Assembly: GCA_937135955.1 (NCBI GenBank)
Contig: CAKZOB010000044.1
Location: 1 to 58,311, forward strand
DNA: 58,311 nt
From: an uncultured Anaerolineales bacterium
Lineage (GTDB): Bacteria > Chloroflexota > Anaerolineae > Aggregatilineales > Aggregatilineaceae
Direction: 5' to 3'
Shown in pieces: positions 1 to 58,311 of the stretch. A model generated the notes under the pieces. It did no database searches. It saw only the letters and a list, made by a program, of their open reading frames with translations, and had not been told where the DNA came from. Position 1 is the stretch's first letter; each line of letters opens with the position of its first letter. The position numbers were made by a program, and so were the translations under genes.

Positions 1-1013
1 GTCACCCACTCGCTCTTCTCGTAGTCCCAGTACTGATCACCGCCCGGCAGCGGCGCAAAGCCCACCTGGCCCTTGATCTTGGAGACGCTTTCGTCAATGG
101 AGATGGTGCCGACATCGCCCCAGTCAATGTTGAATACCGACAGGCCGGTCGGGAAATACTTGCGCGTGTCGGCCACGTCCCAGTTGATCTGCTCTGACGG
201 GCCAAGCTCGGCACTGCGGATGAAGTCCTCCAGCGCCCGCACCCAACCGGGATTGTTGATCTGCGGGGTCATGTCTTCGCAGCTAAAGAAGAAGCCGGGA
301 TTGCCAGGTATCTTTGCGTAGCCCGCGGCGTGCGAGAAGAAGACGTAAAATCCTTGCGACTTGGGCTTCTGCGCTTCCATCACGCCGTAGACAGGCGCTG
401 TCTGACCGGCGGTCTCCACTTCCTTGCCGTTGAAGAACTCGGCGATGTCGTAGTATTCCTTCCAGGTCTTCGGCTCGGCCAGCGGGTAGCCGTACTGCGC
501 CTCGAATTCTGCCGCATACTCCGGATTGTTGATCAGGTCTTTGCGGTAGTAGAGCATGTGCGAGTCGCCGTCATACGGCAGCGCGTAGATCGTGTCGCCC
601 CAGGCAATGATGCGCTCCCGATAGAGCGGGATCACATCGTCCATGTTGACCTTGTCGAGAATCTTTTTGGGAATAGGTTCCAGGTAACCCGGAGCCATGT
701 AGTCGCCCGACCAGGGGGCGGGGAAGATCAGCACATCGTATTCGCCTGAACCAGACGAAAGGGCAGAGACGGTTTTCTGGAAGAGTTCGTCCCAGGGGAG
801 TTGCACCAGCTCAATCTTGCCGCCAGTTTCTTTCTCCCATTCCGGGGCGTACATTTCCACCGGTCCGGCGATCGAAGGCCCGACCTGTGTGACCACCACG
901 ACTTTTTTCCCTTCGAAGGGCTTGCCTTCGCGGGTCACGAAGAAAACCACCAGGGCCACGACCACCACTACCACAAGTACTATCAGCAGGGCGATCCACT
1001 TTTTGTTTTTCAT
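1..1013 (-). CDS. Extracellular solute-binding protein of a sugar ABC transporter (partial)
   Basis: Reading leftward from the ATG at 1011-1013, an open frame of about 337 codons runs off the window edge, so the C-terminus is missing. The N-terminus is a short basic stretch (MKNKK) followed by a long hydrophobic run (IALLIVLVVVVVVALVVFF), a signal anchor or signal peptide. The body has the composition and motifs of family 1 sugar-binding proteins: an early 'YAPEWEKETGG' block, 'DVLIFPAP', 'IYALPYDGDSHMLYYRKDLI', and a late 'GFAPLPGG' stretch. Proteins of this family capture oligosaccharides or sugars outside the membrane and deliver them to ABC permeases. A purine-rich GGGGAG lies about 14 bases upstream of the ATG, rather far. 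The permeases would be outside the window. The nearby GntR regulator and sugar-enzyme block fit a carbohydrate role; the substrate cannot be told. Confidence 0.88.
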   Translation of the reverse strand, partial: MKNKKWIALLIVLVVVVVVALVVFFVTREGKPFEGKKVVVVTQVGPSIAGPVEMYAPEWEKETGGKIELVQLPWDELFQKTVSALSSGSGEYDVLIFPAPWSGDYMAPGYLEPIPKKILDKVNMDDVIPLYRERIIAWGDTIYALPYDGDSHMLYYRKDLINNPEYAAEFEAQYGYPLAEPKTWKEYYDIAEFFNGKEVETAGQTAPVYGVMEAQKPKSQGFYVFFSHAAGYAKIPGNPGFFFSCEDMTPQINNPGWVRALEDFIRSAELGPSEQINWDVADTRKYFPTGLSVFNIDWGDVGTISIDESVSKIKGQVGFAPLPGGDQYWDYEKSEWV

Positions 1014-1185
1014 AAGCTTAAGCTTATCTCCCCGCCAAGAGCATTGGCGCTAAACGGACTATATAGCTCTGAAGAGGTGTAAAGTACCTGACACTCTACT
1101 CCTTTCCCTGATCATGACAGTTATTGCGCGCGGCGAGGGCGGCGACGATACAGAGGAACTATTCACGTGCCACCGCGGGTGATTT

Positions 1186-1386
1186 TCAAGTTGTTTCTTT
1201 CAAAATGCGCGCGATTTGCGACTTCACTTCTGGCAGTCGCTCCTGGATCGTTTTCCATACCAGGTCGTAGTCAATATCGCTGCTTTGCGCCTGCTCTCCT
1301 CGAACAAAGGAGCCGAAAAGCCCAATCTCCTTGACTCTGTACAAGCAATCGTTGCCTGCATCTGCTACGATTTCAGTATACAGCAA
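1186..1386 (-). pseudogene. Remnant of an MNT-HEPN toxin-antitoxin module (deletion fusion)
   Basis: The 66-codon frame has no good start: it can only begin at TTG or CTG and has no clear ribosome site. Its first half carries the minimal-nucleotidyltransferase signature GSFVRGEQAQSSDID, that is GSxxRGE followed by the metal-binding SDID, as in MntA-type antitoxins. Immediately after SDID the sequence becomes DYDLVWKTIQERLPEVKSQI, which resembles the C-terminal end of DUF86/HEPN (HepT-type) toxins. The central parts of both proteins, including the toxin's RxxxxH motif, are missing. The simplest reading is an internal deletion that joined the front of an MNT gene to the tail of its downstream HEPN partner. 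It is probably non-functional. Confidence 0.6.
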
Positions 1387-1410
1387 AATTTCCCCGTGTG
1401 TAAAAGAGTT

Positions 1411-2283
1411 TCACGACTTGGCTTTGCCCGAAGCGCCCTTCCCCCGTCCTGAACGGCTGGGCGGCACCAGCACCACGCCCTGGTTCACCACCTGTGGATC
1501 GAAGTGTTGCTCGACCAGCGCCTGCCGATCGCCTGGCTCGCGCACACGCACTAGCTCGACTTCAAAGCGCGTGCGGTCGCCACGATGCAGGGCATGATAG
1601 TACTCGATCGGCGTGCCATCGCTCAGGTAGCTGACGCTGTCCAGCAGAATGAGCGGCGCGCCCTTCTTCACCTGCAGCATCTCCGCTTCGTACTCGTTGG
1701 CCGCCACCGCTTCCACTGTGCGCCGCCCCCGCGCGATCATAATGCCGCATTCGGCTTCCAGGAAGGCATAGAGCGAACGCCGCGTCAGATCAACTTCCAG
1801 CAAGGCCGGGCAGGCGTCGCGCGGGATGTAGGTGGTGACCAACTGAATCGGCTCGTCCTGCACGAAGCGCAGCCGTTCGATGACCACTACCGGCGTGCCC
1901 ACCGGAATCTTCAGGCGCTCGGCCACCTGACGCCCCGCCGGTATCGCTTCCTGGCGCAACACGCGGGCAGTCGGTGTGTAGCCCTGCTCGACCATGTCCT
2001 GGTAGAAGCCGGTCAGCTTCTGCACCAGCGCTTCGGTGATCTTGGGCGGGGCGGCGAACGTCCCCTTGCCCTTGGCGCGCGTCACTAGGCCACGCTGGGT
2101 CAGCTCGTTGAGCGCCTGACGGATCACGGGCCGGCTGACCCCAAACAGGCGGCATAGCTCCGGTTCGCTCGGCAACTGTTCGCCGGGCTGCCAGGTGCCG
2201 GTCTCCAGGTGCTCTTGCAAAACCTGGCGTACCTGCACATAGTAGGGAATCCCGCTGCGGCGGTCGATCGAAAAATCCAACAC
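1411..2283 (-). CDS. GntR-family transcriptional regulator with UTRA domain (HutC subfamily)
   Basis: A 290-residue protein starting at GTG (2281-2283). Residues about 8-75 form the GntR winged helix (IPYYVQVRQVLQEHLETG, then LPSEPELCRLFGVSRPVIRQ and the wing RGLVTRAKGKGTF). Residues about 95-235 are a UTRA effector-binding domain (VVVIERLRFVQDEPIQL, SLYAFLEAECGIMI, PLILLDSVSYLSDGTPIEYYHALHRGDRTRFEVEL). HutC-type GntR proteins are usually repressors released by a sugar phosphate or amino sugar. It lies between the sugar-binding protein (also minus strand) and the plus-strand catabolic block, so it probably controls one or both. The C-terminal tail (SRSGRGKGASGKAKS) is basic and not part of the domain. 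Confidence 0.93.
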   Translation of the reverse strand: MLDFSIDRRSGIPYYVQVRQVLQEHLETGTWQPGEQLPSEPELCRLFGVSRPVIRQALNELTQRGLVTRAKGKGTFAAPPKITEALVQKLTGFYQDMVEQGYTPTARVLRQEAIPAGRQVAERLKIPVGTPVVVIERLRFVQDEPIQLVTTYIPRDACPALLEVDLTRRSLYAFLEAECGIMIARGRRTVEAVAANEYEAEMLQVKKGAPLILLDSVSYLSDGTPIEYYHALHRGDRTRFEVELVRVREPGDRQALVEQHFDPQVVNQGVVLVPPSRSGRGKGASGKAKS

Positions 2284-2622
2284 ACCAGCCTGTCATCTTG
2301 TCATTACAAGCGTCCAGTTGTATTATATGCGCAACTTGGGTGCAGCGCAACAGGTTGCCCGGTCAGGGTAATCGCCTCGAAACCAGCCAGCAGAACTATG
2401 AGCAGAAGTAAGCTCAGGTGTGATCTTCTGGTTGACCTCACCCCCACTCGACGCTGGCGCGCCTCGCGCCCCCGCTCCGACGCGGAGAGGGGGTAAGCCG
2501 AGCATAGCGAGGCTGGGGGGAGGTAAAGCGGCAAGCGGTTTGATGCAATTCCCCTGGTTGCCCGGCACAGGGCACAACCTGTTTGTCGGGCGCTGCCCCT
2601 TGCGGAGAAAGGCAAACCCCTC
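2284..2622. other. Divergent intergenic region with a family A repeat
   Basis: This 339-base gap separates the divergent GntR regulator and dehydrogenase genes, so promoters for both should lie here. The part next to the regulator (2,290-2,335) is comparatively AT-rich (ttgtcattacaag, ttgtattatatgcg) and is the likeliest regulatory stretch. The centre is taken up by a family A repeat. I could not identify a clear GntR operator. Confidence 0.4.
2431..2555 (+). repeat. Dispersed repeat family A, copy 1
   Basis: The segment begins GTTGACCTCACCCCCACTCG and ends GGCAAGCGGTTTGATGCAAT. The same core (GAGGTAAAGCGGCAAGCG, with AGCCGAGCGTAGCGAGGCT) recurs at 30,583-30,678, 50,230-50,327, 50,721-50,802 and 53,944-54,028. 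The CTCACCCCCAC start and the GTGGGGGGAGGT-like part near the end are complementary, so transcripts could fold. No coding content. Confidence 0.8.
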
Positions 2623-3585
2623 ATGACATTCCGCGTCCTGGCTACTGCCCGCTCTTTTTGCACCACCAGCGGACCGCATCACGACTATCTGCGCCAGCAA
2701 GGTTGCGATGTTGACCTGCGCGCCCCCGACCACCCCCTCAGCGCCGCCGAACTGGCCGCGCTCATCCCCGGCTACGATGGCGTGATCCTGGGGCTGGACG
2801 TGTGCGATGCGACGGTGATCGCTGCCGCCGACCGGCTGCGCGTCATCTCGCGCTACGGCGCGGGCTACGACAAGGTTGACCTGGAAGCGGCCACGCGGCG
2901 CGGCATCGTCGTCACCAACACCCCCGGCGCGAACCGCATCGCTGTCGCCGAACTGGCCATCGGCCTGATGTTCAGTCTGGCGCGGCGTATCCCGCAGGTG
3001 GCCGCCAACGCTCGCCAGGGCATCTGGTCGCGCGCGCAGGGCTGGGAACTGACGGGCAAGACGCTTGGCCTGATCGGGCTGGGCGCGATCGGTCGCGAGG
3101 TGGCACAACGCGCACTGGCGTTGGGGATGCGTGTGCTGGCCTACGATCCCTATGTCTCCGCTCCTGTGGAAGGCGTGATCCTTGTCCCGCTGGATACGCT
3201 GCTGCGCGAGGCGCATGTTGTCTCGCTGCACTGCGCGGCCACGCCCGAAACGGTCAAGCTGATCAACGCCGAACGGCTGGCGCAGATGCGCCCCGGCGCG
3301 TACCTGGTCAACACGGCGCGCGGCGACCTGGTGGACGAGGACGCGCTCTATCAGGCGCTGGTATCCGGGCAGTTGGCGGGCGCGGCGAGCGATGTCTTCC
3401 GGCGCGAACCGCCGGAGGGCAGCCCCTTGCTGGCGCTGGACAATTTCATTGCTACGCTACACATGGGCAGCACAACCGCCGAATCGGTGGAGCGCATGGC
3501 GTTGATGGCCGCGCAGAATCTGGTCGCGGTGCTGCGGGGCGAGCCGTGCCCTTATGTGCTCAATCCCGCCGCGCTGGGCCGGTAG
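2623..3585 (+). CDS. D-2-hydroxyacid dehydrogenase (phosphoglycerate dehydrogenase-like)
   Basis: A 320-residue NAD-dependent D-isomer-specific 2-hydroxyacid dehydrogenase, starting at ATG. The NAD-binding fold carries GLIGLGAIG at about residues 147-155. The catalytic triad is visible as R233 (NTARGD), E262 (RREPPEG) and H280 (LHMGS). The last is followed by STTAESVERM, where most relatives have HxGxxT. The family reduces 2-keto acids or oxidises D-2-hydroxyacids; the short form without an ACT domain is common for glyoxylate, hydroxypyruvate or sugar-acid substrates. As first gene of the plus-strand sugar block it probably acts on a keto or hydroxy acid from that pathway; serA is unlikely because no ACT or ASB domain is present. 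Confidence 0.92.
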   Translation: MTFRVLATARSFCTTSGPHHDYLRQQGCDVDLRAPDHPLSAAELAALIPGYDGVILGLDVCDATVIAAADRLRVISRYGAGYDKVDLEAATRRGIVVTNTPGANRIAVAELAIGLMFSLARRIPQVAANARQGIWSRAQGWELTGKTLGLIGLGAIGREVAQRALALGMRVLAYDPYVSAPVEGVILVPLDTLLREAHVVSLHCAATPETVKLINAERLAQMRPGAYLVNTARGDLVDEDALYQALVSGQLAGAASDVFRREPPEGSPLLALDNFIATLHMGSTTAESVERMALMAAQNLVAVLRGEPCPYVLNPAALGR

Positions 3586-3588
3586 AGA

Positions 3589-3652
3589 GGCTCACCGCAG
3601 AGGCGTGGAGGAGACAGGATATCCTCTGCGCGTTCTGCGTCTCGGCGGTTCA
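3589..3652. repeat. CACCGCAGAG-type dispersed repeat
   Basis: A short imperfect palindrome: CTCACCGCAGAGGCG at the left and TTCTGCGTCTCGGCGGTT at the right, with CTCTGCGCG between. Related pieces occur at 4,155-4,193, 29,558-29,612, 49,360-49,425 and 54,250-54,296. Such CCGCAGAG/CTCTGCGG elements are seen in intergenic DNA of many environmental bacteria. Function unknown. Confidence 0.5.
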
Positions 3653-3690
3653 AAAAGACAACACTCCCCTGAGAGTTAAGGAGCGTGACT

Positions 3691-4107
3691 ATGTTTGCCG
3701 ATAACGTGAAAGGCTTCCAGCATCTCGGCTTACCCGTGACCGACTTGGCCCGCTCGCGCGCGTTCTACGAAAGCCTGGGTTTCCGCCCCGCCTTCGAGAC
3801 GACGCTGCTGCTCGATGGCAAAGAAATCCTGGTGCTGATGCTCGATCTGAACGGTTTCATCCTGGAACTGTATCAGCTCCCCGCCGCCGACCTGGCGGAG
3901 ATTCGCGCCCGCCGCGACGGGCACATTGATCATCTGGCGCTCGACGTGACCGATATTGACCGCGCCTGGCAGGCGGCGCAGGCCGCAGGGCTGCAACCGC
4001 TGGAAGACGCGCCGGTTTACCTGCCCTTCTGGGGCAAAGGTTGCAAGTATTTCACTGTGCGCGGGCCGGATGGGGAGAAAGTAGAATTCAACCAGATTTT
4101 CGCCTGA
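3691..4107 (+). CDS. VOC-family (glyoxalase/bleomycin-resistance fold) protein
   Basis: A 138-residue vicinal-oxygen-chelate protein. The start is placed at the ATG at 3691, because AAGGAG at 3679-3684 is well spaced for it and too close for the GTG six bases upstream. Two beta-alpha-beta-beta-beta modules are visible: VKGFQHLGLPVTDLARSRAFYESLGF and GHIDHLALDVTDIDRAWQAAQAAG. The putative metal ligands of the family are H11, the Glu in ILELYQ, the His in IDHLAL and the Glu in KVEFNQ. Members are isomerases, dioxygenases or lyases. It lies between a hydroxyacid dehydrogenase and a sugar kinase, so a lactaldehyde, methylglyoxal or sugar-fragment substrate is possible, but this is inference. Confidence 0.88.
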   Translation: MFADNVKGFQHLGLPVTDLARSRAFYESLGFRPAFETTLLLDGKEILVLMLDLNGFILELYQLPAADLAEIRARRDGHIDHLALDVTDIDRAWQAAQAAGLQPLEDAPVYLPFWGKGCKYFTVRGPDGEKVEFNQIFA

Positions 4108-4251
4108 GTGGGGCAGACACGGAGTATGCAAAGGGAGGGGCTGAGCGAAGAACTCTGCGCCCTTCTCTGCGATCTCTGTGCTCTCTGTGGTAGATTCTGC
4201 CCCCGACGAGATTACGTCCGAACGGGCCGACTGAATTTGAGGGAGACTCCT

Positions 4252-5784
4252 ATGAAAAAATACATTCTTGCGCACGACCTGGGCACGACCGGCAACAAGG
4301 CCACTCTCTATGACGCGGATGGGGTATTGGTGGGCAGCGCCTTCTACGGCTACGGCACAGAATATGCACACCCCAACTGGGCCGAACAAAACCCGGAAGA
4401 CTGGTGGCGCGCTGTGTGCGCGTCCACTCAGGAGTTGCTGCAACAGACCCGGATTCGCCCGGACGAAGTGGCTGCCGTCACCTTCAGCGGGCAGATGATG
4501 GGCGCTGTCCCGCTCGACCGCGCCGCCCGTCCGTTGCGCAACGCCATCATCTGGGCCGACCAGCGCGCCGTGCCCCAGGAACGCTGGCTTGGCGAGCGCG
4601 TTGATCCGGCAGAGGTCTATCGCATCACCGGGCACCGGCTCAGTGCCTCCTATTCGCTGTGCAAGATTCTATGGCTGCGCGACAATCAACCGGACGTTTA
4701 CGCCGCGACCTATAAATTTGTGCACGCCAAAGACGCCATCGTCGCCCGCCTGACCGGTCAATTCGTCACCGAGCCGACCGATGCCTCTGGCATGAACCTG
4801 TACGATCTCGACGCCTGGGACTGGTCGGGGCGTATTATCGAGGCCGCCGGCCTGGATGCCGACAAGCTGCCCGCGTTGCGGCGCTCGATTGACGTGGTGG
4901 GCGAGATTCTGCCAGCGGTTGCCGACGAAGTGGGCCTGCCCGCGGGCACGCCGGTGGTGATCGGCGGCGGCGATGGGATGTGCGCGGCGGCGGGCGCGGG
5001 TGTGGTAGACGAAGGCGCGGCCTATAATTACATTGGGTCGTCGTCGTGGATCGCGCTGGCGACGCGCCGCCCCATCTACGACCCGGCCTACCGCACTTTC
5101 ACCTGGGCGCACCTGGTGCCCGGCATGTACAGTCCCTGCGGCACGATGCAGATGGCGGGCGGTTCCTATCAGTGGACGCGCGATCAACTCGGTTACCAGG
5201 AAAAGCAGGCGGCGCAGGCGCTGGGCGTCAGTCCCTACGAGTTGCTCAGCCTGACTGCCCAACAGTCCCCGCCGGGCGCAAAGGGACTGCTCTTTCTACC
5301 CTATCTGCTGGGCGAGCGTAGCCCGCGCTGGAACCCGCGTGCGCGTGGCGGGTTCATCGGGCTGACGGTGCGACACACGCGGGCGGATATGATCCGCGCC
5401 GTGCTGGAGGGCGTGACGATGAACCTGCGCATCATCCTGGAGGCGTTCACATCGCAGGGGGCGCGCATTGACGCCATGCGCGTCATCGGCGGGGGCGCGC
5501 GCGGGCGCTTTTGGAATCAGCTCATGGCCGATATCTACGGCGTGCCAGTGCTCCGGCTGGCGATCCTGGAAGAGGCGACTTCGATGGGCGCGGCGCTGGC
5601 GGGCGGCATCGGCGTGGGGCTGTACAAAGACTTCAGCATGAGCCAGACCATGAACGCGGTCGCCGAGACCTTCCAGCCCAACCCGGCAGTGCAGGCGGCC
5701 TATGCCAAAATTTACCCGATCTTCGAGGCGGCCTATCAGGCGCTGCTGCCCGTGTACGATCAGATCGCCGAGGCAGGGCTGTGA
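4252..5784 (+). CDS. FGGY-family carbohydrate kinase (xylulokinase-like)
   Basis: A 510-residue sugar kinase. The ATG at 4252 follows GAGGGAGACTCCT; the frame is open further upstream but there it runs through repeat-like non-coding DNA. The N-terminal phosphate loop is LAHDLGTTGNKATLYDADG. TFSGQMMGAVPLD and NAIIWADQRA are typical of xylulokinases. The catalytic Asp is in IGGGDGMCAAAGAG, and the C-terminal ATP-binding motif is RVIGGGARGRFWNQLMADI. The enzyme phosphorylates a ketose, polyol or sugar using ATP in the cytoplasm. It overlaps the next gene by 4 bases (GTGA), so the two are translationally coupled. The substrate is uncertain: XylB is the closest recognisable class, but neighbours are not xylose-isomerase genes. 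Confidence 0.92.
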   Translation: MKKYILAHDLGTTGNKATLYDADGVLVGSAFYGYGTEYAHPNWAEQNPEDWWRAVCASTQELLQQTRIRPDEVAAVTFSGQMMGAVPLDRAARPLRNAIIWADQRAVPQERWLGERVDPAEVYRITGHRLSASYSLCKILWLRDNQPDVYAATYKFVHAKDAIVARLTGQFVTEPTDASGMNLYDLDAWDWSGRIIEAAGLDADKLPALRRSIDVVGEILPAVADEVGLPAGTPVVIGGGDGMCAAAGAGVVDEGAAYNYIGSSSWIALATRRPIYDPAYRTFTWAHLVPGMYSPCGTMQMAGGSYQWTRDQLGYQEKQAAQALGVSPYELLSLTAQQSPPGAKGLLFLPYLLGERSPRWNPRARGGFIGLTVRHTRADMIRAVLEGVTMNLRIILEAFTSQGARIDAMRVIGGGARGRFWNQLMADIYGVPVLRLAILEEATSMGAALAGGIGVGLYKDFSMSQTMNAVAETFQPNPAVQAAYAKIYPIFEAAYQALLPVYDQIAEAGL

Positions 5785-6716
5785 GCGTTATTCAGACTGT
5801 CACCGGCCCGCTGCCGGTCGAGGCGGTGACGCTGGCCGACGGACACGCGCACGTCTGGATTCAGCCGCCGGACGGCGTAGACCCGGCAGCCCGCCTTGAC
5901 CTGCACGACGAAGCGGCCATCTGCGCCGAACTGCGCGACTTCCGCGCAGCGGGGGGGACGCTGCTGGTGGACTGTCAGCCGGGCGAGGCCGGGCGCGATG
6001 CGCGGGCGCTGGCGCGTATCGCCGCCGCAACGGGCGTATCCATCACGGCGACGACGGGCGCGCATCAGCAGAAATACTACGCGCCAGATTGTTGGCTGTG
6101 GAGCGCTTCCGCCGAAGCCGCTGCCGCGTACTTCGTCGAGGAACTGACCGTCGGGACGCGCGAATCGGGCGGGACAATCCGCGCCACGACGATCAAGATC
6201 GGCTACGAGGGCGTCATTGCCGGGCAGACGCGCGTCTTGATGGAAGCCGCCGCGGAGGCGTCGCGGCAGACGGGCGCGTTGATCCTGTTCCATACGGAGC
6301 GGGGGGCCAATGTCGAGGCGCTGCTGCCCTTCTTCAGCGAACGTGGCGTGCCGCCAGAGCGATTGTATCTGTGCCATGTGGACAAGCGCCCAGACGCAGG
6401 TCTGCACCGCGAACTGGCACAGGCGGGCGTGCTGCTGGGCTACGATACTTTCGCTCGCCCCAAATACGATCCGGATCGCACTACCTGGCCGCTGCTGACG
6501 GCGCTGGTCGAAGCTGGCCTCGGCGGACACATTGCTATCTGCCTGGACCTGGCGCTGGCCGACCTGTGGCGACACTACGGTGGCGGGCCGGGGTTGTTGT
6601 TCTTACCGGAGCAAATCGTGCCGCGGCTGCGCGCGCTGGGCGTGCCCGCGCCGACCATCCGCGATCTCACGGGTGGCAACATCGCCCGGCGGCTGGTCTG
6701 GCGGAGTGACCTGTAG
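5781..6716 (+). CDS. Phosphotriesterase-family metal-dependent hydrolase
   Basis: A 311-residue protein whose GTG start overlaps the kinase stop (GTGA). All metal-site residues of the phosphotriesterase/PHP amidohydrolase fold are in place: H22 and H24 (DGHAHVW), K139 in TIKIGYEG (the lysine that is carboxylated in the family), H171 (FHTERG), H199 (CHVDKR) and D256 (CLDLAL). Family members hydrolyse lactones or phosphate esters; many of the non-pesticide type are sugar-lactonases. A lactonase next to a sugar kinase and a KDPG-type aldolase would fit an oxidative or Entner-Doudoroff-like route. The exact substrate is unknown. Confidence 0.88.
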   Translation: MSVIQTVTGPLPVEAVTLADGHAHVWIQPPDGVDPAARLDLHDEAAICAELRDFRAAGGTLLVDCQPGEAGRDARALARIAAATGVSITATTGAHQQKYYAPDCWLWSASAEAAAAYFVEELTVGTRESGGTIRATTIKIGYEGVIAGQTRVLMEAAAEASRQTGALILFHTERGANVEALLPFFSERGVPPERLYLCHVDKRPDAGLHRELAQAGVLLGYDTFARPKYDPDRTTWPLLTALVEAGLGGHIAICLDLALADLWRHYGGGPGLLFLPEQIVPRLRALGVPAPTIRDLTGGNIARRLVWRSDL

Positions 6717-6775
6717 TATGTGGCAGGGCGAATTGAGCGAGAAAATCGCCCTCACTAATTGAGGAGAGAAAGCCT

Positions 6776-7453
6776 ATGGCCCATTTCGATCGTCTGACCG
6801 TCTACAACACCATGCTGGAAGATGGCCTGGTGCCGTTGTTCTATCACAGCGACCTGGAGACCGCCAAGAAGGTCGCCGGGGCGCTATCGGCAGGCGGAGG
6901 ACGTGTGTTGGAGTTCACCAACCGCGGCGACTTCGCCATCGAAGTCTTCATCCCGTTGATCAAACATTGCGCGCAGGCACACCCGACTCTCATTGTCGGC
7001 GTCGGCTCGGTGGAGGATGCGCCGACGGCGGCGCTGTTCATCGCGCACGGGGCCAACTTCGTCGTCGGGCCGAACCTCAACGAGGAAGTTGCCCGCCTGT
7101 GCAACCGCCGTAAGATCGCCTATATCCCCGGCTGCGGCTCGGTGACTGAGATCGCGCAGGCCGAGGAGTGGGGCGCGGAGATCGTCAAGATGTTCCCCGG
7201 CACGGGGGTGGGCGGCCCTGGCTTCGTCAAGGATGTGCGCGGCCCGCGCCCCTGGACGCGCATCATGCCCACCGGTGGCGTCAGCCCCGACGAAGCCAAT
7301 TTGCGCGCGTGGTTTGCTGCCGGCGTGGCGGCGGTGGGCATGGGCAGCAACCTGGTGCGTAAAGAATGGGTGCAGGCGGGAGATTTCGCCGCCATCGAAG
7401 AGACTATGCGCCGCACGCTGGCGCTCATCCGCAAAATTCGCGCAGAAGTGTAG
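6776..7453 (+). CDS. KDPG/KHG-type 2-keto-3-deoxy sugar (phosphate) aldolase
   Basis: A 225-residue class I aldolase of the Eda type, starting at ATG after GAGGAGAGAAAGCCT. The Schiff-base lysine is K138 in EIVKMFPGTG and the general acid/base glutamate is E46 in LEFTNRGD; GVGSVEDAP and PTGGVSPDEANLRAWFAAGVAAVGMGSNL form the remaining phosphate-binding loops. The enzyme cleaves a 2-keto-3-deoxy-6-phospho sugar acid to pyruvate and an aldehyde (glyceraldehyde-3-phosphate for KDPG). It is somewhat longer than E. coli Eda (213). It sits 59 bases after the hydrolase gene and 7 bases before the SIS gene. It supplies the pyruvate-forming step of the pathway encoded here. Confidence 0.92.
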   Translation: MAHFDRLTVYNTMLEDGLVPLFYHSDLETAKKVAGALSAGGGRVLEFTNRGDFAIEVFIPLIKHCAQAHPTLIVGVGSVEDAPTAALFIAHGANFVVGPNLNEEVARLCNRRKIAYIPGCGSVTEIAQAEEWGAEIVKMFPGTGVGGPGFVKDVRGPRPWTRIMPTGGVSPDEANLRAWFAAGVAAVGMGSNLVRKEWVQAGDFAAIEETMRRTLALIRKIRAEV

Positions 7454-7460
7454 GTGAGTG

Positions 7461-8522
7461 ATGAGCGATTTGCAGCAACTGGTCGAGCGAGCCAAACAGA
7501 GCGAACTTTTCACTGCGCCACGCCTGGAAGCCGACCTGAGCGTCTTCCTGGCGGAGCAGGCGGCGCGCATCCGGGCGCTGGCCGCGGAAGCGGTCAGCAG
7601 CGGTGTGCAGCACATCTATTTCGTGGGTAGCGGCGGGTCGTGGGCCAACATGTATTCTGGCGCGTACCTGATGAGCCGCTTCAGCACCATCCCCGCCGAT
7701 GTCCTCACTGGCTATGACCTGATCTGGCGCAACCCGGCGCGGCTGGGGCCAAAGGCATGGGTCTTCCTGGCGTCCTATTCCGGCAACACCGAGGACACCG
7801 TCGCGGCGCTGCGGTATGCCAAAAGCAAGGGGGCGCGCACCATTGGCATCGCCAGGCGTCGCGACAGCACTCTCTGCCGCGAAGCTGACGTGCTCATTGA
7901 CTACGACTCGACGGCGCTCTACATCCTGCCCCTGGCCACCGTCTACCTGTTCGCGCTGGAAGTGGCGCGCCTGCAGGGGAGAACCGAGGTCGCGCCGGTG
8001 ATGGACGGGCTGCTGGCTTTGCCGCCGGTGCTGGGCCGTGTCTACCGCGAGAGCGAGGCGCGCGCCGCCGCCCTCAGCGAGCAGTTCGCCGACTCGACTC
8101 TGCTCTACACCATCGCTGCCGGGCCGCTCTATGGCCTGGCCTACAAGTTCGCGCTGACGGTGTTCATGGAGAACATCCGGGTACACGGCTCGGTGATCGC
8201 CAGCGACGAGTTCCGCCAGGGGCCGGTGGAGATGCTCGACCGGCAGAAGGCGGATATGGTCTTTCTGCTGGGCACAGACGAGACGCGCAGCATGACGCAG
8301 CGCGTGCTCGACCTGGTGCAGCAGCGCCCCACTGTGCGCACCATCGTCTACGACATGGCCGACTATCCGGATGTACACTCCCTGTTGGCCCCCTTCGTGT
8401 TGCTCATCCCGCTGCAATGGTTCGTGGTGTATTCGGCGCTGCGGGCGGGCATTCACGACCTGGACGAGCGCGTCTTCATGGGGCGCGGCGTGCTGGCGAC
8501 GGGCGGCGCGACATGGCCGTAG
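7461..8522 (+). CDS. SIS-domain sugar-phosphate isomerase/deglycase (GlmS/FrlB-like)
   Basis: A 353-residue protein with two SIS (sugar isomerase) domains and no glutaminase domain. The ATG at 7461 is chosen over the GTG three bases upstream because TAGGTGAG lies just before it. Domain 1 contains IYFVGSGGSWANMYSGAY and FLASYSGNTEDTVAALRYAKSKGA; domain 2 contains IAAGPLYGLAYKFALTVFMENIRVHGSVIASDEFRQGPVEML, where the Glu of DEFRQGP corresponds to the catalytic Glu in FrlB/GlmS-type enzymes. The architecture matches fructoselysine-6-phosphate deglycase and related aminosugar isomerases. Together with the kinase this suggests use of an amino or Amadori-type sugar, but an ordinary aminosugar-phosphate isomerase is equally possible. 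Confidence 0.88.
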   Translation: MSDLQQLVERAKQSELFTAPRLEADLSVFLAEQAARIRALAAEAVSSGVQHIYFVGSGGSWANMYSGAYLMSRFSTIPADVLTGYDLIWRNPARLGPKAWVFLASYSGNTEDTVAALRYAKSKGARTIGIARRRDSTLCREADVLIDYDSTALYILPLATVYLFALEVARLQGRTEVAPVMDGLLALPPVLGRVYRESEARAAALSEQFADSTLLYTIAAGPLYGLAYKFALTVFMENIRVHGSVIASDEFRQGPVEMLDRQKADMVFLLGTDETRSMTQRVLDLVQQRPTVRTIVYDMADYPDVHSLLAPFVLLIPLQWFVVYSALRAGIHDLDERVFMGRGVLATGGATWP

Positions 8523-8590
8523 CGGGTGGAGAGTAGGGAGTTGTCGGCGATCGAGGGTCAGTGATTGGCTGGCTCATCGGTTGTGAGCGC

Positions 8591-8628
8591 AAAAAGACTT
8601 CCGAAGTCCGCGCAGACTTCGGAAGTCT
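8591..8628 (-). terminator. Hairpin terminator between convergent operons
   Basis: A perfect 13-bp inverted repeat, AGACTTCCGAAGT (8595-8607) and ACTTCGGAAGTCT (8616-8628), with an 8-base loop. On the minus strand the stem is followed by TTTTT (AAAAA at 8591-8595 on the plus strand), which makes it an intrinsic terminator for the mutarotase operon. On the plus strand the T run is weak (TCGTCT), so it may also slow plus-strand transcription. Confidence 0.75.
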
Positions 8629-8683
8629 TCGTCTGTGAAAGGCAATTGTCCTATGCCCTGGGGCACAGCCGCCATCTACCGCC

Positions 8684-9100
8684 TCACGGCTTGACGACGC
8701 CGATGGTCAGCAGGATGTTGGCGTAGAGGCGCTGCTCGCCAGTGGCGATCACCAGGCACACGTCGCGATCCATGCACCGGTCGTAGAAAGCGAAGCGGTT
8801 GTGCGTGGTCAGTTGCAGGTCGGGCAGCAAGCGCCGGAAATCGGCGTAAATCTCCGGTTCTTCGCCGCTGTCGGTCATCATCACCTCTGCCGCCTCGACG
8901 GGAATCGCGGTCAACAGCGCTTCGAGCACCTGCGTCACAGTGAGCAGGCCGGGCGACAGGTTCAGGTAGACGCGCCGCGCTGCGGGGTTGGCGCGGGTGT
9001 TGAAGGGGTAGTTGCCGTCGGCGATGAGGATTTTCCCCCCATGACCACTTCCCCCCAGCACTCCCAAAATCTCCGGATGCAGCAGTTTGGATTTGAGCAT
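8684..9100 (-). CDS. RbsD/FucU-family sugar mutarotase
   Basis: A 138-residue protein of the D-ribose pyranase/L-fucose mutarotase family, which interconverts sugar anomers before phosphorylation. Family hallmarks are the start MLKSKLLHPEIL, SGHGGKILIADGNYPFN (His and Asp of the active site), RFAFYDRC, and the C-terminal ATGEQRLYANILLTIGV, closest to FucU. It lies 21 bases after the aldo/keto reductase gene, so the two are one minus-strand operon that meets the plus-strand kinase operon at the hairpin at 8591-8628. A mutarotase next to a FGGY kinase supports sugar rather than nucleoside catabolism. Confidence 0.9.
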   Translation of the reverse strand: MLKSKLLHPEILGVLGGSGHGGKILIADGNYPFNTRANPAARRVYLNLSPGLLTVTQVLEALLTAIPVEAAEVMMTDSGEEPEIYADFRRLLPDLQLTTHNRFAFYDRCMDRDVCLVIATGEQRLYANILLTIGVVKP

Positions 9101-9121
9101 GGGCCTTCCTCCTGAACTGTG

Positions 9122-10132
9122 CTATGCCCCCTCGCGCTTGCGCGTGTAGCGGGCAATGAAATTGTAAGGCGACGGCAGACCAATATCGCTCACTTCGTTC
9201 AGGCGGGCGATTTCTTCGGGCGTCAACGACCAGGTCACGCAGCCCAGGTTCTCGGCGAGTTGTTCGGGCGTGCGCGCGCCGAAGATGGGCGCGGTGACGC
9301 CCGGTTGTTGCCGCACCCAGTTGAGCGCCACCTGCGACGGCGGAACGCCGCGCTGTTCGGCGATCTCCCACAGCGCGTCAATGATGCGCCAGGTGCGTTC
9401 GGACTCGCGCTGTTCGGGCAGGTCGTCCCAGCGATCGGCGCGCCCCACGCGGCTGTCGGGTGGCGGCGGTGCATTGCGACGATATTTCCCCGAAAGCCAG
9501 CCCCCTGCCAGCGGCGACCAGGCGATGACGCCGATGCCCTGTTCGCGACACAACGGCAACAGTTCCCATTCGGTGCTGCGCACCAGCAGGCTGTATTCCG
9601 GCTGCAGGCAATCGTAGCGCGCCCAATCGTGCATCTCGCTGAGCATGATCGCGCGCATCAGTTGCGAGGGGGAGTAGTTGGATGCGCCGATATAGCGCAC
9701 CTTGCCCGCGCGTACCAGGTCATCGAAGGCGCGCAGCGTCTCTTCGAGTGGCGTCGAGGCATCCCAGCAATGCGCCTGATAGAGATCAATATAGTCGGTT
9801 TTCAGGCGGCGCAGGCTGCCTTCGACCTGAGTGAGAATATGCTTGCGTGTCAGACCTGTGTCATTGGGGCCATTCCCCACCGGGAAGAAGACTTTGGTGG
9901 CGATCACAAGCTGCGAACGGTCGGGCTGCTTGCTCAGCCAGTTGCCGAGCATCGTCTCCGACTGCCCCTCGTTGTAGATGTTGGACGTGTCGAAGAAATT
10001 GCCGCCCGCCTCGACAAACATACTGGCCATGCGGTGCGCGGTTGGCTCGTCGGCTCCCCAGCCGAAAGTCTGCGTACCCATGCACAGTTCGGATACTTTC
10101 AGCCCAGTCCGCCCCAGAAAGCGGTATTCCAT
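9122..10132 (-). CDS. Aldo/keto reductase
   Basis: A 336-residue NADPH-dependent (beta/alpha)8 oxidoreductase beginning MEYRFLGRTGLKVSELCMGT, the usual opening of the YajO/YghZ-like (AKR11-14) branch. The catalytic tetrad is visible: D48 and Y53 (FFDTSNIY), K80 (VIATKVFF) and H121 (LYQAHCWD). The cofactor region is APIFGARTPEQLAENLG. It reduces aldehydes or sugars, or oxidises hemiacetals. It is first in the minus-strand pair with the mutarotase, which probably delivers the right anomer to it or to the kinase. The substrate is not determinable. Confidence 0.94.
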   Translation of the reverse strand: MEYRFLGRTGLKVSELCMGTQTFGWGADEPTAHRMASMFVEAGGNFFDTSNIYNEGQSETMLGNWLSKQPDRSQLVIATKVFFPVGNGPNDTGLTRKHILTQVEGSLRRLKTDYIDLYQAHCWDASTPLEETLRAFDDLVRAGKVRYIGASNYSPSQLMRAIMLSEMHDWARYDCLQPEYSLLVRSTEWELLPLCREQGIGVIAWSPLAGGWLSGKYRRNAPPPPDSRVGRADRWDDLPEQRESERTWRIIDALWEIAEQRGVPPSQVALNWVRQQPGVTAPIFGARTPEQLAENLGCVTWSLTPEEIARLNEVSDIGLPSPYNFIARYTRKREGA

Positions 10133-10506
10133 AGCTTGCCCTCCTCAAGAAAGAATTGTGGTGCAGCCAGTCCAGTGTGACCAGCGCAGCCTCTGCGACA
10201 CAACGCGCCGGGGACATTATACCTATAGTGGCCAGACAGGGCATCCGTCGGGCGACTGACCGCCTGGTGGAAAGCTTAAACCAAATCCTAATTCTTCGCC
10301 AACGAAAAAAAAGACATTTCCCGCTTGTGTTGCCTTATATTTGATGATATAAATGAATAAATAGATGAAATAATGCCTGCGTGAAGTGGGGAACGGGCGA
10401 AACGGGCGGGTGCGACCTCGCTACATATCAGGACGTCGTATCGTTGCACATTTAGCCCTGTTCGACTTGAAATCGTTGAAGTGTACGAGTTAGTCAGGAG
10501 GGGATC
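10133..10506. other. Intergenic region between divergent genes
   Basis: A 374-base gap between the reductase (minus) and the P-domain gene (plus). The segment 10,265-10,375 is notably AT-rich against its surroundings (aaaaaaaagacatt, TTATATTTGATGATATAA at 10335-10352, which is an imperfect inverted repeat, then aatgaataaatagatgaaataatg). It probably holds the promoters of both genes. I see no convincing paired -35/-10 and no small gene. CAGGAGGGGATC just before 10507 is the ribosome site of the P-domain gene. Confidence 0.4.
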
Positions 10507-11762
10507 ATGAGCCATTATCGTGCCCTACGTGCAGTACTGATAAGTATGCTGGGAGTGGTGGCCTGGCTGATGGCCCTGGTGGGGATAACATGGACAGGCC
10601 CGAACCATTACGCGCAGGCTGCAACCAATACTTTTTCCAACATGACGGCTTTCAGTGTAGGGCCAGGGGCCGGGCCAGCCAGTGTCTACCCCTCGACCAT
10701 CAGTGTTTCCGGCCTAACAACCACATCCTGGATGTGAATGTCACGTTGCACGGCGTCAATCACAACCGTCCAGACGATATGGACGTGTTGCTGGTAGGCC
10801 CAGGAGGGCAAACCGTCTTCTTCTTTTCCGATGCCTGTGGTAATGAGAATCCTGGTGGAACTAACTGGACGTTCGATGATGAGGCTGCCAGTATGCTGCC
10901 TAATACTGATGACAACGATCCTCTCACCAATGACTGTCCTACAGGCACCTATAAGCCCACCAACTATACGGGTGGAGGGACGGAGAGTTTTGCTGCCCCT
11001 GCTCCCGCTGGCCCGTATGGCACGGCGCTCTCTGTCTTCGACGGCACCGACCCCAACGGGACGTGGAGCCTGTACGTGATGGACGACCGCGACGACTACG
11101 GTGGGTCGCTCTCCGGTTGGTCTTTAGCCATCGAGACGGAAGACCCGACTGCCACGCCGACACCTACTACGCCGACACCTACTACGCCGACGCCAACGCC
11201 CACCACCGACACGCCGACACCTACTACGCCGACGCCAACTGATACGCCCACCGACACGCCGACCGGCACACTGACGCCTACGAGTACCACGGCACCGGGC
11301 ACGCCGACCAAGACGGCGACGCCCAAGTCGGCTGCGCCGCTCATCACCGCCGAAGACATCCGCCGTTCGCAGGCCCCGCTGTGCGCCGACCTGACCGGCA
11401 CGACCAACCCCATCGTCCGCGCGGACGTGCCCGTGGGCACGGTGACCAATGGCTGGGTCTATTGCCGGGTCATCGCCCAGGATGGCGAGTTCGTAGGTAA
11501 TCAGAGCGAGGCGGCACTGGGTAACCCGGATGTGCTGGCCCAGGGGGTCATCCATGCGGTGGATATCTTCGGTATGTCCGGCGGTCTGGGGGTGGCCGAC
11601 TTCAACAATCCGGTGAACGTCTGCCTGCAGGGCAGCGGGCGCTTCCTGTTCCTGGATGCCCGGCAGTCACCGCGTCCGGTCAGTCAGTTGCCGGCGAGCA
11701 GCGCGGGCGGTTATACCTGCGCCAACATCCCCAGCGCGGGTACGGTGGTGCTGGTGCCGTGA
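10507..11762 (+). CDS. Secreted P-domain (proprotein convertase P/Homo B) protein, frame broken near 10,720
   Basis: Translation from ATG 10507 gives a signal peptide (MSHYRALRAVL... cleavage near YAQA-ATN) and the start of a P domain (SNMTAFSVGPG, VYPSTISVSGL), then hits TGA at 10735-10737. The rest of the same P domain continues in the next frame to 11762: ILDVNVTLHGVNHNRPDDMDVLLVGPGGQ, PYGTALSVFDGTDPNGTWSLYVMDDRDDYGGSLSGWSLAIET. A -1 step between 10,711 and 10,728 restores one protein of about 418 residues. After the P domain come a Thr/Pro linker (11,149-11,290) and an unrecognised C-terminal domain of about 145 residues with four Cys. Either the gene is inactivated or a base was lost in the assembly; I see no canonical slippery heptamer. 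Presumably an extracellular adhesive or accessory protein. Confidence 0.65.
11149..11290 (+). repeat. In-gene tandem repeat coding a Thr-Pro linker
   Basis: Units such as ACGCCGACACCTACT recur imperfectly and encode TPTPTT-type repeats. The DNA-level identity of the first units points to recent slippage or unequal exchange, so linker length probably varies between strains. Confidence 0.8.
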
Positions 11763-11780
11763 CCGCGTAGTGTGATTGTG

Positions 11781-11822
11781 CTCACCCCCTGTCCCGGCCA
11801 TGGCGGGCGGGGGGTGAGTTTT
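11781..11822 (+). terminator. Intrinsic terminator after the P-domain gene
   Basis: Arms CTCACCCCC (11781-11789) and GGGGGTGAG (11810-11818), with an inner CCCG/CGGG pairing around GGCCATGG, followed by TTTT at 11819-11822. Confidence 0.8.
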
Positions 11823-11908
11823 CTCTGAGGCTTGTTGACGGACTTTTGGCAACGGCCAGTGCGCAGATTGGGGGCGAAATCCGGCCTGGATTTTGGCGCG
11901 AAACGGTT

Positions 11909-11914
11909 TATAAT
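11909..11914 (+). promoter_or_regulatory. Candidate -10 element for rpmJ
   Basis: A perfect TATAAT in a GC-rich context, 35 bases upstream of the rpmJ ATG and downstream of the preceding terminator. No good -35 hexamer is present at 16-18 bases; TTGGCG at 11893-11898 is only 10 bases away. Confidence 0.4.
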
Positions 11915-11949
11915 GGTCGCTGGCAAGCCCGATCAGGGGAGGTATTGCG

Positions 11950-12066
11950 ATGAAGGTACGTGCTTCGGTGCGCAAAATCTGTGACAAGTGCTACTTTGTG
12001 CGCCGTCATGGTCGCCTGTACGTGATGTGCTCGGCCAACCCGAAGCACAAACAGCGCCAGGGTTAG
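11950..12066 (+). CDS. rpmJ: 50S ribosomal protein bL36
   Basis: A 38-residue protein, [20 protein letters not shown]..., with the zinc-ribbon ligands C11, C14, C27 and H33 of the classic Zn-binding (C+) bL36. It is part of the large ribosomal subunit near the peptidyl-transferase end of 23S rRNA. The ATG follows GGGGAGGTATTGCG. It stands alone, with its own -10 element upstream and an intrinsic terminator downstream, rather than inside the spc/alpha ribosomal operon where rpmJ usually lies between infA or secY and rpsM. Confidence 0.95.
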
Positions 12067-12102
12067 CACACTGAGAGCGCACATCGCCTTGACACGGCAA
12101 GA

Positions 12103-12128
12103 ACGGGGCACAGGTGTGGCCCGTTTTT
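12103..12128 (+). terminator. Intrinsic terminator after rpmJ
   Basis: ACGGGGCACA (12103-12112), a two-base loop and TGTGGCCCGT (12115-12124) with one mismatch, followed by a T-rich tract (TTTT G TTG). It ends the short rpmJ transcript. Confidence 0.8.
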
Positions 12129-12163
12129 GTTGTTTGCCCCGATTTCTCTGCGCGCCTCCTATG

Positions 12164-12191
12164 TTGCTCTCCCAGCAGCCTATGCCATAAT
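12164..12191 (+). promoter_or_regulatory. Weak candidate promoter of the fad operon
   Basis: TTGCTC (12164-12169), 16 bases, CATAAT (12186-12191). It is the only sigma-70-like pair I find between the rpmJ terminator and the FadN start at 12359. The match is partial. Confidence 0.3.
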
Positions 12192-12358
12192 CAGATTACA
12201 GGGCGCATCTGGCGCAGAGGAACACCCCTCTGGCGTTGACCCCGTGCGCGTGGTTCTATTCGCCGCGCCGACCGCTTTTGCGGAGTGGTTCCTCGCGCCG
12301 CGACTGTGTCCGCACACAGGCTATCCCCGGTGGGCTGTTGGCCAGAGAGGAGGGTGTT

Positions 12359-14761
12359 ATGGCCTACCAGCTTCGCAAGGCCGCTGTCATCGGCTCCGGC
12401 ACGATGGGCAGCGGGATCGCGGCATTGCTGGCCGGCGTGGGTGTGCCAGTGACCTTGCTCGATATTCCGGCCAGAGGCACTGTCCCCGGCGACCCCCCTG
12501 CCCAACGCAACGCTATCGTGCTGAACAACCTCGCCGCTCTGTCGAAAAGTCGCCCCGCCCAACTCTTCCACCCCGACGATCTCGCCCTCATCACCCCCGG
12601 CAACCTGGAAGACAACCTCGATCTGCTGCGCGACGCCGACTGGATCGTCGAGGCCATCGTCGAAGACCTAGCGATCAAGCGCGAGTTGATGGCGCGGCTG
12701 GAAGCAGTGCGTCATCCGACGGCGATCGTCAGCACCAACACCAGCGGGTTGCGCATCGCCGACATCGCCGAAGGGCGGAGCGCCGAGTTTCAGCGGCACT
12801 TCCTGGGCACGCATTTCTTCAACCCGCCGCGCTACCTCAAGCTGCTGGAGATCATCCCGCACCCGCGCACCGACCCCGCCGTGCTACGGGTCATGACCGA
12901 TTTCGGCGCGAACGTGCTGGGCAAGGGCATCGTGCTGTGCAAAGACACGCCCAATTTCATCGCCAACCGCCTGCTCAGTCTGGCGGGCACCTTCGCCGTC
13001 AACTACGCGCTGGAACACGGCTATTCGGTGGCCGAAGTGGACGCGCTCACCGGCCCGCTGATCGGGCGACCCAAGACGGCTACCTTTCGCCTGTTCGACC
13101 TGATCGGGACGGATATCATGGTGCACGTCAACCGCAACCTGTATCCGGCCATCCCCGACGACGAAGCGCGCCAGGTGCTGGCCCATCCGCGCACCGTCGC
13201 CCTGATGCAACGAATGCTCGATGCCGGTCTGCTGGGCAACAAAGCCGGCCAGGGGTTCTACAAGCGCGTGGATACGCCGGAAGGCGAACGCGAATTCTGG
13301 GCACTCAACCTGGAGACGCTGGAATACGAACCGCCGCAGAAGGTACGCTTCGCCAGTGTGGGGGAATACCGCAACATCGAAGAGGTCGGGGCGCGCATCC
13401 GGGCGTTGGTCAATGCCGATGACCGCGCCGGACAGTTTCTGTGGCATCTGCACGCTTTCACGGTCACCTATGCCGCGTACCGCCTGGGCGAGATCGCCGA
13501 CGACATCCCCGCCATAGACAACGCCAACAAGTGGGGCTTCAACCATGCCCTGGGGCCGTTCGAAATTTGGGACGCGCTGGGCGTGGCCGAGACCATCCCC
13601 CGCCTGGAAGCGGACGGCTACGCGGTCGCGCCCTGGGTGAAGGAGATGGTCGCGAGCGGGCACCCGACCTTCTATAGACGGGATGCGGGCGGCGTGCCGA
13701 CGCATGTCTACGACCGCGCTCAAGGTGACTTTGTGCCGCTGGCGCGCGATCCGCGCTCGATCGCTATCGCTACCCTGCGCGCCGAAGGGCGTCGCCTGGA
13801 AGGGCGCGCGGGCGCGTCGCTGCTCGACCTGGGCGATGGGGTGCTGCTGCTCGAATTTCACACCAAGGCCAACGCCATTGACGACGACATCATCGCCATG
13901 GGCTGGCGCGCGCTGGAGTACCTGGCAAGCGGCAGCTTCGAAGGGCTGGTGGTGGGCAACGATGGCGAACACTTCAGCGCGGGAGCCAATATCTTCCTGA
14001 TCCTGATGCTGGCCCAGAATGGCGAGTATGACCGGATAGATGCGGTGGTGCGCGAGCTACAAAACCTGTTCCAGGCCATGCGCCGCGCGCCGCGCCCGGT
14101 GGTCACTGCGCCTTTCGGCATGGCGCTGGGCGGCGGGGCGGAATTCCTGATGGCCGGGCAGCGCGTCGTGGCGCACGCCGAACTCTACGCCGGGCTGGTC
14201 GAGATCGGCGTGGGATTGCTGCCGGCGGGCAGTGGTTGCAAGGAAATGCTGCGCCGCCGCCTGAATCCGGTCATGCGCACACCCAACGCTGACCCCCTGC
14301 CGCATTTGCAGGCTATCTTCGAGCAGATCGCGCTGGCCAAAGTGTCGGAGAGCGCGCGCATGGCCCGCGACATGGGCTTTCTGTCGCCCGCCGACCGCAT
14401 CGTGCTCAACCGCGATCATCTGCTGGCCGAAGCCAAACGGGAAGTGTTGCACTTGGCGGCCAGCGGGCACCGGCCCGCCCCGCCGGAGTCGATCTGGGCG
14501 GCGGGGCGCGATGCACTGGCCGCCCTGCGCCTGGCTGTGTTCACGCTGCAGGATGGCGGCTACGCCACCGATCACGACGCGCTGATCGCCAATCACATCG
14601 CTTACGTGCTGTGCGGCGGCGACCTGTCGGAGCCGGGCTGGGTGCCGGAACAGTATATCCTCGACCTGGAGCGCGAGGCGTTCGTCGCCCTGTGCCACGA
14701 ACCCAAGACGCTGGAACGCATTGCACACATGCTGCAACACAACAAACCATTGCGCAACTGA
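12359..14761 (+). CDS. fadN: 3-hydroxyacyl-CoA dehydrogenase/enoyl-CoA hydratase (FadN-type)
   Basis: An 800-residue bifunctional beta-oxidation enzyme; ATG 12359 follows GAGAGGAGGGTGTT. Residues about 5-190 are the NAD-binding dehydrogenase domain (AAVIGSGTMGSGIAALLAG, STNTSGLRIADIAEG, GTHFFNPPRYLKLLEIIP), followed by two C-terminal dehydrogenase modules (GKGIVLCKDTPNFIANRL, DNANKWGFNHALGPFEIWDALG). From about residue 500 a crotonase domain follows (LLEFHTKANAIDDDI, LVVGNDGEHFSAGANIFLI, KPVVTAPFGMALGGGAEFLM-like). The dehydrogenase-first order and size match B. subtilis FadN rather than E. coli FadB. It converts enoyl-CoA through 3-hydroxyacyl-CoA to 3-ketoacyl-CoA, the substrate of the thiolase encoded at 18508. 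A kinase gene lies between them. Confidence 0.94.
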   Translation: MAYQLRKAAVIGSGTMGSGIAALLAGVGVPVTLLDIPARGTVPGDPPAQRNAIVLNNLAALSKSRPAQLFHPDDLALITPGNLEDNLDLLRDADWIVEAIVEDLAIKRELMARLEAVRHPTAIVSTNTSGLRIADIAEGRSAEFQRHFLGTHFFNPPRYLKLLEIIPHPRTDPAVLRVMTDFGANVLGKGIVLCKDTPNFIANRLLSLAGTFAVNYALEHGYSVAEVDALTGPLIGRPKTATFRLFDLIGTDIMVHVNRNLYPAIPDDEARQVLAHPRTVALMQRMLDAGLLGNKAGQGFYKRVDTPEGEREFWALNLETLEYEPPQKVRFASVGEYRNIEEVGARIRALVNADDRAGQFLWHLHAFTVTYAAYRLGEIADDIPAIDNANKWGFNHALGPFEIWDALGVAETIPRLEADGYAVAPWVKEMVASGHPTFYRRDAGGVPTHVYDRAQGDFVPLARDPRSIAIATLRAEGRRLEGRAGASLLDLGDGVLLLEFHTKANAIDDDIIAMGWRALEYLASGSFEGLVVGNDGEHFSAGANIFLILMLAQNGEYDRIDAVVRELQNLFQAMRRAPRPVVTAPFGMALGGGAEFLMAGQRVVAHAELYAGLVEIGVGLLPAGSGCKEMLRRRLNPVMRTPNADPLPHLQAIFEQIALAKVSESARMARDMGFLSPADRIVLNRDHLLAEAKREVLHLAASGHRPAPPESIWAAGRDALAALRLAVFTLQDGGYATDHDALIANHIAYVLCGGDLSEPGWVPEQYILDLEREAFVALCHEPKTLERIAHMLQHNKPLRN

Positions 14762-14782
14762 GAGCGGAGAAGCGACACATAG

Positions 14783-17700
14783 ATGGAGGTAAGGACATCT
14801 GGGGGGAGTATGTCATCGCACACAGGGCCATCGGGACTGAGCGCACAGCCGCGCCGAAGAACGGCTTTCAGGCGCGGGCGCTGGTCGCGCCATTCGTTGC
14901 GCACCAGAGCGCTGAGCACAATTCTGCTGGTATTAATAGCTGAACTGGTGCTGGTCTATATCCTGGCGCAGGGCATTCTGCTGGACAGCTTCGTTGACCT
15001 GGAAGCCGAAGAAGCGCGCCGCAACACCGCCCGTGTGGTGAATGCGCTCGCCAACGATCTGCGGATGCTGGCGGCGACTACCGCCGATTGGGCCGAGTGG
15101 GACGATACCGATTTGTTTGTGCAGGGGGAACTCCCCTCTTACCGGGAAACCGCGCTTGAAGATTCGACCTTCACGCGCCTGGACGTGCACCTGATCGTGC
15201 TGATCGACTCCGCAGGCCAGGTCGTCTTCGCCAAGACCATGCCGCCGGGCGTGACAGCCGGCTGGGAACTGCCCGCGGCCCAGGCCGAACGTTACTTCAG
15301 CCCGCATACGTCAGCCGCAGAACTGAGCCGACTGGCCGTCGGGGAGCAGCTTCGGGGCCTGACGGTGCTGCGCGAAGGGCCGCTGCTGCTGGCCGCTCAT
15401 GCGATCACTCCCAGCGCAGGGGAAGGGCCATCGCACGGGACGCTCGTCATGGGCCGCTTCGTAGATGTTGAGCAGATCGGCGCGCTGGCCAGCCTGGGCA
15501 CTATCCGCCTCGATATCCGGCATTTCGCCGGGCCAGAACTGCCTGCCGATTTTTTGCGGGCCTACGAAATGCTCGGTAGCTCTGCCTCCAAACAGCTGGC
15601 CTGGGTGGTCAACGACGACACCTACGCGGGCTACACCCTCTTCAACGATCTACAGGGACGCCCCGTCTTCGTGGTGCGCGTGGAGATGGCGCGGCCCATT
15701 ACTGCTCATGGGCGCGAGACGGTCGGCTATTTGCTGGCTGCTTTCTTCGTGGGTGGGCTGGCTCTGGCGGTGGTCAGCGCACTGAGCGTGGATCGCGCAA
15801 TCGTGGCACGGGTGCTGCGCCTGACACGGCTGGTACAGAAAGTGGCTGAGACGCAGGATGTATCGCTGCGCGCGCCGGTGCATGGGCGCGACGAACTGGC
15901 GACACTGGCCGGCGGTCTCAACGGCATGTTGCACTCGATCGAGTTGGCGCACAAAGCCCTGGCTGCCAGTCAGGAGCAGCTATACCAGGTGATCACCTCG
16001 ATCAGCGATTTGCTCTACGTGGTCGAATACGATGCCGGGGGACAGCCGGTGTGGCATCAGCTACTCTCACCGCAGATTGTGGCGCTTACCGGCTATCCCC
16101 TCAGTCAGTTCAACGAGGACTGGAACTTCTGGCTGAGCCTGATCCACCCGGATGACCGCCCCCGTCTGGCTGCTTTCGCCGCCGAGCGCGCTGACAGCCA
16201 GGCGGAGCTGGAGTATCGTTTGCGCCGCGCCGATGGCACGTACATCTGGGTGCGCGACCGCGAGCACCGGCGGGTAGACCCGACGACGGGGCATGTGCAC
16301 ATCTACGGCGTGGTGAGCGACATCACGGCCCGCCGCGAAGCCGAACAGGCCGAGCGCGAACAGCGCGTCTTCGCCGAAACGCTGGCCAGCACGATCGCGT
16401 TGGTCAATCAAACGCTGGAACCAGATGTTGTGCTCGACCGCATCCTGGAAAATGTCCAGCAGGTGGTCCCTCACGATACGGCCAGCATCATGCTCATCGA
16501 GGACAATTACACCCGTCTGGTGCGCCAGAAAGGGTTTGCTGAGCGCGGCCTGGCCGACTTCGTGAGCACTCTGCACTACCCGGTGAGCGACCTGGGCAAG
16601 TTCCGGCAGATGAGAGAGACCGGGCGTCCGGTGTGCATCCCGGAGACGCTTGGCTCGCCCGACTGGGTGCAGCACGAAGAACTGGCCTGGATACGCTCCT
16701 ACATTGGCGCGCCGATCATGGTCGAAGGGGAAATGGTGGGCGTGCTCAATGTGGACAGTGCCACGCCGGGTTTCTTCACGCAGACGCATGCCGAACGCCT
16801 GCAGGCGTTTGCCGATCAGGTAGCTATCGCGCTGCGCAACGCCCGCCTATTCACTGCCGAGCAGGAGCAGCGCGCTTTCGCCGAAGCGCTGGCCGATACA
16901 GCCGCGGCGGTCAATAGCTCGCTTGACCTCGATACCGTGCTCGATCGGGTGCTGGCGAACGTGGAACGGGTAGCCCCCTTCGATCTGGCGAATATCATTT
17001 TGCTCGACGAAGAGGGCGCGGCGCGGGTGGTGGGCACCAACCCCGTCATCGAGGATGCGGAACAGGCTGCCTGGATGGCGCAGTTGCGCATGCCATTGAG
17101 CGACTTTGCTAACCTGCGCGAAATGGTCGAGACAGGCCGGCCACTCCTCATCTCCGACACGAGGGAATATGCCGGTTGGGTGAAGCTCCCCTTCGTTGAC
17201 TGGATACGTTCTATAGCCAGCGCGCCCATCGTCGTGGCGGGCAAAGTCACCGGTTTCCTGCTTCTCAACAGTGCCATTCCTGGCTTTTTCACCCAGGCTC
17301 ACGCGGAACGCCTGCAGGCGTTTGCCAACCAGGTCGCCATCGCGTTGCACAACGCCCGGCTGTTCGCCGCGGCGCAGCAATATGCCACCGACCTGGAGCA
17401 GCGCGTACGCGAGCGCACCGAAGAGGTGGAACAACGCCGGGCGCAGTTGCAGGCCATCCTGGACTCGATTGGCGAGGGGGTGATCTACGACGAGAAACTG
17501 CGCACTCGCTACGTCAACCGGGCGCTGACCGCCCTGACTGGCTATACAGCCGACGAATTTACCGGCTACCTGGATTTGCTGCGCAGTAGTGCTCACACCC
17601 GCGACGAGTTCGACGCGCTTGTTCAGGAAATATACGACACGGTAGACAGGCGGGGCACCTGGGAAGGAGAAGTGCGCCTGCGGCGCAAGGACGGTCATGA

Positions 17701-18511
17701 GTTCGACGCCGCGCTGATTGTCTCGCAGGTGCGCAATTCGGCGGGGGAGATCGTCGGTGCGGTGACAGTCATCCGCGACATCAGCCAGCAGAAAGCGCTG
17801 CAAGAGCAAAAAGACCGTTTCATCGCCAATGCCTCGCACGAGCTGCGCACCCCCCTGGCCAACCTGAAAACCCGTCTGTACCTGTTGCGCCATCAGCCGG
17901 AACAGGGGCACAAACATCTGCAAGTCCTGGAGCGGGTGGTGGCTACGATGAGCGAATTGATCGAGAGTCTGCTCGATGTGTCGCGCTTCGAGCGGGGGGT
18001 GATCGCGCTCAATTGCCAGCCAGTGGTGCTGCAAGACCTGATCCACGAAGTCATCACCGTCCAGCAAGCCGAGGCGGAACGCAAGCAGATCGCCCTATCG
18101 CTCTCTGTGCCGTCTGCCCCGCTGACCGCCCACATAGACCCCCGACGCATGGCTCAGGTGTTCACCAACCTGCTGACCAACGCCATCAACTATACGCCGG
18201 AGGGGGGGCAGATCGCTGTCGAAATGTTCCGTGCCGACGGGCAAAAGGGGCCGCGCGCCATTGTGCAGGTGCGCGATAGTGGAGTGGGCATTCCGGCAGA
18301 ATTGCTCGATCAGGTCTTCGAGCCGTTCTTCCGCGCTCACGAAGGCGTCACCACCGGTACGGGGTTGGGCCTGACCATTGCCCGCGAGATTGTCCGCCTG
18401 CACGGGGGCGAAATCTGGATCGAAAGCGCGCCTGGCCAGGGGAGCGTGTTTAGTGTGGCGCTCGATGTGCTTTCGCCGCCGGAGATTACTACAGAGGAGG
18501 CAGGATCATGA
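14783..18511 (+). CDS. Multidomain sensor histidine kinase (CHASE4-HAMP-PAS-GAF-GAF-PAS-HisKA-HATPase)
   Basis: A 1,242-residue membrane sensor kinase. A basic leader precedes TM1 (about 41-62); an extracellular region of about 220 residues resembles CHASE4 ([15 protein letters not shown]). TM2 (about 290-315) leads into HAMP, a PAS domain (about 395-515, [22 protein letters not shown]), two similar GAF domains (about 530-690 and 700-865, each ending in GFFTQ(T/A)HAERLQAFA(D/N)[12 protein letters not shown]-like sequence), a short coiled coil, and a second PAS (about 890-1005). The phospho-acceptor is H1019 (ASHELRTP). N box [15 protein letters not shown]1 DSGVGI and G2 [18 protein letters not shown] complete the ATPase. 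It starts 21 bases after fadN; ATG 14810 is an alternative start. Its stop overlaps the thiolase start by 4 bases. No cognate regulator is adjacent. Confidence 0.93.
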
Positions 18512-19698
18512 GAGAAGCGGTCATCGTCGCCATGGCCCGCACCGCTGTGGGGCGGGCGAAAAAAGGGATGACGCGCAGCACTCGCCCCGAAGCCTTGCTG
18601 CGGACGGTCATCGCCGAGTTGCTGCGCCAGACGGCGGGCAAACTCGATCCGGCGCAGCTCGACGACGTGATCATCGGCTGCGCCATGCCCGAAGGCGCGC
18701 AGGGGCTAAACGTGGCGCGCGTCGTGGCGCTCAGCGCTGGCCTGCCGGTGAACGTGCCCGCGCAAACGGTCAATCGCTTCTGCGCCAGCGGCCTGCAGAC
18801 GATCGCCAGCGCCGCCGAACGCATCATCGCCAACGGAGCCGATGCTATCCTGGCGGGCGGCGTCGAAACGATGTCGCTGGTGCCCATGACCGGTTTCCGG
18901 CTCAGCCCCGATTACGACATTGTGCGTCAGCAGCCGCAGATATATATGGGCATGGGCCTGACGGCGGAGCACGTTGCCGAGCAGTACGCTATCTCGCGCG
19001 AAGATCAGGACGAATTCGCCTACCGCAGCCACATGAAGGCCGCTGCGGCGGTGGACGCTGGCAAATTTGCCGAAGAGATCGTGCCGGTGCAGTTCGAACA
19101 GGTGACACTGCTAGACGGGCAACGCCATGTCGAGATGGTCACCTTCGACACCGACGAACACCTGCGCCGCGATACCACCCTCGACGCCCTGGCGAAGCTC
19201 AAGCCTGTCTTCAAGCAGAACGGCACGGTGACGGCGGGCAACTCCAGCCCGCTCAGCGACGGCGCGGCGGGGGTGATCGTCATGGAGGCGGGTATGGCTG
19301 CCCGCCTGGGCCTGACACCGATCGCGCGCTTCGTCGGCTTCAATGTGGCGGGCGTCCCGCCGGAGATCATGGGCATCGGGCCGGTTGCTGCCGTGCCGCG
19401 CGTGCTGCAGCGCACTGGCCTGACCCTGGCCGATCTCGACCTGATCGAGCTGAACGAAGCGTTCGCCGCGCAGTCCCTGGCAGTGATGCGCGCGCTCGAC
19501 CTGAATCCGGACGTGGTCAATGTCAACGGCGGGGCGATCGCGCTCGGCCATCCGCTGGGCTGCACCGGAGCCAAGCTGACCGTGCAACTACTACACGAGT
19601 TGCGACGGCGCGGCGGGCGCTATGGCATGGTCACCATGTGCGTCGGCGGCGGGCAGGGTGCGGCAGGCATCTTTGAGAGAGTAGGGAATGGGGGGTAG
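18508..19698 (+). CDS. fadA: Acetyl-CoA C-acyltransferase (3-ketoacyl-CoA thiolase)
   Basis: A 396-residue thiolase whose ATG overlaps the kinase TGA (ATGA). Nucleophile C92 is in [18 protein letters not shown]; the active-site His is in [18 protein letters not shown] and the second Cys in [16 protein letters not shown]. It cleaves 3-ketoacyl-CoA with CoA to acetyl-CoA and a shortened acyl-CoA, the last step of beta-oxidation, and partners FadN encoded upstream. Length and motifs agree with FadA rather than biosynthetic AtoB, and the neighbourhood supports that. Confidence 0.94.
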
Positions 19699-19780
19699 GC
19701 AGGAAGTCCTGTCGGCTGACTGGCAGCGGACAGTTGCCTTTGTGCAGATCGGCTATGTGCAAAACTGCAGAGCGATATAG

Positions 19781-19808
19781 TTGCGCTGCCCCGTTTTTCC
19801 ACTAAACT
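19781..19808 (+). promoter_or_regulatory. Candidate promoter of the BMP-family gene
   Basis: TTGCGC (19781-19786), 16 bases, TAAACT (19803-19808), 66 bases before ATG 19875. Partial match to sigma-70 consensus in an otherwise empty 176-base gap. Confidence 0.4.
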
Positions 19809-19874
19809 GAGGAATAGAGCAGCCTTGCTGCAGCAAGGCGACTTCCGTCAAAGGTGATTTTAAGGAGTGAGGGC

Positions 19875-21122
19875 ATGTTCAGAAAACTGGCAATACTGGC
19901 AGTCCTGGTTGCACTGGTGGTGGGCGGGGTGGCCTCGGTGGCACCGCGCGCCGTCGCGCAAGACGAAATTGTCTTCGGCATGATCCTGGTCGGTCCCAAG
20001 GACGATCGTGGCTGGAGCCAGGCGCACTACACCGCTGGCCAATACGTAGAAGCTAATCTGCCCGGCGCAAAGATGATCGCTTTGGAGAGCCTGAACGCGG
20101 CAGCCCGCCCAGAGACCACCCTGGATCAGGTCGTGGAGGACATGGTCAACCAGGGGGCCAAGGTTATCTTCACCACCTCGGCGGACTTCGAAGTGGATAC
20201 CACCATCGTAGCCGAATTCTATCCGGAGGTGGTCTTTATCAATGTCTCTGGTGACGATGCGCTGTGGGGCATTGCGCCGGAGAACCTGGGCAACATCATG
20301 GGGCAGATGGAATATGGCAAGATGATCGCCGGCTGTGCCGCCGCTCTGAAGACCGAAACGGGCAAGATCGGCTATGTCGGCCCCCTGATCGATCCGGAGA
20401 CGATCCGCCTGACCAACTCGGCCTACCTGGGCGCGCGCTACTGCTATGAGAAATATCGCGGCCTGGACCCCGATACGCTGGACTTCGCGGTGACCTGGAT
20501 CGGCTTCTGGTTCAACATCCCCGGCGTGACGCTCGACCCGACCGAAGTCTCCAATGCCTTCCTGGACGAGGGGCGCGATGTGCTGATCTCCGGCATTGAC
20601 ACCACCGAAGCGATCGTGGTGGCCAAGCAGCGCGCAGCCGAGGGCGCGAAGGTCTGGGCGATCCCCTATGACTATGAAGGCGCGTGCGAAGAAGCGCCCG
20701 ATATCTGCCTGGGCGTGCCCTACTTCCACTGGGGGCCGGCTTATCTGAAGACGGTCAAGGCGGTGCAGGAAGGCACCTGGCAGCCCTCGTGGGACTGGAA
20801 CGGCCCCGACTGGTCGGACATCAACAATCCTGACACGACCGCGGTGGGCTATATCTATGGCGATGGCCTGACCGACGAGGAGAAAGCCATCCTGGATGAG
20901 TTCATCGCCGGGCTGGCTGCCGGTGCGCAGGGTGAAGAGGGCGGCATCAACCTGTGGGTGGGCCCGCTCACCTTCCAGGACGGTTCGGTCTTCCTGGAAG
21001 AAGGCGAAGTCGCCACGCCCAAGCAAATCTGGTTCCAGGCTCGCAATGCCGAAGAAGCCACTTCGCCCGACGAAGTGACACCTCCGCAGTTGCTGGCAGG
21101 GATCAAGGGCACCAGCAAGTAG
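19875..21122 (+). CDS. BMP-family (PnrA-like) ABC transporter substrate-binding protein
   Basis: A 415-residue secreted binding protein. ATG 19875 follows AAGGAGTGAGGGC; an in-frame ATG at 19854 lacks a ribosome site. Residues 1-30 are a signal peptide (MFRKLAILAVLVALVVGGVA..., cleavage about AVA-QDE). The basic-membrane-protein fold shows in FGMILVGPKDDRGWSQAHYTAGQYVE, VIFTTSADFEVDTTIVAEFYPEV, NIMGQMEYGKMIAGCAAAL and GKIGYVGPLIDPETIRLTN. BMP/PnrA proteins bind nucleosides or other small ligands for ABC import. No Cys lipobox is present, unlike many relatives. No permease or ATPase gene is adjacent, so it is either an orphan or served from elsewhere. Confidence 0.92.
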   Translation: MFRKLAILAVLVALVVGGVASVAPRAVAQDEIVFGMILVGPKDDRGWSQAHYTAGQYVEANLPGAKMIALESLNAAARPETTLDQVVEDMVNQGAKVIFTTSADFEVDTTIVAEFYPEVVFINVSGDDALWGIAPENLGNIMGQMEYGKMIAGCAAALKTETGKIGYVGPLIDPETIRLTNSAYLGARYCYEKYRGLDPDTLDFAVTWIGFWFNIPGVTLDPTEVSNAFLDEGRDVLISGIDTTEAIVVAKQRAAEGAKVWAIPYDYEGACEEAPDICLGVPYFHWGPAYLKTVKAVQEGTWQPSWDWNGPDWSDINNPDTTAVGYIYGDGLTDEEKAILDEFIAGLAAGAQGEEGGINLWVGPLTFQDGSVFLEEGEVATPKQIWFQARNAEEATSPDEVTPPQLLAGIKGTSK

Positions 21123-21145
21123 CTTGCTCGTTCGTTGAAGAGGAG

Positions 21146-21177
21146 GAGAGGGGTCCTGTCGCCCCTCTCTTTGTTTT
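21146..21177 (+). terminator. Intrinsic terminator after the BMP gene
   Basis: GAGAGGGG (21146-21153), loop TCCTGTCG, CCCCTCTC (21162-21169), then TTTGTTTT. Confidence 0.85.
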
Positions 21178-21180
21178 CTA

Positions 21181-21359
21181 TGCATTGCCCACAAGTTTCC
21201 CCTCACCCCTACCTCCCCTCGCCCTCGCGACTGCGTCGCGGGGCGAGGGGACTTACTGTCTCTCGTGCGAGCGCTCCCCTTCGCCCGCAGCGCGGGAGAA
21301 GGGGCCGGGGCATGAGGGCCATCGGGCGCAGCAAAGTCGCTGACAACCTTTGCACGCAC
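21181..21359 (+). repeat. Dispersed repeat family B (MITE-like), copy 1
   Basis: The core CCCTCGCGACTGCGTCGCGGGGCGAGGGG...GGAGAAGGGGCCGGGG-type sequence is shared with 36,149-36,349, 50,539-50,720 and 54,030-54,219. The right end GTCGCTGACAACCTTTGCACGCAC (21,336-21,359) is the inverse of the left end of the 36,149 copy. The left terminus is degraded. The core folds into long GC-rich hairpins and has no gene. Confidence 0.8.
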
Positions 21360-21441
21360 CTCTGACGGGCACACTACTTGACATTTTGGCGGCAGGCGCT
21401 ACAACTGACCTGTGAACTTCGTAAACACAGCGAGGGCCGCC

Positions 21442-21783
21442 ATGAACACACCCGCCAGCATTACCGCTTTTGTGGGGGCGCTCCTGACTCTGCTCACCTT
21501 CTGGTGGCGACTGCAACGCGAGCGCTACGATGTGCGCAACCGAGGCGTCAATCAGTCGCCCGTGCTCACGCTCTTCTACGCCATTCGTTACACGCTGCAT
21601 CGGTTGTTGGTTTACTTGATGCTGGGCTATTTGCTGGTGAGCGGCTACTACCTGATCAAGTTTCAGCACACCTGCCAGGCACAGGCAGAGGAGCAGGCGG
21701 CCTCCTATGAACTGGTAGACCGCCTGCTCGATGCTCTGCGTTGGCCCGTGACCTATCAGGACGGGCCGGACTGTTTGCAGTAA
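21442..21783 (+). CDS. Small membrane protein of unknown function
   Basis: A 113-residue protein; the ATG at 21442 follows GCGAGGGCCGCC and is preferred to the GTG at 21412. It has two probable membrane segments: ITAFVGALLTLLTFWW and LLVYLMLGYLLVSGYYLI, with a basic connecting loop (RLQRERYDVRNRGVNQ) and a short Cys-containing tail. I recognise no family. Its last 28 bases overlap the end of the convergent alpha-2-macroglobulin gene. Confidence 0.55.
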   Translation: MNTPASITAFVGALLTLLTFWWRLQRERYDVRNRGVNQSPVLTLFYAIRYTLHRLLVYLMLGYLLVSGYYLIKFQHTCQAQAEEQAASYELVDRLLDALRWPVTYQDGPDCLQ

Positions 21784-24700
21784 CCGCCGTACTGCACTGG
21801 CATTCCGCCCGGCGCGGGTTCTTCATCGCTACAGGTCGGCGGCAAGGGGGTTGCGCCAGCCCTGGCCTCTGTCAGGGCGGCGCTGGTTTCCTCTGCAGGT
21901 TGCATGGCGTCGGACGCCGTCCCACCGGTGATGGTGAAGAGCGTCCCCGCGCCGCGCCCGTAGACCTCCGGGAAGTAGAATTCGTAGCCGGTGGGCGGGA
22001 TGACGTTGTACTCGCCCGCCAGGCCAGGGTAGATCACGTAGTTGAACTGATAGGTGCCGCGCGGCAGGTACGTGGCGTAGAGCACCACCTTTTCATCGCG
22101 CATCTCCACGTTGGAGAACCACCACCAGCCCCAGCCCCGACTGAGCGGGCGTTCGCGCTCCAGGCGCGGCTGTGTGCCAACCACGCTCACCGTCTCCAGG
22201 TTCGGGTTGACCGCCTCCGATCCGGCGGGGATCGGGTCTTCGATCACCACATAGTGCAGATCGTTGGGCGCGATGAGGGTCAGCGTGACCTGCACTGGCT
22301 GTCCCACCTCCGCCGAGGTGATCGGTGTCCCTTCCGGATCGTTGAGCAGGCTGTATTTGCGGTTGACAGTCAGCCCGCGGTTGAGCGGCTCGATCTCCGG
22401 CACGGGCAGCCAGGCGGTGAGGTGCGCGGTGTAGTATAGATTGCCGTTGCCCTCGCCCCGGCTGATGGTCAGGCGGTTGGCGCGATCGGTCAGCAGGTCG
22501 GCTATATCCACCACCAGCTTTTCGGTTTTGCGCACGTTGTCCGGCGTGGCGGTATTGTCGTCCAGCGCCAGCCGTTCACCGTTGAGCGAGACGCCGAAGG
22601 TGTAGTCCGGATATAGCTCACCGGTGAGCGTCATCCACTCGGTCAGCGCCATCAAGGCCCAGGCGGTTTCCTGCGTCGTCTCCCAGGCGTCGGCCTTGCG
22701 GGCGACCATCAGCCAGCGCACGATGTTGGGCAACAGCTCGTTCTGCGGGTCAATCTGTGCCAGCGCCAGCAGGCCGAGCGCGGTCGTGCGCGTGTCGGTG
22801 TTCCAGTTCCACCAGTCCTGGTAGTCCTCCTCCCAGTGCGCCCCCGTCGCGCTGACCACCAGCGCCGAGTTGAGGTCGTTGATCAGCTCCATAGCGCGGG
22901 AATCCTGGGGAGCCAGCAGGTGTAAGGTGAGCGCCAGATAGGCTTTGGCGTAGAGGCTCATTGCCTCGCGCTCGTCATAGAGCAGCACAGTCCGCTGGAA
23001 GTCGCCCCGACCGGCGCGGGCCAGCGCATAGAGCAGGAACGCCTGCCGGTTGATCACCCACCGTTCTTCCTGGGGGCGAATCACCTTCAGCGAGCTGGTG
23101 ACGTAGGTTGCCGCGCGGTTGATCACGCTCTGCTCGACGGTGAAGCCGGAGCGCTGCGCCTCCACCAGGCCGATCAGCGCGTAGGCAGTCACCACCGGGT
23201 TCGACTTGTCCTGCACAAACCAGCCCCAGCCACCGTCGGTATGTTGCTGCGCATAGAGTCGCTGCAAGGCATAGCTGACCTCAACCTCCAGGTGTGCGGC
23301 CAGTTCGGGATCGTCCAGGCCCAGGTCGCGCAGGGCGCGCAGCGTGACGGCGTTGGGCAGGAAGCGGCTGATGATCTGCTCGATGCAGTAGTGTGGGAAG
23401 TTGCGCAGCCAGGTCAGGCCGTCCACCGTCGCCGCGGCCAGCGAACGATCCAGGCGGATGGTGAGCTGCCCCTGTGTCACGTCGAAGCGGCGCGGCAACG
23501 GCACCGCTTCGGTGCGGCTGCCCGCCTCCGGCCCGCGCAGCAAGCCCGCCGTACCCACTGTCTCCGGCGCTTCGTACTTGTAGACAGGCAGCGGGTCGCC
23601 GCCCAGGATGGTCGGTTTGCTGGCGTCGGTATATTTGCCATCGCCGGCGTTGGCGTAGAAGGTCAGATCAACCTGTGGCACGTCGAGGATTTCGACCTGC
23701 CAGTTGACGCGGGCGCGGCCTCCAGCAGGCACATTGACCTGCTGCATTGGCGCGACCCCCTCCGCAAAGCGGAAACCTGTGCCCTCCAGCGCAACTTCGG
23801 TCAGCAAGGCTTCCTGGGTATTGTTGTTAACTATCGCGCTCAGCGTCGCTTTGTCGCCGACGATGAAGAAGCGCGGTGTGCCGGGCCGGATGAGCACCGG
23901 CTTGGTGCTGATCAGGTCGAAGGTGGTCTGTCCGACCAGCATGGGGCCATCCGCGCCCGTGGTAACAGCGCGCGCGTCCAGCCGCCAGGTGGTCAGGTTA
24001 TCGGGCAGGGTCACGGAGACAGTCGCCTGGCCGTTCTCGTCGGTGAGGACGAAGGGTTCCCACAGCGGCGTATCTACGAATTCCTGGCGCACCTCGAACA
24101 GGCCGCCTTCGCCGTAGCCGCCGCCCCCGCCTTTGATGGTGTCTATGATGCGCTGCGTGGCCTGGTCGGTGCTGATGGTTAGGGCGCTGGCGCTGCGCAC
24201 GCTCAGGCCGCGCTCGGAGTAGAAGTAGGAGAGCAACGGCTCGCTGTTGGGCGGCGCGATGGTCAGCACGGCCAGGTCGGTCAGTCCGACGCCGACCTCC
24301 GCCCCAGCGACGGGGTTGCCCTGCCAGTCGGTGGCGGTGATGGTGTAGTCTACAGTGTCGCCCGGCCCGGCGAATTCGCCCGCTGCCACGTCAATGCTGG
24401 GGGTCACTTCCAGCGCCATCACCAGGCGGCTGGTGTCTACGGTGAGTTTGACCAGCCCCATGCGGAAAGCGGCGACCGGATTGTTGTCGTCCACGCCCTT
24501 CACCAGCACCGCGCTGACATAGACGTTGGGCGCGAAGTTCTCAGTGATGGGCAGCCGGTAGACGGTGCTGTTGGTCTCCAGTTTGAGCACTTCCTGCTGC
24601 AAGATGTCGCCGCGTTCTACGGTGATCAGCGCCCAGGCTGTCCCCTGCCAGGGGCTGGGGATGAGGATTTCGGCGGTGTCGCCCACGGTGTACTCGTCCG

Positions 24701-27700
24701 CGTCGGCGATCAGTTGGATGCGGTTGGAGTTCTCCTGCCGCCAGTTGACGAACTCCGCGCCGCTGACCCACAGGAAGGCGCTGGAGCGCACTTCGTTGCC
24801 TGCCGCGTCGGTGGCGGTGGCATATACCTTGTATACGCCGCCCACCGGCGGGACGAAGGCGATCTGCGCCAGGCCGTCCTCATCGGTGATCGCCGTGCCG
24901 CTGGCCCCTTCGACCGGCTCTTCCTTGACCTCCCACGTCCAGGTCGTGCGGCCAAACTCGTCCTCTTCCTGCACGCTGAACCAACGCCGTTCTACTACCT
25001 GGTAAGCGATCTCCTGGCCGGCGACGGGCGCGCTGTCCCAGTCCACGGCCAGCAGGTTGATCTTCGTTTCGCGTCCGGCATAGCCCACGTATTCGGTAGG
25101 CTGCACGCCGACGTAGACCAGGCCCTGGTGCACCACCACCTGAACGCGAGCGGCCACCAGTTGATCGCTCTCGTCGGTGACACGCGCCTCGATGGTATAG
25201 GTCTGGCTGCGGCCTTGCTCGCTCAGGTCGGCGGGCAGGGCGATCACAAAGCGGCCCAACTCGTCGGTCTGTCCCTCGCCCTCGTCGATCACCTCGCCAT
25301 AGGGGCCGTAGTATTCCGGCGCGTAGAAGTCATAGTTCTCGTCCACGAACGACCACCAGCCGGGTTGATCGCCGCTGTAGCTGAAGAAATAGTCCTGCGC
25401 CAGCACGCTATAGGCAACCGTCGCGTTGGAGACCGCCCCGCCGAAGAAGTAGCGCGCCTCGCCCAGCACTACTATCTCTTCACGCTGGACGACCTGATCC
25501 CGTTCGGGGGTCAGGGTCACCTGGAACTCCGGCGCGCGGTATTCGGCCACGCTGAAGCTCACGTCGAACGACTCGCGCACGTTGCTGGAGACTTCGGCCA
25601 CGATACGGTAGTAACCGAGCGGCGCTTCAGGGTCGAGTTGCAGTTCGCCGCTGAACGATCCCTGCGGCGAGACCGGTAGTACCTGGTCGTAGATCACCTC
25701 GCCGCGGTCGTCGTAGACCTTCACCGGCACTTCGGTCAGCGTCGGCAGGGTGTAGGTGACGTCATCGCGATGGCGCAGGATGCCCTTGAAGTAGACCGGC
25801 TGGCCAGGGCGATAGATGGGACGGTCGGTATAGAGATAAACGATGAAGTCCTCTGGCTGGTAATCGCCCCAGGCGTCGAACATCCAGGGGTCCATGCCTT
25901 CCGACCAGTCGCTGACGGCGAAGCCAAAGCGTTCCCCTTCGTCCACGCTGGCGTAGAGCGTGGTATAGAGGCTTTCAAGCCGAGGGACTGTTGCCGTCGC
26001 CAGGCCATCTTCGCCGGTGATGGCGCGGGCGATGGGATTGAAGTCCTGATTGTAGAAGACTACCGGCACGCCAGCGACTGGTTCGCCACTCTGCAGGTCG
26101 GTGACCCAGGCCAGAGCGGTGTCCTGGCTGAACTTGAGCGTGATATTGACCGACTGCACCAACAGGACATGTTGCTGAGGGCCATAGGTCTGCGCGTCGG
26201 TCTCTGGCGAACGCAGCTCCAGGAAGTAGACGCCGGGCGGCAACGCGCGCGGCGTGTCCGCAGTCGCGGCGGGTTGTGTGCCGGGGCGATTGGGATCGGT
26301 GGGCGTGGCCAGCAGCGGCGCGAAGAAGTAGATACTCTGGTCGCCCTCTGCCGCCCAGCCGGTGATGCCGTTATCCAGGCGCACTTCCCACCACAGATAG
26401 CCGCTTTCGCACAGCGGCCCGCTGATAATTTGCATCGTCTCGCCCGGGTTGGCCTGCGCGATGCGTTGCGCGGCCAGGTTCGGCTCGGCGCGGATGTTGA
26501 GCGGGCGCGGGTCTTCTTCGGTGACGATCACCACGTCGCCTACCATCACCTGCGTGGGCGGTGCGCCCAGGCACTCGATGTTCTCGATGCCGCTGGGGCC
26601 GCTCTCGGAGATGTAGAGCAGTTCATAGCGCAATTCATTGGGCTGGCTGGCAACGTCTACCGTCCAGCGGCGCAGCAGGTCGGTGGGCGCGGGGGTGAAG
26701 CTCTCCCACACCCGCCATTGCTCAGGGCCGGTCAGTTCGGCCAGCGTGGGCAGCGTCAGGCGATAGAGGCGCAGGTCGAGCCGCGAGACGTTGCGGTGCG
26801 TGACGAACAGGCGCGTTGACGGGTTGTAGCTGCTGTACATGCCCACCCGCCAGGGAGCCTGGATGCTCAGTTGGGGCGGATAGGGGGCGGTCGTGTAGGT
26901 GACGGTCAGCCCCTCTTCGATTACGTTGCCGTATTTGTCCTGCATACCGGGCAGGATGGTGATGACGTAAGTCGTGCTCGGCTCGGTGTCGAAGGCCAGG
27001 GTATAGCTGTTGTCCCAATCGTAGTAGTAGGAGTCGAACTCACGCCATGGCTCCGGCTTGATGATCACCTTGTCTTCCAGCGACTTCAGGTTCATCGGCG
27101 TGTTGAAGAAGATGGTGAAGCCGCCGTACGGTTCAGCATCTACCTGGCCATCGGCGGGCGACGTGCGCTCGATGCGCGGGTAGGGGACGGTGAGGAACAC
27201 GCTCGTCGCGTCCTCGCGCAGGGGCGCGCCAGTGCTGCTACGGGCCAGGGCCGCTTTCACGGTGATGCGGTAAGAGGACTCCAGTTGCAGGCGCTCAGCG
27301 GGGGTGAAGGTCAACGTGCGCCCGTCATCGCCCCAGGCGAAGGTGCCCTCGACCTGTTCAGGAGCGGGTGGCTTGGGCAGGTCTTCCCGCGTTGGCCCCA
27401 GGTACTCCAGCACGAAGCCCCCCTTCTCTAGCGAGGCCGGGTCCATGGCCTGGCTGAAGCGCACTCTGATGACAGTCTCCAAGGGAACAGCCTCTGCGCC
27501 ATCACCCCGTGGGCTGATCTCGATCACGTCCGGCTTTATGGTCGTGAATGTCCAGCGGAAGTCCTCGGCCAGCACTCCGCCGGTCACGTCGGTCAGGCCA
27601 GCGCTGACCGTGACGGTGTAGGTCGTGCCGCCATTCAGTTCAGTCTCTGGCGTGAACAGGTAGATCGAGGTATTGAGCCATTCTCCCGTGCCCTGGACTG

Positions 27701-28262
27701 GCGGATCGAACACCAGCGGTTGCGGCAGGTCGGCCATTTCCTCCACTGTCACCAGCGGCACAACCGGTCGGTTGAAGATCACTGTGATGATGCTATCGGT
27801 GTCCACGTCTGCGGAGCCATCGGCGGGCAACACCTCGGTCACCTCCAGGTAGCCGATGGTGCGCAGCGTCAGGGTGAACGGCTCGGCGAGGGGCACCCCG
27901 TCTGCCGAAGTCGCGCCCGTCCCAATGGTGAAGGTGTACTCGGTGGCGCGTGCCAGCGGCGCGTCTGGCGTGAAGGTGAGCGTGGTGAAATCACCTGCCC
28001 AGCTCAGCGCGCCCTCGACCTCAGGTTCCACGCTGAAGGCAGAAGGGAACGTATCCGGATTCATGGGCTGGTCGAAGAAGAAGATCACCGGCCCTTCCAG
28101 CGGCAATTCTTCGCCTGGCAGGGGCATAGTGTCGAAGACCTGTGGCGGCAGAGTCTCGCCTTCTTCGCCCCAGGCGTAGGGGGAATTCAAGACCGCTGCC
28201 AGGAGCACCACAGCCAGCCCGGCGATCGTCAACATCCACCAGCTAAAGCGTCGCACTCGCAT
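21756..28262 (-). CDS. Alpha-2-macroglobulin family protein with Ig-like and SH3b domains
   Basis: A 2,168-residue exported protein; ATG 28262 follows GAGGAGATATAGTA. A signal sequence (MRVRRFSWWMLTIAGLAVVLLAAVL) leads into about four SbsA/Big_5-type Ig domains (repeated PLPGEELPLEGPVIFFFDQPMNP-, IIRVRFSQAMDPAS-, FTIFFNTPMNL-like blocks), an SH3b domain (about 577-644, LNIRAEPNLAAQRIAQANPGE, GYLWWEVRLDNGITGWAAEG), macroglobulin MG domains (TDRPIYRPGQPVYFKGILR) and a Gly-rich bait-like stretch near 1375 (IKGGGGGYGEGG). The A2M domain follows (VTLPDNLTTWRLDARAVTTG), then the thioester region HYCIEQIISRFLPN with C1626, and terpenoid-cyclase-like helices. Bacterial A2Ms trap attacking proteases in the envelope. 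The thioester motif is CIEQ, where CGEQ or CAEQ is usual. No PbpC gene is adjacent. Confidence 0.93.
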   Translation of the reverse strand: MRVRRFSWWMLTIAGLAVVLLAAVLNSPYAWGEEGETLPPQVFDTMPLPGEELPLEGPVIFFFDQPMNPDTFPSAFSVEPEVEGALSWAGDFTTLTFTPDAPLARATEYTFTIGTGATSADGVPLAEPFTLTLRTIGYLEVTEVLPADGSADVDTDSIITVIFNRPVVPLVTVEEMADLPQPLVFDPPVQGTGEWLNTSIYLFTPETELNGGTTYTVTVSAGLTDVTGGVLAEDFRWTFTTIKPDVIEISPRGDGAEAVPLETVIRVRFSQAMDPASLEKGGFVLEYLGPTREDLPKPPAPEQVEGTFAWGDDGRTLTFTPAERLQLESSYRITVKAALARSSTGAPLREDATSVFLTVPYPRIERTSPADGQVDAEPYGGFTIFFNTPMNLKSLEDKVIIKPEPWREFDSYYYDWDNSYTLAFDTEPSTTYVITILPGMQDKYGNVIEEGLTVTYTTAPYPPQLSIQAPWRVGMYSSYNPSTRLFVTHRNVSRLDLRLYRLTLPTLAELTGPEQWRVWESFTPAPTDLLRRWTVDVASQPNELRYELLYISESGPSGIENIECLGAPPTQVMVGDVVIVTEEDPRPLNIRAEPNLAAQRIAQANPGETMQIISGPLCESGYLWWEVRLDNGITGWAAEGDQSIYFFAPLLATPTDPNRPGTQPAATADTPRALPPGVYFLELRSPETDAQTYGPQQHVLLVQSVNITLKFSQDTALAWVTDLQSGEPVAGVPVVFYNQDFNPIARAITGEDGLATATVPRLESLYTTLYASVDEGERFGFAVSDWSEGMDPWMFDAWGDYQPEDFIVYLYTDRPIYRPGQPVYFKGILRHRDDVTYTLPTLTEVPVKVYDDRGEVIYDQVLPVSPQGSFSGELQLDPEAPLGYYRIVAEVSSNVRESFDVSFSVAEYRAPEFQVTLTPERDQVVQREEIVVLGEARYFFGGAVSNATVAYSVLAQDYFFSYSGDQPGWWSFVDENYDFYAPEYYGPYGEVIDEGEGQTDELGRFVIALPADLSEQGRSQTYTIEARVTDESDQLVAARVQVVVHQGLVYVGVQPTEYVGYAGRETKINLLAVDWDSAPVAGQEIAYQVVERRWFSVQEEDEFGRTTWTWEVKEEPVEGASGTAITDEDGLAQIAFVPPVGGVYKVYATATDAAGNEVRSSAFLWVSGAEFVNWRQENSNRIQLIADADEYTVGDTAEILIPSPWQGTAWALITVERGDILQQEVLKLETNSTVYRLPITENFAPNVYVSAVLVKGVDDNNPVAAFRMGLVKLTVDTSRLVMALEVTPSIDVAAGEFAGPGDTVDYTITATDWQGNPVAGAEVGVGLTDLAVLTIAPPNSEPLLSYFYSERGLSVRSASALTISTDQATQRIIDTIKGGGGGYGEGGLFEVRQEFVDTPLWEPFVLTDENGQATVSVTLPDNLTTWRLDARAVTTGADGPMLVGQTTFDLISTKPVLIRPGTPRFFIVGDKATLSAIVNNNTQEALLTEVALEGTGFRFAEGVAPMQQVNVPAGGRARVNWQVEILDVPQVDLTFYANAGDGKYTDASKPTILGGDPLPVYKYEAPETVGTAGLLRGPEAGSRTEAVPLPRRFDVTQGQLTIRLDRSLAAATVDGLTWLRNFPHYCIEQIISRFLPNAVTLRALRDLGLDDPELAAHLEVEVSYALQRLYAQQHTDGGWGWFVQDKSNPVVTAYALIGLVEAQRSGFTVEQSVINRAATYVTSSLKVIRPQEERWVINRQAFLLYALARAGRGDFQRTVLLYDEREAMSLYAKAYLALTLHLLAPQDSRAMELINDLNSALVVSATGAHWEEDYQDWWNWNTDTRTTALGLLALAQIDPQNELLPNIVRWLMVARKADAWETTQETAWALMALTEWMTLTGELYPDYTFGVSLNGERLALDDNTATPDNVRKTEKLVVDIADLLTDRANRLTISRGEGNGNLYYTAHLTAWLPVPEIEPLNRGLTVNRKYSLLNDPEGTPITSAEVGQPVQVTLTLIAPNDLHYVVIEDPIPAGSEAVNPNLETVSVVGTQPRLERERPLSRGWGWWWFSNVEMRDEKVVLYATYLPRGTYQFNYVIYPGLAGEYNVIPPTGYEFYFPEVYGRGAGTLFTITGGTASDAMQPAEETSAALTEARAGATPLPPTCSDEEPAPGGMPVQYGGYCKQSGPS

Positions 28263-28476
28263 TACTATATCTCCTCTCGCCCGTCACAGGGGATAAGAAA
28301 CCTTAGGGGTATTTTCAGGTCGGACATGCAGCCCGTTTCTGTTGGCTGGAAAAGTGTGGCTGAGACCGGGCGATCCGGCCCCATATCCAGGGCTACTTTT
28401 CATTATAGGGCTGTTAACCGCAAACAGAAACACGTCTGCACAACGGCTGTCCTACGCCACGAGGACGGAAGCCTGT

Positions 28477-28836
28477 TCAAGCGCCGAGCAATTCGGTCAC
28501 CAGAGCGCGCAGGCGCGCCATGGGCACCGGCTTGACCAGGAAGGCGCGCGCGCCCAGCGTCAGTATCTCCTCGCGCATCCGGTCGTTGGCAGAGATGACG
28601 GCGAACGGCACATCGCGCAAGCGCACGTCGTCGCGGGCGAACTCCAGCACGCGCTTGCCGGGGATATCCGGCAGTTGCAGATCGAGCAGGACGGCGTCGA
28701 AGTCCTGCGTGGTCAGGCGCAGCATGGCTTCGGCAGCATTGGCCGCGCCGACGACCTCGTGGCCCTCGTGGGCCAGCGCCGTCTGGTAGAAAAAGCGCAG
28801 ATCATCGTCGTCCTCAACGACCAGCAGTCGGGCCAC
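28477..28836 (-). CDS. Single-domain response regulator (CheY-like receiver)
   Basis: A 119-residue receiver domain from the GTG at 28834-28836 (preceded by GAAAGAGAGAAGACT). Acidic pocket DDDD at 9-12, phospho-acceptor D52 in AVLLDLQLPD, conserved Thr/Ser position VISAND, and K102 in FLVKPVPM. There is no output domain, so it acts by protein contact or as a phosphate relay. It lies 37 bases after the YdcF-family gene on the same strand. No kinase is adjacent; the orphan kinase at 14783 is a formal candidate partner only. Confidence 0.85.
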   Translation of the reverse strand: MARLLVVEDDDDLRFFYQTALAHEGHEVVGAANAAEAMLRLTTQDFDAVLLDLQLPDIPGKRVLEFARDDVRLRDVPFAVISANDRMREEILTLGARAFLVKPVPMARLRALVTELLGA

Positions 28837-28873
28837 AGTCTTCTCTCTTTCGCGCAGCGACAGCGCACAGCGC

Positions 28874-29497
28874 TCAGTTGCCGGGCAGCGCCTGCCAGCT
28901 CCAGGCGGCCAGCTCGCGCAACACGGCGTAAAATTCCTCACCCGCGCTGAGCGGGCCAGTGGTGCGCTGCGCCGGGCTGGGATAGACGCGCACGCCCTGC
29001 CGCTCGAACAGCCAGCGCGCCCGCCATAGATGAAAGTCGTCGCTGACCAGCACCGCATCGCGCCAGCCCTGCGCGGCCATCAGCGCCGCCGTCGCGCGGG
29101 CGTTCTCCGCTGTGCTGCGGCTGACGTCCTCGCGCCACACGGCAGCGGCGGGCACGCCCTCCACACTCATCACCTGGGCGCAGTGGGCGGCTTCTGTGTC
29201 GCCGCCTGGGGTGATCGCCCCACCGGTGCACAGGACATAGGGCGCGTAACCGGCCCGGTAGAGCGCTGCGCCATGCAGCGCCCGCCGGGTTGTGCCCGCT
29301 TCACCCCCGCCCAGCACCACGATCACGTCGGCAGGGCGGGCGCGGTCGCTCGTTCCATAGCGGACGATGATAACCGCCAGCATCAGCGCGCCACCGACCA
29401 GGATCAGCGTCGCCAGGGCGAGCGCGAACCTGAGCAGTCGCCAGACGGGCGTTATGCGCCGCACAGAGATTGTGGTCGTACTCGCGAACTGCCCCAT
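28874..29497 (-). CDS. YdcF/SanA-family (DUF218) membrane-anchored protein
   Basis: A 207-residue protein with one N-terminal membrane helix (LLRFALALATLILVGGALMLAVIIV) and a periplasmic or extracellular DUF218 domain: ADVIVVLGGGEAGTTRRALHGAALYRAGYAP, VLCTGG, VSRSTAENARATAALMAAQGW, VLVSDDFHLWRARWLFE. These match the YdcF/ElyC/SanA fold, linked in other bacteria to envelope or peptidoglycan precursor metabolism and vancomycin sensitivity. The biochemical activity is not established. It precedes the response regulator in a probable two-gene operon. Confidence 0.87.
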   Translation of the reverse strand: MGQFASTTTISVRRITPVWRLLRFALALATLILVGGALMLAVIIVRYGTSDRARPADVIVVLGGGEAGTTRRALHGAALYRAGYAPYVLCTGGAITPGGDTEAAHCAQVMSVEGVPAAAVWREDVSRSTAENARATAALMAAQGWRDAVLVSDDFHLWRARWLFERQGVRVYPSPAQRTTGPLSAGEEFYAVLRELAAWSWQALPGN

Positions 29498-29557
29498 GCG
29501 CTGCCATGCCTCCGCTCGATTATAGCCGGGGCGAGCGCGGCGCGAAAAGCGCGGCGA

Positions 29558-29612
29558 AGAATTTCACCGCAGAGGACACGGAGAACCCAGAGGGAGCACA
29601 GAGAAGCTCTGC
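29558..29612. repeat. CACCGCAGAG-type dispersed repeat
   Basis: TTCACCGCAGAGGACACGGAG followed by AGAGGGAGCACAGAGAAGCTCTGC; related to 3,589-3,652 and 54,250-54,296. Confidence 0.5.
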
Positions 29613-29741
29613 TTAAGACGCCCTAATCCCCTTCTCTGCGGAGAAAAGCTCTTCCCCATCCGCTCAGCGCGCCCGGCGCAGATACTGTACAATGGAAAGC
29701 GGCTGGGCGATCACCCGCGACAGAGGAGAGGAGCGTATCTC

Positions 29742-30251
29742 ATGGGGCTGTTTGAGACCACCTCCGCCAAACCGGTGGCGGTGCATATCCTGGTGCCGGG
29801 CTTTGTAGTGCATGGGCAACTGGCCGTCATCGGGACGCTGCAGACCTATCTGAACGACGAGCGGCGCGGCACCTTTTCGCTGAACAACGTCACGGTCTAC
29901 GGCCTGGAGCCGGGCAACCCCGCCCGCAGTATGCAGCTTGAGGGCTTGTTCGTCGGCAAGACGAGTTGTCACGCCATCCTGTTCGATACCATGCTGTCCC
30001 AGGAAGAGACGGGCTTGTTGCCGCGCACTGAACGGCTGGCCATCTATACGCCGCATTACTGCATTCAGGGCGACTTTCACATGGGGCCGGATGTGCTGGT
30101 GGGCGAATTCGCCTTTGCCTCGCGGGCGCAGTTCGTGGGGGCGACCCATGTGCAGGTGTTCCCCCTGTTCCCGCCGCAGGCAGCCATCCCCCAGAGCGCG
30201 CCGCTGGCCTTCGTACACCGCGATGTGTTGCAGATGCATCATATGGTCTAG
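29742..30251 (+). CDS. Conserved-looking hypothetical protein
   Basis: A 169-residue soluble protein starting at ATG after GAGAGGAGCGTATCTC. I do not recognise a family. It opens MGLFETTSAKPVAVHILVPGFVVHG, has FVGKTSCHAILFDTMLSQEETGLLPRTERLAIYTPHYCIQG in the middle and a hydrophobic, His-rich end (FVHRDVLQMHHMV). It is rich in beta-branched residues with no membrane segment or signal peptide. A good ribosome site and GC-rich third codon positions support a real gene. It is followed 81 bases later by a Pmp3-type membrane gene. Confidence 0.7.
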   Translation: MGLFETTSAKPVAVHILVPGFVVHGQLAVIGTLQTYLNDERRGTFSLNNVTVYGLEPGNPARSMQLEGLFVGKTSCHAILFDTMLSQEETGLLPRTERLAIYTPHYCIQGDFHMGPDVLVGEFAFASRAQFVGATHVQVFPLFPPQAAIPQSAPLAFVHRDVLQMHHMV

Positions 30252-30332
30252 CGGCGAGACGGCGCAACGTAGCAGGGCACGGGCGCGTATAGCGAGATAG
30301 ACCTATCGGGTGCATGTGATCGGAGGACGACC

Positions 30333-30491
30333 GTGGGCTGTTTTCGGGCGATACTGTGCGTGCTGTTCCCGCCGCTGAGCGTGCTGGATCGCGGCTGTGG
30401 GGCGATCCTGGTGGTGACCGTGCTGACCATCGCTGGCTGGGTGCCAGGGGTGATCGCCGCCTTGCTGATCAACGTGCTGGCGGAGAAGTAG
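30333..30491 (+). CDS. YqaE/Pmp3-family small membrane protein
   Basis: A 52-residue protein from GTG 30333 (ribosome site CGGAGGA at 30321-30327). Sequence landmarks FRAILCVLFPPLSVLDRGCG, then LTIAGWVPGVIAALLIN, match the two-helix UPF0057/Pmp3 family (typical FLPPLxV...RGCG...LGWIPGxIHA). These proteins sit in the cytoplasmic membrane and are linked to salt or membrane-potential stress in yeast and plants. The role in bacteria is unclear. Confidence 0.78.
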   Translation: MGCFRAILCVLFPPLSVLDRGCGAILVVTVLTIAGWVPGVIAALLINVLAEK

Positions 30492-30582
30492 GAACAAGTC
30501 CGGGCGATTGCTCCCGCTGCTCTTTGCCGGGTACGTATTGGCGCTCCATCTGGCTTCCGCTTCCTGGGTTCGTCTTAGGCCC

Positions 30583-30678
30583 CAGGGGGATTGCACCAAA
30601 CCGCTTGCCGCTTTACCTCACCCCCAGCCTCGCTTCGCTCGGCTTGCCCCCTCCCCGCGTCGGGGCTGAGGGGGCGAC
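30583..30678 (-). repeat. Dispersed repeat family A, copy 2
   Basis: Reverse complement of the 2,431 copy: begins GGGGATTGCACCAAACCGCT and continues CTTTACCTCACCCCCAGCCT. It fills most of the 304-base gap between the Pmp3-like gene and the IS3 relic. Confidence 0.8.
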
Positions 30679-30723
30679 ACTAGGTTCTGTTGACATTTCA
30701 TCGTAACCAAATCAGCGCACCAG

Positions 30724-30960
30724 CCAAATGACCTTGCCCCGGTTTCTCGGACACAAGAACTGTCATAGACTGGAGAGCACAGGAGGTAAAGATAGATGGA
30801 CAGGCGATATCGTACCTACCCCCAAGAGTTCAAGCTGGAAGCGCTGGAGCTGCCAGACCAGCACATTCAGGTGAGCATGAACGGTGTGGGCAACTGCTAT
30901 GACAATGCGCCGATGGAAAGTTTCATCGGCACCCTGAAAACGGAATGTGCCAGCGCACCC
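30724..30960 (+). mobile_element. IS3-family insertion sequence remnant
   Basis: About 70 bases before the fused reading frame, TGACCTTGCCCCGGTTTCTC followed by GGACAC resembles an IS3-family left terminal repeat. The internal part of the element is deleted and the right end is missing, the IS homology stopping at about 30,950. Only the extreme start of OrfA and a short C-terminal piece of OrfB remain. Confidence 0.65.
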
Positions 30961-31053
30961 TTTGCACGTCCCCCGCTTTCAGTTGAGGCAAGGGCGGGCA
31001 TTCTTTGCTATACTGGGCGATCCTTAAGACCGTTCTGTTGGAGATGCCTGTGA
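30796..31053 (+). pseudogene. IS3 transposase OrfA-OrfB deletion fusion
   Basis: The frame opens MDRRYRTYPQEFKLEALEL, the HTH start of an IS3 OrfA, and then switches without a stop to IQVSMNGVGNCYDNAPMESFIGTLKTEC, the region of the DDE integrase OrfB that holds the catalytic Glu (NAPMESF). About 300 residues in between are gone. From about 30,950 the frame leaves the IS and reads into unrelated DNA. No transposase activity is possible from this fragment. Confidence 0.75.
31006..31014 (+). promoter_or_regulatory. Candidate extended -10 promoter of cdd-recO
   Basis: TGCTATACT is an extended -10 (TGn plus TATACT at 31009-31014). TTGAGG at 30983-30988 is a poorly spaced -35 (20 bases). It would start transcription near 31,021 and give a leader of about 32 bases to the ATG at 31053, next to the IS3 relic. 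Confidence 0.45.
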
Positions 31054-31493
31054 TGCGAGAACCCGCCGAGGGTATGACCGAAGATATGCGCCGTCAGTTG
31101 GTCGCGGCGGCGCTGCGCGCGCGCGAGCGCGCTTATGTGCCCTATTCCGGCTATCCGGTGGGCGCGGCCCTGCTGACTGATACGGGGGCCGTCTACACCG
31201 GCTGCAATATCGAGATCGCCTCCTATGGGGCGACGGTGTGCGGCGAGCGCACTGCCGCCTTCAAAGCGGTGAGCGAAGGCGAGCGCGTCTTCCGCGCCAT
31301 TGCCATCGTCACCAGCAATGGGGCGGCCCCCTGCGGCATCTGTCGTCAGGTGTTGTACGAGTTTGGCCCGGCCATGACGGTCATCCTGGCCACGCCGGAC
31401 GGTGAAATCACCTGGGAAGGGCTGCTGAGCGACCTGCTGCCGCTGGGTTTCGGGCCGCACGAGTTGGCTGAGGGACAGCGTGCCGGGTCGTGA
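31053..31493 (+). CDS. cdd: Cytidine deaminase
   Basis: A 146-residue homotetramer-type cytidine deaminase that hydrolyses cytidine or deoxycytidine to uridine in pyrimidine salvage. The ATG at 31053 is best placed behind GGAG (31040-31043). Zinc ligands are C63 (TVCGERTA), C94 and C97 (PCGICRQV); E65 is the proton shuttle. YVPYSGYPVGAALLTDTG and GCNIEIASYG form the substrate pocket (canonical NxENASYG, here NIEIASYG). It overlaps recO by 14 bases. Confidence 0.93.
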   Translation: MREPAEGMTEDMRRQLVAAALRARERAYVPYSGYPVGAALLTDTGAVYTGCNIEIASYGATVCGERTAAFKAVSEGERVFRAIAIVTSNGAAPCGICRQVLYEFGPAMTVILATPDGEITWEGLLSDLLPLGFGPHELAEGQRAGS

Positions 31494-32247
31494 GCGTACT
31501 CTCCGCACCGAAGCGATCATCCTGCGCCGCCAGGAGATCGGCGAAGCCGATCGGCTGCTGGTGCTGTTGACTCCCGCACACGGCAAACTGCGCGCCCTGG
31601 CCAAAGGCGCGCGCAAACCCATCGCCCGCAAGGCCGGACACCTGGAACTATACGCCCTGGTAGACATGCAACTGGCCCGCGGGCGCGAGTGGTACTATGT
31701 GCGCGAAGCGGAGACGAAAGAGCCTTTCCTGCCCCTGCGCGAAGACCTGCTGCGCACCGCCTATGCCAGCCATCTGGTCGAACTGATCGATCGCTTCACC
31801 GGCGAGCAGGACATCAGCCGCGCCGAGTTCGCCCTGCTGCGCGACGCGCTCGGCTGGCTGTGCAGCGACGCCGACCCGCGCACCGTCGCCCGCTATTATG
31901 AACTGCGGCTGCTGGCGTTGGCAGGGTTTGCGCCGGCGTTGCATCAGTGCGCCATCGGGCAAGAGGAGCTGCGTCCACAGGATCAGTACTTCAGCCCGCC
32001 CGACGGCGGCGCGCTGTGCCCCGACCATCACCGCGACACCGGGCGCGGCATGCCCATCAGCCTGCCCGCCCTTAAGACGCTGCGCTACATGCAGACTCAG
32101 CCCTGGGAGGCTGTGCGCGTCGTGCGCATCGGCCCGGCCCTGCATCTGGAACTCGAACGGTTGATGCTGGCCTACCTGACCTTCGTGTTGGAGCAGCGGC
32201 TGCAAAGTGTAGAATTCCTGCGACGGTTACGCCGCGAAGAGGCTTAA
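31480..32247 (+). CDS. recO: DNA repair protein RecO
   Basis: A 255-residue RecO from GTG 31480. The N-terminal OB fold is RTEAIILRRQEIGEADRLLVLLTPAHGKLRALAKGARKP; a helical region follows (AYASHLVELIDRFTGEQDISRAEFALLRDAL, ARYYELRLLALAGFAP). The zinc region keeps only two of the four usual Cys (HQCAIGQEEL and GALCPDHH). RecO loads RecA at gaps together with RecR and anneals SSB-coated DNA. The 14-base overlap with cdd implies coupled translation; cdd-recO neighbourhoods (often with era) are common in bacteria. Confidence 0.93.
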   Translation: MPGRERTLRTEAIILRRQEIGEADRLLVLLTPAHGKLRALAKGARKPIARKAGHLELYALVDMQLARGREWYYVREAETKEPFLPLREDLLRTAYASHLVELIDRFTGEQDISRAEFALLRDALGWLCSDADPRTVARYYELRLLALAGFAPALHQCAIGQEELRPQDQYFSPPDGGALCPDHHRDTGRGMPISLPALKTLRYMQTQPWEAVRVVRIGPALHLELERLMLAYLTFVLEQRLQSVEFLRRLRREEA

Positions 32248-32267
32248 CTGCAAAGGAGTCAGCAGCT

Positions 32268-33590
32268 ATGAGACTGCAACGGATAGTGTCTGTGTTCCTG
32301 TTCCTGGCGGTGGGGATCGCCCTGCTGGCGCCCATCGCCCGCGCGCAGTCGCCGGATACGCCCGCCTTCGCTGCGCGCGGTCCCTACCCGGTCGGCGTGC
32401 GCGAGTTCGTCATCGCCGATGACGAGCGCCCTCTGGCAGTGACGGTCTGGTATCCGGCGCTGAATCCCGCGGGTGCGCCCGAAACGACCGTCTATCTGCC
32501 CGACCTGTTCCCCATCCCTGGGCAGGCCATCGCCGACGCCCCGCCCGACGTAGCCGGTGGGCCGTACCCGCTGGTCATTTTTTCGCACGGCTTCGGTGGC
32601 TTTCGCTATCAGTCTACCTACCTCACCGAGCATCTGGCCTCGTATGGCTTCGTGGTCATGTCCGCCGACCATCCTGGCAGCAGCATTCTCGACCTGCTGG
32701 GCGAGGATGTCTCGCTCGATGAAGTGCGACAAATCCTCACCGACAGCGAGTCGGAGGGCCAACTGCTGGGACGCCTGATGGAGCGCGGACAGGCCGAGCG
32801 CGGCCTGGAGTTGGTGAGCGTCAGCCTGGCCCTGCGCCCGCTGGACGTGCTGCGCGAGATCGCCTTCGCCGAGGCGCTCACCGCTGCGGACAGGGCGCTG
32901 GCAGGCGCGATCGATCTGCAGCGTATCGCGGTCAGCGGGCATTCGTTCGGCGGCTACACAGCGCTTGCGGCGGGCGGAGCACAACTCGATCTGCGCGGCC
33001 TGGGTCAATGGTGCACCGATCCGCAGGGGGTCTCTTTCGACCCGCAGCGGCGCGTAGCCTTCCACCCCGAACCCTTACCGGCAGGTCAGGCGCTCACTGT
33101 GTGCCTAGCGCGACTGGCCGCCCGCGACGTGGCCGAACTGCGCGGTCTGGCCGCGCCTCCGGCGGGACTATGGCCGCCCACTACTGATCCGCGCATTCGC
33201 GCGGTGCTGGTTCTGGCCCCCTGGAATGCGCCCATCTTCGGCGCGGACGGGCTGGCGACGCTCGACGTGCCGCTGATGGTGCAGGTTGGCTCGGCAGACA
33301 GCGTCACGCCCCCAGAGCGCGACGCCTACCTTATATATACAGGTGTCAGCAGCACTCACAAGGCGCTCGTCGTGTTGGAGGGGGCGGGACATCTGGTCTT
33401 CGCCAATCAGGGCTTCGGGGTGACCGATCCGGCCTGGGATATGGAGCGGGCGCACGCGCTGATCACCCATTTCGCAACGGCCTTCCTGCGCGCGGTGCTG
33501 TATCAGGACGAACCGGCCAGGGCGGCGTTGCTGCCCGCCGTGGCCGGGCGCTTCGACGGCGTGCTATACGATCGCACTTGGCCGCGCTAA
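32268..33590 (+). CDS. Secreted alpha/beta hydrolase (PAF-acetylhydrolase/dienelactone hydrolase-like)
   Basis: A 440-residue exported hydrolase. The signal peptide MRLQRIVSVFLFLAVGIALLAPIARA ends near ARA-QSP. The catalytic core shows the oxyanion segment PYPLVIFSHGFGGFRYQSTYL, the nucleophile elbow IAVSGHSFGGYTAL, an acid candidate in VQVGSADSVTPP, and the His in VVLEGAGHLVFAN. The layout (REFVIADDERPLAVTVWYPA, then SHG...GHSFGG) resembles bacterial PAF-acetylhydrolase-like esterases. It probably cleaves short acyl esters outside the membrane. It follows recO by 20 bases but is functionally unrelated. Confidence 0.88.
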   Translation: MRLQRIVSVFLFLAVGIALLAPIARAQSPDTPAFAARGPYPVGVREFVIADDERPLAVTVWYPALNPAGAPETTVYLPDLFPIPGQAIADAPPDVAGGPYPLVIFSHGFGGFRYQSTYLTEHLASYGFVVMSADHPGSSILDLLGEDVSLDEVRQILTDSESEGQLLGRLMERGQAERGLELVSVSLALRPLDVLREIAFAEALTAADRALAGAIDLQRIAVSGHSFGGYTALAAGGAQLDLRGLGQWCTDPQGVSFDPQRRVAFHPEPLPAGQALTVCLARLAARDVAELRGLAAPPAGLWPPTTDPRIRAVLVLAPWNAPIFGADGLATLDVPLMVQVGSADSVTPPERDAYLIYTGVSSTHKALVVLEGAGHLVFANQGFGVTDPAWDMERAHALITHFATAFLRAVLYQDEPARAALLPAVAGRFDGVLYDRTWPR

Positions 33591-33624
33591 CCCGTCCTTC
33601 ACCAGAAAACAGCGAGAGAGTAGC

Positions 33625-35592
33625 GTGACACGACAGAGCTGGCATTGGTTGGGTCTACTGACGGTGATGGGTTTGCTGGGCGCGCTGCTGACCGCCCCTG
33701 TCGCCCAGGCTCAAGGCGATATCGAGGCGGTACGCGCGGCGGTGCAGGGATGGTTGCTGCAAACACTGGGCAAGCCCGGTCTGATTCTGGTCGAATACAC
33801 CTATTCTTATAACGTCTGGCCGGACTCCAGCCTGGGCTGTCCGGTTCCGGGCCAGCCGATCACGCCCGGCGAGGTCGCGGGATACCGCTGGACGTTCACC
33901 TTCGACAACATGGTGCGCTACGAAGTGCACAGCGGGGTGACGGGCACTCCCGCCGTGCTGTGCAGTGCCACAGGCATCGCGCCGGACGTGCGCATGACCA
34001 CCTACAACGGGCGCGACTTCTCAGTGCTGGTGCCCGACGCCTGGCTGGTCTTCCCCGGTGCGACTGAGGACGAGACGCTTTTCGCGCCGGGAGCGGGCAC
34101 CGACTGCGCATTGCCGGGGATGCTGATCACCGTCCTGGGGCGCGTCGCCGCGGGCGTGACGCCCGATCACCTGCTGGACGAATACCTGGCCGGTTTCAGC
34201 AGCCTCAACGTCAGCGGCGAGCGGCGCATAGTGGGGACATCCGGGCGCTCGACGACCTACGAAGCGCCCTGCAACGGGACGACGCGCGGCTGGCGCGTGA
34301 CAGCCTTCGTGCAGCTTGGGCGCGCCTACCGCATCCTGCAATGGGCACCGGCGGCGGAATTCCCGCAATGGGATCTCCGCTTCGAGAACATGCTCAGCCA
34401 GTTCACACCGGGCGGGGCAACCGCCCTCGCCGCAGCCCCCGACGAGACCGCCGCTCCAACGCTGCCTGCGCTGCCGCTGGCCCTGTACTTCACGGGCGAC
34501 GTATTCCTGGGGGCGCTCAATGACCTGCCGGGGCGCGGTGTGACTTCCGTGCCGACGTTCGACCGGCGTTACCTCAACTTTTCTCCGAACGGGCAATATC
34601 TGTCCTACCTCGATGTGACCAACGCCGAAGTGCGGACGATGGACGCCCTCAGCGGGCTGTCTCCGCGACGGGTGGCGCAGAAAGTGGACACACGCTTTCC
34701 GCCCGCCTGGAGCGCGGATAGCGCACGCCTGGCCTACGTAGCCGCGGCAGACAGTCCGGACAGCGCCCTGCTGACCATCGCCGCTGTACCCGCGCTGGGC
34801 GGCGAGGCCGAACGACTGGCGAACTTCCCCTTCGCGGGCGAATGCAGCAGCGCACAGGCCGATCCCGCTGCCGACGTGTCCGCCGCCGAGGCCGCGCCAG
34901 GGACGGGCGCGGGCGTGCTGGCCTGGCTGCCCGACGGGCGTTTCCTGGTTTCGACGTACTGCGCGGGCGGTCTAGCGCTGCTCGACCCGGCGACCGGCGA
35001 CCTGCAAAAACTGGATGATGAGTTCCAGGGCGGAGTCGTCGCGCCGGATGGCGCGCGCGTGGCAGCCTGGGCCGCGGATCGGCTGGCGGTGATTGACCTG
35101 ACAAGCGGCGCGCGCTACGACTGGCCAGTAGACGGGGCTGTGCAGCAGGTCGCCTGGGCAGCGGACGGGACAGCGCTCTATGTCGGGACAGGAACGCTGG
35201 CGGAGACGCAGACGCTCGATAACGCCGCAGATCAGGCGGACGGCGAGGCAGTCTTTGGGCGCTGGCCGGTGCAAGTGCACATCAATGACCTGGCGCTGCT
35301 GCGACTCGACCCGGTCACCGGCGAACAGGCATTGCTCTGGCGCGGGCAGGGCTACGCCATTGGACGCATCGCCCCCGCGCCTGATGGCAACGGGGTGCTG
35401 TTCAGCGTGGTGCCGGGCAGTCAGGGGCTAGTGGACGCTTGGCGAGCCGGTGGCGATGCGCTGACGCTCCGCGCTGCATACCCGCAGGCAGCGCTGTACT
35501 GGTTGCCGACGGGCGCGCTCACCGCGACCCTGCTGGCCTATGCCGGGCAACCGGCCTTTGCGCCGGTCACCTTGCCCGTCACCGCGCCCTGA
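33625..35592 (+). CDS. Secreted protein with C-terminal WD40/TolB-like beta-propeller
   Basis: A 655-residue exported protein from GTG 33625, 34 bases after the hydrolase gene. The signal peptide ends near VAQA-QGD. Residues about 30-280 are an unrecognised domain with paired Cys (SLGCPVPGQ, AVLCSATG, GTDCALPG, YEAPCNG). Residues about 310-640 have propeller-like repeats ending in FSPNGQYLSYLD, WSADSARLAYVA, WLPDGRFLVST, VVAPDGARVAAW, WAADGTALYVG, APDGNGVLFSV. Such blades (TolB/PD40-like) bind proteins or peptides; no catalytic motif is seen. Function unknown. It ends at a strong hairpin terminator. Confidence 0.82.
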   Translation: MTRQSWHWLGLLTVMGLLGALLTAPVAQAQGDIEAVRAAVQGWLLQTLGKPGLILVEYTYSYNVWPDSSLGCPVPGQPITPGEVAGYRWTFTFDNMVRYEVHSGVTGTPAVLCSATGIAPDVRMTTYNGRDFSVLVPDAWLVFPGATEDETLFAPGAGTDCALPGMLITVLGRVAAGVTPDHLLDEYLAGFSSLNVSGERRIVGTSGRSTTYEAPCNGTTRGWRVTAFVQLGRAYRILQWAPAAEFPQWDLRFENMLSQFTPGGATALAAAPDETAAPTLPALPLALYFTGDVFLGALNDLPGRGVTSVPTFDRRYLNFSPNGQYLSYLDVTNAEVRTMDALSGLSPRRVAQKVDTRFPPAWSADSARLAYVAAADSPDSALLTIAAVPALGGEAERLANFPFAGECSSAQADPAADVSAAEAAPGTGAGVLAWLPDGRFLVSTYCAGGLALLDPATGDLQKLDDEFQGGVVAPDGARVAAWAADRLAVIDLTSGARYDWPVDGAVQQVAWAADGTALYVGTGTLAETQTLDNAADQADGEAVFGRWPVQVHINDLALLRLDPVTGEQALLWRGQGYAIGRIAPAPDGNGVLFSVVPGSQGLVDAWRAGGDALTLRAAYPQAALYWLPTGALTATLLAYAGQPAFAPVTLPVTAP

Positions 35593-35620
35593 TCGCGCGC
35601 TGACCCCGCACGGGCTGCAC

Positions 35621-35664
35621 AAAAGGCAAGCCCGCACGGCGAAACGCTGTGCGGGCTTGCTTCA
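35621..35664. terminator. Bidirectional hairpin terminator
   Basis: Perfect 12-bp arms GCAAGCCCGCAC (35626-35637) and GTGCGGGCTTGC (35649-35660). AAAA precedes it at 35621-35624, giving a TTTT tail for minus-strand transcripts; the plus-strand tail is only TTCAT. It lies between two convergent genes. Confidence 0.78.
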
Positions 35665-35701
35665 TGATAAATCTGGACGAACGGAGTCGCCACCGCGTCT
35701 G

Positions 35702-35899
35702 CTACTTGGCGATGGGATAGGTCATCTTCTCCCAGTCCTGCTTGGAGACGAACTTGGTCAGGTTGCGACCATCCGCCGTCTTGGCTTGCAGCCCGTAGCG
35801 GGTCTGCCCGTTCTTGGTGGTGAAGGTGACGCGCTTGACGTCCTTGTCGTCCACCTTCACCTTCTTGCGGAACTTGACATCGTAGAATTCAACGGCCAC
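35702..35899 (-). CDS. Small conserved-type protein of unknown function
   Basis: A 65-residue lysine-rich protein from GTG 35899, with a strong ribosome site AAGGAG (AAGGAGAAATCGCC before GTG). The sequence MAVEFYDVKFRKKVKVDDKD, then TKNGQTRYGLQAKTADGRNL and TKFVSKQDWEKMTYP, reads like an all-beta DNA- or RNA-binding-sized fold. It resembles short unannotated proteins I associate with diverse bacteria, but I cannot name a family. It is monocistronic, between a terminator and a palindrome-bearing promoter region. Confidence 0.7.
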   Translation of the reverse strand: MAVEFYDVKFRKKVKVDDKDVKRVTFTTKNGQTRYGLQAKTADGRNLTKFVSKQDWEKMTYPIAK

Positions 35900-35968
35900 G
35901 GCGATTTCTCCTTTTTATGCACTATCCCTAGTAATGGCGTAAGTCGCCGAACCACCTTACACTTGCTT

Positions 35969-35983
35969 ATTGTATCATGATAC
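35969..35983 (-). promoter_or_regulatory. Candidate -10 overlapped by a palindromic operator
   Basis: TACAAT on the minus strand (35969-35974) shares bases with the 12-bp perfect palindrome GTATCATGATAC. A repressor binding there would block the promoter of the small gene at 35899. The -35 is poor. Confidence 0.35.
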
Positions 35984-36148
35984 GGGGAAATGTACACAAC
36001 TTTTCCCGTGCGCTCCCTTGAACTGCCATCCTTGCGCTCCCCCGGCGTTCCTTTTCCCCTGCAACCGCAGCCATTCCTCGCTCAGACGCGCGCTTCTGTA
36101 TGCATTCTAGCAAGAAAGCGAATTTACGCCACTCCCTCACCGGCGAGA

Positions 36149-36349
36149 GTGCGTGCAAAGGTTGACAGCGACTTTGCCCCGCCCGATGCCCCTCATCCCC
36201 CGGCCCCTGCTCCCGCGCTGCGGGTGAAGGGGAGCATTCGCGCGAGAGACAATAAGTCCCCTCGCCCTCGCAACTGCGTCGCGGGGCGAGGGGATTTAGC
36301 GGTGAGGGGCAGCAGACTGCTGCAAATTGCCTGTCACATTTTGCACACT
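36149..36349 (-). repeat. Dispersed repeat family B (MITE-like), full-length copy
   Basis: The most complete copy. Left end GTGCGTGCAAAGGTTGACAG, right end CTGTCACATTTTGCACACTC: imperfect terminal inverted repeats of about 20-25 bp around a GC-rich core with internal palindromes (CGCGCTGCGGG, GACTGCG-type). No gene inside, about 200 bp long. Confidence 0.85.
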
Positions 36350-36433
36350 CCCTCCCGCGGCGTCATCAGTTGCTGGCAGGAGCGCCTGGTGGGTATTATC
36401 TACATTAGGACATGCTCTGCCCGGAGGTGTTGC

Positions 36434-39109
36434 GTGGCTGCTGGCCCAGAGACCCTTTCTCGTCTCAGTGAAGACATCCATCTTTTCGGCGACCTGCTGG
36501 GTGAAGTGATCCGTGCGCAACACGGGCAGGCAGCCTTCGAGACGGTCGAGGCGGTGCGCGCCGCCGCCAAAGCCCGTCGCAATCACGACCCGCTGGCTCA
36601 CGTCACGCTGGCGCGTATCATCGAGGGGCAAGACCTGCCAGGCAAGCGCGTGCTGATCAAAGCCTTCAGCAACTACTTCCAGTTGATCAACATTGCCGAG
36701 GATCAACAGCGCGTGCGGGTACTGCGCGAACGCGAGCGCGAAGGGGCACTCTCTGAGTCGGTGTACGAGGCCATCGCGACCTTGCGCGCGGCAGGAGTCT
36801 CCGCTGAGGAACTGCGCGCCCTGCTGCAGCGGATCAGCGTGCGGCTGGTGATGACGGCGCATCCCACCGAAGCCAAGCGCAAAGAGGTGTTGGTCAAGCT
36901 GCGCCATATCGCGCAGTTGCTGCGCCGCCGCGACCTGGAAGACCTGTTGCCCCGCGAAGCCCGCTCGCTCGAAGCGGCCCTGGCCGAGGAGATCGAGGAA
37001 CTGTGGCAGACCAGCCCTACTCGCGCGGCGCGGTCCACCGTAGAGGACGAGGTGGACTTTGGCTTGTATTTCATCACTTCGGTCATCATGGATGTGGCAC
37101 TGGACGTGCTGGACGATCTGCGCGCCGCCCTGACTACCCACTATCCAGAAGCCGACTGGTCCGACCTGCCCCCTTTGCTGCGCTACAGCTCGTGGATCGG
37201 CGGAGACCGCGACGGTAACCCGCACGTGACCCCAGAAGTCACACTGCGTACGCTGCACACGCTGCGTCGGGCCGCCCGCGCTGCGTACCTGGAGCGCGTG
37301 GCCTTTCTGCGCGATCACCTGACGCAATCCACTTCCGAAGTCGGCGTCAGCGCAGAACTGCTCGACCGGCTGGGAGCGCTGGATGGTAGCGAGCGCTATC
37401 CGCGCGAACCATACCGCGCCTGGCTGGATCATATCCATGAGCGGCTGGCTGCCGATACGTACCGCGATAGCGCGGCGCTGCTGGACGATCTGCAGGTGAT
37501 GCAGCGCAGTCTGCAGGCCAACCGGGGGACACTGGTAGCCCAGGGCGCGCTGGCCCGCCTGATCGCCCTGGTGCGCCTGTTCGGGTTGCACCTGGTGCCG
37601 TTGGAAATCCGGCAGGATGCGCGGGTACACGCCGCGGCTCTTGACGAGTTATTGCGCCACTACCGCCTGTGCGAGCACTATCTCGACCTGCCAGAAGCGG
37701 AAAAGCAGGCGCTGCTGTTGCGCGAACTGGACAACCCGCGCCCGCTATTCCCCCCCGACCTCGCCTTTTCGGAAACAACCAACCTGGTGATCGCCACCTG
37801 GCGCATGATGGCCGAGGCGCAACGTCAGTTCGGGCCAGTCGTCATAGATACGGCGATCGCCAGCATGACCACAGCGCCCAGCGACATCCTGGCCCTGTTG
37901 CTCTTCGCCCGCGAAGTGGGCATTGACCGGCAGCTTGACCTGGTGCCGCTCTTTGAGACAGTGGAAGACCTGCGCCAGGCCCCGCAGGTGATGGCCGTAC
38001 TCTTCGAGACGCCCCTCTACCGCGAGCACCTGCGCGCCCGTGGCGATTGCCAGCAAATCATGATCGGCTATTCCGACAGCGGCAAGGATGGCGGTTACCT
38101 GGCGTCGAACTGGGGATTGTACGTGGCCCAGGAGGCGCTGGGGCAACTCTGCGCCGATTACGGGCTGCGGGTAGAGATGTTTCACGGGCGCGGCGGCAGC
38201 ATCGGGCGCGGCGGCGGGCCGACCAACCGCGCCATCCTGGCCGGGCCGCCGGTCGCCATGCAGGGACGCATCAAGATCACTGAACAGGGCGAAGTGATCG
38301 CCTACCGCTACAGCAACGCCGACATCGCGCGCCGCCATCTGCACCAGATGCTGCACGCCGTGCTGATCGCCACCGGCGCGCCTCCTTCGCCAGAACCGCG
38401 CCCGGAATGGCGTGCCGTGATGGAGCAACTGGTCAGGGATGGGTGGACGGCCTGGCGGACGCTGGTCTATGAGACGCCCGGCTTTGCCGAATACTGGCAA
38501 CAGGCCACGCCCATCAGGGAGATCAGTCAGATGCCGCTGGGATCGCGTCCGGCACAACGCGGCGCAGGGGGCTTTGCTCAGCTACGCGCCATCCCGTGGG
38601 TCTTCTCGTGGATGCAGAGCCGCGCCATCATCCCTAGCTGGTATGGTGTGGGCACGGCCTTCGAGCGCTATTGTCACGACTGCGACGGCACCGGTCTGGA
38701 GTTGTTGCAGGTCATGTACCGCGAGTGGCCTTTCTTCAACGCGCTGATCCAGAACGTGGAACTGGACTTGGCCAAGGCCGACATGGGCATTGCTGCGCAG
38801 TACGCCGACCTGGTCTCCGACGCGGTGCTGCGCGAGCGTATTTTCGCCGCTATCTGCGCCGAACACGAACGGGCCTGCACCTATATCTGCGCCATCACTG
38901 GCCAGAGTCACCTGCTGGAGAGCAACCCCGTCATGCGGCGCTCGATTGACCGGCGCAACCCCTATGTAGACCCGCTCAACTTCATTCAGGTCAGCCTGCT
39001 GCGGCAGTTGCGCGCCCTCCCGCCGGACACCCCAGAGTACGACGCCGTCCTGCAGACGGTGATGCTCACGGTCAACGGCATCGCTGCGGGGATGAAGACA
39101 ACCGGCTGA
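36434..39109 (+). CDS. ppc: Phosphoenolpyruvate carboxylase
   Basis: An 891-residue enzyme, within the usual 870-970 range. The GTG at 36434 is chosen because CCGGAGGTGTTGC precedes it and the product then begins as relatives do (VAAGPETLSRLSEDIHLFGDLLGEVI). Signatures: H143 in RLVMTAHPTEAKR, YSSWIGGDRDGNP, the phosphate/bicarbonate loop IMIGYSDSGKDGGYLASNW, FHGRGGSIGRGGGPTN, and the C-terminus ITxGMKTTG-like (...NGIAAGMKTTG, typically RNTG). It carboxylates phosphoenolpyruvate to oxaloacetate to refill the TCA cycle. It is monocistronic in this window. Confidence 0.96.
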   Translation: MAAGPETLSRLSEDIHLFGDLLGEVIRAQHGQAAFETVEAVRAAAKARRNHDPLAHVTLARIIEGQDLPGKRVLIKAFSNYFQLINIAEDQQRVRVLREREREGALSESVYEAIATLRAAGVSAEELRALLQRISVRLVMTAHPTEAKRKEVLVKLRHIAQLLRRRDLEDLLPREARSLEAALAEEIEELWQTSPTRAARSTVEDEVDFGLYFITSVIMDVALDVLDDLRAALTTHYPEADWSDLPPLLRYSSWIGGDRDGNPHVTPEVTLRTLHTLRRAARAAYLERVAFLRDHLTQSTSEVGVSAELLDRLGALDGSERYPREPYRAWLDHIHERLAADTYRDSAALLDDLQVMQRSLQANRGTLVAQGALARLIALVRLFGLHLVPLEIRQDARVHAAALDELLRHYRLCEHYLDLPEAEKQALLLRELDNPRPLFPPDLAFSETTNLVIATWRMMAEAQRQFGPVVIDTAIASMTTAPSDILALLLFAREVGIDRQLDLVPLFETVEDLRQAPQVMAVLFETPLYREHLRARGDCQQIMIGYSDSGKDGGYLASNWGLYVAQEALGQLCADYGLRVEMFHGRGGSIGRGGGPTNRAILAGPPVAMQGRIKITEQGEVIAYRYSNADIARRHLHQMLHAVLIATGAPPSPEPRPEWRAVMEQLVRDGWTAWRTLVYETPGFAEYWQQATPIREISQMPLGSRPAQRGAGGFAQLRAIPWVFSWMQSRAIIPSWYGVGTAFERYCHDCDGTGLELLQVMYREWPFFNALIQNVELDLAKADMGIAAQYADLVSDAVLRERIFAAICAEHERACTYICAITGQSHLLESNPVMRRSIDRRNPYVDPLNFIQVSLLRQLRALPPDTPEYDAVLQTVMLTVNGIAAGMKTTG

Positions 39110-39208
39110 AGACCCGGCTTTAGCCCGTGAGCACACCCTGCCAGCAGAACAGGTGTACTGAAAAAGCGCCCCAACTCTACTGAGATTCACAAATGGTGAT
39201 GTCCAGAA

Positions 39209-39248
39209 CCAACCTTAAAATTTCCTGGCCCCTGGCAATTTTTAAGGT
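39209..39248. promoter_or_regulatory. Inverted repeat AACCTTAAA, pair 1
   Basis: ACCTTAAAA (39212-39220) and TTTTAAGGT (39240-39248), 19 bases apart, inside the longer CCAACCTTAAAATT/AATTTTTAAGGTGG pairing. Confidence 0.55.
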
Positions 39249-39407
39249 GGGATAACCTCTTTTTTCCCAAGATTTCCAAGAAAACCTAGATTTGGACTGC
39301 TGCCAGGCCGCTTCCCCCCAGATGTTGTGATTACAGACATTGCGAATCGGCATCTGACTCTGCTGAACAGTTTTCAGGAGCGATCAACGCCCGACCGGAC
39401 TCCGTCC

Positions 39408-39436
39408 AACCTTAAAAAACTCGATTCTTTAAGGTT
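39408..39436. promoter_or_regulatory. Inverted repeat AACCTTAAA, pair 2
   Basis: Perfect arms AACCTTAAA (39408-39416) and TTTAAGGTT (39428-39436), 11 bases apart, ending 17 bases before the -35 of the dnaA promoter. The position suits an operator or UP-like element. Confidence 0.6.
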
Positions 39437-39453
39437 TGCCAGCCCGACTCCGG

Positions 39454-39482
39454 TTGAGAGTCTCTCCAGAGTTTGCTAAAAT
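39454..39482 (+). promoter_or_regulatory. Promoter of dnaA
   Basis: TTGAGA (39454-39459), exactly 17 bases, TAAAAT (39477-39482). The start would be near 39,489, giving a leader of about 200 bases. GAGAGTCTCTC around the -35 is itself palindromic, and GAGAGTCACTCC is repeated just after the -10. Confidence 0.6.
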
Positions 39483-39686
39483 GAGAGTCACTCCAAGGAA
39501 GTCGGGGGGCCTGTCCACACAGCCGGAGCAGAAGGGGAACCGGCAGGCCGCACAACCGCGCAAGCGGGATCACATTGTAACCATCACCGGCAAGTTCATA
39601 GCGATTTGTCGCCGCGGGCCAGCGCAAGGCTGCCCCGTGCGGGGAAATTATTGTCTGCTGTCTGCACAAGATTTGAGGCGAGTTCG

Positions 39687-41186
39687 ATGCTGACCCCCCA
39701 AGATGCCTGGCAGGCCACGCTCGGCCAGCTTCAACTCCAACTCAACCGCGCCACGTTCGAGACCTGGTTGAAGGGGTCGGAGCTGATGAGTTGTGACGAC
39801 GGTCAGTTCGTCATCCGGGTGCGGCACGCTTATGCCAAAGACTGGTTAGAAAAGCACCTGCAGTGGCAGATTGTCGAGAGCTTGGGTCACCTGTGCGAGC
39901 GGGACGTATCCGTCAGCTTTGTGGTGGCCCCGCCCACCCCGCCCGTGCAGCCGCTGCCAGCGGGTACGCTGTTTGCCGAACAGGCGCAGACCGAGCCGGA
40001 GCAAAGCAGTAATGCTTCGCCTGCCAAGCCGGTCAGTCCGGTCACCGCGCCGCAACCCACGCCAGCCATCACAGCGCAGCGCTTCAGCGAATGGGACCCG
40101 CGGTTCAACGACATCAGGCGGAGTGAGTCTGCAACGCGCCCGACGTCTCCCGCAACCACGCCGCTCAACCGGCTGTTCACCTTCGAGCGCTTCGTGACCG
40201 GCCCGTGCAATCAGTTCGCCTTTGCTGCGGCCAAAGCGGTCGCCGAGGCCCCCGGCGAGCAATACAATCCGCTGGTGATCTACGGCGGCGTCGGGCTGGG
40301 CAAGACCCATCTGCTGCACGCTATCGGGCACCTGGCGCAGGCCAACGGCAAAGAAGTGCGCTACGTCACTGGCGAAGAGTTCACCAACGAACTGGTGATG
40401 GCCATCAAAGCGCACAACACCGACGCTCTGCGCGAACGTTACCGGCAGGTAGACGTGCTGCTGCTGGACGACCTGCAATTCCTGGCGGGCAAGAGTAGCA
40501 GCGAAGAAGAATTCCTGCACACGTTCAACACCCTGTTCAGCCTGGGCAAGCAGATCGTCGTGACCTGCAATCAGCATCCCCGGCAACTCACCGACCTGGA
40601 CGATCGCCTGCAATCGCGGCTGGCCGGAGGGTTGCTGGCCGACCTGCAGGTGCCCGAAGAAGAGACGCGCTGTGCCATCCTCAAGGCAAAATCCAACTCG
40701 CGCGGGATGCCACTCCCCGACGAAGTCGCTGCGGCGCTGGCGCGACATCCGGCCACCAACGTACGCGAGATAGAAGGGCTGATCACGCAGATATTGGCCC
40801 GCGCCACCCTCACCGGTCAACCACTCAGCGCGGGGCTGGCCGAGGAGGTGCTCAGTCGCCAGAGCAGCGCGCCCCCTGTTCGCCGCGCGCCGAACCTGAC
40901 CGATGTGTTGCAGGCGACGGCCCGCTACCATCAGCTCTCGCTCGATGATCTGCTGAGCAAACGCCGCACCAAAGAAGTCGTCCGCGCCCGGCAGATCGCC
41001 ATGTACCTGGCCCGCGAAGAGACCGACGCCTCGCTGCCAGAGATCGGCGCGGCCCTGGGCGGGCGCAATCACAGCACTGTGCTCTACGGCTACCAAAAAA
41101 TCGCCAAGAACGTCGAACTCGACCCGACACTGCGGCGCGAAGTCAGCGAAATTCGCCGCCAACTGACCCTGTTGCCCAAGGGGTGA
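39687..41186 (+). CDS. dnaA: Chromosomal replication initiator protein DnaA
   Basis: A 499-residue DnaA from ATG 39687 (GAGGCGAGTTCG before it). Domain I: MLTPQDAWQATLGQLQLQLNRATFETWLKGSEL. A Pro/Ala-rich linker (about 90-150) forms domain II. Domain III AAA+: Walker A GGVGLGKTHLL near 200, Walker B VDVLLLDDLQFLAGK, sensor IVVTCNQHPRQLTDLDDRLQSRLAGGL. Domain IV DNA-binding: RTKEVVRARQIAMYLAREETDASLPEIGAALGGRNHSTVLYGYQKIAK, the DnaA signature. It melts the origin and loads helicase. It is followed by oriC rather than dnaN. Long leader and upstream repeats suggest control of its level. Confidence 0.97.
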   Translation: MLTPQDAWQATLGQLQLQLNRATFETWLKGSELMSCDDGQFVIRVRHAYAKDWLEKHLQWQIVESLGHLCERDVSVSFVVAPPTPPVQPLPAGTLFAEQAQTEPEQSSNASPAKPVSPVTAPQPTPAITAQRFSEWDPRFNDIRRSESATRPTSPATTPLNRLFTFERFVTGPCNQFAFAAAKAVAEAPGEQYNPLVIYGGVGLGKTHLLHAIGHLAQANGKEVRYVTGEEFTNELVMAIKAHNTDALRERYRQVDVLLLDDLQFLAGKSSSEEEFLHTFNTLFSLGKQIVVTCNQHPRQLTDLDDRLQSRLAGGLLADLQVPEEETRCAILKAKSNSRGMPLPDEVAAALARHPATNVREIEGLITQILARATLTGQPLSAGLAEEVLSRQSSAPPVRRAPNLTDVLQATARYHQLSLDDLLSKRRTKEVVRARQIAMYLAREETDASLPEIGAALGGRNHSTVLYGYQKIAKNVELDPTLRREVSEIRRQLTLLPKG

Positions 41187-41213
41187 TCGCTTATCTCTCC
41201 CTTTGTTACTCAG

Positions 41214-41239
41214 CGCCGGCCAGATGAGCCGGCGTTTTT
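41214..41239 (+). terminator. Intrinsic terminator of dnaA
   Basis: CGCCGGC (41214-41220), loop CAGATGA, GCCGGCG (41228-41234), then TTTTT. Confidence 0.85.
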
Positions 41240-41321
41240 GTTTCTCCGCGGGCATGTGCACAACTCGGCCCACTTATCAACAGGGGCGCGACAGCCCACC
41301 GTTTTAACCTGGCACATCCCA

Positions 41322-41532
41322 CCCCCAGATATGGGAGGTGACGATTACCCTGCAGCCCCCTATATCTGGCATTGTCGGTTTCTGACGCGGGGGAAATCGC
41401 GCCCGGATTCTCATCCCTCAGCATTGCCTGTCGAAAGCGGCACACAGTTATCAACGGGCTGTTGATAGCGTCTCTGTGCTCATCTGCGACCAGCCATATC
41501 TGGGGGTGCGCTGGCCAGCCAACCCCCAGATA
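41322..41532. repeat. Iterated CCCCCAGATA motif inside oriC
   Basis: Copies: CCCCCAGATATGG (41322-41334, direct), TATATCTGG (41361-41369, inverted and partial), CCATATCTGGGGG (41494-41506, inverted; exact mirror of the first copy) and CCCCCAGATA (41523-41532, direct). They interleave with DnaA boxes in 210 bases. Confidence 0.7.
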
Positions 41533-41828
41533 CTTCTGCCCGGCCCACGGCTGCCGGAGCCAGAGTCAATTCTGTGGATAACCGCTCCGGTTATCCACAA
41601 CCGTTGTGGATGGATAATGTGGTTAATGAATGGGAAAATTGGGAAACCGTGGGAAATCCCTGGCGGGGGTCAGGCCAGTAAAGGCCACATATACGGGCAG
41701 CAGCGCCCAGCGTCCCGTAGCCTCCGGGAAGTTATCTACATTTCCACAGCCTCTACTACTGCGGCTACATTTTTTAGAAGAGTAGAAACCCGCAAAGTCT
41801 GTTCAGAAAGCGCCCCGCCATCCCCCCA

Positions 41829-42821
41829 TCACAACCCCGGATACTCCAAAGCCAGGACTTCCAGGGCCAGACGGGTATTGGCGTTCCTGGCAAGGTAATC
41901 GAGGGTACGGTTGGTGGCCAACAAGGCGCGTTCGGCTTTCTCCGCGCCAGCGTCTAACGCCAGCGCGGTGATCTGTCCGGCGCAGTCGTAGTTGGTGACA
42001 GGGGCCTGACTGCTTGTCGCCGCCAGCAGCACGTCGCGCCAGAAGCTCTGCCAGATGCCCAGAATCTCGGTCAGGGTTTGCTTGTCCTGAGGCAGGCGTT
42101 CCACCAGCGCGAAGCGTGCGCGCCGCGAGCTTTGCAACAGCGTGTTGAGCGTTGCCAGCGCCTCGTGACGCAGCGCAAGCAGAGCGGGATCGGCCAGCGC
42201 GCGGATGGCCCAGCCGATGCGCCCTCCAGACAGACGCGCCAGTGTCTGCGCCTGCTCAGGGGCAGCGCCCCAGCGTTGCACCAGCGCCTGATAGACGGTT
42301 TGCAAAGGCAGCGGTCGCAGATGCAGCGGCTGACAGCGCGAGACAATGGTCGGCAACAGCAGATCGGCGGAGATAGCTGTCAGCAACAGCACTACGTTCG
42401 GCGCGGGTTCTTCCAGCGTCTTGAGCAGAGCGTTGGCCGCTGCCGGATTGGCCTGGTGGAAGTTGCGCAGAATGGCGACGCGGTAGCGAGCCTCGAAAGG
42501 GCGCAGCGCCAGGGTTTGTTGCAAGGCGCGCACCTGATCGATCTTCAGCGTATTGCCGCCCGCTTCGGCGGCGATCAGCGTCACGTCTGGGTGAGCATCT
42601 TTGGCGATCAGCGTGCAGGCGCGGCACTGCCCACAGGGCGCTGGCTCGCCGGTGCAGTTGAGCGCGGCGGCGAAGGCGCGGGCCAGCGTGGTCTTGCCCA
42701 CCTGATCGGGGCCGGTGATCAGATAGGCATGCCGCATCCGCCCATGCGCCAGCGCGCGGGACAGGTGCGTCACCGCCCATTCGTGCCCGATCACCGGCCA
42801 GTGTCCATCTGCGGGAGTCAC
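41829..42821 (-). CDS. holB: DNA polymerase III delta' subunit (clamp loader)
   Basis: A 330-residue AAA+ clamp-loader subunit from GTG 42821. It starts WPVIGHEWAVTHLSRALAHGRMRHAYLITG; Walker A GPDQVGKTTLARAFAAALNC; zinc-binding CGQCRACTLIAKDAHPD; Walker-B-like RVAILRNFHQANPAAANALLKTLEEP; SRC-type IVSRCQPLHLRPL. The intact Walker A is closer to gamma/tau-like Gram-positive delta' than to E. coli HolB. It is encoded 18 bases after the peptidase gene and transcribed towards oriC. The intrinsic replisome function fits the origin neighbourhood. Confidence 0.92.
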   Translation of the reverse strand: MTPADGHWPVIGHEWAVTHLSRALAHGRMRHAYLITGPDQVGKTTLARAFAAALNCTGEPAPCGQCRACTLIAKDAHPDVTLIAAEAGGNTLKIDQVRALQQTLALRPFEARYRVAILRNFHQANPAAANALLKTLEEPAPNVVLLLTAISADLLLPTIVSRCQPLHLRPLPLQTVYQALVQRWGAAPEQAQTLARLSGGRIGWAIRALADPALLALRHEALATLNTLLQSSRRARFALVERLPQDKQTLTEILGIWQSFWRDVLLAATSSQAPVTNYDCAGQITALALDAGAEKAERALLATNRTLDYLARNANTRLALEVLALEYPGL

Positions 42822-42839
42822 GGTCGCGCCCTCTCAGGT

Positions 42840-44174
42840 TCAGAACGCAATGTAGTTGCGCGGGTCTTGCAGGTTCCAGTTTACGTCGCGGATCTCGAAG
42901 TGCAGATGCGGCCCGCTGCTGTTGCCGGTATTGCCCACCGCGCCTATCTGCGTGCCTGCCGACACCTGCTGCCCGCAACGCACCGTCGTGCGCGAGAGAT
43001 GCCCGTAGAGACTGAAGGTCGAGCCGTGTGCGATCACCACCACGTTACCATAGCCGCCATCGCTCCAGCCAGCGTAGACCACGGTGCCAGCACCCGCCGC
43101 ATAGACCGGCTCTCCCACCGTGGCCGAGAGGTCTACGCCGGTGTGCCCGCCGGGGGCAAAGCCGCGCACCCATTTGTAGTTGTCGAGCGGGCGGCGGCTC
43201 CAGGGCGGCGATCCGCCGGACACTTCCGCCGTGCAGCCCCACAGCGTATAGGTGCCGCTGATGGTCGAACCAGTGGTGCCCACCGCTACCGGGCGGGGCA
43301 GGAACAGCTCGCGTTCGGCCTTGCCGCCGGGCACAACGACGAACAGTCCGGGCGGCAGGATCGTCTCCGGCGTCGCTCCGAAGAGGTCGTTGTATTCCGA
43401 GTCAATGATGGCGTAGGGGTCTACTTCGTACTGTTTGGCCAGGTCGGCGATGCGGATCGGATCGGTGACCTCATGATAGACGCCATCTTCGGGCAGGATA
43501 TTGAGCTGCACACCAGGACGCAGCGGGTTGTACTTGCTGCTCTTGTTCGACCAGATCAGGGTATAGAAATCCTTCAACCCGAACTGTTCGGCGATGCTCT
43601 CCAGCGTATCCCCATCCTTGACCGTGTACTGGATAACGCGCGTGCGGGCAGTCGCCGGACGGATGGTGAAGGGGGCGCTCTGGCGCAACAGCGCCCGTTC
43701 GGCGGGCTGCGCCGGGACAGGCGTCAGCAGGGCCGCGGCGATTTCGTCGGCGGCGGCGGTGGGGAACAGCGGTCCCCCTTCGACCGGCTCCGGCACGGAG
43801 GTTGGCGCAGAGGTTGGCGGGGCGGTCGGCGTGGAAACCTGGGCGATCGCCGTGGGCTGCGGCGAGGGAGGGACGACGGGCGCTTCTTCGTCCCTCAGCC
43901 AGATCAGCGCCGCGACGATGGCCATAGTCAGCGCGCCCAACACCATCACAACGCCGAGCACGCCCCACGTGCGCTCTGATGCAGGCCGGGCGACCGCCCG
44001 CGAGGGTGCAGTATCGTCGGCGCTGATGGGTGGTTCTTCGGCCCGCAGACGTGCGGCCAGGCGGCGGCTGGGGCTGGTATCGTCATCGTGTACGGGCGGT
44101 TCTTCGGCCCGCAACCGGTCTTCCAGCGAGAGCGGTTGGCCAGGCTCTGGGGTGAGGTGCGATTCGTCACTCAT
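42840..44174 (-). CDS. LysM/M23-family peptidoglycan endopeptidase, membrane-anchored
   Basis: A 444-residue protein from ATG 44174. The first 75 residues are cytoplasmic and contain a duplicated motif, RLRAEEPPVHDDDTSPSR and RLRAEEPPISADDTAPSR. One membrane helix follows (VLGVVMVLGALTMAIVAALIWL), then a Pro/Thr-rich linker, a LysM (IQYTVKDGDTLESIAEQFGL, IWSNKSSKYNPLRPGVQLNIL), a second degenerate LysM (VTDPIRIADLAKQYEVDPYAI) and the lysostaphin-type M23 domain. Zinc ligands: GGHTGVDLSA (H, D) and HLHFEI. It likely cuts or remodels peptidoglycan at the outer face of the membrane. Because the N-terminus is inside, activity could be controlled from the cytoplasm. It forms an operon with holB. 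Confidence 0.93.
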   Translation of the reverse strand: MSDESHLTPEPGQPLSLEDRLRAEEPPVHDDDTSPSRRLAARLRAEEPPISADDTAPSRAVARPASERTWGVLGVVMVLGALTMAIVAALIWLRDEEAPVVPPSPQPTAIAQVSTPTAPPTSAPTSVPEPVEGGPLFPTAAADEIAAALLTPVPAQPAERALLRQSAPFTIRPATARTRVIQYTVKDGDTLESIAEQFGLKDFYTLIWSNKSSKYNPLRPGVQLNILPEDGVYHEVTDPIRIADLAKQYEVDPYAIIDSEYNDLFGATPETILPPGLFVVVPGGKAERELFLPRPVAVGTTGSTISGTYTLWGCTAEVSGGSPPWSRRPLDNYKWVRGFAPGGHTGVDLSATVGEPVYAAGAGTVVYAGWSDGGYGNVVVIAHGSTFSLYGHLSRTTVRCGQQVSAGTQIGAVGNTGNSSGPHLHFEIRDVNWNLQDPRNYIAF

Positions 44175-44504
44175 AGCTTCTATCCACAATACACTGCCAA
44201 GGCCCCCCTGGATCGGGCGGATCGTACCGCAGCAAGGACGGATGTGCAATCGCGCTTAATCTAGCTTGATCCAGATCAAGACCGATTTTTCAGGTATCGG
44301 GTAAAGTTATTGGCGTTATCGTCAGATTGAGTTATGCACTTTTTACCCCCTCAGCCTTCAGGCCCTTCTCCCCCGCGAGCGGGAAGCCTCTGGGCGAGAC
44401 CCTCGTCCCGCGGCGCGTTCGTGAGGAAGGGAGAGGTCGGGGGAGGGGAAATGCTGCGCAGAAGGTCATGACAGTCTCTGGTCTGTCGCTGGAGAGGTGC
44501 GGCG
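44175..44504. other. Divergent intergenic region with FNR-type site
   Basis: A 330-base gap between the M23 gene (minus) and the YwiC-like gene (plus). It contains a perfect FNR-type palindrome at 44266-44279, a candidate -10 TAAAGT at 44302-44307, and a degenerate family B-like GC-rich segment (about 44,341-44,452) that lengthens the leader of the plus-strand gene. Confidence 0.5.
44266..44279. promoter_or_regulatory. FNR/CRP-type operator TTGAT-N4-ATCAA
   Basis: TTGATCCAGATCAA is a perfect match to the FNR consensus TTGATNNNNATCAA. A TAAAGT hexamer at 44302-44307 would put the start near 44,314, so the site would be centred near -41.5, the class II activator position. Confidence 0.6.
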
Positions 44505-45317
44505 GTGTCTTCTGTCTCGACGACGCAAACGAGCGGTATCTCGCTGAAAGCGGTGGCTCTGCCGCCCGAACATGGCGCGTGGGGCTTCTTGCTGGAACCG
44601 ATCGGGGCGGCGCTGGCGATTGCGCCTTCGTCCGCCGGTGCCCTGCTGAGCCTGGGGGTGTTGGGCGGATTCCTGTTGCGTCAGCCGCTCAAGATCGTCT
44701 ACCAGGATCGGCGGCGCGGGCGACGTTATGCGCGCACGGCGCTGGCCGAGCGCGTGGCGCTGCTCTACGCGGCGCTAGCCGTGATCGGCTTTCTGGGAGG
44801 ACTGGCGCTGTCTGGCCTGCGCGCACTGTTGCCGCTGCCGCTGATCGCGCCGCTGACAGTGCTGTTGCTGGTGAGCTACAGCCAGAATCGCGGGCGCGAG
44901 TTGATCCCGGAACTGGCGGGGGCGGGCGCTCTGGCGGGCACTGCAACGGCGGTGGCCCTGGCCGGAGGCGCGGCAACCGATCAGGCGCTGGCGCTGTGGG
45001 CCATCTTCCTTGGGCGCGCCGTGCCCTCTATCCTGTATGTACGCGCTCGCCTGCGGTTGGACAAGGGGAAGTCCTTTGCCTGGGGGCCGGTGATCGGCAG
45101 TCAGGCCCTTGCCATTGCGGGCGTGGCTGTGCTCGCGGTAGCGGGTCTTTCTCCCTGGCTGGCGGTGATCGCCCTGGCAATTCTGGCAGCCCGCGCTGTG
45201 TGGGGGCTTTCGCCCTATCGCCCACAGGTGCGCGTGACGATGCTGGGCGTTCAGGAAGTGGCCTTTGGCGCGCTGACGGTACTGTTGACGGTACTCGGCT
45301 ACGCGCAAGGGTGGTGA
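44505..45317 (+). CDS. YwiC-like family integral membrane protein
   Basis: A 270-residue polytopic membrane protein from GTG 44505 (ribosome site GGAGAGGTGCGGC). It carries the family hallmark PPEHGAWGFLLEPIGAALA at residues about 19-38 and LLRQPLKIVYQDRRRGRRYARTALAERV, followed by about seven hydrophobic helices. Function is unknown; B. subtilis ywiC lies in the nitrate respiration/fnr region. The FNR-type box upstream agrees with regulation by oxygen, although no nitrate genes are seen here. Confidence 0.85.
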   Translation: MSSVSTTQTSGISLKAVALPPEHGAWGFLLEPIGAALAIAPSSAGALLSLGVLGGFLLRQPLKIVYQDRRRGRRYARTALAERVALLYAALAVIGFLGGLALSGLRALLPLPLIAPLTVLLLVSYSQNRGRELIPELAGAGALAGTATAVALAGGAATDQALALWAIFLGRAVPSILYVRARLRLDKGKSFAWGPVIGSQALAIAGVAVLAVAGLSPWLAVIALAILAARAVWGLSPYRPQVRVTMLGVQEVAFGALTVLLTVLGYAQGW

Positions 45318-45421
45318 AAAGCGCATCGCGCGGGAGAGAGAATGCGGGGGCAAGGGGAGAATACAGCCTCTGGTAGCCTGGGGAGAACTGGCCCCGCGGC
45401 CAAAGATTTGGATTCCGTTGA

Positions 45422-45450
45422 TTGGCTTGGCTGGTGAAATCATGTACAAT
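45422..45450 (+). promoter_or_regulatory. Promoter of the spoVS-like gene
   Basis: TTGGCT (45422-45427), 17 bases, TACAAT (45445-45450). The start near 45,457 leaves a leader of about 55 bases and supports the ATG at 45512 as the translation start. Confidence 0.6.
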
Positions 45451-45511
45451 GATGAAGGCTAGCGTTGTTCGTGCGCGTATCACTAACCTTTCAGACTTCG
45501 TGGGGGCTACT

Positions 45512-45835
45512 ATGCAACCGACACATCCATCTCAACTGGCTCCTGACAAACCCGTGACAGAGGAGGCGCGGACGGTCGACATCATCAAAGTCTCGGCTCG
45601 ATCTCGTTCTACGGCAGTAGCCGGTGCTATTGCCGGCGTCGTGCGCGAGCACAACCGGGCGGAGGTCCAGGCCATCGGGGCTGGCGCGGTCAACCAGGCG
45701 ATCAAAGCGGTTGCTATCGCGCGGGGGTATCTGAGCGACGACAATATTGACGTCATCGTGATCCCCTACTTCACCGAAGTGACCATTGACGACCAGGAAC
45801 GCACGGCGCTGCGTATGGTAGTTGAACCTCGCTAA
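45512..45835 (+). CDS. spoVS: SpoVS-like protein (stage V sporulation protein S family)
   Basis: A 107-residue protein. Residues about 22-107 align by eye with SpoVS: VDIIKVSARSRSTAVAGAIAGVVREHNRAEVQAIGAGAVNQAIKAVAIARGYL, then IDVIVIPYFTEVTIDDQERTALRMVVEPR. A non-family N-terminal extension of about 22 residues (MQPTHPSQLAPDKPVTEEAR) precedes it. SpoVS (Alba-like fold) affects septation and sporulation in Bacillus but also occurs in non-sporulating Thermus and Chloroflexota. The role here is unknown, possibly nucleic-acid binding. It has its own promoter and terminator. Confidence 0.9.
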   Translation: MQPTHPSQLAPDKPVTEEARTVDIIKVSARSRSTAVAGAIAGVVREHNRAEVQAIGAGAVNQAIKAVAIARGYLSDDNIDVIVIPYFTEVTIDDQERTALRMVVEPR

Positions 45836-45894
45836 TCTATCGTCTGCCAAGAGAATTTTGCCCGACCCTGACAGTTAAAGATACCTCTCACAGA

Positions 45895-45936
45895 CGCACA
45901 GCCTCGGCCCCATTGACCGGGCTGTGTGTTTTTTTT
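45895..45936 (+). terminator. Intrinsic terminator of the spoVS-like gene
   Basis: CACAGCC-T-CGG (from 45898) pairs with CCG-GGCTGTG (to about 45926) with one bulged T, followed by eight T at 45929-45936. Confidence 0.85.
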
Positions 45937-45962
45937 GGCGCGACCGGAGGGGGCAGCCGAGG

Positions 45963-45968
45963 TATAAT
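45963..45968 (+). promoter_or_regulatory. Candidate -10 element of the DUF2723 gene
   Basis: Perfect TATAAT just after the preceding terminator and 27 bases before ATG 45996. No -35 at standard spacing. Confidence 0.4.
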
Positions 45969-45995
45969 TCTCGCCCGTTCAGAAGCGTGCCTGGG

Positions 45996-47981
45996 ATGGC
46001 CATGCCCAATTCTTCTGCAAGGTCCGTCAGACAAACCCGATCTGCTGCTGCCAGGGTATGGTTGCTGAGCATCCTGCCAGCGCTGGCGCTGTTGCTGCTC
46101 TACGCCGTCACGCTGCAGACGCACATCAGCGGCAGCTTTGGGGAAACCTCTCCGCAGAACATTCTGAAGAACGAGTACATCAAGGACGTGGCCGAAATCC
46201 AGGTGGCGCTCAACGTCTGGGGCACCATCCATCACACTGGCTATCCGCTTTTCGCCAGCGGCGGCAACCTGTTCACCTGGCCCCTGCGCTCGCTGGGGCT
46301 GGAACCGGCGGCGGCAGCCAGCCTGTACGCTACTGCCTGGGGGCTGCTGACGCTGATCAGCTTTGGCACGCTGTTGTGGCGATTGACGGAACGGCCCTGG
46401 CTGGGCGTCCTGGGCGCTGTATTGCTGGGGACGGTGCGCTCCTTCTGGATTCACAACGTCATCGCCGAGGTCTACAGCATGAGCCTGGCGATCACCGCGC
46501 TGCTGTTGCTGGTAGCGCTGTGGCCCGCTCCCTGGCGCGATGGCTGGAGCGCCCGTCACCGTTTGCTGGCGCTGGCGCTGCTGGGAGGGATCGGCGTGGC
46601 CCATCATCGGGCGGTGACGTTCATCGCGCCGGGGCTGATCGTGGCCATCGGACCGGCGCTGTGGCGCGAGCGCCCTCCCTGGCGACGCCTGGCCTGGCAG
46701 GCAGGGGGGCTGTTCGCGCTGGGCTTTGTGCCCTATCTGTACCTGCCGCTGCGCGCCTGGCAGGGCGCGGAGTGGGTCTATGGCGAGCCGGACACGCTGC
46801 GCGGCCTGTGGATCGAGTTCAGCGGGCGCGAGGCCGACCGGCTGGTGCGCCTGCCCGCCGACCTGCACGGCCTGGCCGATAACCTGACCGACACCTGGCA
46901 GATTCTGGTGGAGGAACTGTCGCTGCCCGGGCTGCTGGTGGGGATCGTCGCGCTGCTGCTGGCGCTCACCGTGACGCCGCAGCGCCGCGCGGCCCGCCTG
47001 ATGGCGCTCAGCGCTGCCGGTCCGACCCTGTTCGCCGCGTTGTATCACACCGCCGTGTTGCCTCAGGCGATCTTGATGCCCACGGTTCTGGCGCTGGTCT
47101 TTGGCGTCGTCCTCACCGCCGACTGGCTCATCCGCCAATGGAAGGCAGCGGCGGTGCTGGTTGCCGTGAGTCTTGTCTGCTGGGGGGCGGGGCTGGCGAT
47201 CTGGCATTACGGCTATGTGCGCGAACTGGTAGACGAGCCGACCGGCCTGCAGACTATCGCCCGCATGGAGCGGTTGCCGCGCGGGGAACGGGTGGCGCTG
47301 ATGTTCCCCTGGGGGCCGCGCTACGCGGCAGCATCCTACGCCCGCCTGGTGACGGGGCAATATGCCGACGTGCGCGTGGTAGATCACAAGGCGGACTACC
47401 GCGCGTTGCTGGCGCAAGGGTATCAGCTTTTCACCGAGCCAGAGACATTTTACACGTACCCTCCGCCCTGGCCCAGCGCCTATGGCGCACCTTCTAGCTG
47501 GTGGAGCGAGCGCCTGGGTGACTTTGCGCTCAGCTCTGCTACGCCCGGCTACGTGCAACTGCTGACCGTGCCGCCCCTGCTCGCGCCCGACGAACCGCTT
47601 GGCGAGCCGATCGTCTACGGCATTCACCGTCAGGCCGCCTGGCTGACCTGCGATCGAGAACACATCTACCTGCACGTGATCTGGAGCGCCGAGCGCCGCC
47701 CCGAAGGTGATCCCAGCATCTTCGTGCACCTGACGGGCGACATGCCCGCCCCCAATCCGCCCAACGCCGATGCCCGCCATCCCGTCTATGGGCTTTACCC
47801 GTTCACTGAGCTGTTTCCCGGCCAGTGGGTGCGCGACGATTTCACCCTGCCGCGCTTGCCAGACGGGACACAGGTGCGCTTCGGGCTGTATGAGCAGCGC
47901 GACGGGGACTTCGTCAACTACGGGGAGATGGCGTTGCCTGTCGCCAGTTGCACACTGCCGCCCTGGGCGGAAGGGCGGTAG
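45996..47981 (+). CDS. DUF2723-type polytopic membrane protein (glycosyltransferase-like)
   Basis: A 661-residue protein; ATG 45996 (MAMPNSS) or 46002 is possible. About ten hydrophobic helices occupy residues 20-420. The first loop has LQTHISGSFGETSPQNILKNEYIKDVAEIQVALNVWGTIHHTGYPLFASGGNLF, with the acidic D/E and HHTGYPLF pattern of DUF2723/O-mannosyl-like transferases; VAHHRAVTFIAPGL and LYLPLRAW follow. A C-terminal soluble domain of about 200 residues (IYLHVIWSAERRPEGDPSIFVHLTGD, FTLPRLPDGTQVRFGLYEQ) is typical of Chloroflexota members. The presumed role is lipid-linked sugar transfer to surface proteins or glycans, not demonstrated. Confidence 0.82.
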   Translation: MAMPNSSARSVRQTRSAAARVWLLSILPALALLLLYAVTLQTHISGSFGETSPQNILKNEYIKDVAEIQVALNVWGTIHHTGYPLFASGGNLFTWPLRSLGLEPAAAASLYATAWGLLTLISFGTLLWRLTERPWLGVLGAVLLGTVRSFWIHNVIAEVYSMSLAITALLLLVALWPAPWRDGWSARHRLLALALLGGIGVAHHRAVTFIAPGLIVAIGPALWRERPPWRRLAWQAGGLFALGFVPYLYLPLRAWQGAEWVYGEPDTLRGLWIEFSGREADRLVRLPADLHGLADNLTDTWQILVEELSLPGLLVGIVALLLALTVTPQRRAARLMALSAAGPTLFAALYHTAVLPQAILMPTVLALVFGVVLTADWLIRQWKAAAVLVAVSLVCWGAGLAIWHYGYVRELVDEPTGLQTIARMERLPRGERVALMFPWGPRYAAASYARLVTGQYADVRVVDHKADYRALLAQGYQLFTEPETFYTYPPPWPSAYGAPSSWWSERLGDFALSSATPGYVQLLTVPPLLAPDEPLGEPIVYGIHRQAAWLTCDREHIYLHVIWSAERRPEGDPSIFVHLTGDMPAPNPPNADARHPVYGLYPFTELFPGQWVRDDFTLPRLPDGTQVRFGLYEQRDGDFVNYGEMALPVASCTLPPWAEGR

Positions 47982-48139
47982 CGTCCGGCTCGCGCCGGAG
48001 AGCAGGGGTGAGGTGGGCGCTCCCGCCTCAAGCCAATCACTGACAACCTTTGCAAGGCCCCTTGTTCCGCTTGCTCATAGCCTGCAGGGCATGAACTCTG
48101 TATACTTAGGCGCGGGTTTCCTATCGTAAGGAGCGACTC

Positions 48140-49300
48140 ATGCGCGACTTCATTTCTGAGCGGGTTCGCCTTGTCCCGCCTTCTGGCATTCGCAAGTTCT
48201 TCGATATCAGCGCCACCATGACCGATGTGATTTCGCTGGGCATCGGCGAACCGGATTTCGTCACGCCGCAGCCGATCATTCGCGCGGGCGTCCGCGCCCT
48301 GGAAGCAGGGCACACGCACTACACCAGCAACAGCGGTACGGTGGAACTGCGCCAGGCCATCGCCCGTTATATCGAGCGGCTCTATGGCATCCGCTACGAT
48401 CCGGAAAGCGAAATCCTGGTCACGGTGGGGGTCAGCGAGGCGCTCTACCTGGTGATGAACGCCATAGTGAACCCTGGCGACGAGGTGATCGTCCCACAGC
48501 CCTGCTTTGTATCCTATGCGCCCGAAGTGACCTTTGCGGGCGGTGTGCCTGTGGTGATTGACACGTTCGTCGAGGAGGAATTTCAGGTCACCGGCGCGGC
48601 TGTCGGGGCGGCGGTGACGCCGCGCACCAAAGCCATCCTGATCGGCTATCCCAACAATCCCACAGGCGCGGTGATGTCGCGCGAGCGCCTGCTGGAAATT
48701 GCCGCCGTCGCCGAGCGACATGATCTGCTGGTGATCTCCGATGAGATTTACGACCGCCTGGTCTACGGCATCGAACATGTGCACTTTGCCACGCTGCCGG
48801 GGATGCGTTCGCGTACGGTGGTTTTGGGCGGCTTCAGCAAGAGCCATGCCATGACCGGTTGGCGATTGGGTTATGCGCTCGGTCCCGCCGAGGTGATCGC
48901 CGCCATGCGCAAGATTCACCAGTACACCATCATGTCGGCCCCGACGGTGGCGCAGATCGCCGTTGCGGAGACGCTCGATCAGGTCGAAGAAGAGGTGGAA
49001 CGAATGCGGGCGGAGTACGATCGTCGTCGCCGCCTAATGGTGGACGGCTTCAACTCGCTGGGGCTGCGGTGCTTCGAGCCGCGCGGCGCTTTCTACGCCT
49101 TTCCCAACGTCAGCGCTTCCGGGCTGGACGAAGAGGTCTTCGCCGAAGCGCTGCTGCGCGAAGAACGGGTGGCGGTCATTCCAGGCTCAGCGTTCGGGGC
49201 ATCGGGCGCGGGATTTGTACGGGCCTGCTATGCCACGGCCTATGAGAAAATCGAGGAGGCGTTGGAGCGGATTCAGCGCTTCATGCAACGGCACGGGTAG
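48140..49300 (+). CDS. PLP-dependent class I/II aminotransferase
   Basis: A 386-residue fold-type I aminotransferase; ATG 48140 follows GTAAGGAGCGACTC, with TATACT at 48101-48106 as a possible -10. Motifs: ISLGIGEPDFVTPQPII, THYTSNSGTVELRQAIA, VGVSEALYLVMNAIVNPGDEV, YPNNPTGAVMS, ISDEIYDRLVY, and the Schiff-base lysine in GGFSKSHAMTGWRLGYALGP. It matches the PatA/AspC-like subgroup Igamma that moves amino groups between aspartate or aromatic amino acids and 2-oxoglutarate. Substrate choice cannot be fixed from sequence. It is monocistronic. Confidence 0.95.
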   Translation: MRDFISERVRLVPPSGIRKFFDISATMTDVISLGIGEPDFVTPQPIIRAGVRALEAGHTHYTSNSGTVELRQAIARYIERLYGIRYDPESEILVTVGVSEALYLVMNAIVNPGDEVIVPQPCFVSYAPEVTFAGGVPVVIDTFVEEEFQVTGAAVGAAVTPRTKAILIGYPNNPTGAVMSRERLLEIAAVAERHDLLVISDEIYDRLVYGIEHVHFATLPGMRSRTVVLGGFSKSHAMTGWRLGYALGPAEVIAAMRKIHQYTIMSAPTVAQIAVAETLDQVEEEVERMRAEYDRRRRLMVDGFNSLGLRCFEPRGAFYAFPNVSASGLDEEVFAEALLREERVAVIPGSAFGASGAGFVRACYATAYEKIEEALERIQRFMQRHG

Positions 49301-49359
49301 CCTCTGGCAGAGCACTTCAGGGTGTTCTCTTCTGGGGACAAGGGGCACAGAGGATGCCG

Positions 49360-49425
49360 CGGAGCAGGCAGAGTCAGTGGGGCGCTGTCTCTCTGCGCGC
49401 TTTCTGCGCCTCAGCGGTGAATCTT
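49360..49425. repeat. CACCGCAGAG-type dispersed repeat
   Basis: GCCGCGGAGCAGGCAGAG and, further on, CTCTCTGCGCGCTTTCTGCG, CCTCAGCGGTGAA; related to 3,589-3,652. Confidence 0.45.
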
Positions 49426-49515
49426 TCTCAGTGGGACTTTAGGGCACTTGCGCGCATGGCGGCTCTGGTCTACCGTTGAGTGGATAGTGGCACCCGGTCT
49501 GGCAGGAGGGAAGAG

Positions 49516-50139
49516 GTGGACAGCGCAGATCGTCAGGAAGCCATCGAAATCCTGAACTCCATGATGCGTCAGCGCGAACAGACGCGCGCGGTTCTGGAAG
49601 AGACGTTGCATGACTTCTCGACACGCCTCTTCACAGCCCTGGAACAGGCTCTGACGGAGATCGCGCAGGCTGGAGTTCCTGGCCTGGGCAAGTATCGCCG
49701 TCTGGCGCATCCGGCGGGCGGTGGCCGGGAAGGGTTCCAGATGTTCATTGAAGACTGGAGCATTATCTTCATCCCGCTGTTAGGCTTCGCCCGCCCCAAC
49801 GTGCTCGATGAAGCGCGTATCCCCTCGGTGCAGTTCAAGGAGCCATGCGCCCGTATCGCCGTCTTCCTGACCGACAACCCCCAGGGCAACGCTTTCTACG
49901 ATTTCTTGATCCTGCAAGATCGCTCCTGGTTCGCCTGGGGCTATGGCTGGCCGCGGCAACAGTCCGATATCGAGAGCACGGACTTCGAGGCGCTGGCGCT
50001 GGAGCTGATTGTCAGCTTCGCCAAGGACATCTTCAAGACATGGCACACGCGCGGCAACACCCAGCTCGCCGCCGCGCTGGACGCCAAGAAGCGCTGCTAC
50101 ACATTCGGCTTGCCAGGCGAAGAGCTGCAGGGGATTTGA
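49516..50139 (+). CDS. Hypothetical protein
   Basis: A 207-residue soluble protein from GTG 49516 behind a strong AGGAGGG (49504-49510). The N-terminal half is helical (DRQEAIEILNSMMRQREQTRAVLEETLHDFSTRLFTALEQAL), probably a coiled coil. The C-terminal half has aromatic-rich beta segments (IEDWSIIFIPLLGFARPN, ARIAVFLTDNPQGNAFYDFLILQDRSWFAWGYGWP). No family recognised. The aromatic pattern resembles no enzyme motif I know. It stands alone before the tRNA gene. Confidence 0.72.
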   Translation: MDSADRQEAIEILNSMMRQREQTRAVLEETLHDFSTRLFTALEQALTEIAQAGVPGLGKYRRLAHPAGGGREGFQMFIEDWSIIFIPLLGFARPNVLDEARIPSVQFKEPCARIAVFLTDNPQGNAFYDFLILQDRSWFAWGYGWPRQQSDIESTDFEALALELIVSFAKDIFKTWHTRGNTQLAAALDAKKRCYTFGLPGEELQGI

Positions 50140-50229
50140 GGCTCGGCCTCTCCGCGGTGTGCGACCCTGCGGGCGTATCTCGTCTGCGAGCAAAGCTCAA
50201 ACCGCCGAGACGCAGGGTGCGCGGGAACG

Positions 50230-50327
50230 GTTGACCTCACCCCCACTCGGCGTTGGCGCGCCTCCAAGCCGAGCGTAGCGAGGCTGGGGGTGAGGTAAAG
50301 CGGCAAGCGCATTTGATGCGATCAACC
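50230..50327 (+). repeat. Dispersed repeat family A, copy 3
   Basis: GTTGACCTCACCCCCACTCG ... GAGGTAAAGCGGCAAGCGCA ... GATCAAC. Its ends GTTGA and TCAAC are complementary; the same CTCACCCCCA/TGGGGGTGAG pairing is present. Confidence 0.8.
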
Positions 50328-50342
50328 CCGCCTTCACCAGCC

Positions 50343-50371
50343 TTGACAGCGCTTTGGCCCACTGCTACAAT
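50343..50371 (+). promoter_or_regulatory. Promoter of tRNA-Ala
   Basis: TTGACA (50343-50348, perfect), 17 bases, TACAAT (50366-50371, one mismatch). The start would lie near 50,378. Confidence 0.85.
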
Positions 50372-50404
50372 TCGCTCACACTGAGGCGCAATTGTCCGCA
50401 CAGC

Positions 50405-50480
<76 letters not shown>

Positions 50481-50494
50481 TCCTCTTGTAGCGC

Positions 50495-50522
50495 AGACCG
50501 GCATGAAAGCCGGTCTTTTTTA
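50495..50522 (+). terminator. Intrinsic terminator of the tRNA gene
   Basis: AGACCGGC (50495-50502), loop ATGAAA, GCCGGTCT (50509-50516), then a T run to 50521. Confidence 0.88.
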
Positions 50523-50538
50523 TTCCCCCAGTTTCGGA

Positions 50539-50802
50539 GTGCGTGCAAAGTGTGACGGGCCATTTGCAGACACAGCCTGCTGCCCTTCACCCCTCAATCC
50601 CCTCGCCCCCGCGACTGCGTCGCGGGGCGAGGGGACTTAATGTCTCTCGCCCAGGTGCCCGCCGCGCGGGAGAAGGGGCCGGGGGTTGAGGGCCATCGGC
50701 TCAAGATGTGGGTAATGATAAGCCGACGCGGAGAGGGGGCGAGCCGAGCGTAGCGAGGCTGGGGGTGAGGTAAAGCGGCAAGCGGTTTGATGCAATTCCC
50801 CT
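50539..50802 (+). repeat. Composite B-A repeat, left copy
   Basis: Begins GTGCGTGCAAAGTGTGACGG (family B end), runs through the GC-rich B core, the linker CATCGGCTCAAGATGTGGGT and AATGATAAGCC, then a family A element ending GTTTGATGCAATTCCCCT. The same about 265 bases occur inverted at 53,944-54,219. Together with the tRNA terminator it fills most of the 405-base gap before the next gene. Confidence 0.88.
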
Positions 50803-50885
50803 AGCTCGCCCCCCAGTTTCGTTCCTGCTCGATCTCAAGTATAGTAAGGGCGTATAGAGTGATCGTCTTAATGAAGGAAGGCTCA

Positions 50886-52586
50886 ATGTGCCGCTTCGCG
50901 TTTGCCGTCATATTATTTTTGGTGATGACGGCTGCTCTGGCCGCGCCCGCGTTGGCTCAGGGGAATTCGCCTCCGGCCACGCATGTGGTGCAGCCGGGCG
51001 AAACGCTGTTCCGCATCGCCTTGCGCTACGGCGTGACGGTTGAGGCGCTGCGCTACGCCAACGGTCTCACCGAGGCGAGTGTGATACTCAGCGGGCAGAC
51101 GCTGATCATCCCCTCTGGCGCGGCGATTACCTATGCGCCGGGGGTGCGCACCCATCGCGTCGCGCAGGGCGAGTCGCTGGAACAGCTCGCCCGGCGTTAC
51201 AACCTCACCCCCGATGCGCTGTTGCGCGCCAACAATCTGACGGCGAACGACACCCTGGTGCCCGGTCAGGTGCTGATCATCCCGGAGGGCAGCGGCACGG
51301 CTGATCTGGGCTTGATGGGCGTGTCGGTGCCTCTCCAACCGGTTTCACCGCCTGTGGCCGACCTGGGGATTCTGCCCGCGAGTGGACCATACCCTGCGGC
51401 CTCCTTGGCCAATGTCCCTGCTATGTCAGTCGCTTTGCCTGAGACCGCGCCGAATTCCGAGCCGGAACACGCCGCCGATGCCGCGCCCGCTTCTGTCTCT
51501 GGGCCAGAGACGGCGTCTGCTGGACAGCCGCCCATCATAGCGGATGCTGGCGCAGCGCAGACCATCTCCTCTCCGTCGGAGACAGCACTGATCAACAGCG
51601 CACCGGATACAGCGCTCAGCGCGCCCGACCAGGACAGTCTGGCCCCGGCGCAGGAGGATGTTTCTGCCGCCATGCAGTCCCCCGCCAGCGAACCGCCCGC
51701 TGCGCAACCGGACACGACGAGACTCGGCGGGTTCGCCCTGCCGCCCGCTCCTGTGGAGGTCGCCGCTGTGCCGCCCGCCGAAGAATCCGCTATCCTGGTG
51801 GTGGAAGGGGAGACGCTCGATACGCCCGACCTGGGCATCCTCCCGCCGGATACGGCTTTGTGGTTGCAACTACCAGGGTTGTTCACCGCAGGCGGGCCGC
51901 GTGTGCGCGAAATCTACGAGCGCGGGCAGACGCTGGGCAACAATCCGCGCGCTTTTTCCAAGATCGGTGACTGCAACAGCGAGTTGCCGTTCTTCCTGGG
52001 GCGCTTCGATAGCGGCGACTACGACCTCGGCCCCTACCAGTACCTGCAGCCGGTGATTGACTACTTCGCTGGCTCGTTTGGGCGGCAAAGCGTGACAGTG
52101 TGGACGGGCAACCATGCCTGGTCGGTGCTCGACCCGACCTTCGCCAACCCGACGCGGTGTCTGCCGGGCGAGACACCGCTTGCCTGCGAGTTCCGGCTAC
52201 ATCGTCCCAGTGTGGTGCTGATCCGCCTGGGCACCAACGAAGCCAATACGCCGGCGCTCTTCGAGCAATACCTGCGCGCGATCGTGGACTATTCGATTGA
52301 GCGCGGCGTGATCCCGGTTCTGGGGACGAAGGCGGATCAACTGGAAGGTAGCGACGCCATCAACGAGGTTGTGCGCCGGCTGGCGGCGGAATATCAGGTG
52401 CCGTTGTGGGACTTCGGGCGGATCGCCAGCACGTTGCCGGGACGCGGCCTGCGCGATGACGGCTTTCACATGACCTGGTATCCGCTCACCTTCAGCGATC
52501 CGCGCGCGTTGCAGCAGGGGCACTCTGTGCACAACCTGACCGCCCTGATCGCCCTGTACACCGTCTGGCAGAACGTGTTGCACTAG
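50886..52586 (+). CDS. LysM-SGNH fusion, secreted
   Basis: A 566-residue exported protein; ATG 50886 follows GAAGGAAGGCTCA, with TATAGT at 50840-50845 as a possible -10. Signal peptide ends near ALA-QGN. Two LysM modules bind glycan (about 40-85, THVVQPGETLFRIALRYGVTVEALRYANGL; about 100-145, THRVAQGESLEQLARRYNLTPDALLRANNL). A Pro/Ala/Ser-rich linker (about 150-320) leads to an SGNH-like domain (about 330-566). There the block I motif is IGDC (C363) where GDS is expected, block III-like RLGTNEAN, and the D525/H528 pair in DDGFHMT. It is probably cell-wall-associated; if active it would use Cys, or it may be non-catalytic. Confidence 0.85.
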   Translation: MCRFAFAVILFLVMTAALAAPALAQGNSPPATHVVQPGETLFRIALRYGVTVEALRYANGLTEASVILSGQTLIIPSGAAITYAPGVRTHRVAQGESLEQLARRYNLTPDALLRANNLTANDTLVPGQVLIIPEGSGTADLGLMGVSVPLQPVSPPVADLGILPASGPYPAASLANVPAMSVALPETAPNSEPEHAADAAPASVSGPETASAGQPPIIADAGAAQTISSPSETALINSAPDTALSAPDQDSLAPAQEDVSAAMQSPASEPPAAQPDTTRLGGFALPPAPVEVAAVPPAEESAILVVEGETLDTPDLGILPPDTALWLQLPGLFTAGGPRVREIYERGQTLGNNPRAFSKIGDCNSELPFFLGRFDSGDYDLGPYQYLQPVIDYFAGSFGRQSVTVWTGNHAWSVLDPTFANPTRCLPGETPLACEFRLHRPSVVLIRLGTNEANTPALFEQYLRAIVDYSIERGVIPVLGTKADQLEGSDAINEVVRRLAAEYQVPLWDFGRIASTLPGRGLRDDGFHMTWYPLTFSDPRALQQGHSVHNLTALIALYTVWQNVLH

Positions 52587-52587
52587 A

Positions 52588-52616
52588 CGAGCCGAGCGTA
52601 GCAAGGCGGAGGGTGG
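52588..52616 (+). repeat. Family A fragment
   Basis: GAGCCGAGCGTAGCAAGGCGGAGGGTGG is a partial, diverged piece of family A right after the SGNH stop codon. Confidence 0.5.
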
Positions 52617-52686
52617 CGCGCGCTTGCTGCCATTATCCCGATGCTCAGACGCTAATCCGTTTATCAGGCGCGAACAGCAACAGAGC

Positions 52687-53862
52687 CTAATCGCTTGCAA
52701 CCGCTGGCTGCCGGGCGTGTCGCCCGTGTACCCCCGCAAAGATCGCCAGCATCAGCGCAGCCTCGGCCACAAGCAGCAGGGTCATCGCCAGGCCGCTGAC
52801 GCGGTCGAGCAAAGCTCCCTGCAGCCAGGGTAACGTCGTTGCGCCGAAGCTGGCCATGGCCACCACCACACTGGTGGCTTTGCCTGGCCCCTGAGGGAAG
52901 GTTGCAGTGGTGATGGCAACCATGGTGGGGAACGGCGGTCCCGACCAGAAACCGAGCACCAGCACGGCCAGTGCCGTCAGTACCATACTGCCCGATCCAA
53001 TTGCCAGCAGTCCGCTGCCTGCCAGCAACCCGCTCATGCACATCAGCAGCACGGTCTGCGGGCTGAAACGTCCCCCGTAGCCCGCGGCCACCAGCCGTCC
53101 CACTGTGAGCGCCAACCAGTAGCCCGACGTGATCAGCGCGCCGACTTCTTTGCCGTGCGTGGTAGTGCGATCCACATAGGCCGTTGTCCACGCGCCCATG
53201 CCCGCTTCCATCCCCACAAACAGCATCAGCAAGAGGCCCAGCGTCCACAGCAAGGGGGTGCGATAGCTGAAGGGGGGCGCTGCCTGACGCCGGGCGGATC
53301 GCGCGGTGGCGGGCGGGGTGGAGTCCAGGCGCAGGATGAGCGGTAGCGGCGCGACCACTATCAGCACGCCTACGCCCAGCGCGGGCAGAGCCGTATCCCA
53401 CAGGCGCAGCGTCAGGCCAGCGATGGCCGGGCCGACGATGGAGCCGACGCCGTAGAAAGTGTGCAGCAGATTGAGCATGGGCACGCTGCGGTGCGCGAAG
53501 CGCTGCGCAATGAACAGATTGGTGCCAATGTCCAGCCCACCGAAGCCCAGGCCAAAGATCAGGCCGGCTGCCAGCAACAGCCACAGGTTGGGCAGGGTCA
53601 GGATGCCCAGGCTGCCCAGCGTGGCCAGCGTACACGCCGCCAGCAACACCGGACGCTGTCCCCAGCGATCGTTGAGCGCGCCCGCCACCAGTTGCGCCAC
53701 CAGCGTCCCGCTCCAGACCATGGTGACCAGGCTCCCCAGGGTGGCCAGGTCACGCCCGGCGCGGTCGGCCAGGTCGGGCAACGCCGGGCCGAGTGCCGCG
53801 CTCAACAGGCCGATGGCGATGAAGATGACGAACGACATTGTCAGGGCAGCTCTGGTGCTCAT
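52687..53862 (-). CDS. MFS transporter
   Basis: A 391-residue major facilitator protein with about twelve hydrophobic helices; ATG 53862 has GGGAG nine bases upstream (an in-frame ATG at 53916 would add an atypical leader). The MFS loop 2-3 motif is GALNDRWGQRPVLLA (G-x-x-x-D-R-x-G-R-R type). FGLGFGGLDIGTNLFIAQRF, HTFYGVGSIVGPAIAG and GYWLALTVGRLVA resemble the FucP/YfmO-like and sugar-efflux group. Likely a proton-coupled importer or exporter of a small solute; substrate unknown. It is framed by inverted composite repeats together with the SGNH gene. Confidence 0.92.
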   Translation of the reverse strand: MSTRAALTMSFVIFIAIGLLSAALGPALPDLADRAGRDLATLGSLVTMVWSGTLVAQLVAGALNDRWGQRPVLLAACTLATLGSLGILTLPNLWLLLAAGLIFGLGFGGLDIGTNLFIAQRFAHRSVPMLNLLHTFYGVGSIVGPAIAGLTLRLWDTALPALGVGVLIVVAPLPLILRLDSTPPATARSARRQAAPPFSYRTPLLWTLGLLLMLFVGMEAGMGAWTTAYVDRTTTHGKEVGALITSGYWLALTVGRLVAAGYGGRFSPQTVLLMCMSGLLAGSGLLAIGSGSMVLTALAVLVLGFWSGPPFPTMVAITTATFPQGPGKATSVVVAMASFGATTLPWLQGALLDRVSGLAMTLLLVAEAALMLAIFAGVHGRHARQPAVASD

Positions 53863-53943
53863 GGATGAGGACTCCCAGGCGGGGAAAGGGCAACTGAACA
53901 GGTAGTGGTGATACACCCAAATGCAGGGGCTGTCAAATAGCCC

Positions 53944-54219
53944 TCAGGGGGATTGCATCAAACCGCTTGCCGCTTTACCTCACCCCCAGCCTCGCTTCGC
54001 TCGGCTTGCCCCTTCCCCGCCGCGGGGCTTATCATTACCCCACATCTTGAGCCGATGGCCCTCATCCCCCGGCCCCTTCTCCCGCGCTGCGGGCGAAGGG
54101 GAGCGCCCACACGCCAGACAGTAAGTCCCCTCGCCCCGCGACGCAGTCACGAGGGAGAGGGGATTGAGGGGTGAGGGGCAACAGACTGCAGCAAATGGCC
54201 TGTCATGTTTTGCACGCAC
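53944..54219 (-). repeat. Composite B-A repeat, right copy (inverted)
   Basis: Reverse complement of 50,539-50,802: starts CAGGGGGATTGCATCAAACC, contains GGCTTATCATTACCCCACAT and ends CTGTCATGTTTTGCACGCAC. Near-identical including the linker between A and B parts. Confidence 0.88.
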
Positions 54220-54249
54220 CTGAATAGCCCCCCATTTGCGCGAGACACA

Positions 54250-54296
54250 ATGTCTCACCGCAGGACACGCCGAAGGCGCAGAGAAAGACACAGCAG
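54250..54296. repeat. CACCGCAGG-type dispersed repeat
   Basis: CTCACCGCAGGACACGCCGAAGG-like sequence with GCGCAGAGAAAGACACAG; related to 29,558-29,612. Confidence 0.45.
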
Positions 54297-54332
54297 TGAA
54301 CGCAGGTGCGGAAAGCGAACCCGGTTCTGCGC

Positions 54333-55340
54333 CTACTCTTCGTCTCCGTGCAGGGAAAGAGTGCCAGGGGGCGAGGTTTTCAGGCGCTCTCTGATCGTTC
54401 GCAGCCGCGGCCAGGTCTGCGCGATCGCCTGACGGGTCTGCTGCACAGAGAAGACGAACAGGAACAGCGCCGTCGCTGTGAGCACAATGGCCGGGCCGGT
54501 GGCGATATCCTGGTAGTAGGAGATATAGAAGCCGATGATGCTCGACGCTGCACCGAACAGGGCCGACACAAACATCATTGGCAACAGACGCTTGCTGACC
54601 AATTGTGCGGTAGCCGCGGGCGTCACCAGCAAGGCGACCATCAAAGCGATGCCCACCGTCTGCAGCGAGACGACGATTGTCACTGCGATCAGCACCAGCA
54701 GCAGTAGCCGGAAGGCTTCGGTGGGCAAGCGCAGCGTGCGGGCCAGCGCCGGATCGAAGGAGATGATCATGAACTCCTTGAAGAAGAGCGCTACGACGAG
54801 CAACACCGCCGCCCCAAAGCCGATGATGCGCAGCAGGTCGCCTTCGGACACGCCCAGAATCTGCCCGAACAGGATATGCGACAGATCGCCCGCGTAGTTG
54901 TTGATGCGCGAGATCATGGCGATGCCCAGCGCGAACATCGCGGCGAACACAACGCCGATGGCCGTGTCTTCGCGGATTTTCTCGTGGCGCGTCAGGTAAC
55001 CGATGCCCAGAGCGCTGAGCACGCCTGCCACCAGCCCGCCCCAGAACAGGTTGTCGGTCCCCCCGTTGGCGCGCTGATAGGCAAAGGCCACGCCGGGCAG
55101 GATGGCATGCGCCAGGGCGTCGCCGAAGAAAGCCATGCCGCGCACCACCACGTACGTGCCCAGCACCCCACTGACAATCCCCACCACGATCGCCGCTGCC
55201 AGGCTGCGCGCCAGCAGGGGGTATTGCAGCGGGCTGAGCACGACCTGGTCGAAGTTGTGCCACAGCACGTCCCAGGCTGCTATCAGGATTTGCCACAGGC
55301 CGGCGTCAGCCAGCCACAACGCCAGACCCTCGCCTGCCAT
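54333..55340 (-). CDS. znuB: Zinc/manganese ABC transporter permease
   Basis: A 335-residue ABC-3 family permease with about eight or nine membrane helices. Family signatures: FDQVVLSPLQYPLLARSLAAAIVVGIVSGVLGTYVVVRGMAFFGDALAHAILPGVAFAY, SHILFGQILGVS, and VVSLQTVGIALMVALLVTPAATAQLVSKRL. It forms the transmembrane channel of the ZnuABC/MntABC importer with the ATPase (56,160) and binding protein (57,109). Its start overlaps the end of the surE gene by 35 bases, so translation is coupled. The short C-terminal tail is cytoplasmic. Confidence 0.93.
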   Translation of the reverse strand: MAGEGLALWLADAGLWQILIAAWDVLWHNFDQVVLSPLQYPLLARSLAAAIVVGIVSGVLGTYVVVRGMAFFGDALAHAILPGVAFAYQRANGGTDNLFWGGLVAGVLSALGIGYLTRHEKIREDTAIGVVFAAMFALGIAMISRINNYAGDLSHILFGQILGVSEGDLLRIIGFGAAVLLVVALFFKEFMIISFDPALARTLRLPTEAFRLLLLVLIAVTIVVSLQTVGIALMVALLVTPAATAQLVSKRLLPMMFVSALFGAASSIIGFYISYYQDIATGPAIVLTATALFLFVFSVQQTRQAIAQTWPRLRTIRERLKTSPPGTLSLHGDEE

Positions 55341-56154
55341 TGCTACCGCTATCCTCTCCTTGCCCCAACAGGCGCTGCATGACCTCCGGCGCGACCGGCG
55401 CGGTCATGTCCAGCGTCAGGGGCGTCACCGCGACGATGCCCGCCCGTACCAACGCCGCGTCCGTGTTCTCGTCGGTCAGGGCTGCCGCGTTCACTTTGTA
55501 GCCGATGCGCCCCTCGTCTCCCAGTTGGCGGCGCAGCGGCGGCAGCGGCACGAAATACTGAGCGCGCTCCAGCCGGGCCAGCCGCCAAGGAGTCTGTGGG
55601 GTGGCGCTGGCGGGAATGTCAATTTTCAGCACGTCCACTTCGGGCGGGCGTTCGGCGTGCAGCCAGCGCTCGGCGAACAGGCGCGTGAAGTAGATCGCCG
55701 CGCTAAAGTCCACCGAGTCATCGTAGTTGTAGTGCAGCGACGGGTCTACTTCCAGCGAGACGGCCAGCGCTGGAATGCCGAACGAAGCTGCCTCTAGCGC
55801 CGCGCCCACCGTGCCAGAGCCGGTGACGCCTGTGCCGACATTCTCACCGTAGTTGATGCCTACCACAGCCAGCGCGGGCAGGCGGTCGGTCAGTTCCAGC
55901 ACGGCGTGATCGATCGCCTGCGCCGGTGAGGCATTGGCAGCGTAAGCGGGCCACGTCTGCCCCTGATAGCTGATGGTGGTCGGGAACAGGCGGCCATCGT
56001 TGAAAGTGGGGAAGCTGCGCCCCATGCCAGATTGCTGGACGCTGGGCGCGACGATCAGCAAGTCGCCCAGCGGATCGAGCGCTGCCGCCGACGCCGCCAG
56101 GCCAGGCGAACCGATTCCATCGTCGTTGCAGAGCAAAATCAACGGTCGAGTCAT
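55306..56154 (-). CDS. surE: 5'/3'-nucleotidase SurE
   Basis: A 282-residue SurE, at the long end for the family. The metal site is LLCNDDGIGSPGL (D11, D12), with SVQQSGMG and VVGINYGENVGTG supplying the Ser and Asn ligands. GTVGAALEAASFGIPALAVSLE is the conserved helix. SurE removes phosphate from nucleoside 5'- and 3'-monophosphates and needs Mg2+, Mn2+ or similar divalent ions. It lies inside a metal-uptake operon, 5 bases after the ATPase gene and overlapping the permease gene, instead of near pcm or rpoS as in many bacteria. Confidence 0.94.
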   Translation of the reverse strand: MTRPLILLCNDDGIGSPGLAASAAALDPLGDLLIVAPSVQQSGMGRSFPTFNDGRLFPTTISYQGQTWPAYAANASPAQAIDHAVLELTDRLPALAVVGINYGENVGTGVTGSGTVGAALEAASFGIPALAVSLEVDPSLHYNYDDSVDFSAAIYFTRLFAERWLHAERPPEVDVLKIDIPASATPQTPWRLARLERAQYFVPLPPLRRQLGDEGRIGYKVNAAALTDENTDAALVRAGIVAVTPLTLDMTAPVAPEVMQRLLGQGEDSGSNGRRGSGVVAG

Positions 56155-56159
56155 GGTGA

Positions 56160-57032
56160 TTATGTCATCCTGTGCGCGTGTACATGTCGGAGCTCGTCAT
56201 GATCATGGCACGGTTGGTCGGGAATGACCAGATATTGATCGCCATCGCGCAACAGGGCGATGCGTTCCCCGAAGGTTGCGGCCAGGTTGTCCGGCGTGTA
56301 GACCTCTGCGGGCGGGCCATAGGCCAGCATTCGCCCGCCACTGAGCAACATCAGCCTGTCGTAGTGCGTGGCCGCCTGCACTAGGTTATGCGTGGCGAGC
56401 AACACCGCTACACCTTCCTCGCGCAGTACGTCGAGCACCTGGAAAATGTCGTTTTCGGCGGCGGCGTCCACGCCGCTGAAGGGTTCGTCGAGCAGCAGCA
56501 CACTGGCCTGCTGCGCCAGCGCCCGCGCCACGAAGACGCGCCGCCGCTGCCCGCCGCTCAGTTCGCCGATCTGCCGTTTGCGCAGCGCCCACATGCCCAC
56601 ACGCTCCAGCGCCTGCCGTACCGCTTCGCGGTCGCGTTTGCGCGGCGGCAGGATATAGCCGATCTGCCGGGCGCGGCCCATCATCACCACGTCCCAGACA
56701 GTAGCGGGGAAACGCCAGTCAATCGCCTCGTACTGCGGCACGTAGCCGATCATGCCGTGACTGTCGCGGCACGACGCCCCCTGAATCGAGATCGCGCCCT
56801 GGTGCGGCAGCAAGCCCACCAGCGCCTTGAACAGGGTGGACTTGCCCGCGCCGTTCGGCCCGACAATGCCGACGCGCTCGCCCGCAAATACGTCAAAAGT
56901 GATGTGAGCGATGGCCTGATGCCCGTTATAGCCCGCCGACAGGTCGCGCACGGTCATCACCGGCAGCGGACTGTCACAGTCGGCAGGTTCCGCCTGACGG
57001 TTGAGCAGGGTTCGCAGCGAAAAGTCGGCCAT
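56160..57032 (-). CDS. znuC: Zinc/manganese ABC transporter ATP-binding protein
   Basis: A 290-residue ABC ATPase. Walker A GPNGAGKSTLFKALVGLL, Q-loop region IGYVPQYEAIDWRFPATVWDVVMMGR, signature LSGGQRRRVFVARAL, Walker B VLLLDEPFSGVD, switch His in LLATHNL. The sequence QYEAIDWRFPATVWDVVMMGR is typical for Mn/Zn transporters. An unusual His-rich C-terminus (PCHDHDELRHVHAHRMT) may sense or hold metal. It energises uptake through the ZnuB-like permease and is encoded 76 bases after the binding protein gene. Confidence 0.94.
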   Translation of the reverse strand: MADFSLRTLLNRQAEPADCDSPLPVMTVRDLSAGYNGHQAIAHITFDVFAGERVGIVGPNGAGKSTLFKALVGLLPHQGAISIQGASCRDSHGMIGYVPQYEAIDWRFPATVWDVVMMGRARQIGYILPPRKRDREAVRQALERVGMWALRKRQIGELSGGQRRRVFVARALAQQASVLLLDEPFSGVDAAAENDIFQVLDVLREEGVAVLLATHNLVQAATHYDRLMLLSGGRMLAYGPPAEVYTPDNLAATFGERIALLRDGDQYLVIPDQPCHDHDELRHVHAHRMT

Positions 57033-57108
57033 GAGAGCACCCTCTTCTCCGGATGGCGAGCCAGCCTCAAGGGCAGACGCTGGCTCGCCCGATTTTGCGT
57101 TGTGATCG

Positions 57109-58239
57109 TCAGCGCAGCGCCTGGACGATCTGCGCCGCGTTGTAGCGCATGTAGTTCAGATAGCTGTCCGTCGGCCCGCCCGCCTCGCTGAGCGAACCGG
57201 TGTAGAGCCGTACCAGCTTTGCGCCGGTCTCATCGGCAATCTGCTGCGCCAGGCTATCGCTGACGGTCGTTTCGGTGAACACCGCGGGCACGTCGTACTG
57301 ACGCACCGTCTCGATCAGCGCCAGCAGTTCCTGTACCGATGGCTCATTGGCCGTGCCGCCGCCGGGTAACACCACACCCAACACGGTCAGGCCATAGCGG
57401 GCCGCCAGATAGCTAAAAGTCTCGTGGTTGGTGATCAGGTAGCGGCGCTCGGCAGGCAATGTGGCGAACTGCGCCGCCAACTCAATGTGCAGCGCGACCA
57501 GTTGTGCGACATAGGCTTCGGCGTTGGCGGCATAGATGGCAGCGTTGGCCGGGTCTTCTGCGCTGAGCATGTCGCGGATCATCAGCGTCCACAGCGCCAC
57601 GTTGACCGGGTCTGTCCACACGTGTGGGTCGGCCATGCCCAGCACTTCCAGGTAATCCGCGTCGTCGCGCGTCACCGCGCCCGGTGATGCCAGTTCGTCC
57701 AGCCCAAAGGCGGTGCGCACTGCCTGCCAGTGAGCGGCGCACAGGGCATCCAGGCTGGTCCCGGCAACTCCGGAACCGCCCGCGGGCGTTGCGTTGGCCG
57801 GAGCGTCTTCGGCGTGTTCGTCTTCACCCTCGTGCTCGTGACTCAGGCCAGCCAGCACTGGGCGGATGGGCAGGCAGCCCCATAGCTCGTAGACCGTGCC
57901 CTCTGCCGCCTCGTATACCACCTTTTGCAGGCGCTCTTCGAAGTTCAGCCCGATGATGAATACGGCGTCGGCTTCGCTGAGACGTACCACGTCCTGCGCC
58001 GACGGTTCGTAGGAGTGCGGGTTTGCACCCAGTGGGATAAGCATCTCTACGTCGGCAGCGTCACCGGCCACGTTGCGCACCACGTCGGCCAGCACACTGA
58101 AACTAACCATGACTTGCAGCCGATTGTCCTGTGCGGCAACTGGAATGCCAGTCAGCGAGGCCGTCAGGACGACAGCGAGCAGAAGCGTCAAGAGAATTGG
58201 GGCGGAGATACGACGAAGGATCGGCATGCGATGAGACAT
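57109..58239 (-). CDS. znuA: Zinc/manganese ABC transporter substrate-binding protein (ZnuA-like)
   Basis: A 376-residue cluster A-I metal-binding protein; ATG 58239 follows AGGAGTGGAGCA. Signal sequence ends near VAA-QDN. Metal ligands: H75 (GANPHSYEPS), H205 (ADPHVWTDP), H271 (ITNHETFSY) and an acidic residue in VFTETTVSD. A His/Glu-rich loop (SHEHEGEDEHAED, about 132-144) between the first two ligands is characteristic of zinc rather than manganese transporters. It binds the ion outside the membrane and hands it to the permease. The Fur-family regulator gene ends 24 bases upstream. Confidence 0.94.
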   Translation of the reverse strand: MSHRMPILRRISAPILLTLLLAVVLTASLTGIPVAAQDNRLQVMVSFSVLADVVRNVAGDAADVEMLIPLGANPHSYEPSAQDVVRLSEADAVFIIGLNFEERLQKVVYEAAEGTVYELWGCLPIRPVLAGLSHEHEGEDEHAEDAPANATPAGGSGVAGTSLDALCAAHWQAVRTAFGLDELASPGAVTRDDADYLEVLGMADPHVWTDPVNVALWTLMIRDMLSAEDPANAAIYAANAEAYVAQLVALHIELAAQFATLPAERRYLITNHETFSYLAARYGLTVLGVVLPGGGTANEPSVQELLALIETVRQYDVPAVFTETTVSDSLAQQIADETGAKLVRLYTGSLSEAGGPTDSYLNYMRYNAAQIVQALR

Positions 58240-58263
58240 TGCTCCACTCCTGTAGTGTAGACC

Positions 58264-58311
58264 CTATCCCTTTTTGTCGGCACGCTGACACTCGGCGCAG
58301 AGACCGGAGAT
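58264..58311 (-). CDS. C-terminal end of a Fur/Zur-family regulator (partial)
   Basis: Reading leftward from the window edge, 15 codons give ISGLCAECQRADKKG followed by TAG (58264-58266). The pattern I-x-G-L-C-x-x-C-Q is the typical end of Fur-family proteins (FEISGLCPECQ-like), where CxxC forms the structural zinc site. Position directly before znuA on the same strand supports a zinc-uptake repressor. Only the tail is visible, so identity rests on this short motif and context. Confidence 0.62.
   Translation of the reverse strand: MSGLCAECQRADKKG

Follow-up and report, generated by a model that had tools for sequence, protein, structure and literature searches.

The dnaA-holB region and its repeated palindrome

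The stretch of DNA analysed here, hereafter the window, is contig 44 (58,311 bp) of a 4.28-Mb draft genome (G000, the host genome). It carries dnaA (39687..41186, + strand; TIGR00362, 464.5 bits for a cut-off of 343.9), whose likely start is the ATG at 39687 within a mechanically called open reading frame running from 39606, and holB, the gene of DNA polymerase III delta' (41829..42821, - strand; TIGR00678, 192.6 bits for a cut-off of 180.6). The two genes are convergent, both being transcribed toward the intergenic region 41187..41828, which its hallmarks predict to be oriC: a cluster of DnaA boxes, a DnaA-trio and an AT-rich stretch are found together next to dnaA. GC skew changes locally near 42 kb (negative at ~34-44 kb and +0.068 in 42-46 kb), but its sign varies elsewhere in the window too. 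A box search identified seven TTATCNACA-like DnaA boxes with at most one mismatch, at 41274, 41448, 41460, 41573, 41591, 41618 and 41732, among which are TTATCAACA (41274..41282, +), two inverted DnaA-like boxes with one mismatch each (41448..41468) and two inverted TTATCCACA boxes (41573..41599). The last of the seven opens what is likely the unwinding module (41732..41785, +), in which a DnaA-trio-like repeat, CTACTACTGCGGCTAC (41753-41768), precedes the AT-rich stretch; trio words are enriched over the origins compared below. Around this region, we also noted a spoVS gene near oriC (45422-45835), which directly flanks oriC in several genomes of family f34, and two inverted AACCTTAAA...TTTAAGGT repeats upstream of dnaA (39211-39248 and 39408-39435).

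An earlier note on this DNA had described a motif repeated four times and interleaved with DnaA boxes, and both the repetition and the interleaving hold: the copies lie at oriC, among the seven DnaA boxes found between 41274 and 41732. Only two of the four copies are exact, namely the CCCCCAGATATGG copies at 41322-41334 (+) and 41494-41506 (-), which are inverted relative to each other, such that the "mirror images" of the note are exact reverse complements. The other two are imperfect, at 41357-41370 (the reverse complement of which is CCAGATATAGGGGG) and at 41523-41535 (CCCCCAGATACTT). The note had held that equal frequency across the genome would speak against the motif; the count shows that it is not frequent elsewhere, the exact 13-mer occurring in the 4.28-Mb genome at the two oriC copies only and the 13-mer with one mismatch at three further sites, all elsewhere than oriC. 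When up to three mismatches are allowed, the window shows no enrichment of the 13-mer (12 occurrences vs 14.8 expected), and the excess therefore resides in the exact copies, their palindromy and their pairing. The copies are indeed degenerate palindromes, CCCCANATNTGGGG, paired about three helical turns apart, an arrangement that suggested NrdR boxes. Pair 1 consists of boxes at 41322..41337 (+, score 19.8) and 41357..41372 (-, 12.3), 35 bp apart, and pair 2 of boxes at 41491..41506 (-, 17.0) and 41523..41538 (+, a weak 3.0), 32 bp apart. A possible degenerate third pair spans 41651..41697 (centres 41658 and 41689; right-hand box 7.3), and the origin of a relative (G015, locus L161) has three pairs, the third of which is clear. 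Another NrdR-box-like pair lies upstream of dnaA (39283..39330, +; centres 39290 and 39322, 32 bp apart), its first box being weak (score 0.6). Scanned for pairs over its 58,311 bp (spacings of 29-36, both sites above -2, sum above 8), the window yielded four, of which three lie at oriC (pair 1, an alternative register of it and pair 2) and one upstream of dnaA.

Conservation of the boxes in related origins

The oriC was recovered in four of the five genomes of the genus (G000, G002, G003, G004), with the sites present in all four. At the family level (f1, 18 genomes, G000-G017), 15 origins were recovered, those of G001, G013 and G016 not being found. When words were counted de novo in 15 origins (13 from f1 and two from f6), ATATCTGG came out as the top 8-mer, in 11 of the 15, and trio and DnaA-box words as the leading 6- and 7-mers; the position weight matrix (PWM) derived from the origins describes the palindrome CCCC-A-N-AT-N-T-GGGG. 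In an alignment of the four genus origins, 51 of 84 positions are identical within the boxes (61%), 49 of 63 within the DnaA boxes (78%) and 111 of 393 elsewhere (28%). Across the 15 f1 origins, we counted 20 site pairs within 110 bp, with 13 at 31-33 bp and four at 35 bp, the latter being pair 1 of the window's own genus. A pair with a summed score of at least 9 occurs in 13 of the 15 and is lacking at L013 and L018; pairs are kept even in G010, where other genes separate the origin from dnaA, ~3 kb away. Absence from sister origins, the other observation that the note had set against the motif, is thus not what the comparison returned, the motif being conserved.

The two f6 sequences (L024, L035) entered the first PWM, the word count and the scan with the nrd-derived PWM described below; family f6 was later set aside, being excluded from later origin counts and kept among the 52 order genomes compared for pair-model and NrdR matches, and its two sequences remain in the oriC PWM that was applied to nrd promoters. 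The f6 genomes G022 and G028 have 80 and 38 pair-model matches, respectively, and one G022 match outside oriC (L158) abuts an inverted repeat, so that NrdR-like sites may be spread there by a dispersed element. Another word, GTGGGAWA/TWTCCCAC, is also shared and has 21 copies in the 15 f1 origins vs 1.08 in resamples; it occurs in the window at 39247-39254 and 41649-41656, and also in the oriC and nrd promoters of relatives. Among 8-mers in the f1 nrd promoters, GTGGGATA ranks first (9 of 15), and (G)TGGGATAA is also found in the origins of family f2, in genomes without NrdR.

Correspondence with the nrdR-nrdJ promoter

The earlier note had stated that the motif matches nothing known, a statement overturned by the same genome, where the nrdR-nrdJ promoter contains matching NrdR boxes. 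The host genome has a single NrdR match (C88:7373-7795; TIGR00244, 151.5 bits vs 124.65), with both the Zn-ribbon (PF22811) and the ATP-cone (PF03477) matched and with matches to the solved NrdR structures 9gex and 7p37/7p3f, and it adjoins nrdJ, encoding a class II ribonucleotide reductase (RNR). This nrdJ (G000:C88:3779-6664) is one open frame of 1286 aa in which the RNR large-subunit domain is matched in two pieces ~1.35 kb apart. The same split is seen in some relatives and suggests an intein. When the PWM built from origins only was applied to the 400 bp upstream of nrdR, the best pair scored 16.6-41.1 at all 15 f1 loci. At 14 of them, the host's included, its spacing is exactly 32 bp (29-36 allowed) and its score at least 27.8; the exception, G014, has one strong box. 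On 213 control windows, the best score of the same PWM was 12.3. Palindromic words extracted de novo from the nrd promoters, with no oriC input, are CATATATG (9 of 15) and ATATATGG (11 of 15). Reciprocally, a PWM made from 27 nrd-promoter sites detected 40 sites scoring at least 8 in 15 origins, vs 1.34 on average and never more than 4 in 100 Markov resamples, a direction of comparison that is not fully independent since the 27 sites had been chosen with the oriC PWM.

A pair model trained on 26 nrd and dnaA upstream pairs, with zero oriC sequence (R1), gave three places at E<=1 in the host genome, the nrd promoter (E = 5e-10), oriC pair 2 (0.002) and oriC pair 1 (0.007), among the 150 of 468 first-look candidates that were scored; the host's own pair upstream of dnaA is absent from these places. 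In the regions upstream of dnaA, the best-scoring pairs are spaced by 31 or 32 at 23 of 23 loci, several partners being weak; these are 23 of 30 dnaA loci, from which L023, L028, L030 and L032-L035 were excluded for having no upstream box or one unpaired weak box (9.0 at L023, 8.0 at L028).

These results bear on the possibility that the repeats are chance or structural GC-rich palindromes that have no specific binder and that, for instance, form a cruciform or help the DNA to unwind. The lack of enrichment of the relaxed 13-mer (three mismatches) in the window would agree with it, but the cross-scoring of nrd promoters, the specific spacing and the genome-wide specificity all speak against it, and we give this already disfavoured explanation next to no credence. 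We also rejected a strand-unwinding repeat lacking a binder, and nothing was found in support of the strand-unwinding role that the note had offered as its alternative. A DnaA-box variant was likewise rejected, the motif being distinct from TTATCNACA and present alongside it; we put aside CtrA, IHF, Fis and parS sites on what we take to be their consensus sequences.

The classic NrdR box has the consensus aCACwAtATaTwGtgt. The oriC palindrome spans 16 bp, is centred on ATAT and has conserved G/C pairs at a distance of 9 bp, on all of which both PWMs agree, and it departs from this consensus in its outer bases, with CCC/GGG flanks in place of aCA/tGt. The host's own nrd boxes match the consensus at 12 of 16 positions at best, and those of two relatives, ACACCATATACAGTGT in G024 (f8) and CCACTATATATAGGGT in G013 (f1), at 14 of 16. 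The spacing of pair 2 (32 bp) and of pair 1 (35 bp) may be compared with an NrdR norm of 14-17 bp for the spacer. Since the same paired palindrome occupies the nrdR-nrdJ promoter at 14 of 15 f1 loci, we read these sites as NrdR boxes of a lineage type; that the oriC motif is the form taken by the NrdR box in this lineage, with NrdR as the putative binding protein, is well supported by these comparisons. As in known NrdR/RNR operons, there are a central ATAT, G/C pairs 9 bp apart, a site at the nrdR-nrdJ promoter and an NrdR with Zn-ribbon and ATP-cone, and the pairing at about three turns resembles theirs, with pair 1 somewhat wider; unlike in these operons, the boxes also lie within oriC and upstream of dnaA, their flanks are C/G-rich and position 17 of the host NrdR is a threonine.

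In Streptomyces coelicolor, the G/C pairs 9 bp apart are highly conserved in the NrdR box and the specificity of NrdR is set by D15 and R17 (PMC9110341); the G/C pairs found here are in register with those of the S. coelicolor boxes (PMC9110341). Among the NrdRs of the order studied here, D15 is retained in most cases and R17 gives way to T, S or G (T in the host), while the box retains its G/C pairs and has changed flanks, a combination that fits an altered specificity. The replaced R17 and the CCC/GGG flanks in place of aCA/tGt could also be taken to mean that the palindrome at oriC and at the dnaA and nrd promoters is recognized by another regulator, such as a cell-cycle factor, without any involvement of NrdR, and so could the occurrence of some pairs at other genes (e.g., gyrA and the rny neighborhood). 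Against such a factor stand the three-turn pairing, the autoregulated nrdR-nrdJ operators, the G/C pairs in register, the 14 of 16 matches to the classic consensus in the nrd boxes of G024 and G013 and the joint absence of boxes and NrdR from family f2 detailed below, and we consider its existence improbable.

Beyond the family, R1 matches coincide with DnaA-like boxes, counted within 350 bp, in f7 (10-12 boxes in G029, G034, G039 and G052) and in G053 of f8 (11-12). In f34, the matches (G086, G119, G167, G231, G185, G350, G358, G394) come with 6-8 DnaA-like boxes, and that of G447 in f58 comes with nine, the NrdR-like boxes there being single, without a scored pair; the f3 matches (G019, G026, G037) have fewer DnaA-like boxes and degenerate TTTCAACAA-type repeats. 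In f3 and f7, whose origins lie on different contigs from dnaA, the pair is located beside the DnaA-trio, with the DnaA-like boxes on the opposite side. A pair with a sum of at least 9 is found in five of the seven scored f34 origins and not at L290 and L291, and the f7 origin of G060 has a weak pair (6.3/6.5). Because the pair model itself led to the origins of f3, f7 (except G060), G053, f58, most of f34, G010 and G015, these origins provide no denominator; their value is in the DnaA clusters encountered at the matches. At E<=0.02 and under stricter filters, R1 matched in 56 of 199 class-level genomes and in 30 of 251 phylum-level ones, most matches being without a gene assignment. Among 48 class and phylum loci, nine (L218, L220, L225, L235, L311, L312, L317, L321 and L325) have at least six DnaA-like boxes no farther than 350 bp from the best box, and five carry an nrdR as assigned by a regular expression, most of the others being without assignment. 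This distribution also informs a further explanation, in which the boxes would be operators of a flanking promoter that happens to lie by oriC. Operators are the usual role of NrdR boxes and several f34 origins do lie beside spoVS, but the pairs persist with different neighbors in other families, and in the window we rejected a flanking-gene operator since dnaA and holB, its two neighbors, converge on the boxes; we regard this explanation as very unlikely.

Family f2 offers the converse situation. An NrdR match is absent from nine of nine f2 genomes, and R1 finds no match at E<=0.2 in eight of them, the ninth (G018) having one partial match (0.12); among 52 other genomes of the order, 46 have an R1 match at E<=0.2 and 47 have NrdR. 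Two f2 origins, found blind via DnaA boxes, have trio-like repeats and no pair (best single boxes 5.8 and 3.5). The absence of NrdR and of its boxes from f2 is probably one evolutionary event. The blind DnaA-box search covered 30 genomes and gave a match in 16. It includes places without a clear trio in G016, G020, G027 and G033, which were excluded from the origin count, single-match places in G042 and G055, which were scored and have no pair, and three f34 origins in which boxes are present with no pair above the scoring threshold. A G018 place with neither a DnaA cluster nor a trio was likewise excluded from the origin count. Six f8 origins (G024, G030, G035, G040, G049 and G057; five from genus g19, one from g32) have DnaA clusters and trio-like repeats and no NrdR pair, in genomes where NrdR is present.

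A putative nucleotide-responsive step at the origin

NrdR is a widespread ATP-cone repressor of ribonucleotide reductase. The earlier proposal of a lineage-specific initiation regulator is thereby supported as to its kind, an oriC-binding regulator, and does not stand as to its lineage specificity, what looks lineage-specific being only the use at oriC and the C/G-rich flanks. Our preferred reading, to which we give a probability of about 0.72, is that the motif is an NrdR-box variant and that, through box pairs set among the DnaA boxes of oriC (two pairs in the window, with three in a relative and a single one in others), NrdR would read dATP and ATP there. What the sequence itself shows is that the boxes exist, that they are paired, that they share their identity with the nrd operators and that the NrdR-less f2 lacks them; from this, we infer that NrdR would occupy the oriC boxes.

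In this regard, work in other bacteria has shown that dATP together with ATP (or ADP) promotes an NrdR tetramer that binds two boxes and kinks the DNA, and that ATP alone promotes higher oligomers that do not bind, a dodecamer in S. coelicolor (PMC9110341, PMC12176259, PMC12051234). On this basis, NrdR loaded with dATP and ATP would bind oriC and, in addition, the dnaA promoter, such that the dATP/ATP ratio might be read at the origin itself and initiation be tied to the dNTP state of the cell. The kinked tetramer could then act much as IHF does, as an architectural element gated by dATP and placed between the DnaA array and the unwinding module. In Escherichia coli oriC, IHF sits between the DnaA boxes and the unwinding module, and the resemblance of this placement to that of the boxes makes a dATP-gated architectural aid, by which NrdR would license initiation when dNTPs suffice, our first choice among the modes of action, at slightly under even odds. 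A close second is a brake, NrdR hindering orisome assembly at high dATP, for which the late initiation of Caulobacter cells with raised dNTPs may speak, subject to the nrdR deletion result given below; a third and distinctly less probable mode is that the oriC boxes mainly titrate NrdR. In the latter case, NrdR would be bound and the boxes would be passive, a reservoir whose duplication along with oriC relieves nrd repression. The number of oriC pairs, two in the window and three in G015 vs one at nrd, and the weakness of many oriC boxes relative to nrd boxes would suit a reservoir, but titration requires neither placement and phasing inside the DnaA array nor the trio-adjacent position seen in f7 and f3, and a purely passive role strikes us as unlikely.

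Coming back to NrdR as an active reader at oriC, the anatomy is weakest in the spacing of pair 1. For the four NrdRs tested, spacers of 14-17 and 24-27 bp bind well, and binding or repression is much weaker for spacers between 18 and 24 (PMC12051234); with boxes 35 bp apart, pair 1 has a spacer of 19 bp and is therefore off the known optimum. A bolder version, which we advance tentatively and would not bet on, is that NrdR may be an integral orisome component across much of the class, one dATP/ATP sensor serving origin firing and the expression of both dnaA and RNR, and jointly a dATP-gated, DNA-kinking architectural switch placed between the DnaA array and the DnaA-trio, which would amount to a direct dNTP checkpoint at a bacterial origin.

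Sites of a regulator interleaved with DnaA boxes in oriC recall CtrA, Spo0A, SeqA and IHF, none of which, to our knowledge, senses a DNA precursor directly, unlike NrdR, which binds dATP and ATP. A link between replication initiation and RNR expression exists in E. coli, where nrdAB is controlled by DnaA (PMC12176259, PMC11853086); here, the direction would be reversed, the sites of an RNR repressor being found at oriC and dnaA. In Caulobacter, elevated dNTPs delay initiation by a mechanism that the authors call "undefined", and deletion of nrdR acts in the same direction as raised dNTPs (PMC12186491); dNTP level thus affects initiation there as proposed here, but NrdR is not established as the mediator. 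Gene-neighborhood links of nrdR to replication genes are mentioned in PMC4898720, and the main text of a chlamydial ChIP-seq study that includes NrdR contains neither "oriC" nor "origin of replication" (PMC4989314). In a search of mostly open-access literature, we found no report of NrdR at a replication origin. How cells coordinate the onset of replication with the availability of DNA precursors has long been asked, and sites in oriC and upstream of dnaA for a protein whose DNA binding responds to dATP and ATP would directly wire supply to initiation; the boxes described here suggest that, in these bacteria, building-block supply may be wired directly into the start of chromosome replication.

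Boxes were also detected at a few other genes. In two f4 genomes, a pair lies between a divergent gene and a gene that we take to be gyrA (scores 21.4/18.5 at L155 and 22.5/20.4 at L156). Box pairs or single boxes occur in the neighborhood of an RNase Y-like gene, presumably rny, at L100, L145, L146, L150 and L152, those of L100 (host C12:6684) being located by a 178-aa open reading frame without a Pfam match. Finally, in three f1 genomes (L147, L149, L151), boxes stand upstream of a gene that we assume to be response-regulator-like, with an rpsT-like gene adjoining in two of them.
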